DNA of 47,315 bases from the NCBI GenBank assembly GCA_030037885.1, contig JASHPU010000108.1, forward strand, positions 1-47,315, written 5' to 3'. Numbering within the stretch: position 1 is the first letter of the stretch; each line of letters starts with the position of its first letter. The stretch is from Xanthobacteraceae bacterium (GTDB lineage Bacteria; Pseudomonadota; Alphaproteobacteria; Rhizobiales; Xanthobacteraceae). This document shows, piece after piece, positions 1-47,315 of the stretch. Both the position numbers and the translations under genes were made by a program. The notes under the pieces are model-generated. The model did not search any database. It was given only the letters and a program-made list of their open reading frames with translations, and was not told the DNA's origin.

Positions 1-114
1 TCATGCAAGGCAACGCTGGTGCTCGCCGCCATTCCGCTGGTCGTCATCGGCATCTATGTGCCGACGCCGCTTTACGACCTGCTCAAGGCGGCGGCGAGCG
101 CGATGGGGGGCTAG
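1..114 (+). CDS. hyfF: Hydrogenase-4 component F-like membrane subunit (3' end only)
   Basis: Only the last 37 codons are in the window. They encode a hydrophobic helix followed by a short tail ending in AMGG, like the C-terminus of HyfF/NuoN-type antiporter-like subunits, which form proton-pumping arms of group 4 hydrogenases and related complexes. The stop lies 4 bp before the next start, so it is cotranscribed with the large-subunit gene. Identity rests mostly on context (followed by HyfG, HyfI and HyfB homologues); the fragment alone is too short to prove it. Confidence 0.6.
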   Translation, partial: SCKATLVLAAIPLVVIGIYVPTPLYDLLKAAASAMGG

Positions 115-118
115 GGCA

Positions 119-1738
119 ATGGCCGTGCTTTATCGCATCCACGACGACACCAGCGACTTGGCGAGCTTCCTGGAGCTGTGTCGCGTCCATTGGCGAGGAG
201 TGGTGGTCGCATCGGCTGACGAAGCGGATAACACTTGTCGAATAGACTGCGGAACCGAGCGCCTGCGGGATATCTGCCAATGGCTCACGGACGACCTTGG
301 CTTCGCATTCGCCACGCTTGTCGCGGAGCAGGCACCTAAAAATTGGTTGCTCATCTACGCCTTCTATAAGGATGCCAAATCACCACTGGTTCGAGTCGAG
401 CTGAAGCTCGATGCAGCGCTATCCGTCGCGCCATCCGTTGTCGACCTTTTGCATGGGCCTTCTTTCGACTGGCATGAACGCGAGGTCGAAGATCTGTTTG
501 GACTGCATTTCGAGGGCCATCCGCGGCTCGGCGAATTCGTCCTGCATGAAGACTGGCTCGAAGGCATCAACCCCATGCGTCGCGACTTCGATGCGAATAA
601 GCGCTTCGAACCCAGAACCACAGAGCCGAAATGGGAGCCACCGACGATCGTCACAGCACCGGGCGCCTTTGCCATGCCGATCGGACCGGTGTTTTCGGAC
701 TTTGCGGAATCGGCGCATTTTCTACTCGAAACCGTGGGCGAGGACGTGGTCCGTACGATACCGCGCTTCTTCTACAAATACCGCGGCGTCGAAAAGATTG
801 CGGAAGGACAACCGCCCGACCGGGCGCTGTTGCTGGCGGAGCGCTTTTCCGGCACCGCGGCGTTTGCGCATGGTTTGGCATTTTGTCAGGCCATCGAGGC
901 GATCTGCGGGATCAAGCCGCCGCCGCGGGCGCTGGCGCTGCGCGCCGTATTGGCCGAGCTCGAGCGGCTGCGCAGTCATGCAGCGGCCATCACCGGCATC
1001 TGCAATTCGACGGCACTGGCAGTGGCGACCAGCCAGGCCGCGCTCATCGAGGAAAGGCTCTTACGTTTGACCTGTGAGATCACTGGTCATCGTTATTTGT
1101 TTGGCGCCGTCGTTCCAGGCGGCGTCATCTGCAATCCGTCCCAGACGGATTGCAGGCATCTGACGGCTGCGGTCGGCGAAATTACGCATGAACTCCGCAG
1201 GCTTCTTCAGATGCTGCGCTATTCCTCAAGCTTTCTTGATCGTCTTGAGGAGGTTGGAGTCGTGACGGAGGACCAGGCCCTTTCCTATGGTCTGGTCGGT
1301 CCCATTGCACGTGCATCCGGCGTGGCTCGCGATATTCGCAAAGTGCTTCCGTACGCAGTCTATGGTTCGACTGACTTCTCCGTACCCGTCGAGCGAGAGG
1401 GCGATGGCTATGCCCGCTTGCGGGTCCTTTTCGCGGAAGCCGCGCAATCGGCCGGTATCATCAATAAAGTGCTGTCATCGTTGCCTGATGGCGCAATCTG
1501 CTCGGATGAACTTCAGCTGCGCGCCGGTGCGGCTCTTTCAGCGGTTGAGGCACCACTTGGTGCAGCCTTCCACTGGGTGCGGCTCGACAACGGCGGCAAC
1601 GTCAGCCGCTACCGCGTAACGCCGCCCTCATTCACAAACTGGCATGGCTTTCATCTCGCGGCCGAGAATTTTGCCTTCCAGGACTTCCCGATCATTCTTG
1701 CGAGCTTTGGGCTGTCGAACGCCGAGTGCGACCGATAG
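119..1738 (+). CDS. hyfG: HyfG-like large subunit lacking NiFe ligands (NuoC-NuoD fusion type, Ehr complex)
   Basis: 539 aa. The N-terminal ~170 residues resemble the 30-kDa NuoC domain (HEREVEDLFGLHFEGHP) and the rest the NuoD/group 4 NiFe hydrogenase large subunit, the usual HycE/HyfG fusion. In true hydrogenases an N-terminal ERICGxCxFAH motif and a C-terminal DPCxxCxxR motif hold the NiFe centre. Here the first reads ERFSGTAAFAH (residues 241-251; both Cys replaced by Ser244 and Ala247) and the extreme C-terminus reads FGLSNAECDR, so all four ligands are gone. This matches the energy-converting hydrogenase-related (Ehr) group. It should not turn over H2; it may couple another electron donor to ion translocation or quinone. 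The ATG is chosen because it sits 4 bp after the preceding stop and begins a NuoC-like sequence. It overlaps no gene and is followed 8 bp later by hyfI. Confidence 0.85.
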   Translation: MAVLYRIHDDTSDLASFLELCRVHWRGVVVASADEADNTCRIDCGTERLRDICQWLTDDLGFAFATLVAEQAPKNWLLIYAFYKDAKSPLVRVELKLDAALSVAPSVVDLLHGPSFDWHEREVEDLFGLHFEGHPRLGEFVLHEDWLEGINPMRRDFDANKRFEPRTTEPKWEPPTIVTAPGAFAMPIGPVFSDFAESAHFLLETVGEDVVRTIPRFFYKYRGVEKIAEGQPPDRALLLAERFSGTAAFAHGLAFCQAIEAICGIKPPPRALALRAVLAELERLRSHAAAITGICNSTALAVATSQAALIEERLLRLTCEITGHRYLFGAVVPGGVICNPSQTDCRHLTAAVGEITHELRRLLQMLRYSSSFLDRLEEVGVVTEDQALSYGLVGPIARASGVARDIRKVLPYAVYGSTDFSVPVEREGDGYARLRVLFAEAAQSAGIINKVLSSLPDGAICSDELQLRAGAALSAVEAPLGAAFHWVRLDNGGNVSRYRVTPPSFTNWHGFHLAAENFAFQDFPIILASFGLSNAECDR

Positions 1739-1746
1739 GGACCGAG

Positions 1747-2511
1747 ATGGCAAACTGGGTTCTCAAGGGACTTCGTACGGGGATAAGGACCACCTCCTAT
1801 CCCGCCGGACCAGATGATGCGCCGGGCATCTCGCCGGGTCGTCCAATCGGTACCAGCTTGAGCTCGACGACCGCAGTAGATCAACTTGTTCGGAACTGTC
1901 CCACGCAGGCTATCGCCCCCGACGGCAGTGGAATTGCAATCGATCAGCGCCGCTGCATCCATTGCTTCCGCTGCCAGCGAGGGGTGGACGAGCCGCCAAT
2001 ATGGCAACAAGGCTTCGAGTGGGCAGCGTATGTCGATGACCAGGCGCCGCGAAAGCTCGCGGCGATCTTCGGTCGGTCGCTGCACATCAGATTTGTTGAC
2101 GCGGGCGCTTGTGGCGCCTGTATGAGTGAGGCGCGACAGATCAATAATCCCTATTACAACATGCATCGACTCGGCTTCTTTATCACGCCAACGCCGCGCA
2201 ATGCTGATGTCCTACTTGTTGCCGGGCCCGTTTCGGACGCCATGCGGCTGCCGCTGTCCAAAACATATGAAGCACTGCCGACACCAAAACGCGTTGTCGC
2301 TATTGGAGCTTGCGCAGCATCGGGCGGCGTTTTCGGCCCGAGCTTTGCCGCCTCCGCCGGCATTGCCGACGTCATTCCGGTCGACGTCGTCGTACCGGGA
2401 TGTCCGCCGCCGCCATTGGCGATTCTGCATGGCTTACTGCTGGTGGTCGAAAGAAAGCCGCCATCAAATGTCTTTTCCCGTGCATCGGGAGGGTCAAAGG
2501 AGAGCCCATGA
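1747..2511 (+). CDS. hyfI: HyfI/NuoB-like small subunit with N-terminal half-ferredoxin
   Basis: 254 aa. The NuoB-like core keeps four cysteines expected to bind one [4Fe-4S] cluster: C122 and C125 (DAGACGAC), C189 (GACAAS) and C219 (PGCPPPP). An N-terminal extension carries C51 and C70-x2-C73-x2-C76 (CIHCFRC), enough for one further [4Fe-4S] cluster. It would pass electrons to the large-subunit position. The cluster-binding side is intact although the partner's NiFe site is lost, which suggests a functional electron-transfer complex rather than a decaying gene. ATG 1747 was chosen because it starts MANWVLKGLRTG, like other small subunits; an in-frame start at 1726 would overlap hyfG. The stop overlaps the next start (ATGA). 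Confidence 0.85.
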   Translation: MANWVLKGLRTGIRTTSYPAGPDDAPGISPGRPIGTSLSSTTAVDQLVRNCPTQAIAPDGSGIAIDQRRCIHCFRCQRGVDEPPIWQQGFEWAAYVDDQAPRKLAAIFGRSLHIRFVDAGACGACMSEARQINNPYYNMHRLGFFITPTPRNADVLLVAGPVSDAMRLPLSKTYEALPTPKRVVAIGACAASGGVFGPSFAASAGIADVIPVDVVVPGCPPPPLAILHGLLLVVERKPPSNVFSRASGGSKESP

Positions 2512-4658
2512 GCGTGGCTGCTCAGCTTATCCTGATATTCTTCCTCCTGTGTGCAGCAGGAGCAGTCCTGCCGTTCGCGAGCCCGCAGCGATGGCAGCCG
2601 ATTGTGCTTGCGGTCATTGCTTCACTGGCCGCGTTGATCCTTTTGATCGCAAGTGCCGCGCTCCTCGCGTCCGGAGCACGCTTCCATGCCACGTTGTGGC
2701 GGGTTCTCGCATTGGGCACACTTACGCTGGACGCCGATCCACTTTCGGCTTTCTTTATTTTCGTCACGGGCCTCGTGTTTTTGCCGGTTTCGATCTTCTC
2801 CGGCGCGTATCTGACGAAATACTTGGCACATCATGATTTGCGCTATTTCAGCGCTCTCTATCACGTCCTGATTGCTTCGATCGTCTTGGTACTCATTGCC
2901 GGTGATGTGATCTCCTTCCTCGTCGCGTGGGAGGTAATGTCGATCGCGAGCTATCTGCTCGTAAACTACGAATTTGAACGCACCGAAAGTTCGCGGGCTG
3001 GTTACGTCATGCTGGCCATGAGCGAGGGCGGAACAATTGCTGTCGCGATCGCCTTCATCATGATCGCAGGGGCGAGCGGCGCGCTCGACTTCGCAGCGTT
3101 GCGCGCAAACGCCCCTGCGGTTGCCGAGTCGCTGCGCTGGGCGATCTTCTTGCTTTCTTTCTTCGGCTTCGCAGTGAAAGCTGGACTCGTTCCTCTCAAC
3201 AGCTGGCTGCCGCTGGCTCATCCAGTCGCGCCGACAAATATTTCGGCATTGTTGTCGGCGGTCATTGTCAACTTGGGGGTTTATGGAATCGTGCGAGTCA
3301 ACCTCGACCTCGCACCCACGACCGCAGCCGCTCCGGGATTGATCGTTTTGGTGATTGGCAGCATTTCGGCACTCATCGGCATTCTCTATGCAACCACCCA
3401 AGGCGAGATGAAGCGGCTGCTCGCGCATAGCACGATCGAGAATATGGGAATTATTGCGGCCGGCATTGGCGCCGCAATGGTCTTCATTGCCACCGATCAC
3501 CAAGTCGCTGGCGCCATTGCTCTGATCGCGGCACTCTACCATCTTGCCAATCACTCCGTTTACAAGGCGCTGCTCTTTCTCGGCGTCGGAGCCGTTGAAG
3601 CAGGAACCGGAACTCGCGAGCTCGACCGGCTGGGCGGTATCATTCGCGGAATGCCGTGGACAAGCGCTTTCTTTTTGGTCGGCGTTCTCTCAATAGCGGC
3701 GCTACCACCTTTCAACGGCTTCGTCAGCGAATGGTTGACGCTGCAGACGATACTGCGGTCAGCCATTCTGTCGTCCACCTCTATCAAGATCGTTTTTGCC
3801 ATCTGCGGAGCGCTGCTGGCATTGACTGCTGGCCTTGCAGTCACCTGCTTCGTGAAGGTCTTCGCCGCAGGCTTTCTCGGCATGTCGCGTTCATCGGCCG
3901 CCGCTGAAGCGCGCGAAGCCCATGTCGGAATCCGGACATCGCTGGGGCTGCTTGCCGCTTTATGCGTCGTGCTCGGCGTATTGCCGACTTACGTGATCCC
4001 GGCGATCGATCGAGCGGTCATGCCGCTGGCGCACGAGAGCGCGGCCAGCGCACTGATACCACCGTTCTTCACTGCAAATGCGCAGCAGCCGCAGAAACTT
4101 CCACCGGCGTTCCTCGCGGAATTCCACGACATTGGCGCCCAGGTCGGTCGGAAATTTCTTCCAGGACGGGGCCTTGTCGTGCTGCACCGAGGCGAGGAGC
4201 GCAATCCTGTCGTATTCGCCATGTCGACGAGCTACATGTTCGTAGTGCTCGCCGCCATTCTCGGATTAATTTTTGTCGCCTTCCGAATGCCGACGCTTTC
4301 CAGAACGCTTGCGCGCCGCTCCGCCTGGGATGGCGGATTGCGTCACCTGCTACCCGGACTCACTTACACGGCGACGGGTTTTTCGAACCCGGTGCGTGTG
4401 ATTTTCGCCGCCCTGGTTACGCCGGCCGCCAGCGAAGAAAGCACCAAGGCCGTCGCGGTTCACTTCCGCACAGCGATCAAACGCGAATATAGCGAAGTAC
4501 ACATCATCGATCGTTTCTTGCTCCAACCACCGATAAGTGCGCTGCGTGACCTGGCTCAGTTCGCGCGTCGGATGCACGTCGGGCATGTCAATGCGTATGC
4601 TGCCTATGTCCTGCTGGCCATGTTGATCGTGCTCGTCGTCGGAGTGGGTCTGTTTTAG
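2508..4658 (+). CDS. hyfB: HyfB/HycC-like NuoL/M-family antiporter-like subunit
   Basis: 716 aa, highly hydrophobic throughout, with the proton_antipo_M core of NuoL/M/N-type subunits (helices around residues 100-480, including SEGGTIAVAIAF and VKAGLVPLNSWLPLAHP). The long C-terminal part contains more helices and a cytoplasmic stretch, as in HycC/HyfB. Predicted role: a proton or Na+ channel subunit of the membrane arm. The start has a strong ribosome site (AAAGGAGAG) and overlaps the hyfI stop by ATGA. In Escherichia coli hyf the B gene is near the start of the operon; here it is last of the visible genes. Confidence 0.85.
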   Translation: MSVAAQLILIFFLLCAAGAVLPFASPQRWQPIVLAVIASLAALILLIASAALLASGARFHATLWRVLALGTLTLDADPLSAFFIFVTGLVFLPVSIFSGAYLTKYLAHHDLRYFSALYHVLIASIVLVLIAGDVISFLVAWEVMSIASYLLVNYEFERTESSRAGYVMLAMSEGGTIAVAIAFIMIAGASGALDFAALRANAPAVAESLRWAIFLLSFFGFAVKAGLVPLNSWLPLAHPVAPTNISALLSAVIVNLGVYGIVRVNLDLAPTTAAAPGLIVLVIGSISALIGILYATTQGEMKRLLAHSTIENMGIIAAGIGAAMVFIATDHQVAGAIALIAALYHLANHSVYKALLFLGVGAVEAGTGTRELDRLGGIIRGMPWTSAFFLVGVLSIAALPPFNGFVSEWLTLQTILRSAILSSTSIKIVFAICGALLALTAGLAVTCFVKVFAAGFLGMSRSSAAAEAREAHVGIRTSLGLLAALCVVLGVLPTYVIPAIDRAVMPLAHESAASALIPPFFTANAQQPQKLPPAFLAEFHDIGAQVGRKFLPGRGLVVLHRGEERNPVVFAMSTSYMFVVLAAILGLIFVAFRMPTLSRTLARRSAWDGGLRHLLPGLTYTATGFSNPVRVIFAALVTPAASEESTKAVAVHFRTAIKREYSEVHIIDRFLLQPPISALRDLAQFARRMHVGHVNAYAAYVLLAMLIVLVVGVGLF

Positions 4659-4739
4659 GACAATGAAGCCATAAGACGAGCAAGAATGTCGTTGCCAACC
4701 AAGAGCGTGAAAAAGAGGTTCAGTAACCATTCATCAAGC

Positions 4740-4991
4740 GCCTTAATGACCACGAAGCGCGAATTGGGATGTTCGATTCAATCGCGCCGACGCGATGCCA
4801 ATCATCTATCCGATAAAGTGCCGCACATCAGCCCGAGACATGGACAACCCTCTGGCTGCTCGCCGAACTCGGAAGCCGACGTGAGTGCCAGCACATTTTA
4901 CGAATACATAAAATCCCTCCGGAAGCTGGGGATACCATTCGGACATGAGCGACCACAAGCCGGGCGAAAAAGAATGCTCAGGATGAGGTGA
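4740..4991 (+). pseudogene. Possible degenerate HTH-type DNA-binding protein
   Basis: One reading frame ends in a sequence like the recognition helix of a winged or HTH regulator (ADVSASTFYEYIKSLRKLGIPF). The piece expected just before it (LWLLAELGS) lies in a different frame around 4850-4875, so a single-base indel near 4875 would restore a continuous HTH. Further upstream the frames are also interrupted. It may be a decayed regulator of the upstream complex or an unrelated relic. It could also be chance; no start with a ribosome site is evident. Confidence 0.3.
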
Positions 4992-4994
4992 ACA

Positions 4995-5984
4995 TTATAA
5001 TTTGAACGTTTCGTAAGTTGCCGGGTGAAACAATTCGTCGACCGACAGCCGCCGCGGCGAAAGGCCTTCGGCGTGGTGCTGGACCAAAAAATAATCGAGC
5101 ACCTTGCGGTTCGGCTCGACGCCGTAGGACCAGAAATCGTGGCCCATCAGCGCGCGCGCTTCGGCAAGCCGCTCCTCGACGAACGGCAGCGTCACCTTGG
5201 TGGCCGAGGTGTCGGAGAGTTTTTGGAGCGCTGCCCGCTTCGCCGCCTCGAACGCCTTGAGCACGGCGCCGGGGAGCCACGGATGGCGCTCGGCCAATTC
5301 GCGGCGGATGCCGAGCGCGTGCATGATCGGAAAAAAGCCGGTGCGCTTGAAATAATTCTTGGCCACCGCGATCGGATCGTCGAACAGCCAACCGATATGC
5401 GGATGGCCCTTTTCGATCAAGGTCGGCGGCCGCGGCGCGATAAAGCCGTCGATCGCGCCGTCTTCGAGCAGCGCCGAAATGGTCTTGCCGGCAGGCGCGT
5501 CGTCGAGCCGCACGCCCGGCGGCAGCTTGATCGAAATTTTCTCCGGCCGGCCGGCATGCTCGATGCCGCCGCGGATCCAGTGAATATCGGAGCGTTTGAC
5601 GCCGTAATCGTCCTCCAGGAACGCGCGCGCCCACACGTTGGCGGTGAGCTGATATTCCGGCACGCCGACCTTGCGGCCCTTGAGGTCCGCCGGCTTTTTG
5701 ATGCGGTCCTTGCGCACATAGATCGAGGTGTGGCGGAAGGCGCGCGACACGAAGGCCGGCACCGCGATGTAGGGGCAATTGCGCTCCGCGCTCTTGACCG
5801 TGTAGCTCGACAGCGACACTTCGCAGATGTCGAACTCGGCGGCACGAAAGGCGCGAAAGAAAATCTCTTCCGGCACCAGGGTCATGAACACCGGATCGAC
5901 GCCGTCAATCTGCACGGCGCCGTCGATCAGCGGCCGGGTGCGGTCGTAGTCGCCGACGGCGACGGAAAGCTGAAGTTTTGGCAT
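4995..5984 (-). CDS. 4,5-dihydroxyphthalate decarboxylase-like / periplasmic-binding-fold protein
   Basis: 329 aa, cytosolic (no signal peptide). The whole length resembles proteins named 4,5-dihydroxyphthalate decarboxylase (Pht5 type) or ABC substrate-binding protein: LSVAVGDYDRTRPL at the N-terminus, then a binding-protein fold with FDICEVSLSSY and GRKVGVPEYQLTANVWARAFL. The length matches the decarboxylase family. The start is the ATG at 5984, giving MPKLQLSV; upstream in-frame codons lack conserved sequence. It is divergent from the PhzF-like gene, and two near-identical 16-bp repeats lie in between. Substrate is uncertain: no other phthalate genes are adjacent, and many such paralogues in Rhizobiales are uncharacterised. 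Confidence 0.65.
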   Translation of the reverse strand: MPKLQLSVAVGDYDRTRPLIDGAVQIDGVDPVFMTLVPEEIFFRAFRAAEFDICEVSLSSYTVKSAERNCPYIAVPAFVSRAFRHTSIYVRKDRIKKPADLKGRKVGVPEYQLTANVWARAFLEDDYGVKRSDIHWIRGGIEHAGRPEKISIKLPPGVRLDDAPAGKTISALLEDGAIDGFIAPRPPTLIEKGHPHIGWLFDDPIAVAKNYFKRTGFFPIMHALGIRRELAERHPWLPGAVLKAFEAAKRAALQKLSDTSATKVTLPFVEERLAEARALMGHDFWSYGVEPNRKVLDYFLVQHHAEGLSPRRLSVDELFHPATYETFKL

Positions 5985-6005
5985 TTCAGATTCTCTTGCG
6001 AGGAC

Positions 6006-6046
6006 GTGACGAACTGTACATGACGAGGAAGTGAAGAACTGTACAT
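6006..6046. promoter_or_regulatory. Pair of direct repeats, candidate operator in a divergent promoter
   Basis: GTGACGAACTGTACAT (6006-6021) and GTGAAGAACTGTACAT (6031-6046) are identical at 15 of 16 positions and spaced 25 bp start to start. Each contains the palindrome TGTACA. They lie between two divergently transcribed genes, starting 22 bp from one start codon and ending 60 bp from the other. A shared transcription-factor site is inferred; the regulator is unknown. Confidence 0.4.
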
Positions 6047-6105
6047 AGCGGGGCGCACGCGGTTGTGCCAATAGAGCCGTCCCATAAAACCGAGCGAGAC
6101 CGACA

Positions 6106-6897
6106 ATGCGCCTGCCGATATACCAAGTGGATGCGTTTGCGGAAAAGCTGTTCGGCGGCAATCCGGCAGCGATCTGCCCGCTGCCGCAATGGCTGCCGGA
6201 CGCGACCATGCAGTCGATCGCGGCCGAGAACAATTTGGCGGAGACCGCCTTTTTCGTGCGCGAGAACGCCAATTACGCGCTGCGCTGGTTCACGCCCACC
6301 GTCGAGGTCGACTTGTGCGGGCACGCCACGCTCGCCGCGGCGCACATCGTGTTTTCTTTTCTCGAGCCGCAGCAGCGCCAGAGCGTCGGCTTTCGCACGC
6401 TCAAGGCCGGCACGCTCACGGTGACACGGCGCGGCGATCGGCTGGTGATGGATTTTCCGTCGCGCCCGGCCGTTCCGACCGAGGCGCCGCCGGGCCTGCT
6501 CGCCGCGCTCGGCGGCACGCCGCGCGAAGTGTTGCGCGCACGCGATCACATGCTGGTTTACGACAGCGCAGCGGAAGTGTCCGCGCTCGATCCCGATTTC
6601 GCCGCACTCGCCAAGATACCGGAGTGCTGGGGGGCGATCGCCACCGCGCCGGGCGCTGACAGCGTCGATTTCGTCTCGCGTTTCTTTGCGCCGGCGCAGG
6701 GTGTTGCGGAAGACCCGGCGACCGGCTCCTCGCACTGTACTCTGACGCCGTACTGGGCCAAGCGCCTCGGCAAGAACGAACTCGAAGCGCGCCAACTATC
6801 GCGCCGCGTCGGTGCCTTGCGCTGCGCGCTCGACGGCGACCGCGTCAGCATCGCCGGCCACGCCGTGCTTTATCTTGAAGGGCAGATCATGGTGTAG
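6106..6897 (+). CDS. PhzF-family isomerase/epimerase-like protein
   Basis: 263 aa, the normal PhzF length. It has the twin hotdog-like diaminopimelate-epimerase fold signatures: YQVDAFAEKLFGGNPAAICPL at the start, AENNLAETAFF with the catalytic Glu, the CGHATLAAAH loop, and FAPAQGVAEDPATGSSHC near the C-terminus. PhzF proteins isomerise small metabolites; outside phenazine clusters the substrate is usually unknown, and no phenazine genes are present here. Divergent from the dihydroxyphthalate-decarboxylase-like gene. Confidence 0.85.
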   Translation: MRLPIYQVDAFAEKLFGGNPAAICPLPQWLPDATMQSIAAENNLAETAFFVRENANYALRWFTPTVEVDLCGHATLAAAHIVFSFLEPQQRQSVGFRTLKAGTLTVTRRGDRLVMDFPSRPAVPTEAPPGLLAALGGTPREVLRARDHMLVYDSAAEVSALDPDFAALAKIPECWGAIATAPGADSVDFVSRFFAPAQGVAEDPATGSSHCTLTPYWAKRLGKNELEARQLSRRVGALRCALDGDRVSIAGHAVLYLEGQIMV

Positions 6898-6984
6898 CAG
6901 CATGAATCGGCGCAAGAGGACCGCTGAGAAGCAATGCAACGTCCTATAAATCTAGCCAGCAATGACGCCACGGCAGGAACGACC

Positions 6985-7189
6985 ATGCTGAAGATTGAGA
7001 CCGAACAGGAGCAGGACGGCCGATGGATCGCTGAAGTTTCATCGTTACCTGGCGTATTGGTGTATGGGGAAACCAAATCTGATGCCAGCTCGAAGGCTCA
7101 GGCCCTGGCATTGCGGGTTCATCGCAGATCGGCTGGAGAATGGCGAACCGTTGCCGCACGAGATTGCTGGCGTGTTTGAGGCGGCATGA
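6985..7189 (+). pseudogene. hicB: HicB-type antitoxin, frameshifted
   Basis: The first 45 codons encode a HicB N-terminus (EQDGRWIAEVSSLPGVLVYG, then KAQALALRV). The rest of the domain (IADRLENGEPLPHEIAGVF) follows in the next frame. Deleting a single C at about 7120 joins the two halves into a 67-residue HicB. An AGGAA ribosome site precedes the ATG. The restored stop overlaps the hicA start by ATGA, the classic hicBA layout. Either a genuine inactivating insertion or a sequencing error; the second lesion in hicA favours decay. Confidence 0.7.
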
Positions 7190-7400
7190 GCCAGCGGCCG
7201 TCAGCGCGGGAGCAACGCGTCTTAGCTGCTCTCTTGCGTCAGGGCTGGGGACTGTAAAACGGCAAACCGGCTCGCACCGCATCCTACAAAAGACCGGCTC
7301 GCCCGATTACGTCTTTGCCTTCCATGATTGTGATGAAATTGGTCCACGCATGCTGGCGCGGGTCGCAAAACATACCGGACTTAAACCTGAGGATTTGTGA
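7186..7400 (+). pseudogene. hicA: HicA-type mRNA interferase toxin, frameshifted
   Basis: The start codon overlaps hicB. The first 23 residues (ending LLRQGWGL) stop at 7255-7257. The HicA core then continues in another frame, with VKRQTGSHRILQKTG containing the catalytic His region, DCDEIGPRML and AKHTGLKPEDL, ending at 7400. A net 1- or 2-base change near 7245-7255 would restore a roughly 68-aa HicA double-stranded-RNA-binding fold. With both partners broken, the locus is probably a dead toxin-antitoxin module. It converges with recJ, 8 bp away. Confidence 0.7.
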
Positions 7401-7408
7401 CTAAGAGC

Positions 7409-9220
7409 TCAACTGCGGCCGAACGGCTCGGCAGGCGCGATGTCGGCGAGCTTGAACTGCACGCGTTCCTCGCCGTTCCAGCGGTCGAGCGCGAACGTGC
7501 CGGCGGCGTGGACCTGCCGGCCGCGGTTTTGCAACAGCGCGGTGCCGAGTTTTTGGCTGGCGGCGCGAAACGCGATGGCGTTGACGGCGGAGCCGTCGCC
7601 CGATCTGAGCCGTACGCGTATGTGCGTCTGGCCGACTTCCTCGGCAAAGGCGATAGTGTGCGCCGGCAGCGCGATCAGCGGCTCCGGATTGCCCGAGCCG
7701 AACGGGCCGGCGCGGCCGATCAGCGCGACGAGTTCGGCATTGGCCGCGGCGGCGCTTACCGCGCCGTCGATCAACAGCCCGCTCGCGCGCCGCGCAGTCT
7801 CGACGTCAGCAGCGAGCGTGGATTCGAGATAAGCGCGCAGCGGCGCCAGCGTGTCCTTGCGCAAGGTGACGCCGGCCGCCATGGCGTGGCCGCCGCCTTT
7901 GATGAGCAAGCCGTCGGTCACCGCGCGCCGCACCGCGCGGCCGATGTCGACGCCGACGATCGAGCGTCCCGAACCGGTGGCGATGCCGCCCGGCTCGAGG
8001 GCGATGGCAAAAGCCGGCCGGCCGAATTTTTCCTTCAGCCGCGCCGCAACGAGGCCGACGATGCCCGGGTGCCAGCCTTCCGCCGCCGTCACCACCACGG
8101 CGCCGCGTTCTTCCAGGCCGAGCGCCGCCATCGCCTCGGCTTCGGCCTGCGCCACGGTCTCGATCTCGATCGTTTGGCGCTCGCGGTTGAGCCGGTCGAG
8201 TTCGGCGGCGATCTTGGCCGCTTCGGTCGGATCGTCTTCGATGAGCAGCCGCACGCCGAGATCGGCGCGGCCGATGCGGCCGCCGGCGTTGATGCGCGGC
8301 CCGAGCAAAAAACCGAGGTGCCAGGCTTCGGGCGGACCGTTGAGCCGCGCCACGTCCATCAGGCTGACGTGGCCGGCGCGCTCACGGCGGCGCAGCGCGA
8401 TCAAGCCCTTGGCGACGAAGGCGCGGTTGAGCCCGACGAGCGGCACCACATCGGCGACGGTGCCGAGCGCGACGTCGTCGAGCAGCGCCAGAAGATCGGG
8501 CTCGGGGCGCGCCGCGCTCCAAAAGCCGTGTTTTTCGCGCAAGGTCCGGTTGACCGCCACCACGGTCATGAACACAAGCCCGACCGCGGCGAGATGGCCG
8601 AGCCCGGAAAGATCATCGCGCCGGTTCGGATTGACGATGGCGGCGGCAGGCGGCAGCTGCTCGTCGGCCAAATGATGGTCGATGACGACGACGTCGACGC
8701 CGCATTTTTGCGCCTCGGCGAGCGGCTCGACGCTGGTCGTGCCGCAATCGACGGTGACGATCAGCGTCGAGCCACGCTCGGCGAGCGAACGCACCGCTTC
8801 GGTGTTCGGCCCATAGCCTTCGAACAGACGATCCGGAATGTAGATCAGCGGATCGAGACCGCATTGGCGCAGGAAGCGCGCCAACAGCGCCGCCGAGGTC
8901 GCGCCGTCCACGTCGTAATCGCCGAAAATCGCCGTGCGCTCGCCGCGCCTGACCGCATCCGCGATCCGTTCGGCGGCCTCCTTCATGCCGGCGAGCACAT
9001 GCGGATCGGGCATTGTGCGCTTGATGGTCGGATCGAGAAACGTCTCGACCGCATCGAGCTCGACGTTGCGGCCGGCAAGAATGCGCGCCAGCAGCTCGGG
9101 CAAATCGTGGCGCTGCGCGATCGCCAGCGCCTGCGCCGCGCCGCGCTCGTCGAGCCGGTCGCGCCACGCGCGCCCGGTCGCGGAATTTTCGACGCCGAGG
9201 AAGAGGCGATTCGCCGACAT
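7409..9220 (-). CDS. recJ: Single-stranded-DNA-specific exonuclease RecJ
   Basis: 603 aa. DHH-superfamily nuclease with FGDYDVDGATSAALL (about residue 100), the DHH motif VVVIDHH (about residue 179), and the DHHA1 motif GGGHAMAAG (about residue 442), followed by the C-terminal OB-fold region. RecJ degrades single-stranded DNA 5' to 3' in RecF-pathway recombination, base-excision and mismatch repair. The ATG at 9220 gives MSANRLFLGVENSATGRAWRDRL, the conserved family start; an in-frame extension to 9286 is not conserved-looking. Confidence 0.95.
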   Translation of the reverse strand: MSANRLFLGVENSATGRAWRDRLDERGAAQALAIAQRHDLPELLARILAGRNVELDAVETFLDPTIKRTMPDPHVLAGMKEAAERIADAVRRGERTAIFGDYDVDGATSAALLARFLRQCGLDPLIYIPDRLFEGYGPNTEAVRSLAERGSTLIVTVDCGTTSVEPLAEAQKCGVDVVVIDHHLADEQLPPAAAIVNPNRRDDLSGLGHLAAVGLVFMTVVAVNRTLREKHGFWSAARPEPDLLALLDDVALGTVADVVPLVGLNRAFVAKGLIALRRRERAGHVSLMDVARLNGPPEAWHLGFLLGPRINAGGRIGRADLGVRLLIEDDPTEAAKIAAELDRLNRERQTIEIETVAQAEAEAMAALGLEERGAVVVTAAEGWHPGIVGLVAARLKEKFGRPAFAIALEPGGIATGSGRSIVGVDIGRAVRRAVTDGLLIKGGGHAMAAGVTLRKDTLAPLRAYLESTLAADVETARRASGLLIDGAVSAAAANAELVALIGRAGPFGSGNPEPLIALPAHTIAFAEEVGQTHIRVRLRSGDGSAVNAIAFRAASQKLGTALLQNRGRQVHAAGTFALDRWNGEERVQFKLADIAPAEPFGRS

Positions 9221-9282
9221 GCCGATAACTTTAATGAAATCTGCGGAAACAGATGAGTATAGCAACGAATATGCACATCCGC

Positions 9283-9426
9283 TCATCCCCGCGAAGATGG
9301 ATTCTCATCGGTATTCAATTTGATATGGCTCGCATCGGGCGCCGGCCGCGCAGAGGGCAGAACCTCCAATTGTCTCGCCACTTGCGAAAAAGAAGACAGT
9401 ACGCTTTCCAATTTTGCATCGAACAT
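9283..9426 (-). CDS. Small hypothetical protein, 47 aa
   Basis: Begins MFDAKLESVLSSFSQVARQL. The start is preceded by a strong ribosome site (AAAGGGAGAAATT). Residues 1-20 form a plausible amphipathic helix, followed by a Pro/Ala-rich, charged tail. It lies 62 bp upstream of recJ on the same strand. Not recognised; translation is supported by the ribosome site only. Confidence 0.4.
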   Translation of the reverse strand: MFDAKLESVLSSFSQVARQLEVLPSARPAPDASHIKLNTDENPSSRG

Positions 9427-9641
9427 AATTTCTCCCTTTTTGACATCTGCTATTCTTGTTTCGCATACAGAGATATTGCACCACCTGCCTGCCGACCTTG
9501 CCGCTGGCTCCGATAAATCCATCCACGTTGATTCTTGCCAGCGGTCTCTCGAGCGTTACCGATCGTAACGGTCTGCATTGGCGGCTTCCGGTTCGGGCTG
9601 CCATTCGACATGCCCGCCATGGACCTCGATCGGCCGGTCGC

Positions 9642-10586
9642 TCAAACTCCAAACCAGGCCAGCAGGACGCTAAGCGTGACAAGCGACGCTGAGGTCGAAA
9701 TGATCATCATCGAGGAGGTCTCCTCGGTCAGCACGTCGAAGCGCTGCGCGATGACGAAGCAGGTCGAGGCCAGCGGCATCGCGGAAAGAATGACGATGAT
9801 GGCCAGCAACTGCCCGTGGATGCCGAAGAGATAGCGCGCGACGATCCAGCCGATCAACGGCTGGATGATCAGTTTGAGGAAGGTGAATACCGAGGCTTCG
9901 GAGAAGGCGATGCGCCGGACGTGGCCCGAAAAGAACAGGCCGGTGGCGACCAGCGAGCACGGGATGGCGGATCCGCCGAGCATCTCACACAATTTGGTGA
10001 CCGCGGGCGGCGGGGCGCCATAGGCCGCCGCGCACGCGAAGCCGACGACGAAGGACATCATCAGGGGATTTTTCGCCATCGCCCAGGCGATGCCGCCGAT
10101 CAGGCGCGCGCGCGACACCGCCTTCTGGCGCGAGGCCTCGATGAACAGCACCGTCATGCTGACGCCCACCACCGCGTTGACGATGGTGGCCATCACGGGC
10201 AGCAGCGCCGTGTCCTGTCCGAACGCGGCGATACACAGTGGAATGCCGATCATCGAGGTGTTGCCGCAAGCGCTGTTGAAACCGCGCACCGCCATGGGCG
10301 CCGGGCCGCCGCCGCGCCAGACGAGGCTGATGGTTCCCGCGATGGCGTAACCCACCAGCACCGCCACCGTCCAAGCGCCGAGAAAATGCGGATCGAGGAT
10401 TTGCGCGCGCGGCGTGCGCGCGATCACTATGAAAAGCAATGTGGGAAAGGCCAGATAGTAGACGTAGCTATTGAGGCTCTCCGCAAACGACGGCTTCAGC
10501 CAGCCGAACCAGTTGCTCAGAACCCCTGCGGCCAGCAGCGCGAATACCGGGAAGATGGCCTGCAGCAAGGTCGCCGTCGTCGACAT
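9642..10586 (-). CDS. AEC (auxin efflux carrier) family transporter
   Basis: 314 aa with about ten hydrophobic segments. The N-terminus (LLQAIFPVFALLAAG) and the internal GFNSACGNTSMIGIPLCIAAFG motif are typical of AEC/MdcF-type permeases, which move organic acids such as malonate or malate across the inner membrane. It lies 95 bp downstream of the lipid operon on the same strand, so it could export or import a related acid, but the gap makes cotranscription uncertain. ATG 10586 has an AAAGGA site just upstream. Confidence 0.85.
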   Translation of the reverse strand: MSTTATLLQAIFPVFALLAAGVLSNWFGWLKPSFAESLNSYVYYLAFPTLLFIVIARTPRAQILDPHFLGAWTVAVLVGYAIAGTISLVWRGGGPAPMAVRGFNSACGNTSMIGIPLCIAAFGQDTALLPVMATIVNAVVGVSMTVLFIEASRQKAVSRARLIGGIAWAMAKNPLMMSFVVGFACAAAYGAPPPAVTKLCEMLGGSAIPCSLVATGLFFSGHVRRIAFSEASVFTFLKLIIQPLIGWIVARYLFGIHGQLLAIIVILSAMPLASTCFVIAQRFDVLTEETSSMMIISTSASLVTLSVLLAWFGV

Positions 10587-10681
10587 CGCGGTCCTTTTTC
10601 ATACACCGTGATCAAGCGACCGTGCCCGACGCGTACCGCGCGGTGCGGCTCCAGCTTCGGCAGGTCGGAACTGCCGCGTGC

Positions 10682-11551
10682 TCAGTGCAGCCGCGCAGGT
10701 TCCAGTTTCCTGAACTGCAGGCGCAGCAGGCCCATGGTGCCGATGTGGAAGCCGATGGCCCAGAGTTGCAGGTATTTATCGTAGCGTGCGACCGCATCCT
10801 CGCCGATCAGTGCCACAGCCTCAAGCCGGCGCCTCAGCAGGCGGCGGCGCCATTCGAGGGAGGTGCGCGCGTAGTGGGCACGGTCGTTGCGCATCGATAC
10901 GATCTCGAACAGACGCTCGCTGGCGCTGGCGATCTCGGACAGACGCGGCAGGTCGGATTCCGGAAAGATCTGGCTGGCGAAGAACGGGCTGAAGTCGGCC
11001 CGAGTCGAGTTCTCGTACGCCATGGTCTGCAGCGACAGGCAGCCGCCGGGCGGGAGCCATTCATGGCAGCGGCGGAAAAAGCCGCGGTAGCCCTCGATCT
11101 TGTCCTTGGGCGATTGATCGAGCTTGGCGAAATGCTCGAAGGCGCCGATCGAGATGATGGCGTCGTAGGGTGCCGACGGCACGTGGTCGGACCAGCTTTC
11201 GACGTGCGCGTGGACGCCGGGCCATCGCTGCTGGCCGATGTAGGCGGCCTGCTCCTGCGACAGCGTCAACCCCGTGGCGCTCCGCACGCCTGCATTGGAG
11301 GTCAAGCGGTGCAGCGTCGACCCCCAGCCACAGCCGATGTCCAACACCCGGGCCTGGCCGCGCGCCCTCGACTTTTCGATATGGTAGTCGATCTTGGCCC
11401 GCTGCGCCGCCTCCAGCGTGTCGTGGTCGTCCCAGAGCGCGCAGGAATAGGTGAGGCTCGAGTCGAGCCACAAGGCATAGAAGCTGTTGCCGATGTCATA
11501 ATGGAATTGGATCGCTTTTGCCGACGCTCCCGGGTTCGGCAGCGTGCTCAT
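10682..11551 (-). CDS. Cyclopropane-fatty-acid-synthase-like SAM methyltransferase
   Basis: 289 aa. Motif I is VLDIGCGWGSTL, followed by GLTLSQEQ and SIGAFEHF, which are hallmarks of the CFA/mycolic-acid methyltransferase family that adds a methylene or methyl group to an acyl double bond. It lacks the ~90-residue N-terminal domain of E. coli Cfa (382 aa), so in length it resembles CmaA-type enzymes. It is last in a six-gene operon and overlaps the ACP gene by ATGA, so an ACP-bound unsaturated chain made by the two desaturases is a sensible substrate. Exact chemistry (cyclopropanation or methyl branching) cannot be told. Confidence 0.85.
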   Translation of the reverse strand: MSTLPNPGASAKAIQFHYDIGNSFYALWLDSSLTYSCALWDDHDTLEAAQRAKIDYHIEKSRARGQARVLDIGCGWGSTLHRLTSNAGVRSATGLTLSQEQAAYIGQQRWPGVHAHVESWSDHVPSAPYDAIISIGAFEHFAKLDQSPKDKIEGYRGFFRRCHEWLPPGGCLSLQTMAYENSTRADFSPFFASQIFPESDLPRLSEIASASERLFEIVSMRNDRAHYARTSLEWRRRLLRRRLEAVALIGEDAVARYDKYLQLWAIGFHIGTMGLLRLQFRKLEPARLH

Positions 11552-11838
11552 TGTGGCGCTCCCTCCATGCTTTCAGCCTTGATGCCTTCAGCTTCCATGC
11601 TCTCGGCAAGATAGCGCGACAGCGTGCTGATGGTGGGATAATCGTACATGGCGGTGGCGTCGAGATCTCGGCCGAGATGTTTGCCGAGCATGCCGGTGAC
11701 GCTGACCGCCGCCACCGAGTCCAGACCATAACGGTCGAAGCGCTTCGTGCGGTCCACCTTCGACGGCGGTATCTCCAGGATCTCGGCAATCAGGTCGGAG
11801 AGCCAGTTCTCAATGTCGTCCTGCTGTTGCTTGCTCAC
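11548..11838 (-). CDS. Acyl carrier protein
   Basis: 96 aa. A standard PP-binding helical domain with the phosphopantetheine serine in GLDSVAAV (Ser41) and a C-terminal YDYPTISTLSRYL helix, the pattern of PKS/NRPS-type carrier proteins rather than FabD-pathway AcpP. It has a short Glu/Met-rich tail. The start is GTG, overlapping the desaturase stop (GTGA); the stop overlaps the methyltransferase start. Likely loaded by the fatty-acyl-AMP ligase of the operon. No phosphopantetheinyl transferase gene is seen nearby. Confidence 0.92.
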   Translation of the reverse strand: MSKQQQDDIENWLSDLIAEILEIPPSKVDRTKRFDRYGLDSVAAVSVTGMLGKHLGRDLDATAMYDYPTISTLSRYLAESMEAEGIKAESMEGAPQ

Positions 11839-12803
11839 GGTTGTCTCGCTCCGCTGGTGGGTAGGTCAGAGTTCAGGTTTGTGAAGCGCGCATATTCGCC
11901 GGCCCGTACGACGTTCCAGGCGAGGCCGGTTTTCTCCAGCACCGCGACGACCCACCCGCTGATGTCGAGTTGATACCAGCGAAATTGCAGGATCGCCGCG
12001 CTCGGGAAGGCGTGATGGTTATTGTGCCAGGCTTCGCCGAGCGTGAAGACCGAGAGCCAGAGATTGTTGGTGCTCCGGTCTGGAGTCGCAAAGTCGCGCT
12101 GCCCGAAGATGTGGGTGAGGGAGGTGATGCTCCAGATCATATTGTGGCCGGCGTAGATGCGGATCAGGCCACCCCAGGCGAGCCCCTGCGCCGCACCGAT
12201 CCAACCGCCATGCACCATGGCGCCAATCGCCGCGGGAATGGCCAGTCCGACCGCGACCCAGACGAAGTAGAGGTCGTTGACCCGCGAGATGATGCGGTCG
12301 CGTATCAGGTCACGGGCGTAGAAAGCCGTGTTCGGCACCTCGTGCCCGAAGCTCCACGCCATGTACGAATGCCAGAAACCGGCAAGTTTGCCGTGCAGCG
12401 GGGTGCCATTCTCGAGCACGTAGGGCGAATGCGGGTCGCCGGGCTCGTCGGAATGCGCGTGATGGCGGCGATGCAGCGCAACCCAGAACTTGAGCGTGCC
12501 CTGCATGGCCATCGATCCCATGACGGCGAGCGCGACGCGAACTGGCGTCGCAGCCTTGAAGCTGCAGTGGGTGAACATCCGGTGGAACCCCACCGATATG
12601 CCGAGGCCGGCGATGATGAAAAACACGGCGAAGTTCGCCAATTCCGCCCACCCGGGCGGATAGCCGGCGACGGCGAAGCCCACAACCAGTAAGATGCCGG
12701 TCGCGCTCAGCACCACGACGGCGATGGCGTGGCGCTGCTGGACGCGGTGCAGGCGCGGACTTTCGAGCGTACGCGCAATCGCGGGTTTAGAAGTTGCGGA
12801 CAC
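11835..12803 (-). CDS. Membrane fatty-acid desaturase (delta-9 type)
   Basis: 322 aa from the GTG at 12803. The three histidine boxes of the di-iron desaturase family are present: HRMFTH, HRRHH and HNNHH, separated by hydrophobic segments (about four transmembrane helices). It lies between the ligase-desaturase fusion and the ACP gene. GTG 12803 has a GGGAG site 5-6 bp upstream; a longer in-frame TTG start at 12833 would overlap the previous gene by 47 bp. Probably desaturates an ACP- or CoA-bound chain. A JamB-like acetylenase activity is possible but not readable from sequence. Confidence 0.9.
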   Translation of the reverse strand: MSATSKPAIARTLESPRLHRVQQRHAIAVVVLSATGILLVVGFAVAGYPPGWAELANFAVFFIIAGLGISVGFHRMFTHCSFKAATPVRVALAVMGSMAMQGTLKFWVALHRRHHAHSDEPGDPHSPYVLENGTPLHGKLAGFWHSYMAWSFGHEVPNTAFYARDLIRDRIISRVNDLYFVWVAVGLAIPAAIGAMVHGGWIGAAQGLAWGGLIRIYAGHNMIWSITSLTHIFGQRDFATPDRSTNNLWLSVFTLGEAWHNNHHAFPSAAILQFRWYQLDISGWVVAVLEKTGLAWNVVRAGEYARFTNLNSDLPTSGARQP

Positions 12804-15483
12804 TGGGAGCTCCCGACGAAGGCTGCTGGCCAAGGGTGCTCGCGATCCGCTCCACGGAAACGGAACGCACGCCCTTCACCAGCGACAAACGCTCCAGCAA
12901 GCGGATGACGTAGCCGCCGATGTCGATCTGGCTGGCCCTCGTTGCGAAATAGGCCGACGAGGGAAATGCATGGTGGTTGTTGTGCCAAGCCTCGCCCAGC
13001 GTCGGCAATGCGAGCCAGACGTTGTTGCGACTGCTGTCCGGCGTGCGGAACGGCCGTGAGCCGAACATGTGCGTGACCGAGTTGATGGAGCTGGTGGCGT
13101 GGAAGCTGAGGAAGAGGCGCACGAAACCGCCCCACAGCAATCCGTCGATGGCGCCCCGCCAGGATCCGGTAAGCCATCCGCCGAGCACTGCCGGCACCAG
13201 CAAACCCAGAGCGACGACCGCGTAGTAGTGTTGGCTGATGCGCGACACGATGGGGTCGCGGATGAGATCCTTGCAATAGTGCAACGCATTCGACAGTTCG
13301 TGGGTGAACATCCAACCGACGTGCGCATGCCAGAACGCCGCCATGCCGCGCAGCGGCTCGCCATCGTCGAAGACGGGAGAATGCGGATCGCCCGGTGCGT
13401 CGCTGAACTGATGGTGCCGGCGGTGGTTGGCGACCCAATAGATCGGCGAGCCCTGTGCAGCCATCGCGCCCAGCACCACCAGCGCGGCCCGCACTGCCGA
13501 TCGCGCCTCGAAAGCGCGGTGCGAGAGCATGCGATGGTAACCCACCGTGATGCCGAGCATCGTGAGGACATACAGAACGGCCAGCAGCCACAGCGCCGAG
13601 GCGCTCACGCTGCCTTGGATTGCCGCACCGACCGCGGCGATTGCACCGGCAAGGGAGATTGCGGAAATGGTAAAGGCGTGAAGCCGCTGGGCCCAGCGCA
13701 GCCCCTCGCTGGAAACAGTCGGACTACGCAGCTGGCTGATCGTGGCGACGTCGCGGTGGCCGGACGTGCCGTCGTCATCCTTGCGCTTTGCTCGGCTGAC
13801 CAGGGGCAGCGTGCCGTCGATAAACGCCGCGCGGCAGGCGCGCCGCTGGATTTTGCCGCTCGATGTCTTCGGAATGGTGCCGTGCGGGATGAGGGCGAGC
13901 GCATGCAGCCGCACCTGATGGGCGGCCGTGATCGCCTCCACGACGTCGTCGCGTATTTGAGCCTCGTCGAAGCTGTCACGGTATTCGCGGCTCAGCTCCT
14001 GGACCACGACGAGGCGCTCCTCGCCGTCGGCCTCGACGGAAAACGCCGCGCCGCATCCGAGCCGGAGCGCCACATTGCTCGAATAGACCGTGCGCTCGAT
14101 GTCGTCAGGATAGAGGTTGCGGCCGTGAATGATGATGAGATCCTTGAGGCGGCCGGTCAGGTAAAGCCCGCCGTCGTGCATCAGGCCGAGGTCGCCGGTT
14201 CGAAGATAGCTGCCTTCGCCGACGCCATCGAGCGTCTTCACGAAGCTGAGCGCGGTCGCGGCTGGCTGATGCCAGTAGCCCTTCGCGATGCTCCGACCCG
14301 ACAGCCATATTTCTCCCACTTGCCCTTGCGGCAGCGGCACGAGGCGTTCCGGGTCGACGATGAAGATTCGCTGTCCCGACCATTCATGCCCGCAATTCAC
14401 CAGCGCGCGTGCGGTGGGCTCCTCGGAGAGAACGGCGCGGTCGCGTTCCAGCAGGACGCGATCGAAGCGAAGATTGGTTGGCGCGACGGAGTGACCTTGC
14501 CCCGAGACGAAGAGGGTCGCTTCCGCCAGACCGTAACAGGGATACATGGCCTCGCGCCTGAACCCCTGCGGCGCAAAGCACGCGCAGAAGGCGTCAATCA
14601 CTTCCGCCCGCACCGGCTCGGAGCCGTTGAACGCGACCTCCCATCCGCTGAGGTCAAGCGTTTCGCGCTCGGCGGCGGCGATCCGGCGCACGCACAGTTC
14701 GTAGGCGAAGTTGGGGGCACCGCTAAAGGTTGCACGGTAACGATCGATTGCCTGCAGCCACAGGAGTGGACGTTTGAGGAAGCTGGTGGGCGAGAGCAAC
14801 ACGCAAGTGACGCCGAGATACACCGCCTCCAACGCGTTGCCGATCAGACCCATGTCGTGGAACAGCGGCAGCCACGTGACGATTTTGGTGCGCCTCGGGT
14901 CATGACCAAAGGCCTCGGCCATCATTTGCAGGTTGTGTACGAGGTTGCCGTGGCTGACCATCACGCCCTTGGGCTCGCCGGTGGACCCCGACGAATACTG
15001 CAGGTACGCGATTGAATCGGGCGACGGCGCGGGCGGCCGCCACGACGACGACGACGCATCACGCGGGATGTCGGCGACGCGCAGCCAGATCAACGGTCCG
15101 AGGTCCGCAGGCATTGCCCGCAGCGTCGTGTCGCTCACGTCCTCTGTGAGGATCACGCCGGCTCCGCAGCTGGCCACGATGCTCGCCAGCCTGTCGATAT
15201 TTCGCGCGGTGTGGGCGCAAGGCACGCCGATTGCGCCGGCATACAGGCAGCCGAAAAACGCCGCGACAAAGTCGAGCCCGGTAGGAAAGACCAGCAGCAC
15301 GGGCGCGCCGGGCTGCACCATCCCCTGCAAGTGCGTTGCTATCGCGATGGCACGGCGATGCAGTTCACCGAACGTCAGGCGTGCGCACTCCGCTCCACTG
15401 CCGTCGAGCAGGATGTAGGCCGTGTCGTCCCCATGGCTGGCGGCGTGGTCGATAAGTATGTCGACCAGCGTTTCGCCCCGCAT
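12787..15483 (-). CDS. Fatty-acyl-AMP ligase fused to a fatty-acid desaturase
   Basis: 898 aa. Residues 1 to about 575 are an ANL adenylating enzyme of the FAAL group: YSSGSTGEPKGVMVSHGN (phosphate loop), TWLPLFHDMGLIG, YGLAEATLF and the C-terminal SGKIQRR. From about 600 to the end is a complete desaturase with boxes HRMLSH, HRRHH and HNNHH and its own membrane helices. FAALs form acyl-AMP and pass the chain to a carrier protein, here most likely the ACP encoded two genes downstream. The fusion would couple loading with desaturation at the membrane. ATG 15483 is chosen because MRGETLVDILIDHA is the FAAL start and it lies 5 bp after the thioesterase stop; the frame stays open upstream without family similarity. 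Confidence 0.9.
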   Translation of the reverse strand: MRGETLVDILIDHAASHGDDTAYILLDGSGAECARLTFGELHRRAIAIATHLQGMVQPGAPVLLVFPTGLDFVAAFFGCLYAGAIGVPCAHTARNIDRLASIVASCGAGVILTEDVSDTTLRAMPADLGPLIWLRVADIPRDASSSSWRPPAPSPDSIAYLQYSSGSTGEPKGVMVSHGNLVHNLQMMAEAFGHDPRRTKIVTWLPLFHDMGLIGNALEAVYLGVTCVLLSPTSFLKRPLLWLQAIDRYRATFSGAPNFAYELCVRRIAAAERETLDLSGWEVAFNGSEPVRAEVIDAFCACFAPQGFRREAMYPCYGLAEATLFVSGQGHSVAPTNLRFDRVLLERDRAVLSEEPTARALVNCGHEWSGQRIFIVDPERLVPLPQGQVGEIWLSGRSIAKGYWHQPAATALSFVKTLDGVGEGSYLRTGDLGLMHDGGLYLTGRLKDLIIIHGRNLYPDDIERTVYSSNVALRLGCGAAFSVEADGEERLVVVQELSREYRDSFDEAQIRDDVVEAITAAHQVRLHALALIPHGTIPKTSSGKIQRRACRAAFIDGTLPLVSRAKRKDDDGTSGHRDVATISQLRSPTVSSEGLRWAQRLHAFTISAISLAGAIAAVGAAIQGSVSASALWLLAVLYVLTMLGITVGYHRMLSHRAFEARSAVRAALVVLGAMAAQGSPIYWVANHRRHHQFSDAPGDPHSPVFDDGEPLRGMAAFWHAHVGWMFTHELSNALHYCKDLIRDPIVSRISQHYYAVVALGLLVPAVLGGWLTGSWRGAIDGLLWGGFVRLFLSFHATSSINSVTHMFGSRPFRTPDSSRNNVWLALPTLGEAWHNNHHAFPSSAYFATRASQIDIGGYVIRLLERLSLVKGVRSVSVERIASTLGQQPSSGAPSVRNF

Positions 15484-15488
15484 GATAC

Positions 15489-15926
15489 CTACCGCGTGCC
15501 GAGAATGCGGGCGGTCGCCGACGCCGTGGCCACGAGCTGACCGCTTTCGCTCATCAGTGATGCTTCGACGAAGCACACGCCTGCGGCTTGCGAGCGGATC
15601 CGGCCTTCGGCGATAAACTTCCCGGGCTTGCCCGGCCTCATAAAGTTCGACTTGATCTCCATTGTCGGCGCCGTCTGCCCGGGCTCCAGCGCGCACATCA
15701 CCGCAAGGCCCGCGGCGTTGTCCAACATCGCGCACATCATCCCACCCTGCAGCACGCCAGCCGGATTCAGGAATTCCTCGCGCGCCAGCATTTCGCCGCG
15801 GATGAAACCCTTTTCGCTGTCGTATTCGAGGGTCTTCCAACCCAACAGGATCGCCACAGGCGGGTGCGGCGCGCGTCCTTCGTGAATGTCGAGGAACGAC
15901 GGCACCGGCGCAGCATCGCGCGTCAT
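15489..15926 (-). CDS. PaaI-type hotdog thioesterase
   Basis: 145 aa. Hotdog fold with NPAGVLQGGMMCAMLDNAAGLAV, where the usual HGG of PaaI-like acyl-CoA thioesterases reads QGG and the acidic residue D follows, and a strand EIKSNFMRPGKPG. It starts with ATGA overlapping the oxygenase stop. It could release an acyl chain from ACP or CoA. In the isonitrile-lipopeptide pathway a hotdog protein (ScoD/FcoT) encoded next to an Fe/2OG oxygenase instead adds glycine to an enoyl-ACP; the neighbours here allow that idea but the sequence does not prove it. Confidence 0.8.
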   Translation of the reverse strand: MTRDAAPVPSFLDIHEGRAPHPPVAILLGWKTLEYDSEKGFIRGEMLAREEFLNPAGVLQGGMMCAMLDNAAGLAVMCALEPGQTAPTMEIKSNFMRPGKPGKFIAEGRIRSQAAGVCFVEASLMSESGQLVATASATARILGTR

Positions 15927-16804
15927 GGACCAGCGCTCGCGATCCGTTCGCCGGCCAAGGTGGTACGATGCATCACACGCCTTAGAACACCCTCGTCGAA
16001 CGGTTGGGCCCAGTGCATCAGCGAGCGGTTGTCCCACATCAAAACGTCGCCGGGCCACCAGCGATGCTTGTAGAGATATTTGTCTTGCACCGCGAGGTCG
16101 ATCAGTTCACCGAGCAGCATACTGCTGTCGGCGATGCTCATGCCCACGATGTGCGACATGTGGACCGGACTGAGGAACAACGAGCGACGACCCGAAACCG
16201 GGTGCACGCGGACAAGCGGGTGTTCGACGACGGGCACCGCGGCCTTCTCCTCGGCCGAAAGCGGCGTGAGGTTGCCGACAGCGCGGCGCGATACCTCGAA
16301 ATCGTGCACCGCGCGTAGTGGATCCACGCGCTTTCGCATCGCCGCGGGCAGATCTTCATAGACCTGTTCAAGATCGCAGAACCAAGTCTCGCCGCCATGG
16401 CGGGTCAGTTCGATACCGCGAAAGACGGCCCCCTTGCTCGGAATCTCGCGATAGCTGCTGTCGATATGCCATTTCTGCGTCACGTGCAGGTATCGCACCG
16501 TGTTGTGCTCTGCCGGAAGGTGCTGGCCTTGCGTATCGACGTTGGACACGCGGAAAATCTCGTTGTGGGCATCCGAGCGCACCGCCTTCATCGGGAACTC
16601 CTCAAGCGCACCAAAGCGCCTGGTGAACTCGACTTGCTGCGCATCAGAGATGTGCTGGTCGACGAAAATCAAAACCTTGTAGTCGACCCAGGCGTCATGA
16701 ATTGTACGGATCGTCTCGGGGTCGAGCGTATGCGCCAAGTCGATCCCGCGAACTTCGGCGCTCAGATGGTTTCCATAGGGATTTGGCCGAATCTCCAAAG
16801 ACAT
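15923..16804 (-). CDS. TauD/TfdA-family Fe(II)/2-oxoglutarate-dependent oxygenase
   Basis: 293 aa from the ATG at 16804 (MSLEIRPNPYG). The facial triad is H113-x-D115 (KWHIDSSY) and H264 (MHWAQPFD); arginines follow in LRRVMHRTTL (R275, R276, R280) for 2OG and substrate carboxylates. Length fits TauD, TfdA and ScoE/Rv0097 relatives. The frame is open back to 16975 but that extension is AT-rich and unlike the family. First gene of the six-gene lipid operon. Taurine use is unlikely given the neighbours; hydroxylation, desaturation or oxidative decarboxylation of a fatty-acid-derived substrate is more plausible. Confidence 0.85.
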   Translation of the reverse strand: MSLEIRPNPYGNHLSAEVRGIDLAHTLDPETIRTIHDAWVDYKVLIFVDQHISDAQQVEFTRRFGALEEFPMKAVRSDAHNEIFRVSNVDTQGQHLPAEHNTVRYLHVTQKWHIDSSYREIPSKGAVFRGIELTRHGGETWFCDLEQVYEDLPAAMRKRVDPLRAVHDFEVSRRAVGNLTPLSAEEKAAVPVVEHPLVRVHPVSGRRSLFLSPVHMSHIVGMSIADSSMLLGELIDLAVQDKYLYKHRWWPGDVLMWDNRSLMHWAQPFDEGVLRRVMHRTTLAGERIASAGP

Positions 16805-17269
16805 GGCGTACTCCCACACTGACGGGTATTCCACCAAGTCGCAATTAATTAGCAGCACACCGGGCGTCCGACAAGCATAATTTTTAGCTTCTTGAATTAC
16901 AACGCTCGATCGTTCTAACGCTTTGATTGTATTCACGTTAATGCCGCCTGCAAAACTTCGGACGATGCCGATCACTTTGGCTCCTCGCGCAAGCGCGGAT
17001 CACGTATCGCTGGTCACACGATCAACGCCGCGCATGCTTTGAACCGGCGTCTCATGGATCGATCAATCAGATTTGAAATGAAGTTCTTCGCCGACGACCA
17101 ACGACGATAGTGGACGTCCGTCGGGTTGAGACATGACCCACATCGAGTGCTTTGGCCATATTCGCGGCTCGCGCGATCGTGGAGCACATGGCGCCAACGT
17201 CGGTTTGCGAGTACGTTCGTCCTTTGAACGCGTCTCACTATCGGGCTTAGGTGACTGAAGGGGTGCAAT
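16805..17269. other. Divergent intergenic region between the lipid operon and the FMN dehydrogenase
   Basis: 465 bp, with an AT-richer stretch at about 16840-16940 next to the oxygenase start. It must hold the promoter of the six-gene minus-strand operon and that of the plus-strand dehydrogenase. I see no convincing gene, tRNA or strong palindrome. Short open frames here lack ribosome sites. Confidence 0.5.
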
Positions 17270-18415
17270 ATGCGTTTGCGCGACTGTCACAACTTCCATG
17301 ATTTCCGGCGGCTGGCGCTGCGACGTCTGCCAAGACCCATCTTCGACTACATCGACGGAGCTGCCGACGACGAGGCGACCCATCGTCGGAATACGGCAAG
17401 CTTCGAGCGCTGCGACTTGGTGCCCAACGTGCTGCGCGGTGTGGAAGCCGTTGATGTTTCAGTGACCGTCATGGGCCAGAAACTCGCAGTTCCGTTCTAT
17501 TGCTCCCCCACCGCGCTACAACGATTGTTCCATTATAGGGGCGAGCACGCCGTCGCGGCGGCGGCGGCAAAATATGGCACGATGTTTGGCGTATCCTCGC
17601 TGGGCACGGTCAGCCTGGAGGATTTGCGTAAGGCTCACGATACGCCGCAAGTTTATCAGTTCTATTACCACAAGGATCGCGGCCTCAACCGCGCCATGAT
17701 GCAACGCGCAAAAGATGCCGGCGTCGAGATAATGATGCTGACGGTGGACAGCATTACCGGCGGCAATCGCGAACGCGACCTTCGGACCGGGTTTTCCATT
17801 CCATTTAAGCTTACGCCTGGTGCGATGTTTCAATTCGCGATCAAGCCGACGTGGGGCATCGACTACGTCACTCATGAGAGATTCAAACTGCCCCAGCTGG
17901 ACAAACATTTGGACATGGGTGGCGGGCCGATGTCGATCAGCAGGTATTTCACCGAGATGCTGGATCCTTCCATGACTTGGGACGATGTGGCTGAAATGGT
18001 TCAACAATGGAATGGCCAATTCTGTCTCAAGGGTATCATGTCGGTGGCAGATGCCAAACACGCCGCTCAGATAGGTTGCACCGGCATCGTGCTTTCCAAC
18101 CATGGCGGACGGCAGCTTGACGGCTCGCGAGCGCCGTTCGATCAGCTGGCCGAAATCGTGGATTTCGTGGGGGATCGTATCGATGTGATGATGGACGGAG
18201 GAATCCAACGTGGCACCCATGTACTGAAGGCGCTTTCGCTTGGCGCCAAAGCCGTCGGAGTTGGACGCCTCTATCTGTACCCTCTCGCAGCCGCTGGTCA
18301 GGCCGGGGTAGAACGGGCGCTTGGTCTGTTGCGGACAGAGATCGAGCGAGCAATGAAGCTGATGGGTTGCACCGCAATCGCGCAGCTCTCTCGTGACAAT
18401 CTGCGATTCAGATAG
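17270..18415 (+). CDS. FMN-dependent 2-hydroxyacid dehydrogenase/oxidase (LldD family)
   Basis: 381 aa. A full-length TIM-barrel flavoenzyme: the N-terminal FDYIDGAADDE motif, SPTALQRLFHYRGE, and the active-site signature LSNHGGRQLDGSRAP with catalytic His278 and the nearby Arg, then MMDGGIQRGTHVLKAL. Family members oxidise L-lactate, glycolate, mandelate or longer 2-hydroxy acids; MftD in mycofactocin clusters is a peptide-pathway relative. ATG 17270 has an AAGGGG site. It faces away from the lipid operon and precedes the RiPP cassette by 432 bp, so it may be a tailoring enzyme of either pathway; the substrate is unknown. Confidence 0.9.
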   Translation: MRLRDCHNFHDFRRLALRRLPRPIFDYIDGAADDEATHRRNTASFERCDLVPNVLRGVEAVDVSVTVMGQKLAVPFYCSPTALQRLFHYRGEHAVAAAAAKYGTMFGVSSLGTVSLEDLRKAHDTPQVYQFYYHKDRGLNRAMMQRAKDAGVEIMMLTVDSITGGNRERDLRTGFSIPFKLTPGAMFQFAIKPTWGIDYVTHERFKLPQLDKHLDMGGGPMSISRYFTEMLDPSMTWDDVAEMVQQWNGQFCLKGIMSVADAKHAAQIGCTGIVLSNHGGRQLDGSRAPFDQLAEIVDFVGDRIDVMMDGGIQRGTHVLKALSLGAKAVGVGRLYLYPLAAAGQAGVERALGLLRTEIERAMKLMGCTAIAQLSRDNLRFR

Positions 18416-18741
18416 TGGTCCGCTGAGAAAGGTGATGAACGTCGAACTGGGGGGCACGCAAGCGCGCTCAGCAGCGGATATATGAGCCTGAAAACGACTG
18501 CGCCTTTGAACGATGATCCATTATCGAGTTGCCAGCCGTGGCAAGTACGGAATCAGGAGGCGGCGCTGCTTATGCGGCTGTTGCTGGGCAAAAAAGCCGT
18601 CGCGCGCCGTGGGCTATTTGTCTCACGAGATATGATATAGCTACAAGCCGCTGATTTCATGAAGAAAAGCGAAGAATCTCCTGACAGCCGTTCTCTCCCC
18701 GCTGAACCGCAGGCCTTTCGAGTTCTCCACCAAAAATTTTC
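18416..18741. other. Intergenic region upstream of the RiPP cassette
   Basis: No recognised gene. A 52-codon frame at 18482-18640 (starts MSLKTTAPLNDDPL) has no ribosome site and no family I recognise; it could be a relic. The sequence becomes AT-richer toward the precursor gene, as expected of a promoter region. Confidence 0.4.
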
Positions 18742-18770
18742 TTGAGGCCTATAGCAACCGTACATTTTAT
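18742..18770 (+). promoter_or_regulatory. Candidate sigma-70-type promoter for the RiPP cassette
   Basis: TTGAGG (18742-18747), a 17-bp spacer and TTTTAT (18765-18770) form a fair -35/-10 pair, 77 bp before the precursor start. The match is only moderate, and the alphaproteobacterial consensus is loose, so this is a suggestion. Confidence 0.3.
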
Positions 18771-18847
18771 CGGGTAGTATGGGTTGGTAATCGCAATTCC
18801 TGAAAATTGGCTTTCCGCAAAATTTGGTTCAGCAGGGGAGATATCCA

Positions 18848-19099
18848 ATGGCGGACGTCAAGAAGCTCTCGGTGAAAGAGGCAGCGGCAGCGGCGGCGAG
18901 GTGCGCAGCGACGGCAGCGCAATGCGCGGCGAAAGCCGCCAAATGCGCGGCAACCGCGGCCAGATGCGCAGCTCCTGCAGCAGCCGCCAGATGCGCGGCA
19001 ACTGCCGCGAGATGCGCCGCAACGGCCGCCAGATGCGCCGCGACAGCCGCCAGATGCTCGGCAACCGCGGCCAAGTGCGCGGCAGAGAATCCGGACTGA
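18848..19099 (+). CDS. Putative RiPP precursor peptide with heptad-spaced cysteines
   Basis: 83 aa, preceded by a strong site (AGGGGAGA, 8 bp spacing) that fixes this frame. Residues 1-16 (MADVKKLSVKEAAAAA) look like a short leader. Residues 17-79 repeat a seven-residue unit ARCAATA with variants (Q/K for R, K/P for T). Cysteines are at 19, 26, 33, 40, 49, 56, 63, 70 and 77: exactly seven apart except one 9-residue step at the Pro43 unit. The tail is ENPD. Composition is mostly Ala, Cys, Arg/Lys and Thr. As a helix, the Cys and basic residues would line one side. It sits directly before a DUF692/MNIO gene, the enzyme class that rearranges Cys or C-terminal residues in ribosomal peptides, and other peptide-modification genes follow. 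I do not recognise a named precursor family. The repetitive DNA leaves other frames open, but none has a comparable start. Confidence 0.8.
   Translation: MADVKKLSVKEAAAAAARCAATAAQCAAKAAKCAATAARCAAPAAAARCAATAARCAATAARCAATAARCSATAAKCAAENPD
18896..19084 (+). repeat. 21-bp tandem repeat array inside the precursor gene
   Basis: About nine diverged copies of a 21-bp unit resembling GCCGCCAGATGCGCCGCAAC plus one base, each encoding one ARCAATA heptad. One copy, near residues 41-47, is longer by two codons. Synonymous third-base differences between copies show that selection kept the peptide while the DNA drifted. Confidence 0.85.
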
Positions 19100-19120
19100 A
19101 GGACAAAGACAGCGTAAGAG

Positions 19121-19157
19121 GGCCCGGCGCGCTGCCATGAAGCGGACGTGCCGGGCC
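19121..19157 (+). promoter_or_regulatory. Strong RNA hairpin between precursor and MNIO genes
   Basis: GGCCCGGCGCG (19121-19131) pairs with CGTGCCGGGCC (19147-19157): 11 pairs including one G-U, with a 15-nt loop. It lies in the 75-bp gap after the precursor stop and has no following U-run. In RiPP operons a hairpin here often makes the precursor mRNA more abundant than that of the enzymes, through partial termination or protection from 3' decay; that role is inferred. Confidence 0.6.
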
Positions 19158-19174
19158 AGTACGAGGTACCGCGC

Positions 19175-20095
19175 ATGAGCGTTCCGCACCTCGGCGTCGG
19201 ACTCCAGTTCAACCCGGAACTGATTGGATGGTTTCCCTTCCTTGACCAATCCCTCGATGCGCTGGAGATCCTGTTCGATTCAGTGATGGGGCCTCTTGAC
19301 GGCCCGGCGCTGTTGTCGCCCCGCTCTGTCGATCTCGTGCGCGACATTGCCGACAAATTTTTGCTCATCGGACATTCGAACTACGGCGGAGATTTCGGGT
19401 TCGACGATCTGATGAGCACCGCTGCGGTGCGACGCCACGTTCCGCTTGCCAAGAAAATGAACGTCTCGTGGGTGGCGAACCACTGCTTCTACAGCGATGC
19501 CTCCTGGTCCGACGTTTGGAGCAGCCCGTTACAGTTTTCCAGCGCCGAGGTCGCTCGGGTTGCTGCAAGGGCGCGTGCCCTCCAGGCTCTCTACGGCGTA
19601 CCGCTTGCGCACGAAAACGCCGCCTACTACCGGACCTGTCCCGGCAGCGAAATGCCGGAGGAGGAATTCCTCGCGCAGGTCTTGGAACTGTCCGGGACCT
19701 ATTTGCACCTCGACCTGCACAACTTGTATGCGAATGCGCTGAACCATGGCGCGAACGGCTATTCCATCCGACGCTTTATGGCCACCATACCGCTCGACCG
19801 TGTCATTTCCATTCATATGGCGGGGGGCCGTTGGATCGACGGTCAGTACCACGACCTTCACGACACGCAAGTTGCCGAAGCGGTCTGGGACCTGCTCGAC
19901 GAAGTTCTGTCGCGCGCTCGCCCCGGTGTCGTGATCCTAGAATACGAAACGCAGGCTCTCCACTGCGACGGCGAAACACTCGATACCGACCGCACCACCG
20001 ACTTAATCCTCTCCGACCTCGAACGGGCGCGGAAGGCATGGGATCGCGCTTACGGCCCGGCGAGCCGTCGAACCACGCGCAACGAGGCCGCGTGA
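19175..20095 (+). CDS. DUF692 multinuclear non-heme iron oxidative enzyme (MNIO)
   Basis: 306 aa TIM-barrel. Metal-ligand motifs of the MbnB/TglH (DUF692) family are recognisable in order: GHSNYGGDF, ANHCFYSD, LAHENAAYY, LDLHNLYANALNHG, ISIHMAGG, HDLHDTQV and ILEYETQ, giving the His/Asp/Glu set for a two- or three-iron site. Family members install oxazolone-thioamide, excise Cys beta-carbon or otherwise remodel Cys and Asp residues of precursor peptides. It follows the Cys-repeat peptide after 75 bp and overlaps the partner gene (TGATG). ATG 19175 has GAGG 8 bp upstream; an in-frame GTG at 19148 lies in the hairpin and is less likely. Confidence 0.9.
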   Translation: MSVPHLGVGLQFNPELIGWFPFLDQSLDALEILFDSVMGPLDGPALLSPRSVDLVRDIADKFLLIGHSNYGGDFGFDDLMSTAAVRRHVPLAKKMNVSWVANHCFYSDASWSDVWSSPLQFSSAEVARVAARARALQALYGVPLAHENAAYYRTCPGSEMPEEEFLAQVLELSGTYLHLDLHNLYANALNHGANGYSIRRFMATIPLDRVISIHMAGGRWIDGQYHDLHDTQVAEAVWDLLDEVLSRARPGVVILEYETQALHCDGETLDTDRTTDLILSDLERARKAWDRAYGPASRRTTRNEAA

Positions 20096-21057
20096 TGGAT
20101 GCGCGCTTGGTGTGGGACACATGGCGGCGCGTTCTGACCAGCGATGATCTCGTCGAGTGGGTCATGAAACCCGATTGCCGAGCAGAGGCTCCAAACGGCC
20201 TCTCCCCGGACGAGATTGCGATCCTGGCCGACTACGCGGGCACGCCCGCGGCGACCGATTCCAACATCGGCATGTACCGGCGCGGACTGGTCAGGAATGC
20301 ATTGGGCGCGTTGGACCTCGTGCCGCTTACCCGCCGCCTGTTAAACGCGAGTGGACTAGACATCGAAGCGGTCGCGACGGAGTTTGCGCGGTCCGCGGGA
20401 TATGCCGACAACGGACCTAATTTCTGGTCGACCGCAGCTGGTTTTGTTGCATACCTGACGGGCCTCCAGGAATTCGCTTCACGCGCGCAGCAAGACGTAC
20501 TGGCGCTCGACGCGGCGACGATTGCGCTTGCCCGCCGCCTCGGTGAGTGCGCGGCTGCGGTGTGGCCGGACAGCGCGGCCACCGCCTTCTCGGTTGCGGG
20601 CTCACGTGCGCACCGGGAATCAACCCGCTTTGTCGCCAATCGGGCCGCGGTCGTCGTTTCATCATCCTGCGATCTTACGGCTTGGATTGAAAATCCGTTC
20701 AACTTCGATGCCGGCGAGGAGTTGGAACTTTCGCCGCGACATTGGCTGGTCTACTTTCCAGCAGCCGAGGCCGCGCACGAATACGCGGAACTGTCCGGGC
20801 GAAGCGCCCGCACCTTCGATCTTCTTTGGACTTCAAAGACCACAGCGGAGTTATCGCTGGCGTTAGGCGGTCTTCCGCGGGCGGATGTGCTTGCGGTGAT
20901 CGACTCGCTCGCAGAGCTCGGCGTCATAGTCGGCGAGGCTGACCTGCTCAGCTTGACCCCTCCGGCGCGATTGCATCAGGGGTGCGGTGATCAATCCACA
21001 GGCACTCTTCATCCGACTCGCGCCGGAGCAGCGAGGCAAGCCCATGAGAGCACATGA
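20095..21057 (+). CDS. Probable MNIO partner protein with C-terminal winged helix (RiPP recognition type)
   Basis: 320 aa, not assignable to a named family with certainty. The N-terminal two thirds are helical (VWDTWRRVLTSDDLVEWV; VLALDAATIALARRLGE). Residues about 240-295 (SGRSARTFDLLWTSKTTAEL ... VIDSLAELGVIVG) look like a winged helix. MNIO enzymes usually act with an adjacent partner (MbnC, TglI) that binds the leader through such a fold. The coupled TGATG start with the MNIO gene supports a complex. The stop lies 14 nt inside the next gene. Function as leader-peptide binding partner is inferred from position and fold pattern. Confidence 0.6.
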   Translation: MDARLVWDTWRRVLTSDDLVEWVMKPDCRAEAPNGLSPDEIAILADYAGTPAATDSNIGMYRRGLVRNALGALDLVPLTRRLLNASGLDIEAVATEFARSAGYADNGPNFWSTAAGFVAYLTGLQEFASRAQQDVLALDAATIALARRLGECAAAVWPDSAATAFSVAGSRAHRESTRFVANRAAVVVSSSCDLTAWIENPFNFDAGEELELSPRHWLVYFPAAEAAHEYAELSGRSARTFDLLWTSKTTAELSLALGGLPRADVLAVIDSLAELGVIVGEADLLSLTPPARLHQGCGDQSTGTLHPTRAGAARQAHEST

Positions 21058-22819
21058 GCAAGGTCGACCGTCCGACCTACACAGCCTTGTTGGCAGACTG
21101 CCCAACGACGCGTTTGTCATGCTTGACCCGGCAGTTGAAGTCCTGGAGCCCGAGATCGCCGAACATCGATTGCTGGGTCACGGCTATTTTGAAGTCGGCA
21201 TGGTCGTGCCGCCGGGTGAAGGCCTGTTGGCGTTCGTGACCGCACTCGGCCAACAGCCGGTCAATCTTGGCACCCTGCGCGCGCAATTCGACGATCAGCA
21301 GATTATCGACAAGATGCTCGCTTCCCTGCGCCAGCACGGATTCATGCACGTCACGTCGCCGACGAAGCCGTCTACCGAAGAGCTCGCACGTTTTCGAGCG
21401 ATAGCCGAGCAAAGGCGCAGAGAAACGTTACGCCGTTCACTCGTCATCGACCTGGATGCGCCAATTTCAATTGATGATCTCCGCGTCCGCTTGAGCGCGG
21501 AAGTCTCAGCACCAGAAGTGCGGTTGCGTTGTGCGCGATTAGTAGACCACAAGAGAATATTGGCCGAACTGGCGTGTCTGCGGCAAGCCGGCGCGGTGCG
21601 GATGCATCACACCGTGGTGCAAACGAACGACCTCTCAGCCGATCGCGAACTCTGCCGATCGCTCATCCGCTTGGGAGCGTCGGTCCACCTCGAAGCAGTG
21701 CCTTGGCCGGCACCCGATCGTCCCATTCCCGGGCTTGATGAAATGACCCGGAATTGCGTCGCCGTGCATGTGCTAATGACACCGGGCCTATCGATCCTCG
21801 ACGATGCCGTACGCCACCGAGCCCTGACCTGGGCGGGGTCGGTATTTATCTCCGGCCTGTGTTTAAGACTTGAACCAGAGGCTCTCTGGCCGGCGGGGAA
21901 TGCTCGAGAGGATGATTTCATCGACCTCTTCAATGCGGTACGTGCGATCGAGAACGAGTTCGGAGACGTTCTAATCGTCAACCTGCCGAGCGACGAGGTG
22001 TTGCTTGGCAATACGGCATCGTCTTCATCTCCCGACCGGCTGTCCGATTTTGCCAACAGTTTTCGCACATCGTACATGCGGTGGCGCCTCCCCGTGTTGA
22101 AGTCCTGTGAAAACGACAACAGCTGGAGCCAAATACCCGAAGTCGAGGACAAGCTGGTCCGCGCTCGAGAAGACCTGTTGCCTAATCATCCGGAACTGCT
22201 GTCGCTCAGGCCCGGCAGCGTCGTGGTGGATGTTTGCGGCGGCTTGGGACGCGTGGCGCGGCGATTGTCGCCAGTGGTTGGTGAAGAAGGACTCATCATT
22301 TCGATCGAGATGTTCCGCTGTCTGAGCGATCGGGCACGCCGGTTTGCCTGCGAAAGAAACTTCATGAACCTGCATTTCCGCCCCGGACTGGCGCAGCGCA
22401 TTCCGCTGCCCGACGCAATGGCGGATGCGGCCGTCAACGAGTGGACCGGAGGCGTCTGGGAACTGGGGCTTGGACCGGCCATGGTCCGGGAAATGGCCAG
22501 AGTGGTTCGCCCCGGCGGCCGCATTGCGGTCACCCATCGGCTGGTGCGGCTTCATCTCGCGTCGTTGGCGCAGCCCTGGGTTCAGTACGAAGAAATCTAC
22601 AGGTGGATGCGTGAAGCCTTCGTGCATCCGCAATTGACCATCATCGCAGAACGCGTATGGGGTCAAATCGCGCCGTCGCTGGTGGGCGACAATGCCACGT
22701 TTTGGCGCAGGCAGTATATGCCGCGCCTGGTCAATCCCTACGACGTAACATACAAATCTGACGACAGTCCGGGTACGCAAGCTGACGTCTATTTGACGCT
22801 CATCGCGCAACGGCAGTGA
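21044..22819 (+). CDS. Winged-helix/PqqD-like domain fused to a class I SAM methyltransferase
   Basis: 591 aa from ATG 21044 (GAGG 7 bp upstream); a GTG at 20987 would add 19 residues. Residues about 20-105 (FVMLDPAVEVLEPEIAEH ... MLASLRQHGFMHV) look like a PqqD/RRE-type winged helix for leader binding. Residues about 120-345 are unassigned; the layout hints at a TIM-barrel like that of radical SAM peptide enzymes, but the CxxxCxxC motif is absent. From about 370 on is a UbiE-like methyltransferase: VVVDVCGGLGRVARRL (motif I, residue ~393), PDAMADAAVNEW and MARVVRPGGRIAVTHR. Probably methylates or scaffolds the modified precursor. Not a known family architecture to me. Confidence 0.65.
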   Translation: MRAHEQGRPSDLHSLVGRLPNDAFVMLDPAVEVLEPEIAEHRLLGHGYFEVGMVVPPGEGLLAFVTALGQQPVNLGTLRAQFDDQQIIDKMLASLRQHGFMHVTSPTKPSTEELARFRAIAEQRRRETLRRSLVIDLDAPISIDDLRVRLSAEVSAPEVRLRCARLVDHKRILAELACLRQAGAVRMHHTVVQTNDLSADRELCRSLIRLGASVHLEAVPWPAPDRPIPGLDEMTRNCVAVHVLMTPGLSILDDAVRHRALTWAGSVFISGLCLRLEPEALWPAGNAREDDFIDLFNAVRAIENEFGDVLIVNLPSDEVLLGNTASSSSPDRLSDFANSFRTSYMRWRLPVLKSCENDNSWSQIPEVEDKLVRAREDLLPNHPELLSLRPGSVVVDVCGGLGRVARRLSPVVGEEGLIISIEMFRCLSDRARRFACERNFMNLHFRPGLAQRIPLPDAMADAAVNEWTGGVWELGLGPAMVREMARVVRPGGRIAVTHRLVRLHLASLAQPWVQYEEIYRWMREAFVHPQLTIIAERVWGQIAPSLVGDNATFWRRQYMPRLVNPYDVTYKSDDSPGTQADVYLTLIAQRQ

Positions 22820-22852
22820 TGCTCTCAAGAGTTGCTTCAAGCGTGACGTACG

Positions 22853-24352
22853 ATGATGCGATCGCAGCAAACCGCCTTTGACGACGCCCACTCGTCGCTG
22901 CGTCGGCTCGGAATTCCGGCCGCCCTGGCGGCGGTTCACGCCGCGGGAATAAGCATCAGCCACGCGGTTCTTGGCGGATCCCATTCAGTGGCGATCTATC
23001 CTCCCGTCGATTCCCTGATGCCGCTTGATCCGTGCGGCGTGGTCGAGGCGGTTGACTGGGGCAGAGAGGCAAGTCTGTACGTCCACATCGCGTTTTGTGA
23101 AACGCGTTGTACCTTCTGCCACTACGCGGTCGATCACTACGCCGGCAGGACAAAAGGCTCCGCCGCGGATGATGACAGAGCCGCTCGCTATCTGGCCGCG
23201 CTGAAGCGGGAACTGGTGCTTTGGGGCGGAAGGTTGGCCAGATCCGGGACTGTGGTGTCGTCGGTCTATATCGGAGGAGGTACACCTCTGGTTCTTGAAG
23301 AGGCCGCGCTGCGGGATCTCATCTGCACTATCCGGGATGAGTATGACGTCCTGTCCGGCGCGGAGGTCTGCATCGAAGGCAGTCCCCTCACGATTACCGC
23401 GCCCGGTGGTGAGGACAAGCTGCGGTCTGTCAAGGAGCAGGGCGTCACCCGCCTGAGCTTCGGGGTGCAGTCCTTCGACGACAGCGTGCTCAAATACGCA
23501 GCTCGCGGCTACAAGAGCGACCTCGCTATTCGTGCATGCTCGATTGCAAACCAAGTCTTTGACAACTGGAATCTCGACCTGATTCAGGGGCTCTACAAAG
23601 GGTCGCCATCCGAAGTGTGGCACAATCTCGCGATGCTCAACGAGATACGCCCGGCGCACATCACCTGGTACCATGGCCGGTTCGCGGATCGGCCCCAGGG
23701 ACACTGGTACAATATGGAATCCAAGCATGCGAGTTTCGAGGATGAGTTCGCGACACTCCTTGGGCGTATGCTGATGTGGCAGGAAATGGCCTCGCTCGGG
23801 TACCATCAAGTCGACGGCAATCGATTCGTGCGCTCGCGTCGATACATCGATCCTTTCAAAAAAATTCGCACATCGGCCTCAAGCCAGCTTCTTGGAGTCG
23901 GCGCGGCGTCGTATTCGCATGTCGCCAGCCGTCCTGCAAAAAGGAACAGTCGCGGCTACGTTTTGCGCAATGAGCGGAACATCGGCGCTTACGTGGATTC
24001 TGTCTTGGCAGGCAACATCCCGATCACCACGGGACGTATCATCGACGATGAGGAATTGCTGGCCATGTCCTACGCCACAGGGCTTCGCACCGGGCGCGTC
24101 GAAGACGAAGACCTGCGTTCCATAGGGATCGAAAATCCTCAGCTTCGCCGGCACTATGACGCACTGGTCAAAGAGCTGAGCAATGCCGGCGCGCTGGAAG
24201 CCTATCTCGATAATGACGGCAAAGCAGGATTGCAGCTTTCCGAGCTAGGCAGACTTTTCGAAGACGAAACGCTGGCGCTGTTCTTCAGTCCCGCGGTCAA
24301 GAATGCGCTGGCGGGGAAAGCATCAATCGGACGCGAGCTACACTACGCGTAA
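22853..24352 (+). CDS. HemN/HemW-like radical SAM enzyme
   Basis: 499 aa. CETRCTFC (C82, C86, C89) is the CxxxCxxC site for the [4Fe-4S] cluster; YIGGGTP and LSFGVQSFDD are HemN/HemW signatures, and a HemN-C-like region follows (LGVGAASYSHVA to about residue 480). The residue after the cluster motif is His. Relatives outside haem metabolism include methyltransferases (NosN-type) and cyclopropanases (C10P/Jaw5-type). Its place between two methyltransferase genes in a peptide cassette argues against coproporphyrinogen oxidase or haem chaperone duty. The start is the first of two adjacent ATGs, 33 bp after the previous stop; the ribosome site is poor. Confidence 0.85.
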   Translation: MMRSQQTAFDDAHSSLRRLGIPAALAAVHAAGISISHAVLGGSHSVAIYPPVDSLMPLDPCGVVEAVDWGREASLYVHIAFCETRCTFCHYAVDHYAGRTKGSAADDDRAARYLAALKRELVLWGGRLARSGTVVSSVYIGGGTPLVLEEAALRDLICTIRDEYDVLSGAEVCIEGSPLTITAPGGEDKLRSVKEQGVTRLSFGVQSFDDSVLKYAARGYKSDLAIRACSIANQVFDNWNLDLIQGLYKGSPSEVWHNLAMLNEIRPAHITWYHGRFADRPQGHWYNMESKHASFEDEFATLLGRMLMWQEMASLGYHQVDGNRFVRSRRYIDPFKKIRTSASSQLLGVGAASYSHVASRPAKRNSRGYVLRNERNIGAYVDSVLAGNIPITTGRIIDDEELLAMSYATGLRTGRVEDEDLRSIGIENPQLRRHYDALVKELSNAGALEAYLDNDGKAGLQLSELGRLFEDETLALFFSPAVKNALAGKASIGRELHYA

Positions 24353-24372
24353 CCGGGAAAGTGGAGGGCTCC

Positions 24373-25119
24373 ATGGACATTTCGGAGCGGACGATACCTC
24401 CGGGGCAGGACGGCGCTGCCGGTGACGGCATTCATGCCGCACGTGCCGGCTGGAGCTTCGGTGGCGAAACCCCCCAACGCTTCGATCGCCACATCGGGCG
24501 CTCCGTTCCCAACTATGAAGCTGGTCACACACTGATCGAGCAGGTGAGCGACTTTTTCGTGAGAAGTGACTCGATCGCCTACGAGATCGGAACTTCAACC
24601 GGCACTCTCTTGCGGCGGTTGGCGAAGCGTCATCCTCACGGAACGTGCTGGATCGGAATCGACGTGGAGCGCGCAATGATCGAACACGCGCGTGCCGTAA
24701 ACAGCCAAACGTCGCTGAATGTGGAATACTTGCTTGCAGACGCGTGTGATGTAGACTACGAAGCGAGCGACTTCATCGTGTCATATTATACGGTTCAGTT
24801 CGTTCCCCCCAGACGTCGGCAGAATCTAATCGATTTAATCTATAAGTCGCTCAATTGGGGCGGCGCGTTCGTGTTGTTCGAAAAAGTCAGGGCGCCCGAC
24901 GCGCGGTTCCAGGACATGATGAGCACCTTATATGTCGACTACAAATTGGAAAATGGCTACTCCCCGCAAGAAATTCTCGGGAAGGCGAGCAGTCTGAAAG
25001 GCGTCCTTGAGCCGTTTTCAACAAAAGGCAATCTCGACATGCTGCACCGCGCCGGCTTCGTGGACGTCATGACCATATACAAGCATGTTTGTTTTGAGGG
25101 ATTCTTGGCCATAAAGTAG
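24373..25119 (+). CDS. CmoA-like SAM-dependent methyltransferase (Cx-SAM-binding Arg absent)
   Basis: 248 aa. It aligns end to end with E. coli CmoA (247 aa): FDRHIGRSVPNYE, motif I YEIGTSTGTLLRRL, VQFVPPRRRQNLIDLIYKSL, LNWGGAFVLFEK and LENGYSPQEI. In E. coli, Arg199 (in QKRS) holds the carboxylate of carboxy-SAM; the aligned position here is Ala (GKAS). So this protein may use ordinary SAM rather than make carboxy-SAM. It lies 20 bp after the radical SAM gene, and a GGAGGG site precedes ATG 24373. The HemN-like plus methyltransferase pairing recalls the two-component cyclopropanase C10P/C10Q. Last gene of the cassette. Confidence 0.75.
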   Translation: MDISERTIPPGQDGAAGDGIHAARAGWSFGGETPQRFDRHIGRSVPNYEAGHTLIEQVSDFFVRSDSIAYEIGTSTGTLLRRLAKRHPHGTCWIGIDVERAMIEHARAVNSQTSLNVEYLLADACDVDYEASDFIVSYYTVQFVPPRRRQNLIDLIYKSLNWGGAFVLFEKVRAPDARFQDMMSTLYVDYKLENGYSPQEILGKASSLKGVLEPFSTKGNLDMLHRAGFVDVMTIYKHVCFEGFLAIK

Positions 25120-25503
25120 AAAGAGACTTGCAGCTTCTTCGCCTGGCCGCGGCCATTTTCCGCCTTCGCACCTGCTCGATCACAATCAATGCGCCATCTT
25201 ATGACTTTCCGATACCGCGCCTGCCCGTGTTTGGGTCCATAGGAACGAAAGCGAAAGAAAAGTAAAACGGGCGCGTGCAAAATCGCACACGGCTGTCGCT
25301 ACTGCGTTGATCAAGCGAATCTTTCGCTCCATCCGTCGTCGGCGCGACGGAGAAGGTGCGGGCGAGCTTAGCCACTCATGCGTGCTCTTCGATTGATCGT
25401 CTCACCCATTTAGGCGCGATTTCAAGGATTAAACAGACTGTCCCGAAGCGCGATAGCTGCTGGCGACAGCAAGAATCCCACCGGGCCCTTCGGGCCGCCG
25501 CCC
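25120..25503. other. Non-coding gap after the RiPP cassette
   Basis: 384 bp between converging genes. No convincing gene. A short stem GGCCC-TTC-GGGCC at 25484-25496 lacks a T-run and is only a weak terminator candidate. Short open frames here have no ribosome sites. Confidence 0.4.
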
Positions 25504-25962
25504 TTACCGTGGCTGGCTGCGCGGAGGCAGGATGCTTAGATCGAGTGCAGTTCGCGTCGGGTGGGGATTTCTCTTCAGCTTCACGGTCGTCCTGCCCCAA
25601 TCGCTGCAGTCGAGCGTACTATATTTGATCCACTGCCGCAGCTCGCGATTGCGGCGCAGCGCGCGCCTGATCGACAAGCCGAAATACCCGGTGTTGGTGT
25701 TGTAAAATCCGGGCGAGATGCCGCGCCCGCGGCCATGACCGTGAATGAAGCGAATCCGCGGCGCGCCCATTTGCCAGGCCTGCTCCACGATATGCGCCAG
25801 CGGCGCACCTTTGATGTCCCGCGGATGGTAACCGTGCAGATCGATCTGCACGCCGACGAATGTTCCACCGTTCGGCGTTTCGGTCTTCTTCAAGGTCTTC
25901 TGTTTGCCCATGAGTGGCCCCGGTTGCGGAGCGGTGCGGACCATGAAATAGGCGTTGGGCAT
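25504..25962 (-). CDS. Smr-domain protein
   Basis: 152 aa. The Smr (small MutS-related) signatures are visible: VQIDLHGYHPRD, then RFIHGHGRGRG and LRRNRELRQWIKYSTLD. Smr domains act as nucleases or nucleic-acid binders, in MutS2, in ribosome rescue or standing alone. Here the domain is free-standing, with a 38-residue N-terminal part and a basic C-terminal tail. ATG 25962 has a very strong site (AAGGAGAAAAC). The role in this organism is unknown. Confidence 0.7.
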   Translation of the reverse strand: MPNAYFMVRTAPQPGPLMGKQKTLKKTETPNGGTFVGVQIDLHGYHPRDIKGAPLAHIVEQAWQMGAPRIRFIHGHGRGRGISPGFYNTNTGYFGLSIRRALRRNRELRQWIKYSTLDCSDWGRTTVKLKRNPHPTRTALDLSILPPRSQPR

Positions 25963-26017
25963 GTTTTCTCCTTAGGCTCTTCAGGCCACGCAACAACGCT
26001 CTTCGTGAATCCCGCCG

Positions 26018-26980
26018 CTACTCGCCCCTGATGCCCGCGGCCCTGATGATCGGCCACCATTTATCGATCTCGGCCTTGTGGAAGGCGGCGAGCCCTTCGG
26101 GCGTCTGCTGGTCGCGCGATGCCACGTCAAGCCCGAGCGCGGCAAAGCGTTCGCGCACCTTTTGGTCGGCCAAGGCGTGCACCATGGCGGCGTTGAGCCT
26201 GGCGATGACCGCGGGCGGCGTCGCTTTGGGCGCGAACAGGCCGAACCAGCCCGAGATGTAAAGGCCGGGAACGCCGGATTCGTCGGCCGAAGGAATATCG
26301 GGCATCGACGCGGAGCGCTGCGGCGACAATTCGGCGAGCGCCTTGATGGTGCCGGCGTGCACCTGCGGCAGCGCCACCGCGCCCTGCACCAGCAACAGAT
26401 CGACCTGGCCGGAAATCAGGTCGGTCATCGCCGGGCCGGCGCCGCGGTAGGGAACAAATAGGACTTTGGTGTCGGTCAGCTTCTGCAACAACAGCCCGCC
26501 GACCTGCGCCGACGCATTCTGGTTGACGAACTTGGCATCGCCCGGATGCGCCTTCATCCAGACGGCGAGCGTCTTGAGATCGTCCGCCGGCAGCGCCTTT
26601 TTCGCCACCAGCAGCATCGGATTGAGCGAAACGAGCCCGATCGGCGCAAAATCGCGCGCCAGGTCGTAATTGAGATGGTAGATGATGCTGCCGACGTGGG
26701 TGTCCCACTGGCCGATGTCGATGGTGTAGCCGTCGGGCGCCGCGCGCGCGAGGCGGCCGACGCCGAGCGAGCCGCCGGCGCCGCCGACATTCTCCACGAT
26801 CACCGGCACCCCAAGCGCCGCGCCCATCTTGTCCGCCAGGATGCGGCCGGTCACGTCGGTCGAGCCGCCAGGCGGAAACGGCACGATCAGCGTAATGGTG
26901 CGCGACGGGAAGGTGCCGGCGCTAGCCGGAGCGATGGCGGCGCAAAGCGCCAGTGTGATGATTGCAGCCCAAGCGCGCAT
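26018..26980 (-). CDS. Tripartite tricarboxylate transporter (Bug/TctC) solute-binding protein
   Basis: 320 aa. A signal peptide is visible (MRAWAAIITLALCAAIAPASAG), followed by the TctC/Bug family: ITLIVPFPPGGSTDVTGR, the GAGGSLGVGRLARAAPDGYT loop and a GLFAPKATPPAVIARLNAA region. It would bind a carboxylate in the periplasm. No tctA/tctB genes accompany it, as is common for the expanded Bug families. ATG 26980 follows a GGGGGAGAA site. Confidence 0.92.
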   Translation of the reverse strand: MRAWAAIITLALCAAIAPASAGTFPSRTITLIVPFPPGGSTDVTGRILADKMGAALGVPVIVENVGGAGGSLGVGRLARAAPDGYTIDIGQWDTHVGSIIYHLNYDLARDFAPIGLVSLNPMLLVAKKALPADDLKTLAVWMKAHPGDAKFVNQNASAQVGGLLLQKLTDTKVLFVPYRGAGPAMTDLISGQVDLLLVQGAVALPQVHAGTIKALAELSPQRSASMPDIPSADESGVPGLYISGWFGLFAPKATPPAVIARLNAAMVHALADQKVRERFAALGLDVASRDQQTPEGLAAFHKAEIDKWWPIIRAAGIRGE

Positions 26981-27030
26981 AGTTCTCCCCCAAAGGCTCC
27001 GTGGCGAAGTGCTGCCACACAGAACGCGCA

Positions 27031-27291
27031 TCATTCAGTTTTCGGCAGAAGCCGAGCCTCCTGCAGATCGGCCTCCTGTTCGAGCCTTCTTACCAAGGCC
27101 GACGTCACTACGCCGCCACGCGACGCCAATACCAAAAAGCCGTTCCGCTCGATCAGGGGAACCGGCGCCGGGCGCGTGAGCGCCTGCCTCGCGAGGTCGG
27201 AAATGACCTTACCCGCCGTGCTCTTTTCCTCCGCGGCCCTCTCTTTCGCGGCGGCCAGAACATCATCGTCGATATCCAGCGTGGTCCTCAT
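27031..27291 (-). CDS. VapB-type antitoxin without an adjacent toxin
   Basis: 86 aa. Begins MRTTLDIDDDVLAAAKERAA, the ribbon-helix-helix antitoxin pattern common in VapB/DUF2191 proteins, with a longer C-terminal part that would bind a PIN toxin. No toxin gene follows: the next gene downstream is the TctC-like protein, 50 bp away. A PIN-domain remnant lies divergently just upstream. Probably an orphan antitoxin. Confidence 0.75.
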   Translation of the reverse strand: MRTTLDIDDDVLAAAKERAAEEKSTAGKVISDLARQALTRPAPVPLIERNGFLVLASRGGVVTSALVRRLEQEADLQEARLLPKTE

Positions 27292-27327
27292 GTGTCAAAT
27301 GCTACCGCATCAGATACGCTGATGTAA

Positions 27328-27447
27328 CCCTTCTTTGACTGTCGCCATCTGGCACTGGCGGATCAGCAGAACACACCGCTCGCCACCGCCGAAGAAACCA
27401 TGATGGCGGCGGCGCGCCGGGTGAAAATCAAGGTGCGGAGGATTTAG
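27328..27447 (+). pseudogene. C-terminal remnant of a PIN-domain (VapC-like) protein
   Basis: A 39-codon fragment without a start: DCRHLALADQQNTPLATAEE followed by an Ala/Arg helix and KIKVRRI, matching the last helix-strand of VapC-type PIN domains (x-LALA-x-PLATA-). A stop lies immediately upstream in frame. Probably a toxin relic near the orphan VapB gene; short enough that chance similarity is possible. Confidence 0.35.
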
Positions 27448-27523
27448 GTCGTAGGGTGGACATCGGGGTTTGCCGATGCTCACGCGAACTTATCTAGCCG
27501 AGAACGCTGGCCTTAATATCAAT

Positions 27524-28225
27524 TCAGCGCTTCTTCTTGAACAGGTTGACAACATTTTCGAGAGCTGGAGGAAGTGGGAGCGATATTCCGGCCATGTTAA
27601 GCGCGACCAAAAATTCTCTAACGGCTTCTTCAAATTGCACGAGCGATGCGGATTCCCGCTCCTCAACGACATAGACTTTCAATTCACGCCCCTTTCCATG
27701 GTCATGCTCGCTCAAGTCGATTATCATCGGCGTCGGATCGTTGGGATCGTCGATGCAGTGGAGTTCATGAACTCCCCTGGCCAGGAATTGCACATCCTCC
27801 ATTGTTAGGAGTTGACCCTTACGCGCATTAATTAGCACGGCGTATGCGCGACCTTCGTAAAACCAAATCCCTTTTATGCTGGGCTTAAACCAAAACCCTA
27901 GGACGTAAATTGGGGCGGTGGGCTCTGGATACCAAGTGCCCTTGCCGCCCATCACCTTGCACAACAATCTCGCGACATTCCGAATGTTCTCGTTCTTCCA
28001 ACTGGCGCGGTAAGCTCTGAATGTGTTGAGGATGTATGCCTCGGTAGCGAGGCCCCTTACTATGGGATCAACGCACGGCCAAATCTGGCCGTATGACATA
28101 AAGCCGCCAGCGCCGAGGCGCTCCCTCAGCCGCATGGCAGTTGCATCCGCTCGTATGTTCAATACGCTCGGATCGGCAAACTTGGGAAAATCTAGTAATT
28201 CGAAGAACTTGCGACGCCCTGCCAT
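27524..28225 (-). CDS. Hypothetical protein, candidate toxin partner of the Panacea antitoxin
   Basis: 233 aa from ATG 28225 (GAGGG site 8 bp upstream). No family recognised. Visible features are aromatic-rich segments (GTWYPEPTAPIYVLGFWFKP), an acidic-histidine stretch (IIDLSEHDHGKGREL), and a basic C-terminus (NLFKKKR). It lies 71 bp downstream of the DUF4065 gene on the same strand, the arrangement of PanAT toxin-antitoxin pairs, where the toxin partner is highly variable. The toxin assignment is by context only. Confidence 0.5.
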   Translation of the reverse strand: MAGRRKFFELLDFPKFADPSVLNIRADATAMRLRERLGAGGFMSYGQIWPCVDPIVRGLATEAYILNTFRAYRASWKNENIRNVARLLCKVMGGKGTWYPEPTAPIYVLGFWFKPSIKGIWFYEGRAYAVLINARKGQLLTMEDVQFLARGVHELHCIDDPNDPTPMIIDLSEHDHGKGRELKVYVVEERESASLVQFEEAVREFLVALNMAGISLPLPPALENVVNLFKKKR

Positions 28226-28296
28226 CTGGAAATCCCTCAATTGGACGCACGACGCATGACTCTATATCTTGCGATGATTCTACGGTCCACCACAAC

Positions 28297-28800
28297 CTAA
28301 TGATATCGAATATAGGGCTTTTCCCCGGCAAAGTGACCGCGAATTAGCTCATTCGGAATTCGCGGACTCAGCCGATTGTCGTTCGCCCATGCCGTGTAAA
28401 TAAGGTGCCAGGGGCCCCCGATCTCGTGAGATAACGCAACCAGCTCACTCGTCGAGAAGCCGGCGTATTTCTGGAAGATCGCAGTAATGAGTTCTGCGTC
28501 GCCTTTCGCGATCGCACGAAAGGAGACCGGTTTCCTTTCGCCTGACGCATAATCCAAATACTCTGCCAACCCCCGTATTGGCTTCTCCCCAAACCCTTGA
28601 AAGGCGTTATAGACAGACTTAATTACTGGTCCCAATTTCCAAGCTTCAAAGTGATTTCGCACCAAACCGTCCGGACGACTTGTAAGCGCCCATCCGTGAA
28701 TAAAGTAGAGGAGCTTGTTGAGACGCAAATTCGTCAAATCATGTTTTTCTGCATCGTAATGCGTCAGAATAAAATTGCAGATTTTTCTGGCTTCATACAT
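28297..28800 (-). CDS. Panacea-domain (DUF4065, SocA/PanA-like) antitoxin
   Basis: 167 aa, the usual length. The family pattern is clear: CNFILTHYD near the start, LTNLRLNKLLYFIHGWAL, EAWKLGPVIKSVYNAFQGFG and ALSHEIGGPW. Panacea proteins (SocA of Caulobacter, GepA) neutralise diverse toxins encoded next to them. It starts 16 bp after pccB on the same strand, so it may have inserted behind that gene. ATG 28800 has only a weak ribosome site. Confidence 0.85.
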   Translation of the reverse strand: MYEARKICNFILTHYDAEKHDLTNLRLNKLLYFIHGWALTSRPDGLVRNHFEAWKLGPVIKSVYNAFQGFGEKPIRGLAEYLDYASGERKPVSFRAIAKGDAELITAIFQKYAGFSTSELVALSHEIGGPWHLIYTAWANDNRLSPRIPNELIRGHFAGEKPYIRYH

Positions 28801-28816
28801 CGGACTTGCCCAAAAT

Positions 28817-30349
28817 TCACACCGGCAGATTATCGTGCTTCCTTCCCGGCAGCTCCACGGTCTTGCCGCGCAGCATGGCGAGCGCGCGGGCGATGCGCGG
28901 CCGGGTGGCGCGCGGCATGATCACGTCATCGATGTAGCCGCGCTCGGCGGCGATGAAGGGCGAGAGAAAGCGCTCCTCGTATTCGCGAGTGCGCGCCGCG
29001 ATCTTGTCCGGATCGCCCAGATCGGCGCGGAAGATGATCTCGACCGCGCCCTTCGCCCCCATCACCGCGATCTGCGCGGTCGGCCAGGCGTAATTGAGGT
29101 CGCCGCCGATGTGCTTCGACGCCATCACGTCATAGGCGCCGCCGAACGCCTTGCGCGTAATCACGGTGACCAACGGCACGGTGGCCTGCGAATAGGCGAA
29201 CAGAAGCTTGGCGCCGTGCTTGATCAGGCCACCGTATTCCTGCGCGGTGCCGGGCAAAAAGCCGGGCACGTCGACGAAGGTGACGATCGGAATAGCGAAG
29301 GCGTCGCAGAAGCGCACGAAACGCGCCGCCTTGCGGCTCGCATCTGAATCGAGCACGCCGGCCAACACCATCGGTTGGTTGGCAACAAATCCCGTGGTGC
29401 GCCCTTCGATGCGGCCGAAGCCGATCACGATGTTGCGGGCGAATGCTTCGGAGAGCTCGAAGAAATCACCCTCGTCGACCACTTTGAGGATCAGCTCCTT
29501 GATGTCGTAGGGCTTGTTGGGATTATCCGGCACCAGCGTGTCGAGCGAGGCTTCCTCGCGCCCGGCTTGGTCGAGCGACGGCCATTGCGGCACGCCGGAT
29601 GAATTATTCGCCGGCAGAAAATCGATGAGCCGGCGCATCTGCAGCAAGCATTCGACGTCGTTGTCGTAGGCGCCGTCGGCGATCGAAGATTTTTGCGCAT
29701 GCACCGAGGCGCCGCCGAGTTCTTCGGCGGTGACAATCTCGTTGGTCACGGTTTTGACCACGTCAGGGCCGGTGACGAACATGTAGCTCGTATCGCGCAC
29801 CATGAAGATGAAATCGGTCATCGCCGGCGAATAGACGTCGCCGCCGGCGCACGGCCCCATGATCACCGAAATCTGCGGGATGACGCCCGACGCGATGACG
29901 TTGCGCTTGAACACTTCGCCGTAACCGCCCAATGAGGCGACGCCCTCCTGGATGCGTGCGCCGCCGGCATCGAACAGGCCGACGATCGGCGCCCGCGCGC
30001 GCATCGCCAGATCCTGGATCTTGACGATCTTGCCCGCGTGCGTCTCCGACAGCGAGCCGCCGAACACGGTAAAATCCTTGGCGAATACGAACACGGCGCG
30101 GCCGTTGACGGTTCCGTAGCCGGTGACGACGCCGTCGCCGGCGATTTTCTGCCTCTCCATGCCGAAATCGCTGGAGCGGTGCTCGACGAACGTGTCGAGC
30201 TCCTCGAATGAATCGCGGTCCATCAACAGCTCAATGCGCTCGCGCGCGGTGAGCTTGCCGCGCTTGTGCTGCGCCTCGATGCGGGCCTTGCCGCCGCCGG
30301 CCCGCGCCGCCGCCCGCCGTGCTTCGAGCTTGTCGATGATGTCCTTCAT
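28817..30349 (-). CDS. pccB: Propionyl-CoA carboxylase beta subunit
   Basis: 510 aa, the standard length. Carboxyltransferase signatures include [15 protein letters not shown] at the N-terminus, [34 protein letters not shown] and [16 protein letters not shown] (acyl-CoA and carboxybiotin oxyanion regions), then [17 protein letters not shown] and [13 protein letters not shown]. The complex carboxylates propionyl-CoA to methylmalonyl-CoA using a biotinylated alpha subunit, which is not in this window. Acetyl- or acyl-CoA carboxylase use is possible. A palindromic repeat separates it from the upstream coxS-like gene. Confidence 0.92.
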
Positions 30350-30417
30350 GCCAGAGGCCAGGAATCAGGGATCAGGATCAGTTATCAGGAATAGCAAGGG
30401 AAGCGCGGTGCGTCATC

Positions 30418-30615
30418 TTCATCCTTCCCCGCGAAGCGGGGAAGGGGGACCATCTTGCAAAGCAAGATGGTGGAAGGGGCGCGGGACTCGACGCTTCGCT
30501 GGCGTTGAAGGAGTTTCGTCGAGGCCCGCGCCCCCTCCACCATCCTTCGCTCACTACGCTCGCTCCGGATGGTCCCCCTCCTCCGCATCGCTACGCGACG
30601 CGGGGGAGGATGAAG
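30418..30615. repeat. Large REP-like palindromic element
   Basis: Outer arms TTCATCCTTCCCCGCG and CGCGGGGGAGGATGAAG, and inner arms GGGGGACCATC / GGATGGTCCCCC plus CGGGACTCGACG / CGTCGAGGCCCG, fold the region into a long imperfect hairpin. It lies between pccB and the 2Fe-2S subunit gene and runs into the 3' end of the latter. Multi-arm palindromes of this kind are common between Rhizobiales genes. Confidence 0.7.
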
Positions 30616-31090
30616 CCGCTTCTTTGATTGCCGCGACGATGTTGGCATAGCCGGTGCAGCGGCAGAGATGGCCGGACAAGACCTCGCGGATTTGCGCTTC
30701 GCTCGGATGCGGGGTGCGGGAGAGAAAATCGGTGAACGACATCAATATACCCGGCGTGCAGAAGCCGCATTGCAGCGCGTGATGGTCACGGAACGCGGCC
30801 TGCAGCGGATTGAGCGCGCCGTCGGGCGCGGCGAGCGATTCGACGGTGCGCACCTCGCGGCCTTCGGCCTGTACGGCGAGCGTCAGGCACGAGCGCACCG
30901 CGACACCGTCGACCAGCACCGTGCACGCGCCGCACACCCCGTGCTCGCAGCCGACATGGGTGCCGGTGGCGCCGAGGCCGTGGCGGAGAAAATCCGACAG
31001 CAGCAGGCGCGGCTCCGCTTCGGCGGCGAGCTTGCGGCCGTTGAGCGTGAGCGCAATGCGGGTCTTCTGGTCACCCTTGACCGCTCTCAT
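30554..31090 (-). CDS. 2Fe-2S subunit of a molybdenum hydroxylase (CoxS type)
   Basis: 178 aa. Plant-type ferredoxin cluster GCEHGVCGACTVLVDG with a later Cys (VRSCLTL), then the C-terminal helical domain with CGFCTPGI and HLCRCTGY for the second cluster. It carries electrons from the molybdenum centre to the FAD subunit. It starts with ATGA overlapping the FAD-subunit stop. The normal CoxS end is near IVAAIKEAA; the last ~19 residues (SSSPASRSDAEEGDHPERA) are encoded by the palindromic element. Confidence 0.95.
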   Translation of the reverse strand: MRAVKGDQKTRIALTLNGRKLAAEAEPRLLLSDFLRHGLGATGTHVGCEHGVCGACTVLVDGVAVRSCLTLAVQAEGREVRTVESLAAPDGALNPLQAAFRDHHALQCGFCTPGILMSFTDFLSRTPHPSEAQIREVLSGHLCRCTGYANIVAAIKEAASSSPASRSDAEEGDHPERA

Positions 31091-31905
31091 TGCGCAACCT
31101 CCGCAACGACGTTGGCGGCAAGCTTGCGGAGCATGTCGCGCCGCATCGTCGCCGAGGCGTGCAGATCGTCATAGCCTTCGAGCTCTTCGGCCCACTGCCC
31201 GATCGCGTCAGCCGCGGACGCTGCATCGTGCACGGCGACCGCGCGTGTCACTGGCCGTCCCGCCATGCCGCCGACGCCGAGCGTGACGGCGCCGTTCGCG
31301 CCGGCCGCAGCAGCTACCGCAATAATGGCGAAATCGCCGTGGCGCCGCGCAATCTCGCGAAACGCGACACGTTCCCTCGGTCGTTCCGGGAAACGTACCG
31401 CCACGATGAGTTCGTCGGGTTCTCGCGCCGTGGTCAGCATGTCCTTATGAAAGTCCTTGGCAGGAACGGCGCGTATGCCGCGCTGCGAGTGGAGCACCAC
31501 TTCGCCTCCGTACATCGCTAGTAGAAGCGGCAACTCGGAGCTCGGATCGGCATGAGCGATCGACCCGCACACCGTGCCCTTGTTGCGGGTTTGAAAATGC
31601 CCGACAAACGGCAGCCCGGCCGCCAGCAACGCAGACTCTTGGGCGAGGTTCGGCCTAGCCAACAGCTTGTTCTGCGTCACCGCGGCGCCGACCTCCAAAA
31701 CGCCGCCATCGCTTCGGATCGTGTCGAGTTCGGCAATGCGCGAAATATCGATCAGCACCGCCGGATCGATCAGCCGCAGATTGAGCATTGGAATGAGCGA
31801 CTGGCCGCCGGCGAGGATGCGCGCCTCGTCGCCGTGCTCGGCGAGCAGCGCCAAAACCTCATCGACCGTATCCGGCCGCACGTAGTCGAACGGCCGCGGC
31901 TTCAT
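31087..31905 (-). CDS. FAD-binding subunit of a molybdenum hydroxylase (CoxM type)
   Basis: 272 aa from ATG 31905 (MKPRPFDYVRPDTVDEVLAL). The FAD-binding motif AGGQSLIPMLNLRL and GNKGTVCGSIAHADPSSELP are diagnostic for CoxM/XdhA-type FAD subunits. The start overlaps the large-subunit stop (ATGA) and the stop overlaps the 2Fe-2S gene, so the three subunits are translationally coupled. Confidence 0.95.
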   Translation of the reverse strand: MKPRPFDYVRPDTVDEVLALLAEHGDEARILAGGQSLIPMLNLRLIDPAVLIDISRIAELDTIRSDGGVLEVGAAVTQNKLLARPNLAQESALLAAGLPFVGHFQTRNKGTVCGSIAHADPSSELPLLLAMYGGEVVLHSQRGIRAVPAKDFHKDMLTTAREPDELIVAVRFPERPRERVAFREIARRHGDFAIIAVAAAAGANGAVTLGVGGMAGRPVTRAVAVHDAASAADAIGQWAEELEGYDDLHASATMRRDMLRKLAANVVAEVAQ

Positions 31906-34307
31906 CGCTCGCCCGCTTCGCCGGCCCGTTCGAGCAGCGCATGGATGCGCCGCGGCGTCGCCGGTAGCGTCACGTCGGCAATGCCGAGCGCGTCGGCGAT
32001 GGCATTGGCGATGCAGGCCGGCGTCGACATGCAATTGCCCTCGGCAAGGCCCTTGGCGCCGAGCGGGGTCAGCGGCGACGGCGATTCGTAGTGCAAAATT
32101 TCAACTTCGGGAATTTCACTCACCGTCGGCACCAGATAATCGGCGAAGGTGCCGGTCAGAAACGCGCCCTCTTCGTTATAGGTGAACTCTTCATACAGCG
32201 CCGCCGCGACGCCTTGGGCGAACGAGCCGCGAATTTGGCCGTCGGCGATCGTCGCATTGAGAATGCGACCGGCATCGTGCATCGACACGTAGCGGTCGAC
32301 GCGCACCTGATAGCTGACCGGATCGATCTCGACACCACACATGTCGAACACAAAACCGTAGGTCAGCGAGGTGTTGATGCGGTCGTCGCGCGACGGCGGC
32401 TCCAGTTCCGGCGGCGTCCAGGCCGCGGTCTCGCTCAGCGCCGGCGCCATGCTTTCCGGCAACAATACCGGCGACCAGTGCGAGGTGGCGGCGACGCGGC
32501 CGAACGGCAGCGCATTGTCGGGATTGGAGCGGCTGCGGATTTTGCCGCCGGCTAGCTCGACGTCGTCGGGCAGCACGTTGAGCTGCTTGGCCGCAATCGC
32601 CTTGAGCTTTTCGCGCATCTGCGCTGCGGCCATGTGCGCCGCGACCGCAGTGCCCGAGGCAAAGCGGCTCGAATAAGTGCCGGCGGCAATCGACCATTGG
32701 TCCTTCGCGGTGTCCAGTTCCAAGACCACCTCGACATCGTCGGGCCGCAGACCAAGCGCGTCGGCGACGATCTCTGCCAGCACCGTCTCGTGGCTCTGGC
32801 CCTGCACCGTGACATCGGCGGTGACGGTGACGGCGCCGAGCGGATCGATATTGACGGTCGCCATCGACACCGCGCCGCTCTTCGGCCCTGCCTTCTCGCG
32901 CGCTTCTTTGCTCATCAGGGTCGAAAGATAGCCCATGTTCGACATGGCCGGCTCGACGATCGCCGCAAAGCCGATGCCGTAAGCCCGGCCTTGCGCGCGC
33001 GCCGCGGCGCGGCGGCGCTTTAGCTCATCGAGACGGCCGCCGCCGGTCGCGATGTCCACCGCACGCAAATAATCGCCGGAATCGTAGAGCGCGCCGGCTG
33101 CGGCGCGGTACGGAAATTTTTGCGCCGCGACGAGATTGCGGCGGATCACCTCGAGCGGATCGAGATCAAGCTCGACCGCGATCTGGTGCATCAGCCGCTC
33201 CAGCGCCAGATAAAGCTGCGGCCCGCCGAAGCCGCGAATGAGGCTCGCCGGCATTTTGTTGGTGAGCACCACGCGATTGATCACGTCAACATTGGCGATG
33301 TCGTAGGCTCCCGTCACTGCACCATGCATGCGGTAGAGCGGCCCCGGCATCGGCGCGCGCAAAAACGCACCGTAATCTTCGAGCTGATCGAGGCGGAGCG
33401 CCAGCACGCGGCCGTCGTTGGTCACCGCCGTCTCGATCTGCGTCACCCGGTTGGGGCCGGAGCTGGCGGCGACCAGATGCTCGATGCGGTCCTCGACCCA
33501 TTTGACCGGACGACCGGTGACGCGCGCCGCGAGCGCCATGAGGACGATGTAAGGAAACACCGAGAGCTTGATGCCGAAACTGCCGCCGGAATCCGGTGGG
33601 ATGCGCAGCCGCAGTTTCGGCCCAGGGACGCGCAGCGCCCGCGCCATGACCGGATGCATGGAGAACGGGCCCTGGAAATTGGCGGTGACGTCGTAACCGT
33701 TCTCGGCGGCGTTGTGCTGCGCCACCACGACATAACACTCGATCGGCGTGAACGACAGCCGTGGAAACGTCGTGGTCATGGCGATGCGGCGGTCGGCGCG
33801 GGAAAACGCCGCGTTGGTGTCGCCATAGCGGAATTCGCGCACCGACACTTCGTTGGTGCCGGCCTGCGGATGAAGGAGCGGCACCGATTTTGCGCAGGCC
33901 GCGACCGGATCGATCACCGCCGGCAGCGGCGCATACTCGATTTGGACCAGCTCGGCCGCGTCCTCGGCGACGTAGCGGCTCTCGGCCACCACGAGCGCCA
34001 CCGGCTCGCCGACATAGCGCACGCGCTCCACCGCCAGCGACCATTGCTGCACCGGCGTCTTCACCGCGGCGAGAAACGGGTCGGACAGCTTGCGTACGTC
34101 CTCGCCGGTCAGCACCGTCCAGACGCCGTCATGCGCAAGCGCCCGGCGCGCATCGATGCGCACGATGTCGGCATGGGCATGCGGCGAGCGGATGACGTGG
34201 GCATACAACGTGCCGACCGGCACCGGCAGATCGTCGGCATAACGGCCGCGGCCGGACAACAGCGACGCATCCTCCTTGCGCCGGATTTTTGTTTGTTGCG
34301 CCATCAT
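31902..34307 (-). CDS. Molybdopterin-binding large subunit of a molybdenum hydroxylase (CoxL/XdhB type)
   Basis: 801 aa. N-terminal DDLPVPVG-type domain, molybdopterin region (PPDSGGSFGIKLSVFPYI) and the C-terminal catalytic Glu region (LGAKGLAEGN). The active-site loop near residue 357 reads IRGFGGPQ, not the AYxCSFR of form I CO dehydrogenase, so CO oxidation is unlikely; aldehyde, purine or N-heterocycle hydroxylation is more probable. First gene of a complete large-FAD-2Fe2S operon. Confidence 0.93.
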   Translation of the reverse strand: MMAQQTKIRRKEDASLLSGRGRYADDLPVPVGTLYAHVIRSPHAHADIVRIDARRALAHDGVWTVLTGEDVRKLSDPFLAAVKTPVQQWSLAVERVRYVGEPVALVVAESRYVAEDAAELVQIEYAPLPAVIDPVAACAKSVPLLHPQAGTNEVSVREFRYGDTNAAFSRADRRIAMTTTFPRLSFTPIECYVVVAQHNAAENGYDVTANFQGPFSMHPVMARALRVPGPKLRLRIPPDSGGSFGIKLSVFPYIVLMALAARVTGRPVKWVEDRIEHLVAASSGPNRVTQIETAVTNDGRVLALRLDQLEDYGAFLRAPMPGPLYRMHGAVTGAYDIANVDVINRVVLTNKMPASLIRGFGGPQLYLALERLMHQIAVELDLDPLEVIRRNLVAAQKFPYRAAAGALYDSGDYLRAVDIATGGGRLDELKRRRAAARAQGRAYGIGFAAIVEPAMSNMGYLSTLMSKEAREKAGPKSGAVSMATVNIDPLGAVTVTADVTVQGQSHETVLAEIVADALGLRPDDVEVVLELDTAKDQWSIAAGTYSSRFASGTAVAAHMAAAQMREKLKAIAAKQLNVLPDDVELAGGKIRSRSNPDNALPFGRVAATSHWSPVLLPESMAPALSETAAWTPPELEPPSRDDRINTSLTYGFVFDMCGVEIDPVSYQVRVDRYVSMHDAGRILNATIADGQIRGSFAQGVAAALYEEFTYNEEGAFLTGTFADYLVPTVSEIPEVEILHYESPSPLTPLGAKGLAEGNCMSTPACIANAIADALGIADVTLPATPRRIHALLERAGEAGER

Positions 34308-34312
34308 TAATT

Positions 34313-34420
34313 CCTCATCCTGAGGCGCGAGCGAAGCGAGCCTCGAAGGATGCAGGCCGAGGCGCCGGGGCCTGCACCCTTCGAGGCTCGGCGCTGCGCG
34401 CCGAGCACCTCAGGGTGAGG
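34313..34420. repeat. Rhizobiales-type palindromic repeat
   Basis: CCTCATCCTGAGG at the left, nested inverted arms GAGCCTCGAAGGATGCAGGCC / GGGCCTGCACCCTTCGAGGC (shortened in part), and CACCTCAGGGTGAGG at the right. This form is a well-known dispersed intergenic palindrome in Bradyrhizobium relatives. It sits between the large-subunit gene start and the end of the upstream flavoprotein gene. Confidence 0.75.
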
Positions 34421-34462
34421 TAAAAGGGTTACTGCTAATTCTCTCATCCTAAGAACAGCAAT

Positions 34463-35641
34463 TTAGAGTCTCTGGCTCGGCTCAAGACCGAACAAGGCTT
34501 GGCCGGCGGATTCGAAATTGGACATGTGGGCCTGGCCTTGCGCAGTGACGGTGTGCATATCGCGGAAGCGGCGCTCGAACGGGCTGCCGTTGAAGATCGC
34601 ACTTGTGGCGGCAGCCGTATAGGCGAAGTCGACGACGGCGACGGACTGATCCAGCGCCCCGGTAATTGCAAGCCGCAGCCGCGCGCGCTGTTCGAGCGTG
34701 GCGCCGTCCTTGTTCACCGCGTCCCAAATTTCCTCCAGCATGTCGCGCAGAAAAGCACGCGCGGCGAGCAGACCGCCGGCAACCTTCGCCACCTCGGACT
34801 GGATGACCGGGTTATCGCGCATGAGGCCGCGGCCGGCGCGTCCGGTCTTGCCGGCGGCGAGCGTCATGAACGCATCGAGGCTGGCGCGCGCCAAGCCCAG
34901 CCCGACGCCGGAGAAGCCGATACCGTAAAGCGTGAGCAGCGGAATATTGAACAGCGGTCCGTCGTCGGTGCGGTCGGACGGCTGGTCGCGCCAGGTCGTG
35001 TAAGCATCCGGCACGAACAGATCTTTCACCTCATATTGATTGCTGCCGGTGCCGCGCAGCCCGATCGTGTGCCAGATGTCGGTCCAGGTGGCGCGCTCCT
35101 TGCGGAACAGCATGGTGCGCAGCACCGGGCGGCCCTTGTCGTCGAGACGCGGCTTGCCGGCGCGCTCGATCACCGCCGAGTGGCCGCCGATCCATGGGCA
35201 ATGCCCGCTGCCGGAGGCAAAACGCCAGCGGCCGTTCACGATGTAACCGCCGTCGGTGACTTTCGCCGTCGCACCGGACGGCGGACCCCAGGCCACCGCG
35301 CCATGCGGCGGGCCAAATACTTCGCGCGCGATTTTGGGATCGAGGTAGCCGGCGGCTTGCGTCGACGCCACCTGCTGGCCGAGGCACCACGCGGTGCTGG
35401 CATCGGCCGCGGCGATGGTTTCGATCACTTGGTTGAAGGCAACGATATCGGCGCCGCCGCCGCCGAGCGCCGACGGCAGCAGCATGTGAAAGATGCCGGC
35501 CTCGTGCAGCGCCGCGACGATTTCGGGCACGATGCGACGCTCGGCCTCAATGCGGTCGGCGGCAGCCTCGATCAGCGGCACCAGCGCACGCGCACGGGCG
35601 GCCCAGTCGACTGGCCTGCTCTGCTCATCGCGCGCGAGCAA
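34463..35641 (-). CDS. Acyl-CoA-dehydrogenase-fold flavoprotein (HpaB/DszC-like monooxygenase group)
   Basis: 392 aa. N-terminal helical domain (AEGI-like: IVAALHEAGIFHMLLPSALGG), the middle beta domain (GGYIVNGRWRFASGSGHCPW) and the C-terminal four-helix domain of the acyl-CoA dehydrogenase fold. The GRWRFASGS motif is typical of the FMN/FAD monooxygenase or indole/dibenzothiophene-type branch rather than true acyl-CoA dehydrogenases. A catabolic hydroxylation next to the molybdenum hydroxylase is plausible; the substrate is unknown. Confidence 0.8.
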   Translation of the reverse strand: MLARDEQSRPVDWAARARALVPLIEAAADRIEAERRIVPEIVAALHEAGIFHMLLPSALGGGGADIVAFNQVIETIAAADASTAWCLGQQVASTQAAGYLDPKIAREVFGPPHGAVAWGPPSGATAKVTDGGYIVNGRWRFASGSGHCPWIGGHSAVIERAGKPRLDDKGRPVLRTMLFRKERATWTDIWHTIGLRGTGSNQYEVKDLFVPDAYTTWRDQPSDRTDDGPLFNIPLLTLYGIGFSGVGLGLARASLDAFMTLAAGKTGRAGRGLMRDNPVIQSEVAKVAGGLLAARAFLRDMLEEIWDAVNKDGATLEQRARLRLAITGALDQSVAVVDFAYTAAATSAIFNGSPFERRFRDMHTVTAQGQAHMSNFESAGQALFGLEPSQRL

Positions 35642-35716
35642 CGGCGATCCTCCGCACGGTTTTCTTCTCTGTACATCCGCAGCGGCGGCTTGTCAGCACG
35701 CGCAAGGCGGAGGATC

Positions 35717-35845
35717 GTAGGATGGGCTGAGCGCAGCGAAGCCCACGCGGTTTGCACCGGATTCAAAGGATAAAGACGTGGGCACGGCGCGGAGCTTGTC
35801 ATCGGGCCGCGCTTCGCGCGGACCCGTTGGCGCCTTTGCCCACCC
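35717..35845. repeat. Palindromic intergenic repeat
   Basis: GTAGGATGGGCTGAGCGCAG and GAAGCCCAC near the left, GTGGGCACGGCGC and GGCGCCTTTGCCCACC at the right give inverted GTGGGCA/TGCCCAC arms, the pattern of another common Rhizobiales intergenic element. It occupies much of the 318-bp divergent gap between the flavoprotein and the next large-subunit gene; the remainder shows no gene. Confidence 0.5.
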
Positions 35846-35959
35846 TCATATGTGGCTACGTGCGCTGTCGTTTGCGCAAATGCCCGGCATCCACCACTCC
35901 CTATCGACATTCGGCATTGCTACAGTCGCCTGCGAAAATCGACGACGAGTGCAAAAAAG

Positions 35960-38326
35960 ATGACAGCACCCCCAAAAAACCACTCCGGCATCGGCGCGCC
36001 GGTGCCGCGGCGCGAAGATTTGCGGCTCGTGCGCGGCGCCGGCCGCTACACCGCCGACGAAAATTTGCCGAATCAGGCTTACGCCGTGATGGTGCGCTCG
36101 CCGCATGCGCACGCGCGCATTCGCGCCATTGCCAAGGACGAGGCGCTGGCGGTGCCCGGCGTGCTGGCGGTGCTCACCGGCGCCGATTTTTTGGCCGACG
36201 GGCTTCATCCGATTCCGCACAAGCCGTGGTCGGCGCATCCGGCGGAAATCAAATTGCGCAATAGCGACGGCGGTGAGCCGTTCACTGCGGCGCATTATCC
36301 GCTGCCGGCCGATAAGGCGCGCTTTGTCGGCGAAGCGGTGGCGATGGTGGTCGGTGAAACGCTTTACGCGGCGAAGGACGGCGCCGAGAAAGTCGCAATC
36401 GATTACGAAATTTTGCCGGCGACCGTCGAAACCGCTGCCGCGGCGCGGCAGGACGCGCCGCGTGTGCACGAAGCGGCGGCCTCAAACGTTTGCTTCGATG
36501 CCGAACTCGGCGATGCCGCGGTGACCGCAGCGGCGTTTGCGCGCGCCGCACACGTGACGCGGTTCGAAACCTGGGTGCGGCGCGTCACCGGCGTGCCGAT
36601 GGAGCCGCGCGCCGCGCTCGCCGCTTACGATGCGGCGACCGGTCGCACCACGCTCTACGCCGGCAACGGCGGCGCCGTTCGCCTGAAGGACGATCTCGCC
36701 GCCATTCTCGGCGTGCCGTCCGGCAAAGTGCACGTGCTGATGGGCGACGTCGGCGGCAATTTCGGCACCCGCGGCATGATCTACGCCGAATTCGCACTGA
36801 TTGCCTGGGCGGCGAAAAAACTTGGGCGGCCGGTGAAATGGATCATCGAACGTCACGAATCGTTTCTCTCCGACTATCAGGCGCGCGATCTCGTTGTTGA
36901 AGCGGAACTGGCGCTCGACGCCAACGGAAAGTTCCTGGCCATGCGCGGCAGCAACCTCGGCAATCTCGGCGGCCACACCACGAATTTCTCCATGGTGCAG
37001 AAAGGCGTGCAGATGATGTCGAGCGTCTACCGCATGCCGGCGGCGCACTTTCGCGCCCGCGCCACGCTGTCGAACACGGCGCCGACCCGGCCCTATCGCA
37101 GCGCCGGCCGCCCGGAAGTGATTTTCGTGGTCGAACGGCTGATCGATCTCGCCGCCCGCGAGCACGGCTTCGACCGCGTAGACCTGCGGCGGCGCAATCT
37201 ATTGAAGAAAAAAGAGCTGCCTTACAAAAATCCGTTCGGCCTGACCTACGACAGCGGCGATTACGGTGGCGCCATGGAGATGGCGCGGAAACTCGGCGAT
37301 TGGGCAGGCTTCAAGCGCCGCCGCTCCGAGGCCAAAAAGCGCGGAAAGTGCCGCGGTATCGGCATCGCCAATTACGTCGACGTCTCGACCGGCGTGCCGC
37401 GCGAGAAGGCCGAGATTTTGGTTAAGCCTGAGGGCATCGTCGAACTGGTGATCGGCGTCACCTCGCAGGGCCAAGGCCATGAGACGAGCTTCGCCCAGCT
37501 CGTCACCGAATGGCTCGGCGTGCCGCTTGAATCGATCCGCGTGATCGCCGGCGACACCGACCGCGTGACCGTCGGCGGCGGCGCCCATTCCGGCCGCGGC
37601 ATGCGGCTCGGCTCGCTGGTGATCAAAAAATCCTCCGACGGCATCATCGAGAAGGCCGCGCGGATCGCCGAGTTTTTGTTGGAGACGAACGCCGCCGATA
37701 TCGAGTTCGAGGCCGGCCGCTTCACCGTGAAGGGTACCAACCACGCGGTGGGCCTGTTTGAGGTAGCGCGCGCGGCGATCGAGCGCGCCGACCTGCCGGC
37801 CGAGTTGCGCGGCCCGCTTCACGCCGAAAGCGACCAGACCATTGCCGAAGCGAGCTTCCCCTACGGCTGCCAAGTCTGCGAAGTCGAAGTCGACCCGGAG
37901 ACTGGCGCGGTCAAGCTCGTTCACTATGCGGCGATCGACGACGTCGGCCGCGCCGTCAATCCGCTGATCATCCACGGCCAGGTGCACGGCGGCATCGCCC
38001 AGGGCGCCGGCCAGGCGTTGATGGAACACGCCCATTACGATCCGCAAACCGGACAGATGCTGTCGGGCTCGTTCATGGATTACGCCATGCCGCGCGCCAG
38101 CGACCTGCCGTCCTATGCGACGGAACTCTCCGAAGTGCCCTCGACCACCCACCCGCTCGGCATCCGCCCGGCCGGCGAAGGCGGTACTGTGCCGGCACTC
38201 GCCGTCGTCATCAACGCCGTCGTCGATGCGCTCGCCGAATTCGGCGTGCGCCACATCGAAATGCCGGCGACGCCGCAACGCGTGTGGCAGGCGATCCGAG
38301 ACGCACGCGCCAACAAAGAATCATAA
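35960..38326 (+). CDS. Orphan molybdopterin-binding large subunit (xanthine dehydrogenase family)
   Basis: 788 aa from ATG 35960 (MTAPPKNHSGIGAPVPRRED). Family signatures: RREDLRLVRGAGRYTADENL, VGGNFGTRGMIYAEFAL, an active-site loop near residues 375-385 (TRPYRSAGRPE), SQGQGHETSFAQL, and GEGGTVPALAVVINAV with the catalytic Glu. The loop resembles the AYRGAGR of form II CoxL. No FAD or 2Fe-2S subunit gene lies beside it, so it must share subunits or use another electron acceptor. Ribosome site is weak. An in-frame extension to 35852 falls in the repeat and is rejected. Confidence 0.9.
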   Translation: MTAPPKNHSGIGAPVPRREDLRLVRGAGRYTADENLPNQAYAVMVRSPHAHARIRAIAKDEALAVPGVLAVLTGADFLADGLHPIPHKPWSAHPAEIKLRNSDGGEPFTAAHYPLPADKARFVGEAVAMVVGETLYAAKDGAEKVAIDYEILPATVETAAAARQDAPRVHEAAASNVCFDAELGDAAVTAAAFARAAHVTRFETWVRRVTGVPMEPRAALAAYDAATGRTTLYAGNGGAVRLKDDLAAILGVPSGKVHVLMGDVGGNFGTRGMIYAEFALIAWAAKKLGRPVKWIIERHESFLSDYQARDLVVEAELALDANGKFLAMRGSNLGNLGGHTTNFSMVQKGVQMMSSVYRMPAAHFRARATLSNTAPTRPYRSAGRPEVIFVVERLIDLAAREHGFDRVDLRRRNLLKKKELPYKNPFGLTYDSGDYGGAMEMARKLGDWAGFKRRRSEAKKRGKCRGIGIANYVDVSTGVPREKAEILVKPEGIVELVIGVTSQGQGHETSFAQLVTEWLGVPLESIRVIAGDTDRVTVGGGAHSGRGMRLGSLVIKKSSDGIIEKAARIAEFLLETNAADIEFEAGRFTVKGTNHAVGLFEVARAAIERADLPAELRGPLHAESDQTIAEASFPYGCQVCEVEVDPETGAVKLVHYAAIDDVGRAVNPLIIHGQVHGGIAQGAGQALMEHAHYDPQTGQMLSGSFMDYAMPRASDLPSYATELSEVPSTTHPLGIRPAGEGGTVPALAVVINAVVDALAEFGVRHIEMPATPQRVWQAIRDARANKES

Positions 38327-38410
38327 TTGAAACCCCGTTGATTTACGCCGCTGATTTACGCCGCAGTGATGCGGTGCTAAGATACGCCGCCAAGCAAGAT
38401 GCGGGGAGTA

Positions 38411-39052
38411 ATGGCGGATTATCTGAGGCTTGAGGCGTTGGCGGCCACGCCGCTGGTGCGCGAGCCGTTCGCGCATCTGGTGGTGCCCGGCTTTGTCGGC
38501 GAAGCGGGCCTGGCGGCGATCAATGCGGATTATCCGAAAATCGCCTCGCCCGGCAGCTTTCCGACTGATCAACTCGTGTTCGGCGCCGGGTTCCAAAAAC
38601 TGCTCGACGAACTGGACGGCGACCGCTTTCGCGAAGCATTCGAAGACAAATTCGGTGTCGATCTCTCCGGCCGGCCGACCATGACCACGGTGCGCGGTCG
38701 CTGCGATCCCAGCGACGGTAAAATTCATACCGATTCGAAAACAAAAATCATTACCGTTCTGATCTACATGAATCCGAGCTGGGAAAATTCCGGCGGCCGG
38801 CTTCGGCTGTTGCGCTCGGCGCGCGACCTCGACGATATCATCGTCGAAGTGCCGCCGGTCGCCGGCACATTGCTCGCGTTCAAGCGCAGCAACAATTCCT
38901 GGCATGGCCACGAGCCGTTTTCCGGCGAGCGCCGCGTCATCCAGTTCAACTGGCTCACCTCGCAGGGCAACCGCCAGATCGCCATGCTGCGCCATCACAC
39001 CTCGGCATCCTTCAAGCGCGTGCTGATGATGATTTTGCCGGGCCGCGTGTAG
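38411..39052 (+). CDS. 2OG-Fe(II) oxygenase superfamily protein
   Basis: 213 aa from ATG 38411 (GGGGAG upstream). The metal site is H106-x-D108 (KIHTDSKTK) and H165 (NSWHGHEPF), with an Arg-rich strand after it (GERRVIQFNW). Length and layout suit prolyl-4-hydroxylase-like single-domain oxygenases; relatives are often next to glycan or cell-envelope genes. Here it sits 40 bp before a GT9 glycosyltransferase on the same strand, so a role in surface-glycan modification is possible. An ATG at 38399 would add four residues. Confidence 0.75.
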   Translation: MADYLRLEALAATPLVREPFAHLVVPGFVGEAGLAAINADYPKIASPGSFPTDQLVFGAGFQKLLDELDGDRFREAFEDKFGVDLSGRPTMTTVRGRCDPSDGKIHTDSKTKIITVLIYMNPSWENSGGRLRLLRSARDLDDIIVEVPPVAGTLLAFKRSNNSWHGHEPFSGERRVIQFNWLTSQGNRQIAMLRHHTSASFKRVLMMILPGRV

Positions 39053-39092
39053 TGCGCGCGAGGTTGGCACCATCGGTCAGAGGAGCCGGCGC

Positions 39093-40286
39093 TTGACCCT
39101 CTCGGCGGACGAGTTGCGCAGCCGCGACTTTTCCAAGATTCTGCTGATCAAATTGTCGGCCATCGGCGACGTGGTGCACACCATCCCGGTGCTCAACAAG
39201 CTGCGGCGGCGCTATCCGAACGCACAGCTCGATTGGCTGGTCACGCCGGGCATCGCCGAGCTTTTGCGGCATCATCCCGCCATCAGCAATGTGATCGCGT
39301 TTGCGCGCGCGGTGCGCGCCGGACCGTGGGGTCTCGGCAGTCTTGCGGCGCTCGCCGGATATGTGCGGTTGGCGGCCAAACTGCGCGCCGCCGGCTACGA
39401 TCTTGTGGTCGACATGCACGGCCAGATACGCACCGCCTTGCTGGCGCTGGCGACCGGTGCGCCGGCGCGCATCGGTTTCGACCGCCCGCGCGCCGAGGTG
39501 TGGCAGGCGTCCGAGCGCGCGTTTCCCGAGCTGGCCCGCAAGCATGCCTGGCAGGGCGCGCGCGAAGGTAGCTGGCTCGCCTACACGCACACCATTCCGG
39601 TGCCGACGCTCGAGATGCACGCGGTCGACCGTTATCTCAATGTCGGACGACTGCTCGGCCTCGATGACGGGCCCGCGGACTTCTCGTTCCCGATTCCGCA
39701 GGAGGCGGACCGGCGCATCGAGGCGCTGCTCGATTACTACGATATCGCCAAAGCCAAGATCGTGGTGATGGCGCCCGGCACGATCTGGGAAACCAAACAA
39801 TGGCGCCGCGAGGCTTTCGCCGAGGTGGCGGGACACTTTTTGCAGAAAAAATTCGCCGTCACGTTGATCGGCTCGGAGCGCGAGCGCGCGGTCTGCGATG
39901 CGGTCGCCGCGCTGGCGCCCGGTGTCGTCAATCTCGGCGGCGAAACCACGCTGAGCGAACTCGCCGCGCTGATTCGCGGCGCCACGATCTGCGTCACCAA
40001 CGATTCGGGGCCGATGCACCTCGCGGTCGCGCTCGGCCGTCCGGTGGTCAGCGTCTTCGGCCCGACCGATCCGATCTGGATCGGCCCGTACCGGCGCGAC
40101 GGCGCGGTACTGCAGGCCAAAAACCTGCCCTGCGCGCCGTGCTACCTGCGCCAGCTCAGCCGCTGCGCCTATGGCCACGCCTGCATGCACGGTGTCGCGG
40201 CGAGCGCCGTGATCGAGCGGATGGAAAAGATGCTCAAGCAGAAGGGCGAGAAAGTCGCAGCCGAAGCGCCGACGAGGCGCTTTTAA
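39093..40286 (+). CDS. Glycosyltransferase family 9 (heptosyltransferase-like)
   Basis: 397 aa. The family start ILLIKLSAIGDVVHTIPVL, VVDMHGQIRTALLA and the C-terminal donor-binding pattern NDSGPMHLAVALGRPVVSVFGPTDPIWIGPY identify GT9, which adds ADP-heptose or related sugars to lipopolysaccharide core. Cysteines cluster near the end (CAPCYLRQLSRC). The start is a TTG at 39093 with AGGAG seven bases upstream; no ATG or GTG fits the conserved N-terminus. Confidence 0.9.
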   Translation: MTLSADELRSRDFSKILLIKLSAIGDVVHTIPVLNKLRRRYPNAQLDWLVTPGIAELLRHHPAISNVIAFARAVRAGPWGLGSLAALAGYVRLAAKLRAAGYDLVVDMHGQIRTALLALATGAPARIGFDRPRAEVWQASERAFPELARKHAWQGAREGSWLAYTHTIPVPTLEMHAVDRYLNVGRLLGLDDGPADFSFPIPQEADRRIEALLDYYDIAKAKIVVMAPGTIWETKQWRREAFAEVAGHFLQKKFAVTLIGSERERAVCDAVAALAPGVVNLGGETTLSELAALIRGATICVTNDSGPMHLAVALGRPVVSVFGPTDPIWIGPYRRDGAVLQAKNLPCAPCYLRQLSRCAYGHACMHGVAASAVIERMEKMLKQKGEKVAAEAPTRRF

Positions 40287-40327
40287 AGGGATGGCACTCT
40301 GAACCAATTATCCTTTTGATACGTCAC

Positions 40328-40431
40328 GCGCGGGCCTTGACCCGCGCATCCATGCGGAGGCGACGTGATTTGTACGCCCGACGAGAGCGCGCAAGCGTAG
40401 ATGCAGCATGGTTTGCCGGGTCAAGCCCGGC
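40328..40431. repeat. REP-like pair of hairpins
   Basis: GCGCGGG-CCTTGA-CCCGCGC (40328-40347) is a perfect 7-bp stem; GCCGGG-TCAAG-CCCGGC (40415-40431) is a second. This is the common Rhizobiales element around the CGGGTCAAGCCCG core. It lies between the converging glycosyltransferase and aldolase-like genes and may terminate both. Confidence 0.65.
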
Positions 40432-40446
40432 GACGGCGCGGCCGTT

Positions 40447-41235
40447 TCACCGCCAATACGGCGCATAACCCGAAGAGCGCTGCTCGGCCTCGAGCAGCCG
40501 CAGCATCGCCGGCCATTCCAATACACCATAAGGCCGCCGCGCGCCCGGCTGATAGAGCTGCGCGGTGTGCGCCAGAACGTTCTCGCCCGGCATGGTCAAT
40601 TCGGTGCGCGCCGCCATGGCGTCAACCTGCGAACGGCACGACAACTCGAGCTGATACATGGTGTTGAACGCCTGCTGGATCGTGGCGCCGCAGCTCAACA
40701 GGCCGTGGTTGCGCATCACCATGGCGTCATGCGGCCCGAGATCGCTCACCAAACGCTCGCGCTCGTCGAGATCGATCGCCGGGCCTTCGTAGTCGTGATA
40801 GCCGAGGTGGCCGACGAAGCGGATTGAAGTCTGCGACAGCGGCAACAGCCCGCAGGCCATGGCCGAAACCGCCATGCCGGCGCGGGTGTGGGTGTGCAGC
40901 ACGCAGGCGACGTCGGGTCGCGCCTTATGGATGGCGCCATGGATCACATAACCGGAGACGTTGATGCCGTAGTCGGTATTCGGCTTCCACACGATGCTGC
41001 CCTCGACGTCGATCTTGACCAGGTTCGAGGCGGTGATCTCCTTGTAAAGGAGGCCGTAGAGATTGATCAAAAGATGCTCGGTGCCGGGAATGCGCGCCGT
41101 AATGTGGTTGTAGATCAGGTCGGTCATGCCATACTGGTCGACGAGCCGGTAGCAGGCGGCGAGATCCAACCGGGTCTGCCATTCCTGCACCGATACGTCG
41201 TTGCGGATGCACTTGAAGTCGGTCGAATAATTCAC
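40447..41235 (-). CDS. Class II aldolase/adducin family protein
   Basis: 262 aa. Zinc-site signatures: YNHITARIPG, VLHTHTRAGMAVSAM with two His, and VMRNHGLLSCG. Substrate candidates include fuculose- or ribulose-type phosphates and keto-acid or aromatic intermediates, as many Rhizobiales paralogues lie in aromatic catabolic clusters. GTG 41235 is chosen for the AAGGAAAGG site 7 bp upstream; an in-frame ATG at 41292 would add 19 unconserved residues. Confidence 0.8.
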   Translation of the reverse strand: MNYSTDFKCIRNDVSVQEWQTRLDLAACYRLVDQYGMTDLIYNHITARIPGTEHLLINLYGLLYKEITASNLVKIDVEGSIVWKPNTDYGINVSGYVIHGAIHKARPDVACVLHTHTRAGMAVSAMACGLLPLSQTSIRFVGHLGYHDYEGPAIDLDERERLVSDLGPHDAMVMRNHGLLSCGATIQQAFNTMYQLELSCRSQVDAMAARTELTMPGENVLAHTAQLYQPGARRPYGVLEWPAMLRLLEAEQRSSGYAPYWR

Positions 41236-41281
41236 GGCGGCGCCTTTCCTTCGCGTTTGACCATATCGCGCCAGGCGGATC

Positions 41282-41485
41282 ATGTCAGCCACCCAAACGG
41301 ATCGAACATCGGATCAACAGGCGGCCGCAGGCTGCGGCGTGTTGCGCAACGGCATCTGCCCGAATTGCGGCGGCAATTTCGCGCCGCGCCCGATCCGGCC
41401 GGCGGCGGCGCTCGCCAACAACCCGGCGTCGACGCAGCGCGTGTTCAATCCGGCCGGGTGCGCAGGAGCGCAGCGGGCGAATTGA
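41282..41485 (+). CDS. Truncated DUF1272-like zinc-ribbon protein
   Basis: 67 aa. The C-terminal half (ICPNCGGNFAPRPIRPA and NNPASTQRV) resembles the end of DUF1272 proteins, whose N-terminal cysteine-rich part is missing here; the first 20 residues are unrelated. The stop overlaps the next start (TGATG), which suggests it is still translated or was recently. It is probably a relic or a short derivative of a zinc-binding protein. Confidence 0.45.
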   Translation: MSATQTDRTSDQQAAAGCGVLRNGICPNCGGNFAPRPIRPAAALANNPASTQRVFNPAGCAGAQRAN

Positions 41486-42540
41486 TGACGCCCTTCACGT
41501 ACCGTTCGGATCCGGTGCGCGTCGTGTTCGGCGCCGGCGCAATTGCGGCGCTCGCCGCTGAGGCCGATTTTCACAAGATGTCGCGGCTCTTGGTGCTGTG
41601 CTCGCAAGACCGCGCCGATTATGCGCGGCGGCTGACTGTCGCTCTCGGCGATCGCATCGTCGATATCTGCAACGCGTCGGCGCCGAATATGCCGCGCGAT
41701 GCCTTCGACCGCATCGTCGCCGCTCTCAAGCGCATCGACGCCGGCGGCTTTGTCGTGGTCGGCGGCGGCTCGCCGATCGGGCTCGCCAAGGCGGCCGCTG
41801 CCGCAACCAAGCTCCCTTACATCGCCATCGTCACCACCTATTCGGGCTCGGAAATGGCGGCGCGCTGGTATGTCGGCGTCGCCGATCGGCGCGTCGGTGG
41901 CAACGACCGCGCCTGCCTGCCGGCGACCGCGATCTACGACCCGGAGCTGACGCTCGACCTACCGCCGCGCACCTCGGCGGCGAGCGGCATGAACGCCGTG
42001 GCCCACGCGGTGGAAAGTCTCTACGGCGTCGACACCAATCCGGTGGTGCAAACCATGGCCGAGGAAGCGGTGCGCCGGCTCGGCCAAAACCTTCCGCGCG
42101 TGGTCAAGGCGCCGCGCGATCTCGAGGCGCGCAGCGAGGTCTTGTACGGCGCCTGGCTTGTCGCGAATTTCCGCGCTGAAGTCGGCCTCGAACACGCCAT
42201 CGCGCAGCGGGTGCGGCAATGGTTCGACCTCGACCACGCCCATGCGCACGCGGTCGCCACGCCCTACGCGATCGGCTTCAACGCCGCCGCGGCGCCCGAC
42301 GCCATGGCGCGCATCAAGCGCGCGCTCGGCGTTGCCGACGCCGCCCGCGGCCTCTACGACCTCAACGTCCGGCTTGGCCTGCCAACCGGGCTCAAAGATC
42401 TCGGCCTGCGTGAAGCCGATATCGGCACGGCTGTCGAGGTGGCGAGCGCGGTGAAGATCGAGCACCCGCGGCTGGTCACAAAGGCCGACCTCGCCGAAAT
42501 CATTCGCCAAGCCTACCATGGCGCGCCGCCGCGCTTTTGA
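41485..42540 (+). CDS. Iron-containing alcohol dehydrogenase family, maleylacetate reductase-like
   Basis: 351 aa. Family features: N-terminal FGAGAIAALAAEA, the NAD-phosphate loop VVGGGSPIGLAKAAAAAT, IAIVTTYSGSEM, and metal-ligand histidines in NAVAHAVESLYG and LDHAHAHAVATPY. Length and motifs fit maleylacetate reductases, which reduce maleylacetate to 3-oxoadipate in chlorocatechol and resorcinol pathways. Neighbours (class II aldolase, molybdenum hydroxylase) fit aromatic-compound degradation; the actual substrate is inferred. Confidence 0.85.
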   Translation: MTPFTYRSDPVRVVFGAGAIAALAAEADFHKMSRLLVLCSQDRADYARRLTVALGDRIVDICNASAPNMPRDAFDRIVAALKRIDAGGFVVVGGGSPIGLAKAAAAATKLPYIAIVTTYSGSEMAARWYVGVADRRVGGNDRACLPATAIYDPELTLDLPPRTSAASGMNAVAHAVESLYGVDTNPVVQTMAEEAVRRLGQNLPRVVKAPRDLEARSEVLYGAWLVANFRAEVGLEHAIAQRVRQWFDLDHAHAHAVATPYAIGFNAAAAPDAMARIKRALGVADAARGLYDLNVRLGLPTGLKDLGLREADIGTAVEVASAVKIEHPRLVTKADLAEIIRQAYHGAPPRF

Positions 42541-42556
42541 GGCGGCAAGGACAAAG

Positions 42557-44899
42557 ATGCACACCAAGGGATCGGGAATGACGTGGGTCGGCCGTGCCAT
42601 CCGCCGGCTCGAGGACCCGGCTTTGGTCACCGGCCGCGGCCGCTTCACGGCCGATCTGAAGGCAGCGCATTGGGTGCGCTTCGTGCGCAGCCCGGTGGCG
42701 TCGGGCCGTATCGTGTCGATCGAGGCACCGCCCGGCGCGCTTGTTGTCCGCGCCGAAAATCTCGCCGCCGCGCGGCCGATCCGGCCGATGCTGCATAAGT
42801 TCAATTACCGGCCGATCGCGCAGCCGCTGCTCGCCCGGGACGTGGTGCGTTTTGTCGGCGAACCGATCGCTGCGGCCGTCGCGCCGTCGCCGGCCGAAGC
42901 GGAGGATGTTGCCGACCGCGTCGAGGTCGAGATCGCCGAAGCGCCGGCGGTTGTCGACGCGCGCGACGCGCTGCGGCCCGAGGCGCCGCGCGTTCACGAT
43001 GAGTGCGCGAGCAATGTGATCGTCGAGGCCAAGATCGAGACGCCGGAAAAATTTGCCGCGGCGCGCGCACGCGCGCACCGCACCATGGGCGTCACGTTGC
43101 GCTCGCATCGCCAGAACGCTACGCCGCTCGAGCCGCGTGCCGCGCACGCGGCCTACGATCCGGCATCCGGCCGCGTCACGCTGACCTGCACGACGCAGAT
43201 GCCGCATCTGCACCGCACCGCGATCGCCGACCTTTTGGGCTTTGCCGAATCCGAGCTGCGCGTGGTGGCGCCGGACGTCGGCGGCGGTTTCGGCCAGAAA
43301 ATGTCGCTGCCGCCGGAATACGTGGTGCTGGTGTACTTGGCGCGGCGACTGCGCAGCACCGTGGCGTGGAGCGAGGATCGCCGCGAGAATCTGATCGCCA
43401 GTTTTCACAGCCGCGATCAGCATGTCAGTCTCGAAGGCGCATTCGACGCCGCCGGCAAGCTTCTCGCGCTGTCGACCGACATCGTCGCCAATATCGGCGC
43501 CTATTCGTGCTTTCCCACGACGTGCGGCGTCGAACCCCTGATGGCGGCCGCCGAAATGCCCGGCCCGTACGACGTCCGCGCCTATTCATGCACCGCGCGC
43601 GGCGTCGCCACCCATACCTGTCCGATGGCGCCGTACCGCGGCGTGGCGCGCCCGGTCATTACGCTCGCCATCGAGCGGCTGATGGACAAGGCGGCAGAGG
43701 CGTTCGGCATAAGCCCGGTCGAAATCCGCCAGCGCAACCTGATCGGTTGCTTCCCCTACACGTCCGCCACGGGACTGACGTTCGACGAGGGCAGTTATCG
43801 CGAGGCGCTGGAGCAAGCTGCCGCCCGCATCGACCTCTCGGCCTTCCGCGCCCGCCAAGACGAGGCGCGCCGGCGCGGCGTCCATCTCGGCATTGGCTTT
43901 TCCACCTTCTCCGAACGAACCGGCTACGGCAGCCCGGCCTTTGCGGCACGCGGCATGGAGATTACGCCGGGCTGGGAGAGCGTAGAACTGGTCATGGACC
44001 CTTCGGGCGGCGTCGAGGCGCGCATCGGCGCGAGCCCGCACGGCCAGGGCCTGCGCACCACGCTTGCGCAAATCATCGCCGATCAGCTCGGCGTCGCGCC
44101 GGCCGACATACGCGTGCTGCACGGCGACACCGACCGCACGCCTTATGGCTGGGGCACGTTCGCCAGCCGCTCCCTGGTGATCGCCGGCGGTGCCTGCCTG
44201 TTGGCCTCACGCAAAATTCGCGACAAGCTTTTGCGCATCGCGAGCGAGGCGCTCGAGGCCGCGCCCGACGACGTTGTGCTGGAGGCCGGTACGGCGAAAG
44301 TCTCGGGCACCGACCGGGCCGTACCGATCGCGAGCTTGGCGCGCGCCGCCTATCATCAATCGTTTCGCTTCAAGGACAGCGATCCCGGCCTGCGCGCCGC
44401 CGCCGACTACGATCCGGAGGGCACCTTCTCCAATGCCTGCCATGTCGCCGTCGTTGAGGTCGATATCGAGACCGGGCGCGTCGCCCTGCAGCAATACGTC
44501 GTCGTGGAAGATGCCGGCCGCATCATCAATCCGATGATCGCCGACGGCCAGGTGCACGGTGGCGTGGCGCAAGGCATCGGCAACGCGCTGTTGGAGGAAA
44601 TCGTCTACGACCGTGACGGCAACATCCAAACCGCCACGCTTGCCGACTACACGCCGCCGACCGCGCGGGAGATTCCGCCGCTCGAACTTTTTCACATCGA
44701 AACGCCGACCGACGCCTCCATCACCGGCGCCAAGGGGTTGGGCGAAGGCGGCGCCATCGGCGCGCCCGCCGCCGTGCTCAATGCGGTCAACGATGCGCTT
44801 TCGCCGTTCGGCATATCGATCGATGAAGTGCCGGCGACGCCGCAGCGCATCCGTGCCGCGATAAGAGCGGTGAAGGACAGAGCAGGCGATTACAAATGA
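42557..44899 (+). CDS. Second orphan molybdopterin-binding large subunit (CoxL/XdhB family)
   Basis: 780 aa from ATG 42557 (AAGGACAAAG upstream); ATG 42578 is an alternative. Signatures: GRAIRRLEDPALVTGRGRFT, VGGGFGQKMSLPPEYVVL, the active-site loop at about 355-366 (CPMAPYRGVARP), GASPHGQGLRTTLAQ and GAKGLGEGGAIGAPAAV with the catalytic Glu. The loop is near the form II AYRGAGRP pattern. No small subunits are adjacent. It follows the maleylacetate-reductase-like gene by 16 bp, so it is likely in that operon. Confidence 0.92.
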   Translation: MHTKGSGMTWVGRAIRRLEDPALVTGRGRFTADLKAAHWVRFVRSPVASGRIVSIEAPPGALVVRAENLAAARPIRPMLHKFNYRPIAQPLLARDVVRFVGEPIAAAVAPSPAEAEDVADRVEVEIAEAPAVVDARDALRPEAPRVHDECASNVIVEAKIETPEKFAAARARAHRTMGVTLRSHRQNATPLEPRAAHAAYDPASGRVTLTCTTQMPHLHRTAIADLLGFAESELRVVAPDVGGGFGQKMSLPPEYVVLVYLARRLRSTVAWSEDRRENLIASFHSRDQHVSLEGAFDAAGKLLALSTDIVANIGAYSCFPTTCGVEPLMAAAEMPGPYDVRAYSCTARGVATHTCPMAPYRGVARPVITLAIERLMDKAAEAFGISPVEIRQRNLIGCFPYTSATGLTFDEGSYREALEQAAARIDLSAFRARQDEARRRGVHLGIGFSTFSERTGYGSPAFAARGMEITPGWESVELVMDPSGGVEARIGASPHGQGLRTTLAQIIADQLGVAPADIRVLHGDTDRTPYGWGTFASRSLVIAGGACLLASRKIRDKLLRIASEALEAAPDDVVLEAGTAKVSGTDRAVPIASLARAAYHQSFRFKDSDPGLRAAADYDPEGTFSNACHVAVVEVDIETGRVALQQYVVVEDAGRIINPMIADGQVHGGVAQGIGNALLEEIVYDRDGNIQTATLADYTPPTAREIPPLELFHIETPTDASITGAKGLGEGGAIGAPAAVLNAVNDALSPFGISIDEVPATPQRIRAAIRAVKDRAGDYK

Positions 44900-44921
44900 G
44901 AAGTGCTCAAGCGTCGCACGC

Positions 44922-45584
44922 TTATGCCGGCCGCTCGCGCGCCGAGACGATGGCGAGCCACAGATAGACTCCCAGCAAGGCGATCTCGGTGAGCACCACG
45001 AATGCGCTGCCGCCGTAGACGCTCGGGAAGAACAGCTCGACCATCGCCATGGACACCACCGAGGTGAGCCACACCACTGCGCCCCACGGCGCGGCAAGCC
45101 ACAGGCCGACCGCGGCGACGAGATCGATCACCGCAAAGAACACCGTCGCCGAGCGCCAAGCCATCGGCTGGGTTTCGAACGCCTGGTTGGCCGGCATCCC
45201 GATGCTGCAGATCTGCGCCCAATGATAGAGGCCTTTGACCAGCGACACCGCCGCCATGACGCGCAGGAACAGCACCAAATACTCGGTCCAGCTGCCGCCG
45301 GCCGGCGCCTTGGCGCGTACCGGCTCGATCAGATCGGCCGGCCGGGTGCCCCGGATGGCGACGCGGGCTGGCGCTTGACCGGCTGCCGGGGCTGCCGCTT
45401 GGGCGGGCCGCTGCGTCGTCGCTGGGGCGGCGATTGGAGCCGTCGTGACGGTAGTCGCCGGGGCCCGTATGGGCGCCGCCCCCTGGCTTTTGCCCTGCGG
45501 CGTAGCTTGCGGCACGCCTTGAGGCTTAGCTTGAGGCGTGGCTGGGCGCCGCGCGTGATCGCTCATGCTGTTCAAAAACCCCAT
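44922..45584 (-). CDS. DUF6163-like membrane protein with Pro/Ala/Gln-rich N-terminus
   Basis: 220 aa. The first ~90 residues are low-complexity (repeats of TPQGKSQG, APATT). The rest has about four transmembrane helices, starting near YLVLFLRVMAAVSLVKGLYHW and including LVAAVGLWLAAPWGAVVWL. This resembles a Rhizobiales integral membrane family (DUF6163). Function unknown. The ATG at 45584 is used; ATG 45566 would lose six residues. Divergent from hemB, with a 112-bp promoter gap. Confidence 0.7.
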   Translation of the reverse strand: MGFLNSMSDHARRPATPQAKPQGVPQATPQGKSQGAAPIRAPATTVTTAPIAAPATTQRPAQAAAPAAGQAPARVAIRGTRPADLIEPVRAKAPAGGSWTEYLVLFLRVMAAVSLVKGLYHWAQICSIGMPANQAFETQPMAWRSATVFFAVIDLVAAVGLWLAAPWGAVVWLTSVVSMAMVELFFPSVYGGSAFVVLTEIALLGVYLWLAIVSARERPA

Positions 45585-45663
45585 CCGCCCCAGTCAGAGA
45601 CGAGCGATAGAGACAACCCCAAATTCCGTCAACGCTGTGGCGGGCTGGGTCCGGACGGGTTAA

Positions 45664-46794
<1,131 letters not shown>

Positions 46795-46833
46795 CCGTCC
46801 CCGCCTGCGATCGAACCACGAGGCGGATGTGTG

Positions 46834-47315
46834 ATGCGTGAGGACGAGGACCATTTCCGGCAATCCATGCCGGTGTTGCGGCGGCTCATCATCCTGGTGG
46901 CGGTTATCACCGCTATTCCGGTCGCGATGTGGACCATTACGGCCGTGGTGCGAACCTATGTAGGTCCGCCGAAATTGCCGACGTTTCGGCCGATGGCGGC
47001 GGCGCCCGCCACAGTCGGTCCCAATGAAGCCGCTGCGGCTGCGGTCGCTGACGGAGCCGGCAAAGGCGAGCAGCGACCATTGGTCGACACCAATGCGACG
47101 ACGAGCGACGCCGGCGGCAGCGGCGGCATGACAGCCGACAATGCGAACGCGACCCCGGCTGTTGCGGCGCCACCGCCAGCCGCGTCCGATGCGATCCGGA
47201 CCGCAAGCCTGCCTGCCGCCAACGCGCCGGCGAACGCTGCACCGAGTCCGGCAGGTGGCGTCACGCAGTTTGCTAACGAGGATCAGCAGCCGCCGGCGAC
47301 CAAGTGGCCGGCCGC
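46834..47315 (+). CDS. Pro/Ala-rich membrane-anchored hypothetical protein (5' part, runs off the window)
   Basis: At least 160 codons, open at the right edge. A cytoplasmic N-terminus (MREDEDHFRQSMPVLRR), one transmembrane helix (residues about 18-37), then a long Ala/Pro/Asn-rich periplasmic region. It lies 39 bp after hemB and is possibly cotranscribed. No domain is recognised in the visible part. Confidence 0.6.
   Translation, partial: MREDEDHFRQSMPVLRRLIILVAVITAIPVAMWTITAVVRTYVGPPKLPTFRPMAAAPATVGPNEAAAAAVADGAGKGEQRPLVDTNATTSDAGGSGGMTADNANATPAVAAPPPAASDAIRTASLPAANAPANAAPSPAGGVTQFANEDQQPPATKWPA

What the first reader, a model, noticed from the sequence alone, without database searches (positions are those of the whole stretch)
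18848..25119. Putative new RiPP system: heptad-cysteine peptide with MNIO, winged-helix partners, radical SAM and two methyltransferases
Seen: a small Ala-rich ORF with nine Cys spaced by seven, a strong ribosome site, then a DUF692 gene, a coupled partner, a winged-helix/methyltransferase fusion, a HemN-like radical SAM gene and a CmoA-like gene, all on one strand and mostly overlapping or close. Known: DUF692/MNIO enzymes modify Cys or Asp in ribosomal peptides with a partner and a short precursor encoded beside them. Inference: this is a RiPP pathway whose product would be a helical peptide modified at each heptad Cys. The combination of MNIO, PqqD-like/MTase fusion and HemN-like enzyme is not one I recognise.
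Basis: partly seen in the sequence, partly recalled or inferred. Interest (0 to 1): 0.95.

Follow-up and report, generated by a model that had tools for sequence, protein, structure and literature searches.

The report
Peptide with cysteine every seventh residue
A bacterial gene cluster encodes a small alanine-rich peptide with a cysteine at almost every seventh residue, beside five conserved enzyme-like genes; it is likely an undescribed ribosomal natural-product pathway in which those cysteines would lose a carbon inside the peptide chain and then be capped.

Summary
The 83-residue ORF (18848-19099) has nine Cys spaced 7,7,7,9,7,7,7,7. It is followed by an MNIO, a partner, a three-domain protein, a HemN-like radical SAM gene and a CmoA-like gene.

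A 14th, L003, has the five enzyme genes but is cut off before the peptide gene. The peptide changes mostly at third codon positions.

MNIO and partner are relatives of TglH/TglI, which cut the beta-carbon out of a C-terminal Cys in 3-thiaglutamate biosynthesis; the TglH-specific catalytic Asn73 is kept. This is not a pearlin: the PEARL ligase was not found in any of 10 genomes searched, and the MNIOs form a sister clade.

Best explanation, untested: TglHI-type beta-carbon excision at many gene-encoded, in-chain Cys, then S-alkylation and radical SAM tailoring. What caps the thiols is open: the window's genome lacks TglF, and its CmoA-like protein lacks the Cx-SAM arginine.

The "winged-helix/MTase" protein is predicted to be an RRE, a radical-SAM-type barrel without cluster cysteines, and a methyltransferase.

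The parts
18848..19099 (+). precursor peptide, 83 aa: leader MADVKKLSVKEA, then Ala-rich core with nine Cys (spacing 7,7,7,9,7,7,7,7), repeat consensus [KR]CAA[TN]AA
   Evidence: leader and heptads at 13 of 13 loci with upstream DNA
19121..19157 (+). RNA hairpin between precursor and MNIO gene, without a T run; may protect the precursor mRNA or lower read-through (inferred)
   Evidence: z -4.1 in the window, -3.0 L004, -2.5 L005, -3.9 L006; z between -0.6 and 0.9 in the other six loci folded (L007-L012)
19175..20095 (+). MNIO (DUF692/PF05114), TglH relative; iron-site residues and Asn73 equivalent (N69) present
20095..21057 (+). TglI-like partner protein of the MNIO
   Evidence: 8hci_C E 6.7e-12; NF058584 62 bits, below the curated 450; no Pfam family
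21044..22819 (+). 591-aa protein: predicted RRE (about 22-105), radical-SAM-type TIM barrel without CX3CX2C (about 129-330), class I methyltransferase (about 352-591)
   Evidence: fused to a TglI-like partner in 36 of 120 listed homologues
22853..24352 (+). HemN-like radical SAM enzyme, nearest solved structures NocN and HemN
   Evidence: YxHxxxCX3CX2C in 12 of 12 rows aligned
24361..25119 (+). CmoA/TglE-like protein; no basic residue at the position equivalent to CmoA Arg199 or at the next one
   Evidence: TIGR00740 134 bits, cut-off 193

Best explanation
This locus encodes a ribosomal peptide with nine near-regular heptad cysteines beside a TglH/TglI-type oxidase pair that is predicted to excise the beta-carbon of those in-chain cysteines, leaving alpha-thiol residues that the neighbouring methyltransferase and radical SAM enzymes would likely cap and elaborate. 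Shown by sequence: the conserved six-gene set, the TglH-type active-site residues, the constant leader with a variable number of Cys heptads, and no PEARL found in the genomes searched. Inferred: the leader is bound by the RREs of the partner and of the three-domain protein; the MNIO acts on the Cys in turn, releasing formate and giving 2-mercaptoglycine residues; the methyltransferase domain (nearest to the TmoS family in a profile comparison) S-alkylates the thiols; and the HemN-like enzyme, like class C methylases, adds or removes carbon on the new side chains. In the Sphingomonas version (L011), which keeps TglE- and TglF-type genes, the cap is more likely carboxymethyl, giving in-chain 3-thiaglutamate. 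The product would be an Ala-rich helix with thia-residues in a stripe.
For: Six-gene set at the window, L004-L012, L039, L040 and L041 (13 of 13 with upstream DNA; L003 has the five enzyme genes but its contig starts 91 nt before the MNIO). MNIO's closest solved relative is TglH (8hci/8hi7/8hi8), E 8.7e-114. Asn73 and the eight iron-site residues named in the TglH passages are invariant in 32 of 32 MNIOs aligned; Asn73 is reported essential and confined to TglH and its orthologues (PMC10880893 passages). Partner matches TglI. Nearest known cousins TglH and TmoH both excise Cys C-beta (PMC9016710 passages, PMC9303977 discussion). L011 keeps both TglE and TglF types. Methyltransferase domain against the TmoS family: hhalign probability 97. 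rSAM resembles NocN and HemN. Partner and three-domain protein are fused in 36 of 120 listed homologues.
Against: TglHI acts on a C-terminal Cys, and Lys in the place of the preceding Ala stopped modification (PMC9016710 passages). Here Cys are internal and the preceding residue is Lys/Arg at 70 of 87 Cys, so the substrate pocket must differ; 14 positions separate the two MNIO clades. The heptad clade is sister to, not inside, the clade with known chemistry. A TglF-type gene was found in 1 of 11 genomes, and the window's CmoA-like protein has Ala/Ser where CmoA has Arg199 and where 17 of 17 PEARL-locus homologues have a basic residue one place on. TmoS and TglF are generic methyltransferase folds that also match each other (probability 95), so one search is weak. 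No expression or mass data.
Confidence: 0.58

Rival explanations
1. The MNIO pair converts the heptad Cys into metal-binding heterocycles (oxazolone/thioamide or 5-thiooxazole), and the peptide is a metallophore or metal buffer like bufferins, oxazolins and methanobactins.
For: Most described MNIO precursors carry Cys motifs, and the largest families bind copper (PMC12452194). A stripe of modified Cys suits metal binding.
Against: Active-site residues are TglH-like, with Asn73. Partner is TglI-like with no DUF2063 or MbnC Pfam match. No signal peptide is evident by eye (no predictor run). The MTase, rSAM and CmoA-like genes are not explained. The gene maps show no further gene family at three or more of the ten heptad loci mapped other than a cupin.
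Confidence: 0.17
2. The heptad peptide is a gene-encoded multi-site carrier: each Cys is turned into a 3-thia amino acid that is later released by proteolysis, a PEARL-free counterpart of pearlins giving many product molecules per peptide.
For: TglH/TglI/TglE kinship. Cys number varies from 6 to 10 while the leader is constant, as for a multi-copy substrate.
Against: No TglG-type protease at the loci, and in ten genomes one match only, at 25% identity (E 1.9e-15). In-chain residues would need two cuts each.
Confidence: 0.15
3. The CmoA-like protein makes carboxy-SAM and all heptad Cys become in-chain 3-thiaglutamate, in the window as well as in L011, with the methyltransferase domain of the 591-aa protein replacing TglF.
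For: 57-62% identity to the CmoA-like proteins of the six PEARL loci aligned. L010 and L011 keep the basic residue next to the Arg199 column. TglE is reported as a carboxy-SAM synthase (PMC10491745 passages).
Against: 12 of 14 heptad loci, the window included, have Ser, Asn or Ala there against Arg/Lys at 17 of 17 PEARL loci with the gene. Methyltransferase domain against TglF: hhalign probability 1.7.
Confidence: 0.25
4. The ORF is a chance reading frame in 21-bp repeats and not a gene.
For: Low-complexity 21-bp repeat array.
Against: Same frame, leader and position at 13 of 13 loci, third-codon-position bias, ribosome site; annotated as a protein for B. stagnalis (WP_059881569.1).
Confidence: 0.01

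Closest known systems
tgl pathway of 3-thiaglutamate (pearlin; Pseudomonas syringae TglA-I)
   Same: MNIO 53-58% identical across L013-L033, with the same iron-site residues and Asn73; TglI-like partner; TglE/CmoA-like gene; in L011 also a TglF-type gene
   Different: No PEARL found (0 of 10 genomes), no TglF in the window's genome, no TglG-type protease at the locus; Cys are gene-encoded, many and in-chain; extra HemN-like rSAM and RRE/barrel/MTase protein
tmo pathway of 3-thiahomoleucine (Tistrella mobilis)
   Same: MNIO/partner plus a methyltransferase and a radical SAM enzyme that build the S-side chain; MNIO 53-57% identical (PMC9303977)
   [quoted passage not shown] here a HemN-like enzyme and no PEARL
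Class C radical SAM methylases (NocN/NosN, C10P with C10Q)
   Same: HemN-type family, YxHxxxCX3CX2C, beside a methyltransferase gene as C10P/C10Q work together
   Different: No aromatic or olefinic target is evident in this peptide; substrate unknown
Bufferins, oxazolins and methanobactins (MNIO RiPPs)
   Same: PF05114 enzyme and a Cys-repeat precursor beside it
   Different: TglI-like rather than DUF2063/MbnC partner, TglH-type active site, three SAM-type tailoring genes
TigE and SuiB/CteB radical SAM RiPP maturases
   Different: CX3CX2C is missing in 57 of 57 rows aligned and in 120 of 120 listed homologues, and a methyltransferase domain follows

Membership tests
MNIO (DUF692, PF05114) | Pfam PF05114 above its gathering score | tested here: met
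   132 bits against 25
MNIO (DUF692, PF05114) | multi-iron ligand set | tested here: met
   equivalents of the TglH residues named in the passages read (H107, E151, D184, N187, H216, D229, H231, E258) invariant in 32 of 32 rows
TglH-type beta-carbon excising MNIO | Asn73, reported as specific to TglH and its orthologues and essential | tested here: met
   N69 in the window, 32 of 32 rows; paper passage
TglH-type beta-carbon excising MNIO | excision of Cys C-beta as formate | not testable with these tools
   needs an enzyme assay
Pearlin (PEARL-dependent) pathway | PEARL (TglB-type) gene | tested here: not met
   0 of 10 heptad genomes including the window's; found in the control genome of L015. 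A homologue (BLAST cluster c5) is at 21 of 21 loci L013-L033; 5 of 6 of these scanned hit Lant_dehydr_N, L028 none
Pearlin (PEARL-dependent) pathway | scaffold peptide to which the modified residue is added at the C-terminus | tested here: not met
   Cys are encoded inside the precursor, with residues after the last Cys in 12 of 12 distinct precursors
Pearlin (PEARL-dependent) pathway | TglG-type releasing protease | tested here: not met
   9 of 10 heptad genomes, the window's included, no match; 1 (that of L012) has a match at 25% identity away from the locus
TglI partner | NF058584 above curated cut-off (450 bits) | tested here: not met
   62 bits, E 4.9e-17: homologous but outside the equivalog
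CmoA/TglE carboxy-SAM synthase | TIGR00740 above cut-off (193.3 bits) | tested here: not met
   134 bits; the TglE of a tgl locus (L015) also scores only 134
CmoA/TglE carboxy-SAM synthase | arginine (CmoA Arg199) binding the carboxylate | tested here: not met
   Ala209/Ser210 in the window; at 210 a basic residue at 17 of 17 PEARL loci with the gene and 2 of 14 heptad loci (L010, L011); column 209 itself is Ala/Ser/Thr everywhere
HemN-like / class C radical SAM | CX3CX2C with the SAM-II-stacking Tyr six residues before it | tested here: met
   12 of 12 rows; role of the Tyr from PMC12871812 passages
HemN-like / class C radical SAM | two SAM bound, methylase activity | not testable with these tools
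   needs protein
Bufferin/oxazolin | DUF2063-type partner | tested here: not met
   no Pfam family in the partner
Bufferin/oxazolin | Sec signal peptide on the precursor | not tested
   no predictor on hand; none evident by eye in MADVKKLSVKEA...
RiPP (general) | short precursor with constant leader and variable core beside RRE-bearing modifying enzymes | tested here: met
   (RRE by predicted fold and by TglI homology)

The most novel reading that the evidence does not exclude
A new RiPP class in which an Ala-rich helix is studded, every seventh residue, with in-chain 3-thia amino acids made by excising the beta-carbon of six to ten gene-encoded cysteines per peptide: thiaglutamate-type chemistry freed from the PEARL carrier and spread along a whole helix. 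A radical-SAM-shaped barrel that has lost its iron-sulfur cluster would serve as a docking platform joining the leader-binding domain to a methyltransferase.
Probability: 0.42. Interest if true: 0.87.

Novelty: new variant of a known kind. Interest (0 to 1): 0.76.

Why it matters
In the papers read, TglHI-type excision is described only on a C-terminal cysteine that a tRNA-dependent ligase adds. If the same excision runs on many encoded, internal cysteines, a peptide backbone could be edited by writing Cys heptads, and thia-residues would be reachable for peptide engineering. It also gives a direct test of how MNIOs choose C-terminal or internal Cys: two sister clades, 14 separating positions, and opposite preferences for the residue before the Cys. 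The RRE/clusterless-barrel/methyltransferase architecture was not met in our literature searches.

Tried and rejected
Considered and dropped: the FMN-dependent dehydrogenase at 17270-18415 as part of the system (no homologue at L004-L033 or L039-L041; L003 has no DNA there). Canonical carboxy-SAM route in the window (no TglF in its genome, Arg199 equivalent missing), kept only as a rival. Chance ORF. Pearlin membership.
Full report
WHAT IS THERE. The ORF at 18848-19099 codes for 83 residues, 42 of them Ala, with nine Cys spaced 7,7,7,9,7,7,7,7. Random placement of nine Cys never gave seven spacings of seven in 300,000 trials. Five genes follow on the same strand: MNIO 19175-20095, partner 20095-21057, a 591-aa protein 21044-22819, a HemN-like radical SAM gene 22853-24352, and a CmoA-like gene 24361-25119, with overlaps of 1 and 14 nt and gaps of 33 and 8 nt. 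Between precursor and MNIO lies an RNA hairpin (19121-19157). Strong hairpins with other letters sit there in L004-L006 as well (z -4.1, -3.0, -2.5, -3.9), but not in the other six loci folded.

IT IS CONSERVED AS A UNIT. A scan of one genome per species with the MNIO gave 31 loci. Ten of them (L003-L012; MNIO 72-99% identical) carry all five enzyme genes. L003 starts 91 nt before its MNIO, so its precursor cannot be seen; the other nine have a heptad-Cys ORF 50-86 nt before the MNIO. The L039 peptide equals that of L009, which leaves 12 distinct precursors with 87 Cys; 60 of 75 spacings are 7, ten are 16, three are 9 and two are 6. All share a leader of the form D(V/I)(K/T)(K/H)L(S/A)(V/I) (the motif also used to pick the start codon), and the core repeats [KR]CAA[TN]AA; the residue before Cys is Lys or Arg at 70 of 87. 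Changes fall mainly at third codon positions (window against L004: 11, 9, 46). The two Cys blocks are separated by 9 or 16 residues; on an ideal helix both steps turn the stripe by about half a circle, so the blocks could face each other in a hairpin (inference).

IT IS RARE AND PATCHY. The rSAM gene at E <= 1e-100 was found in 4 of 391 genomes drawn from the window's family (its own included; none of the 19 same-genus genomes listed), 4 of 398 of the family of L009 (three of them the genomes of L008, L009 and L012) and 1 of 298 of the family of L011 (its own); at E <= 1e-40, 3 of 398 in the phylum sample: the window's own and two distant relatives (32-33%) without an MNIO match in the 19 kb around them. 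The 591-aa protein has 230 homologues among the candidates scored (a capped list of 7993); the best 120 listed are 57-99% identical. Patchiness suggests horizontal spread (inference).

THE MNIO IS A TglH RELATIVE. The nearest solved protein is TglH (8hci, 8hi7, 8hi8; E 8.7e-114), the partner's nearest is TglI (E 6.7e-12). The eight iron-site residues named in the passages read, and Asn73, are invariant in 32 of 32 MNIOs aligned. Asn73 is reported to be needed for catalysis and to occur only in TglH and its orthologues, not in MbnB (PMC10880893, passages read). On a tree the 11 heptad MNIOs form one clade (100/100) opposite 21 MNIOs of PEARL-bearing loci, which include the T. mobilis tmo locus and a P. 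haemolytica tgl locus whose TglI passes its curated cut-off. TglHI and TmoHI both excise the beta-carbon of a C-terminal Cys (PMC9016710 passages; PMC9303977 abstract and discussion). Because the heptad clade is their sister, the shared chemistry is likely but not proven.

BUT IT IS NOT A PEARLIN. A PEARL-type gene (BLAST cluster c5, about 800 aa, next to TglI) is at 21 of 21 L013-L033 loci; five of six scanned match the lantibiotic dehydratase family, L028 does not. It is in none of ten heptad genomes, with the L015 genome as positive control. The TglG-type protease gave one match (25% identity, E 1.9e-15, genome of L012) in ten genomes. The TglF-type gene is in L011 only (1 of 11 genomes; the next best match is 28% identical over 30-220, E 1.2e-14, in the genome of L010), whereas the 17 L013-L033 loci with a CmoA-like gene all have it. 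TglHI acts on a C-terminal Cys, and Lys before it stopped modification (PMC9016710 passages); here Cys are internal and mostly follow Lys/Arg. Fourteen positions separate the clades (one residue in 11 of 11 heptad rows, another in at least 19 of 21 PEARL-locus rows; 11 of the 14 are fixed in both; start Met and a gap column left out). Among them are Ser to Arg219, Trp to Leu228, Gln to Glu258 and His to Leu262, close in sequence to iron-site residues. Glu258 could meet the basic residue before Cys (inference).

WHAT CAPS THE THIOL. The CmoA-like protein is 57-62% identical to those of six PEARL loci aligned. TglE is reported to make carboxy-SAM and TglF to transfer it (PMC10491745 passages). 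CmoA binds the carboxylate by Arg199 (PMC3663124 passages). At that column all 16 rows aligned have Ala, Ser or Thr; one residue on, 17 of 17 PEARL loci with the gene have Arg or Lys, as have heptad loci L010 and L011, but the other 12 of 14 heptad loci, the window included, have Ser, Asn or Ala. So carboxy-SAM is plausible in L010/L011 and doubtful in the window. The methyltransferase domain of the 591-aa protein compares best with the TmoS family (hhalign probability 97; CmoA-like 18; TglF 1.7), but TglF and TmoS also match each other (95), so this is weak. TmoS S-methylates the same kind of thiol (PMC9303977).

THE RADICAL SAM ENZYME. Best solved matches are NocN and HemN. YxHxxxCX3CX2C is in 12 of 12 rows; that Tyr stacks on the second SAM in NocN and HemN (PMC12871812 passages). 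A HemN-like enzyme working with a methyltransferase is known (C10P/C10Q, PMC6050322 abstract). Its substrate here is unknown.

LITERATURE. Searches over openly licensed PMC papers listed no description of this cluster. The MNIO landscape paper (PMC12452194; abstract, two sections and passages read) lists precursor families of other lengths and motifs and does not use the words Bradyrhizobium or Burkholderia in its main text. Its supplements, and subscription papers, were not seen; the original report of the tgl pathway was not read. The mass signatures of rival rings, and the general view of RiPP logic, are recalled.

VERDICT. A real, apparently undescribed RiPP-type cluster, most likely doing TglHI-type chemistry on encoded in-chain cysteines. 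The biochemistry is inferred throughout.

Noticed in passing
window 12787-16975, - strand: AMP-binding/fatty-acid desaturase fusion, 4HBT thioesterase and TauD-type dioxygenase in a row: looks like a small fatty-acyl tailoring cluster beside the RiPP locus.
   Followed up: no
window 17270-18415, + strand: FMN-dependent dehydrogenase (292 bits to L-lactate dehydrogenase, 269 to mycofactocin MftD, both under cut-off), directly upstream but with no homologue at the other loci that have DNA there.
   Followed up: partly
L008 15919-16401 (-), L009 15888-16313 (-), L010 16201-16584 (+), L011 9021-9359 (-), L039 10563-10892 (-), L013 7762-8100 (+); also L027, L031, L033 near 14270-14610 (+): A DHCW-motif cupin gene lies beside heptad-Cys loci L008-L011 (and L039) and PEARL loci L013, L027, L031, L033: a shared accessory gene of unknown role.
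   Followed up: partly
L011 6275-7300: An iron-containing heme-oxygenase-like protein (PF14518) sits directly before the CmoA-like gene of the Sphingomonas cluster.
   Followed up: no
L003: A contig whose enzymes are 99-100% identical to the window's is binned in a Candidatus Binataceae MAG: misbinning or very recent transfer.
   Followed up: no
G000:C271:9542-10231: A second, distant MNIO (27% identity) in the window's genome with an in-frame TGA.
   Followed up: no
L037 6845-9817, L038 7461-10467: Distant relatives of the rSAM enzyme (32-33%) each follow an unassigned gene of about 510 aa without Pfam match: perhaps another two-gene HemN-like system.
   Followed up: partly
window 18848-19099 and relatives: Precursors have two Cys blocks split by a step of 9 or 16 residues, which turns the Cys stripe by about half a circle on an ideal helix.
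   Followed up: no
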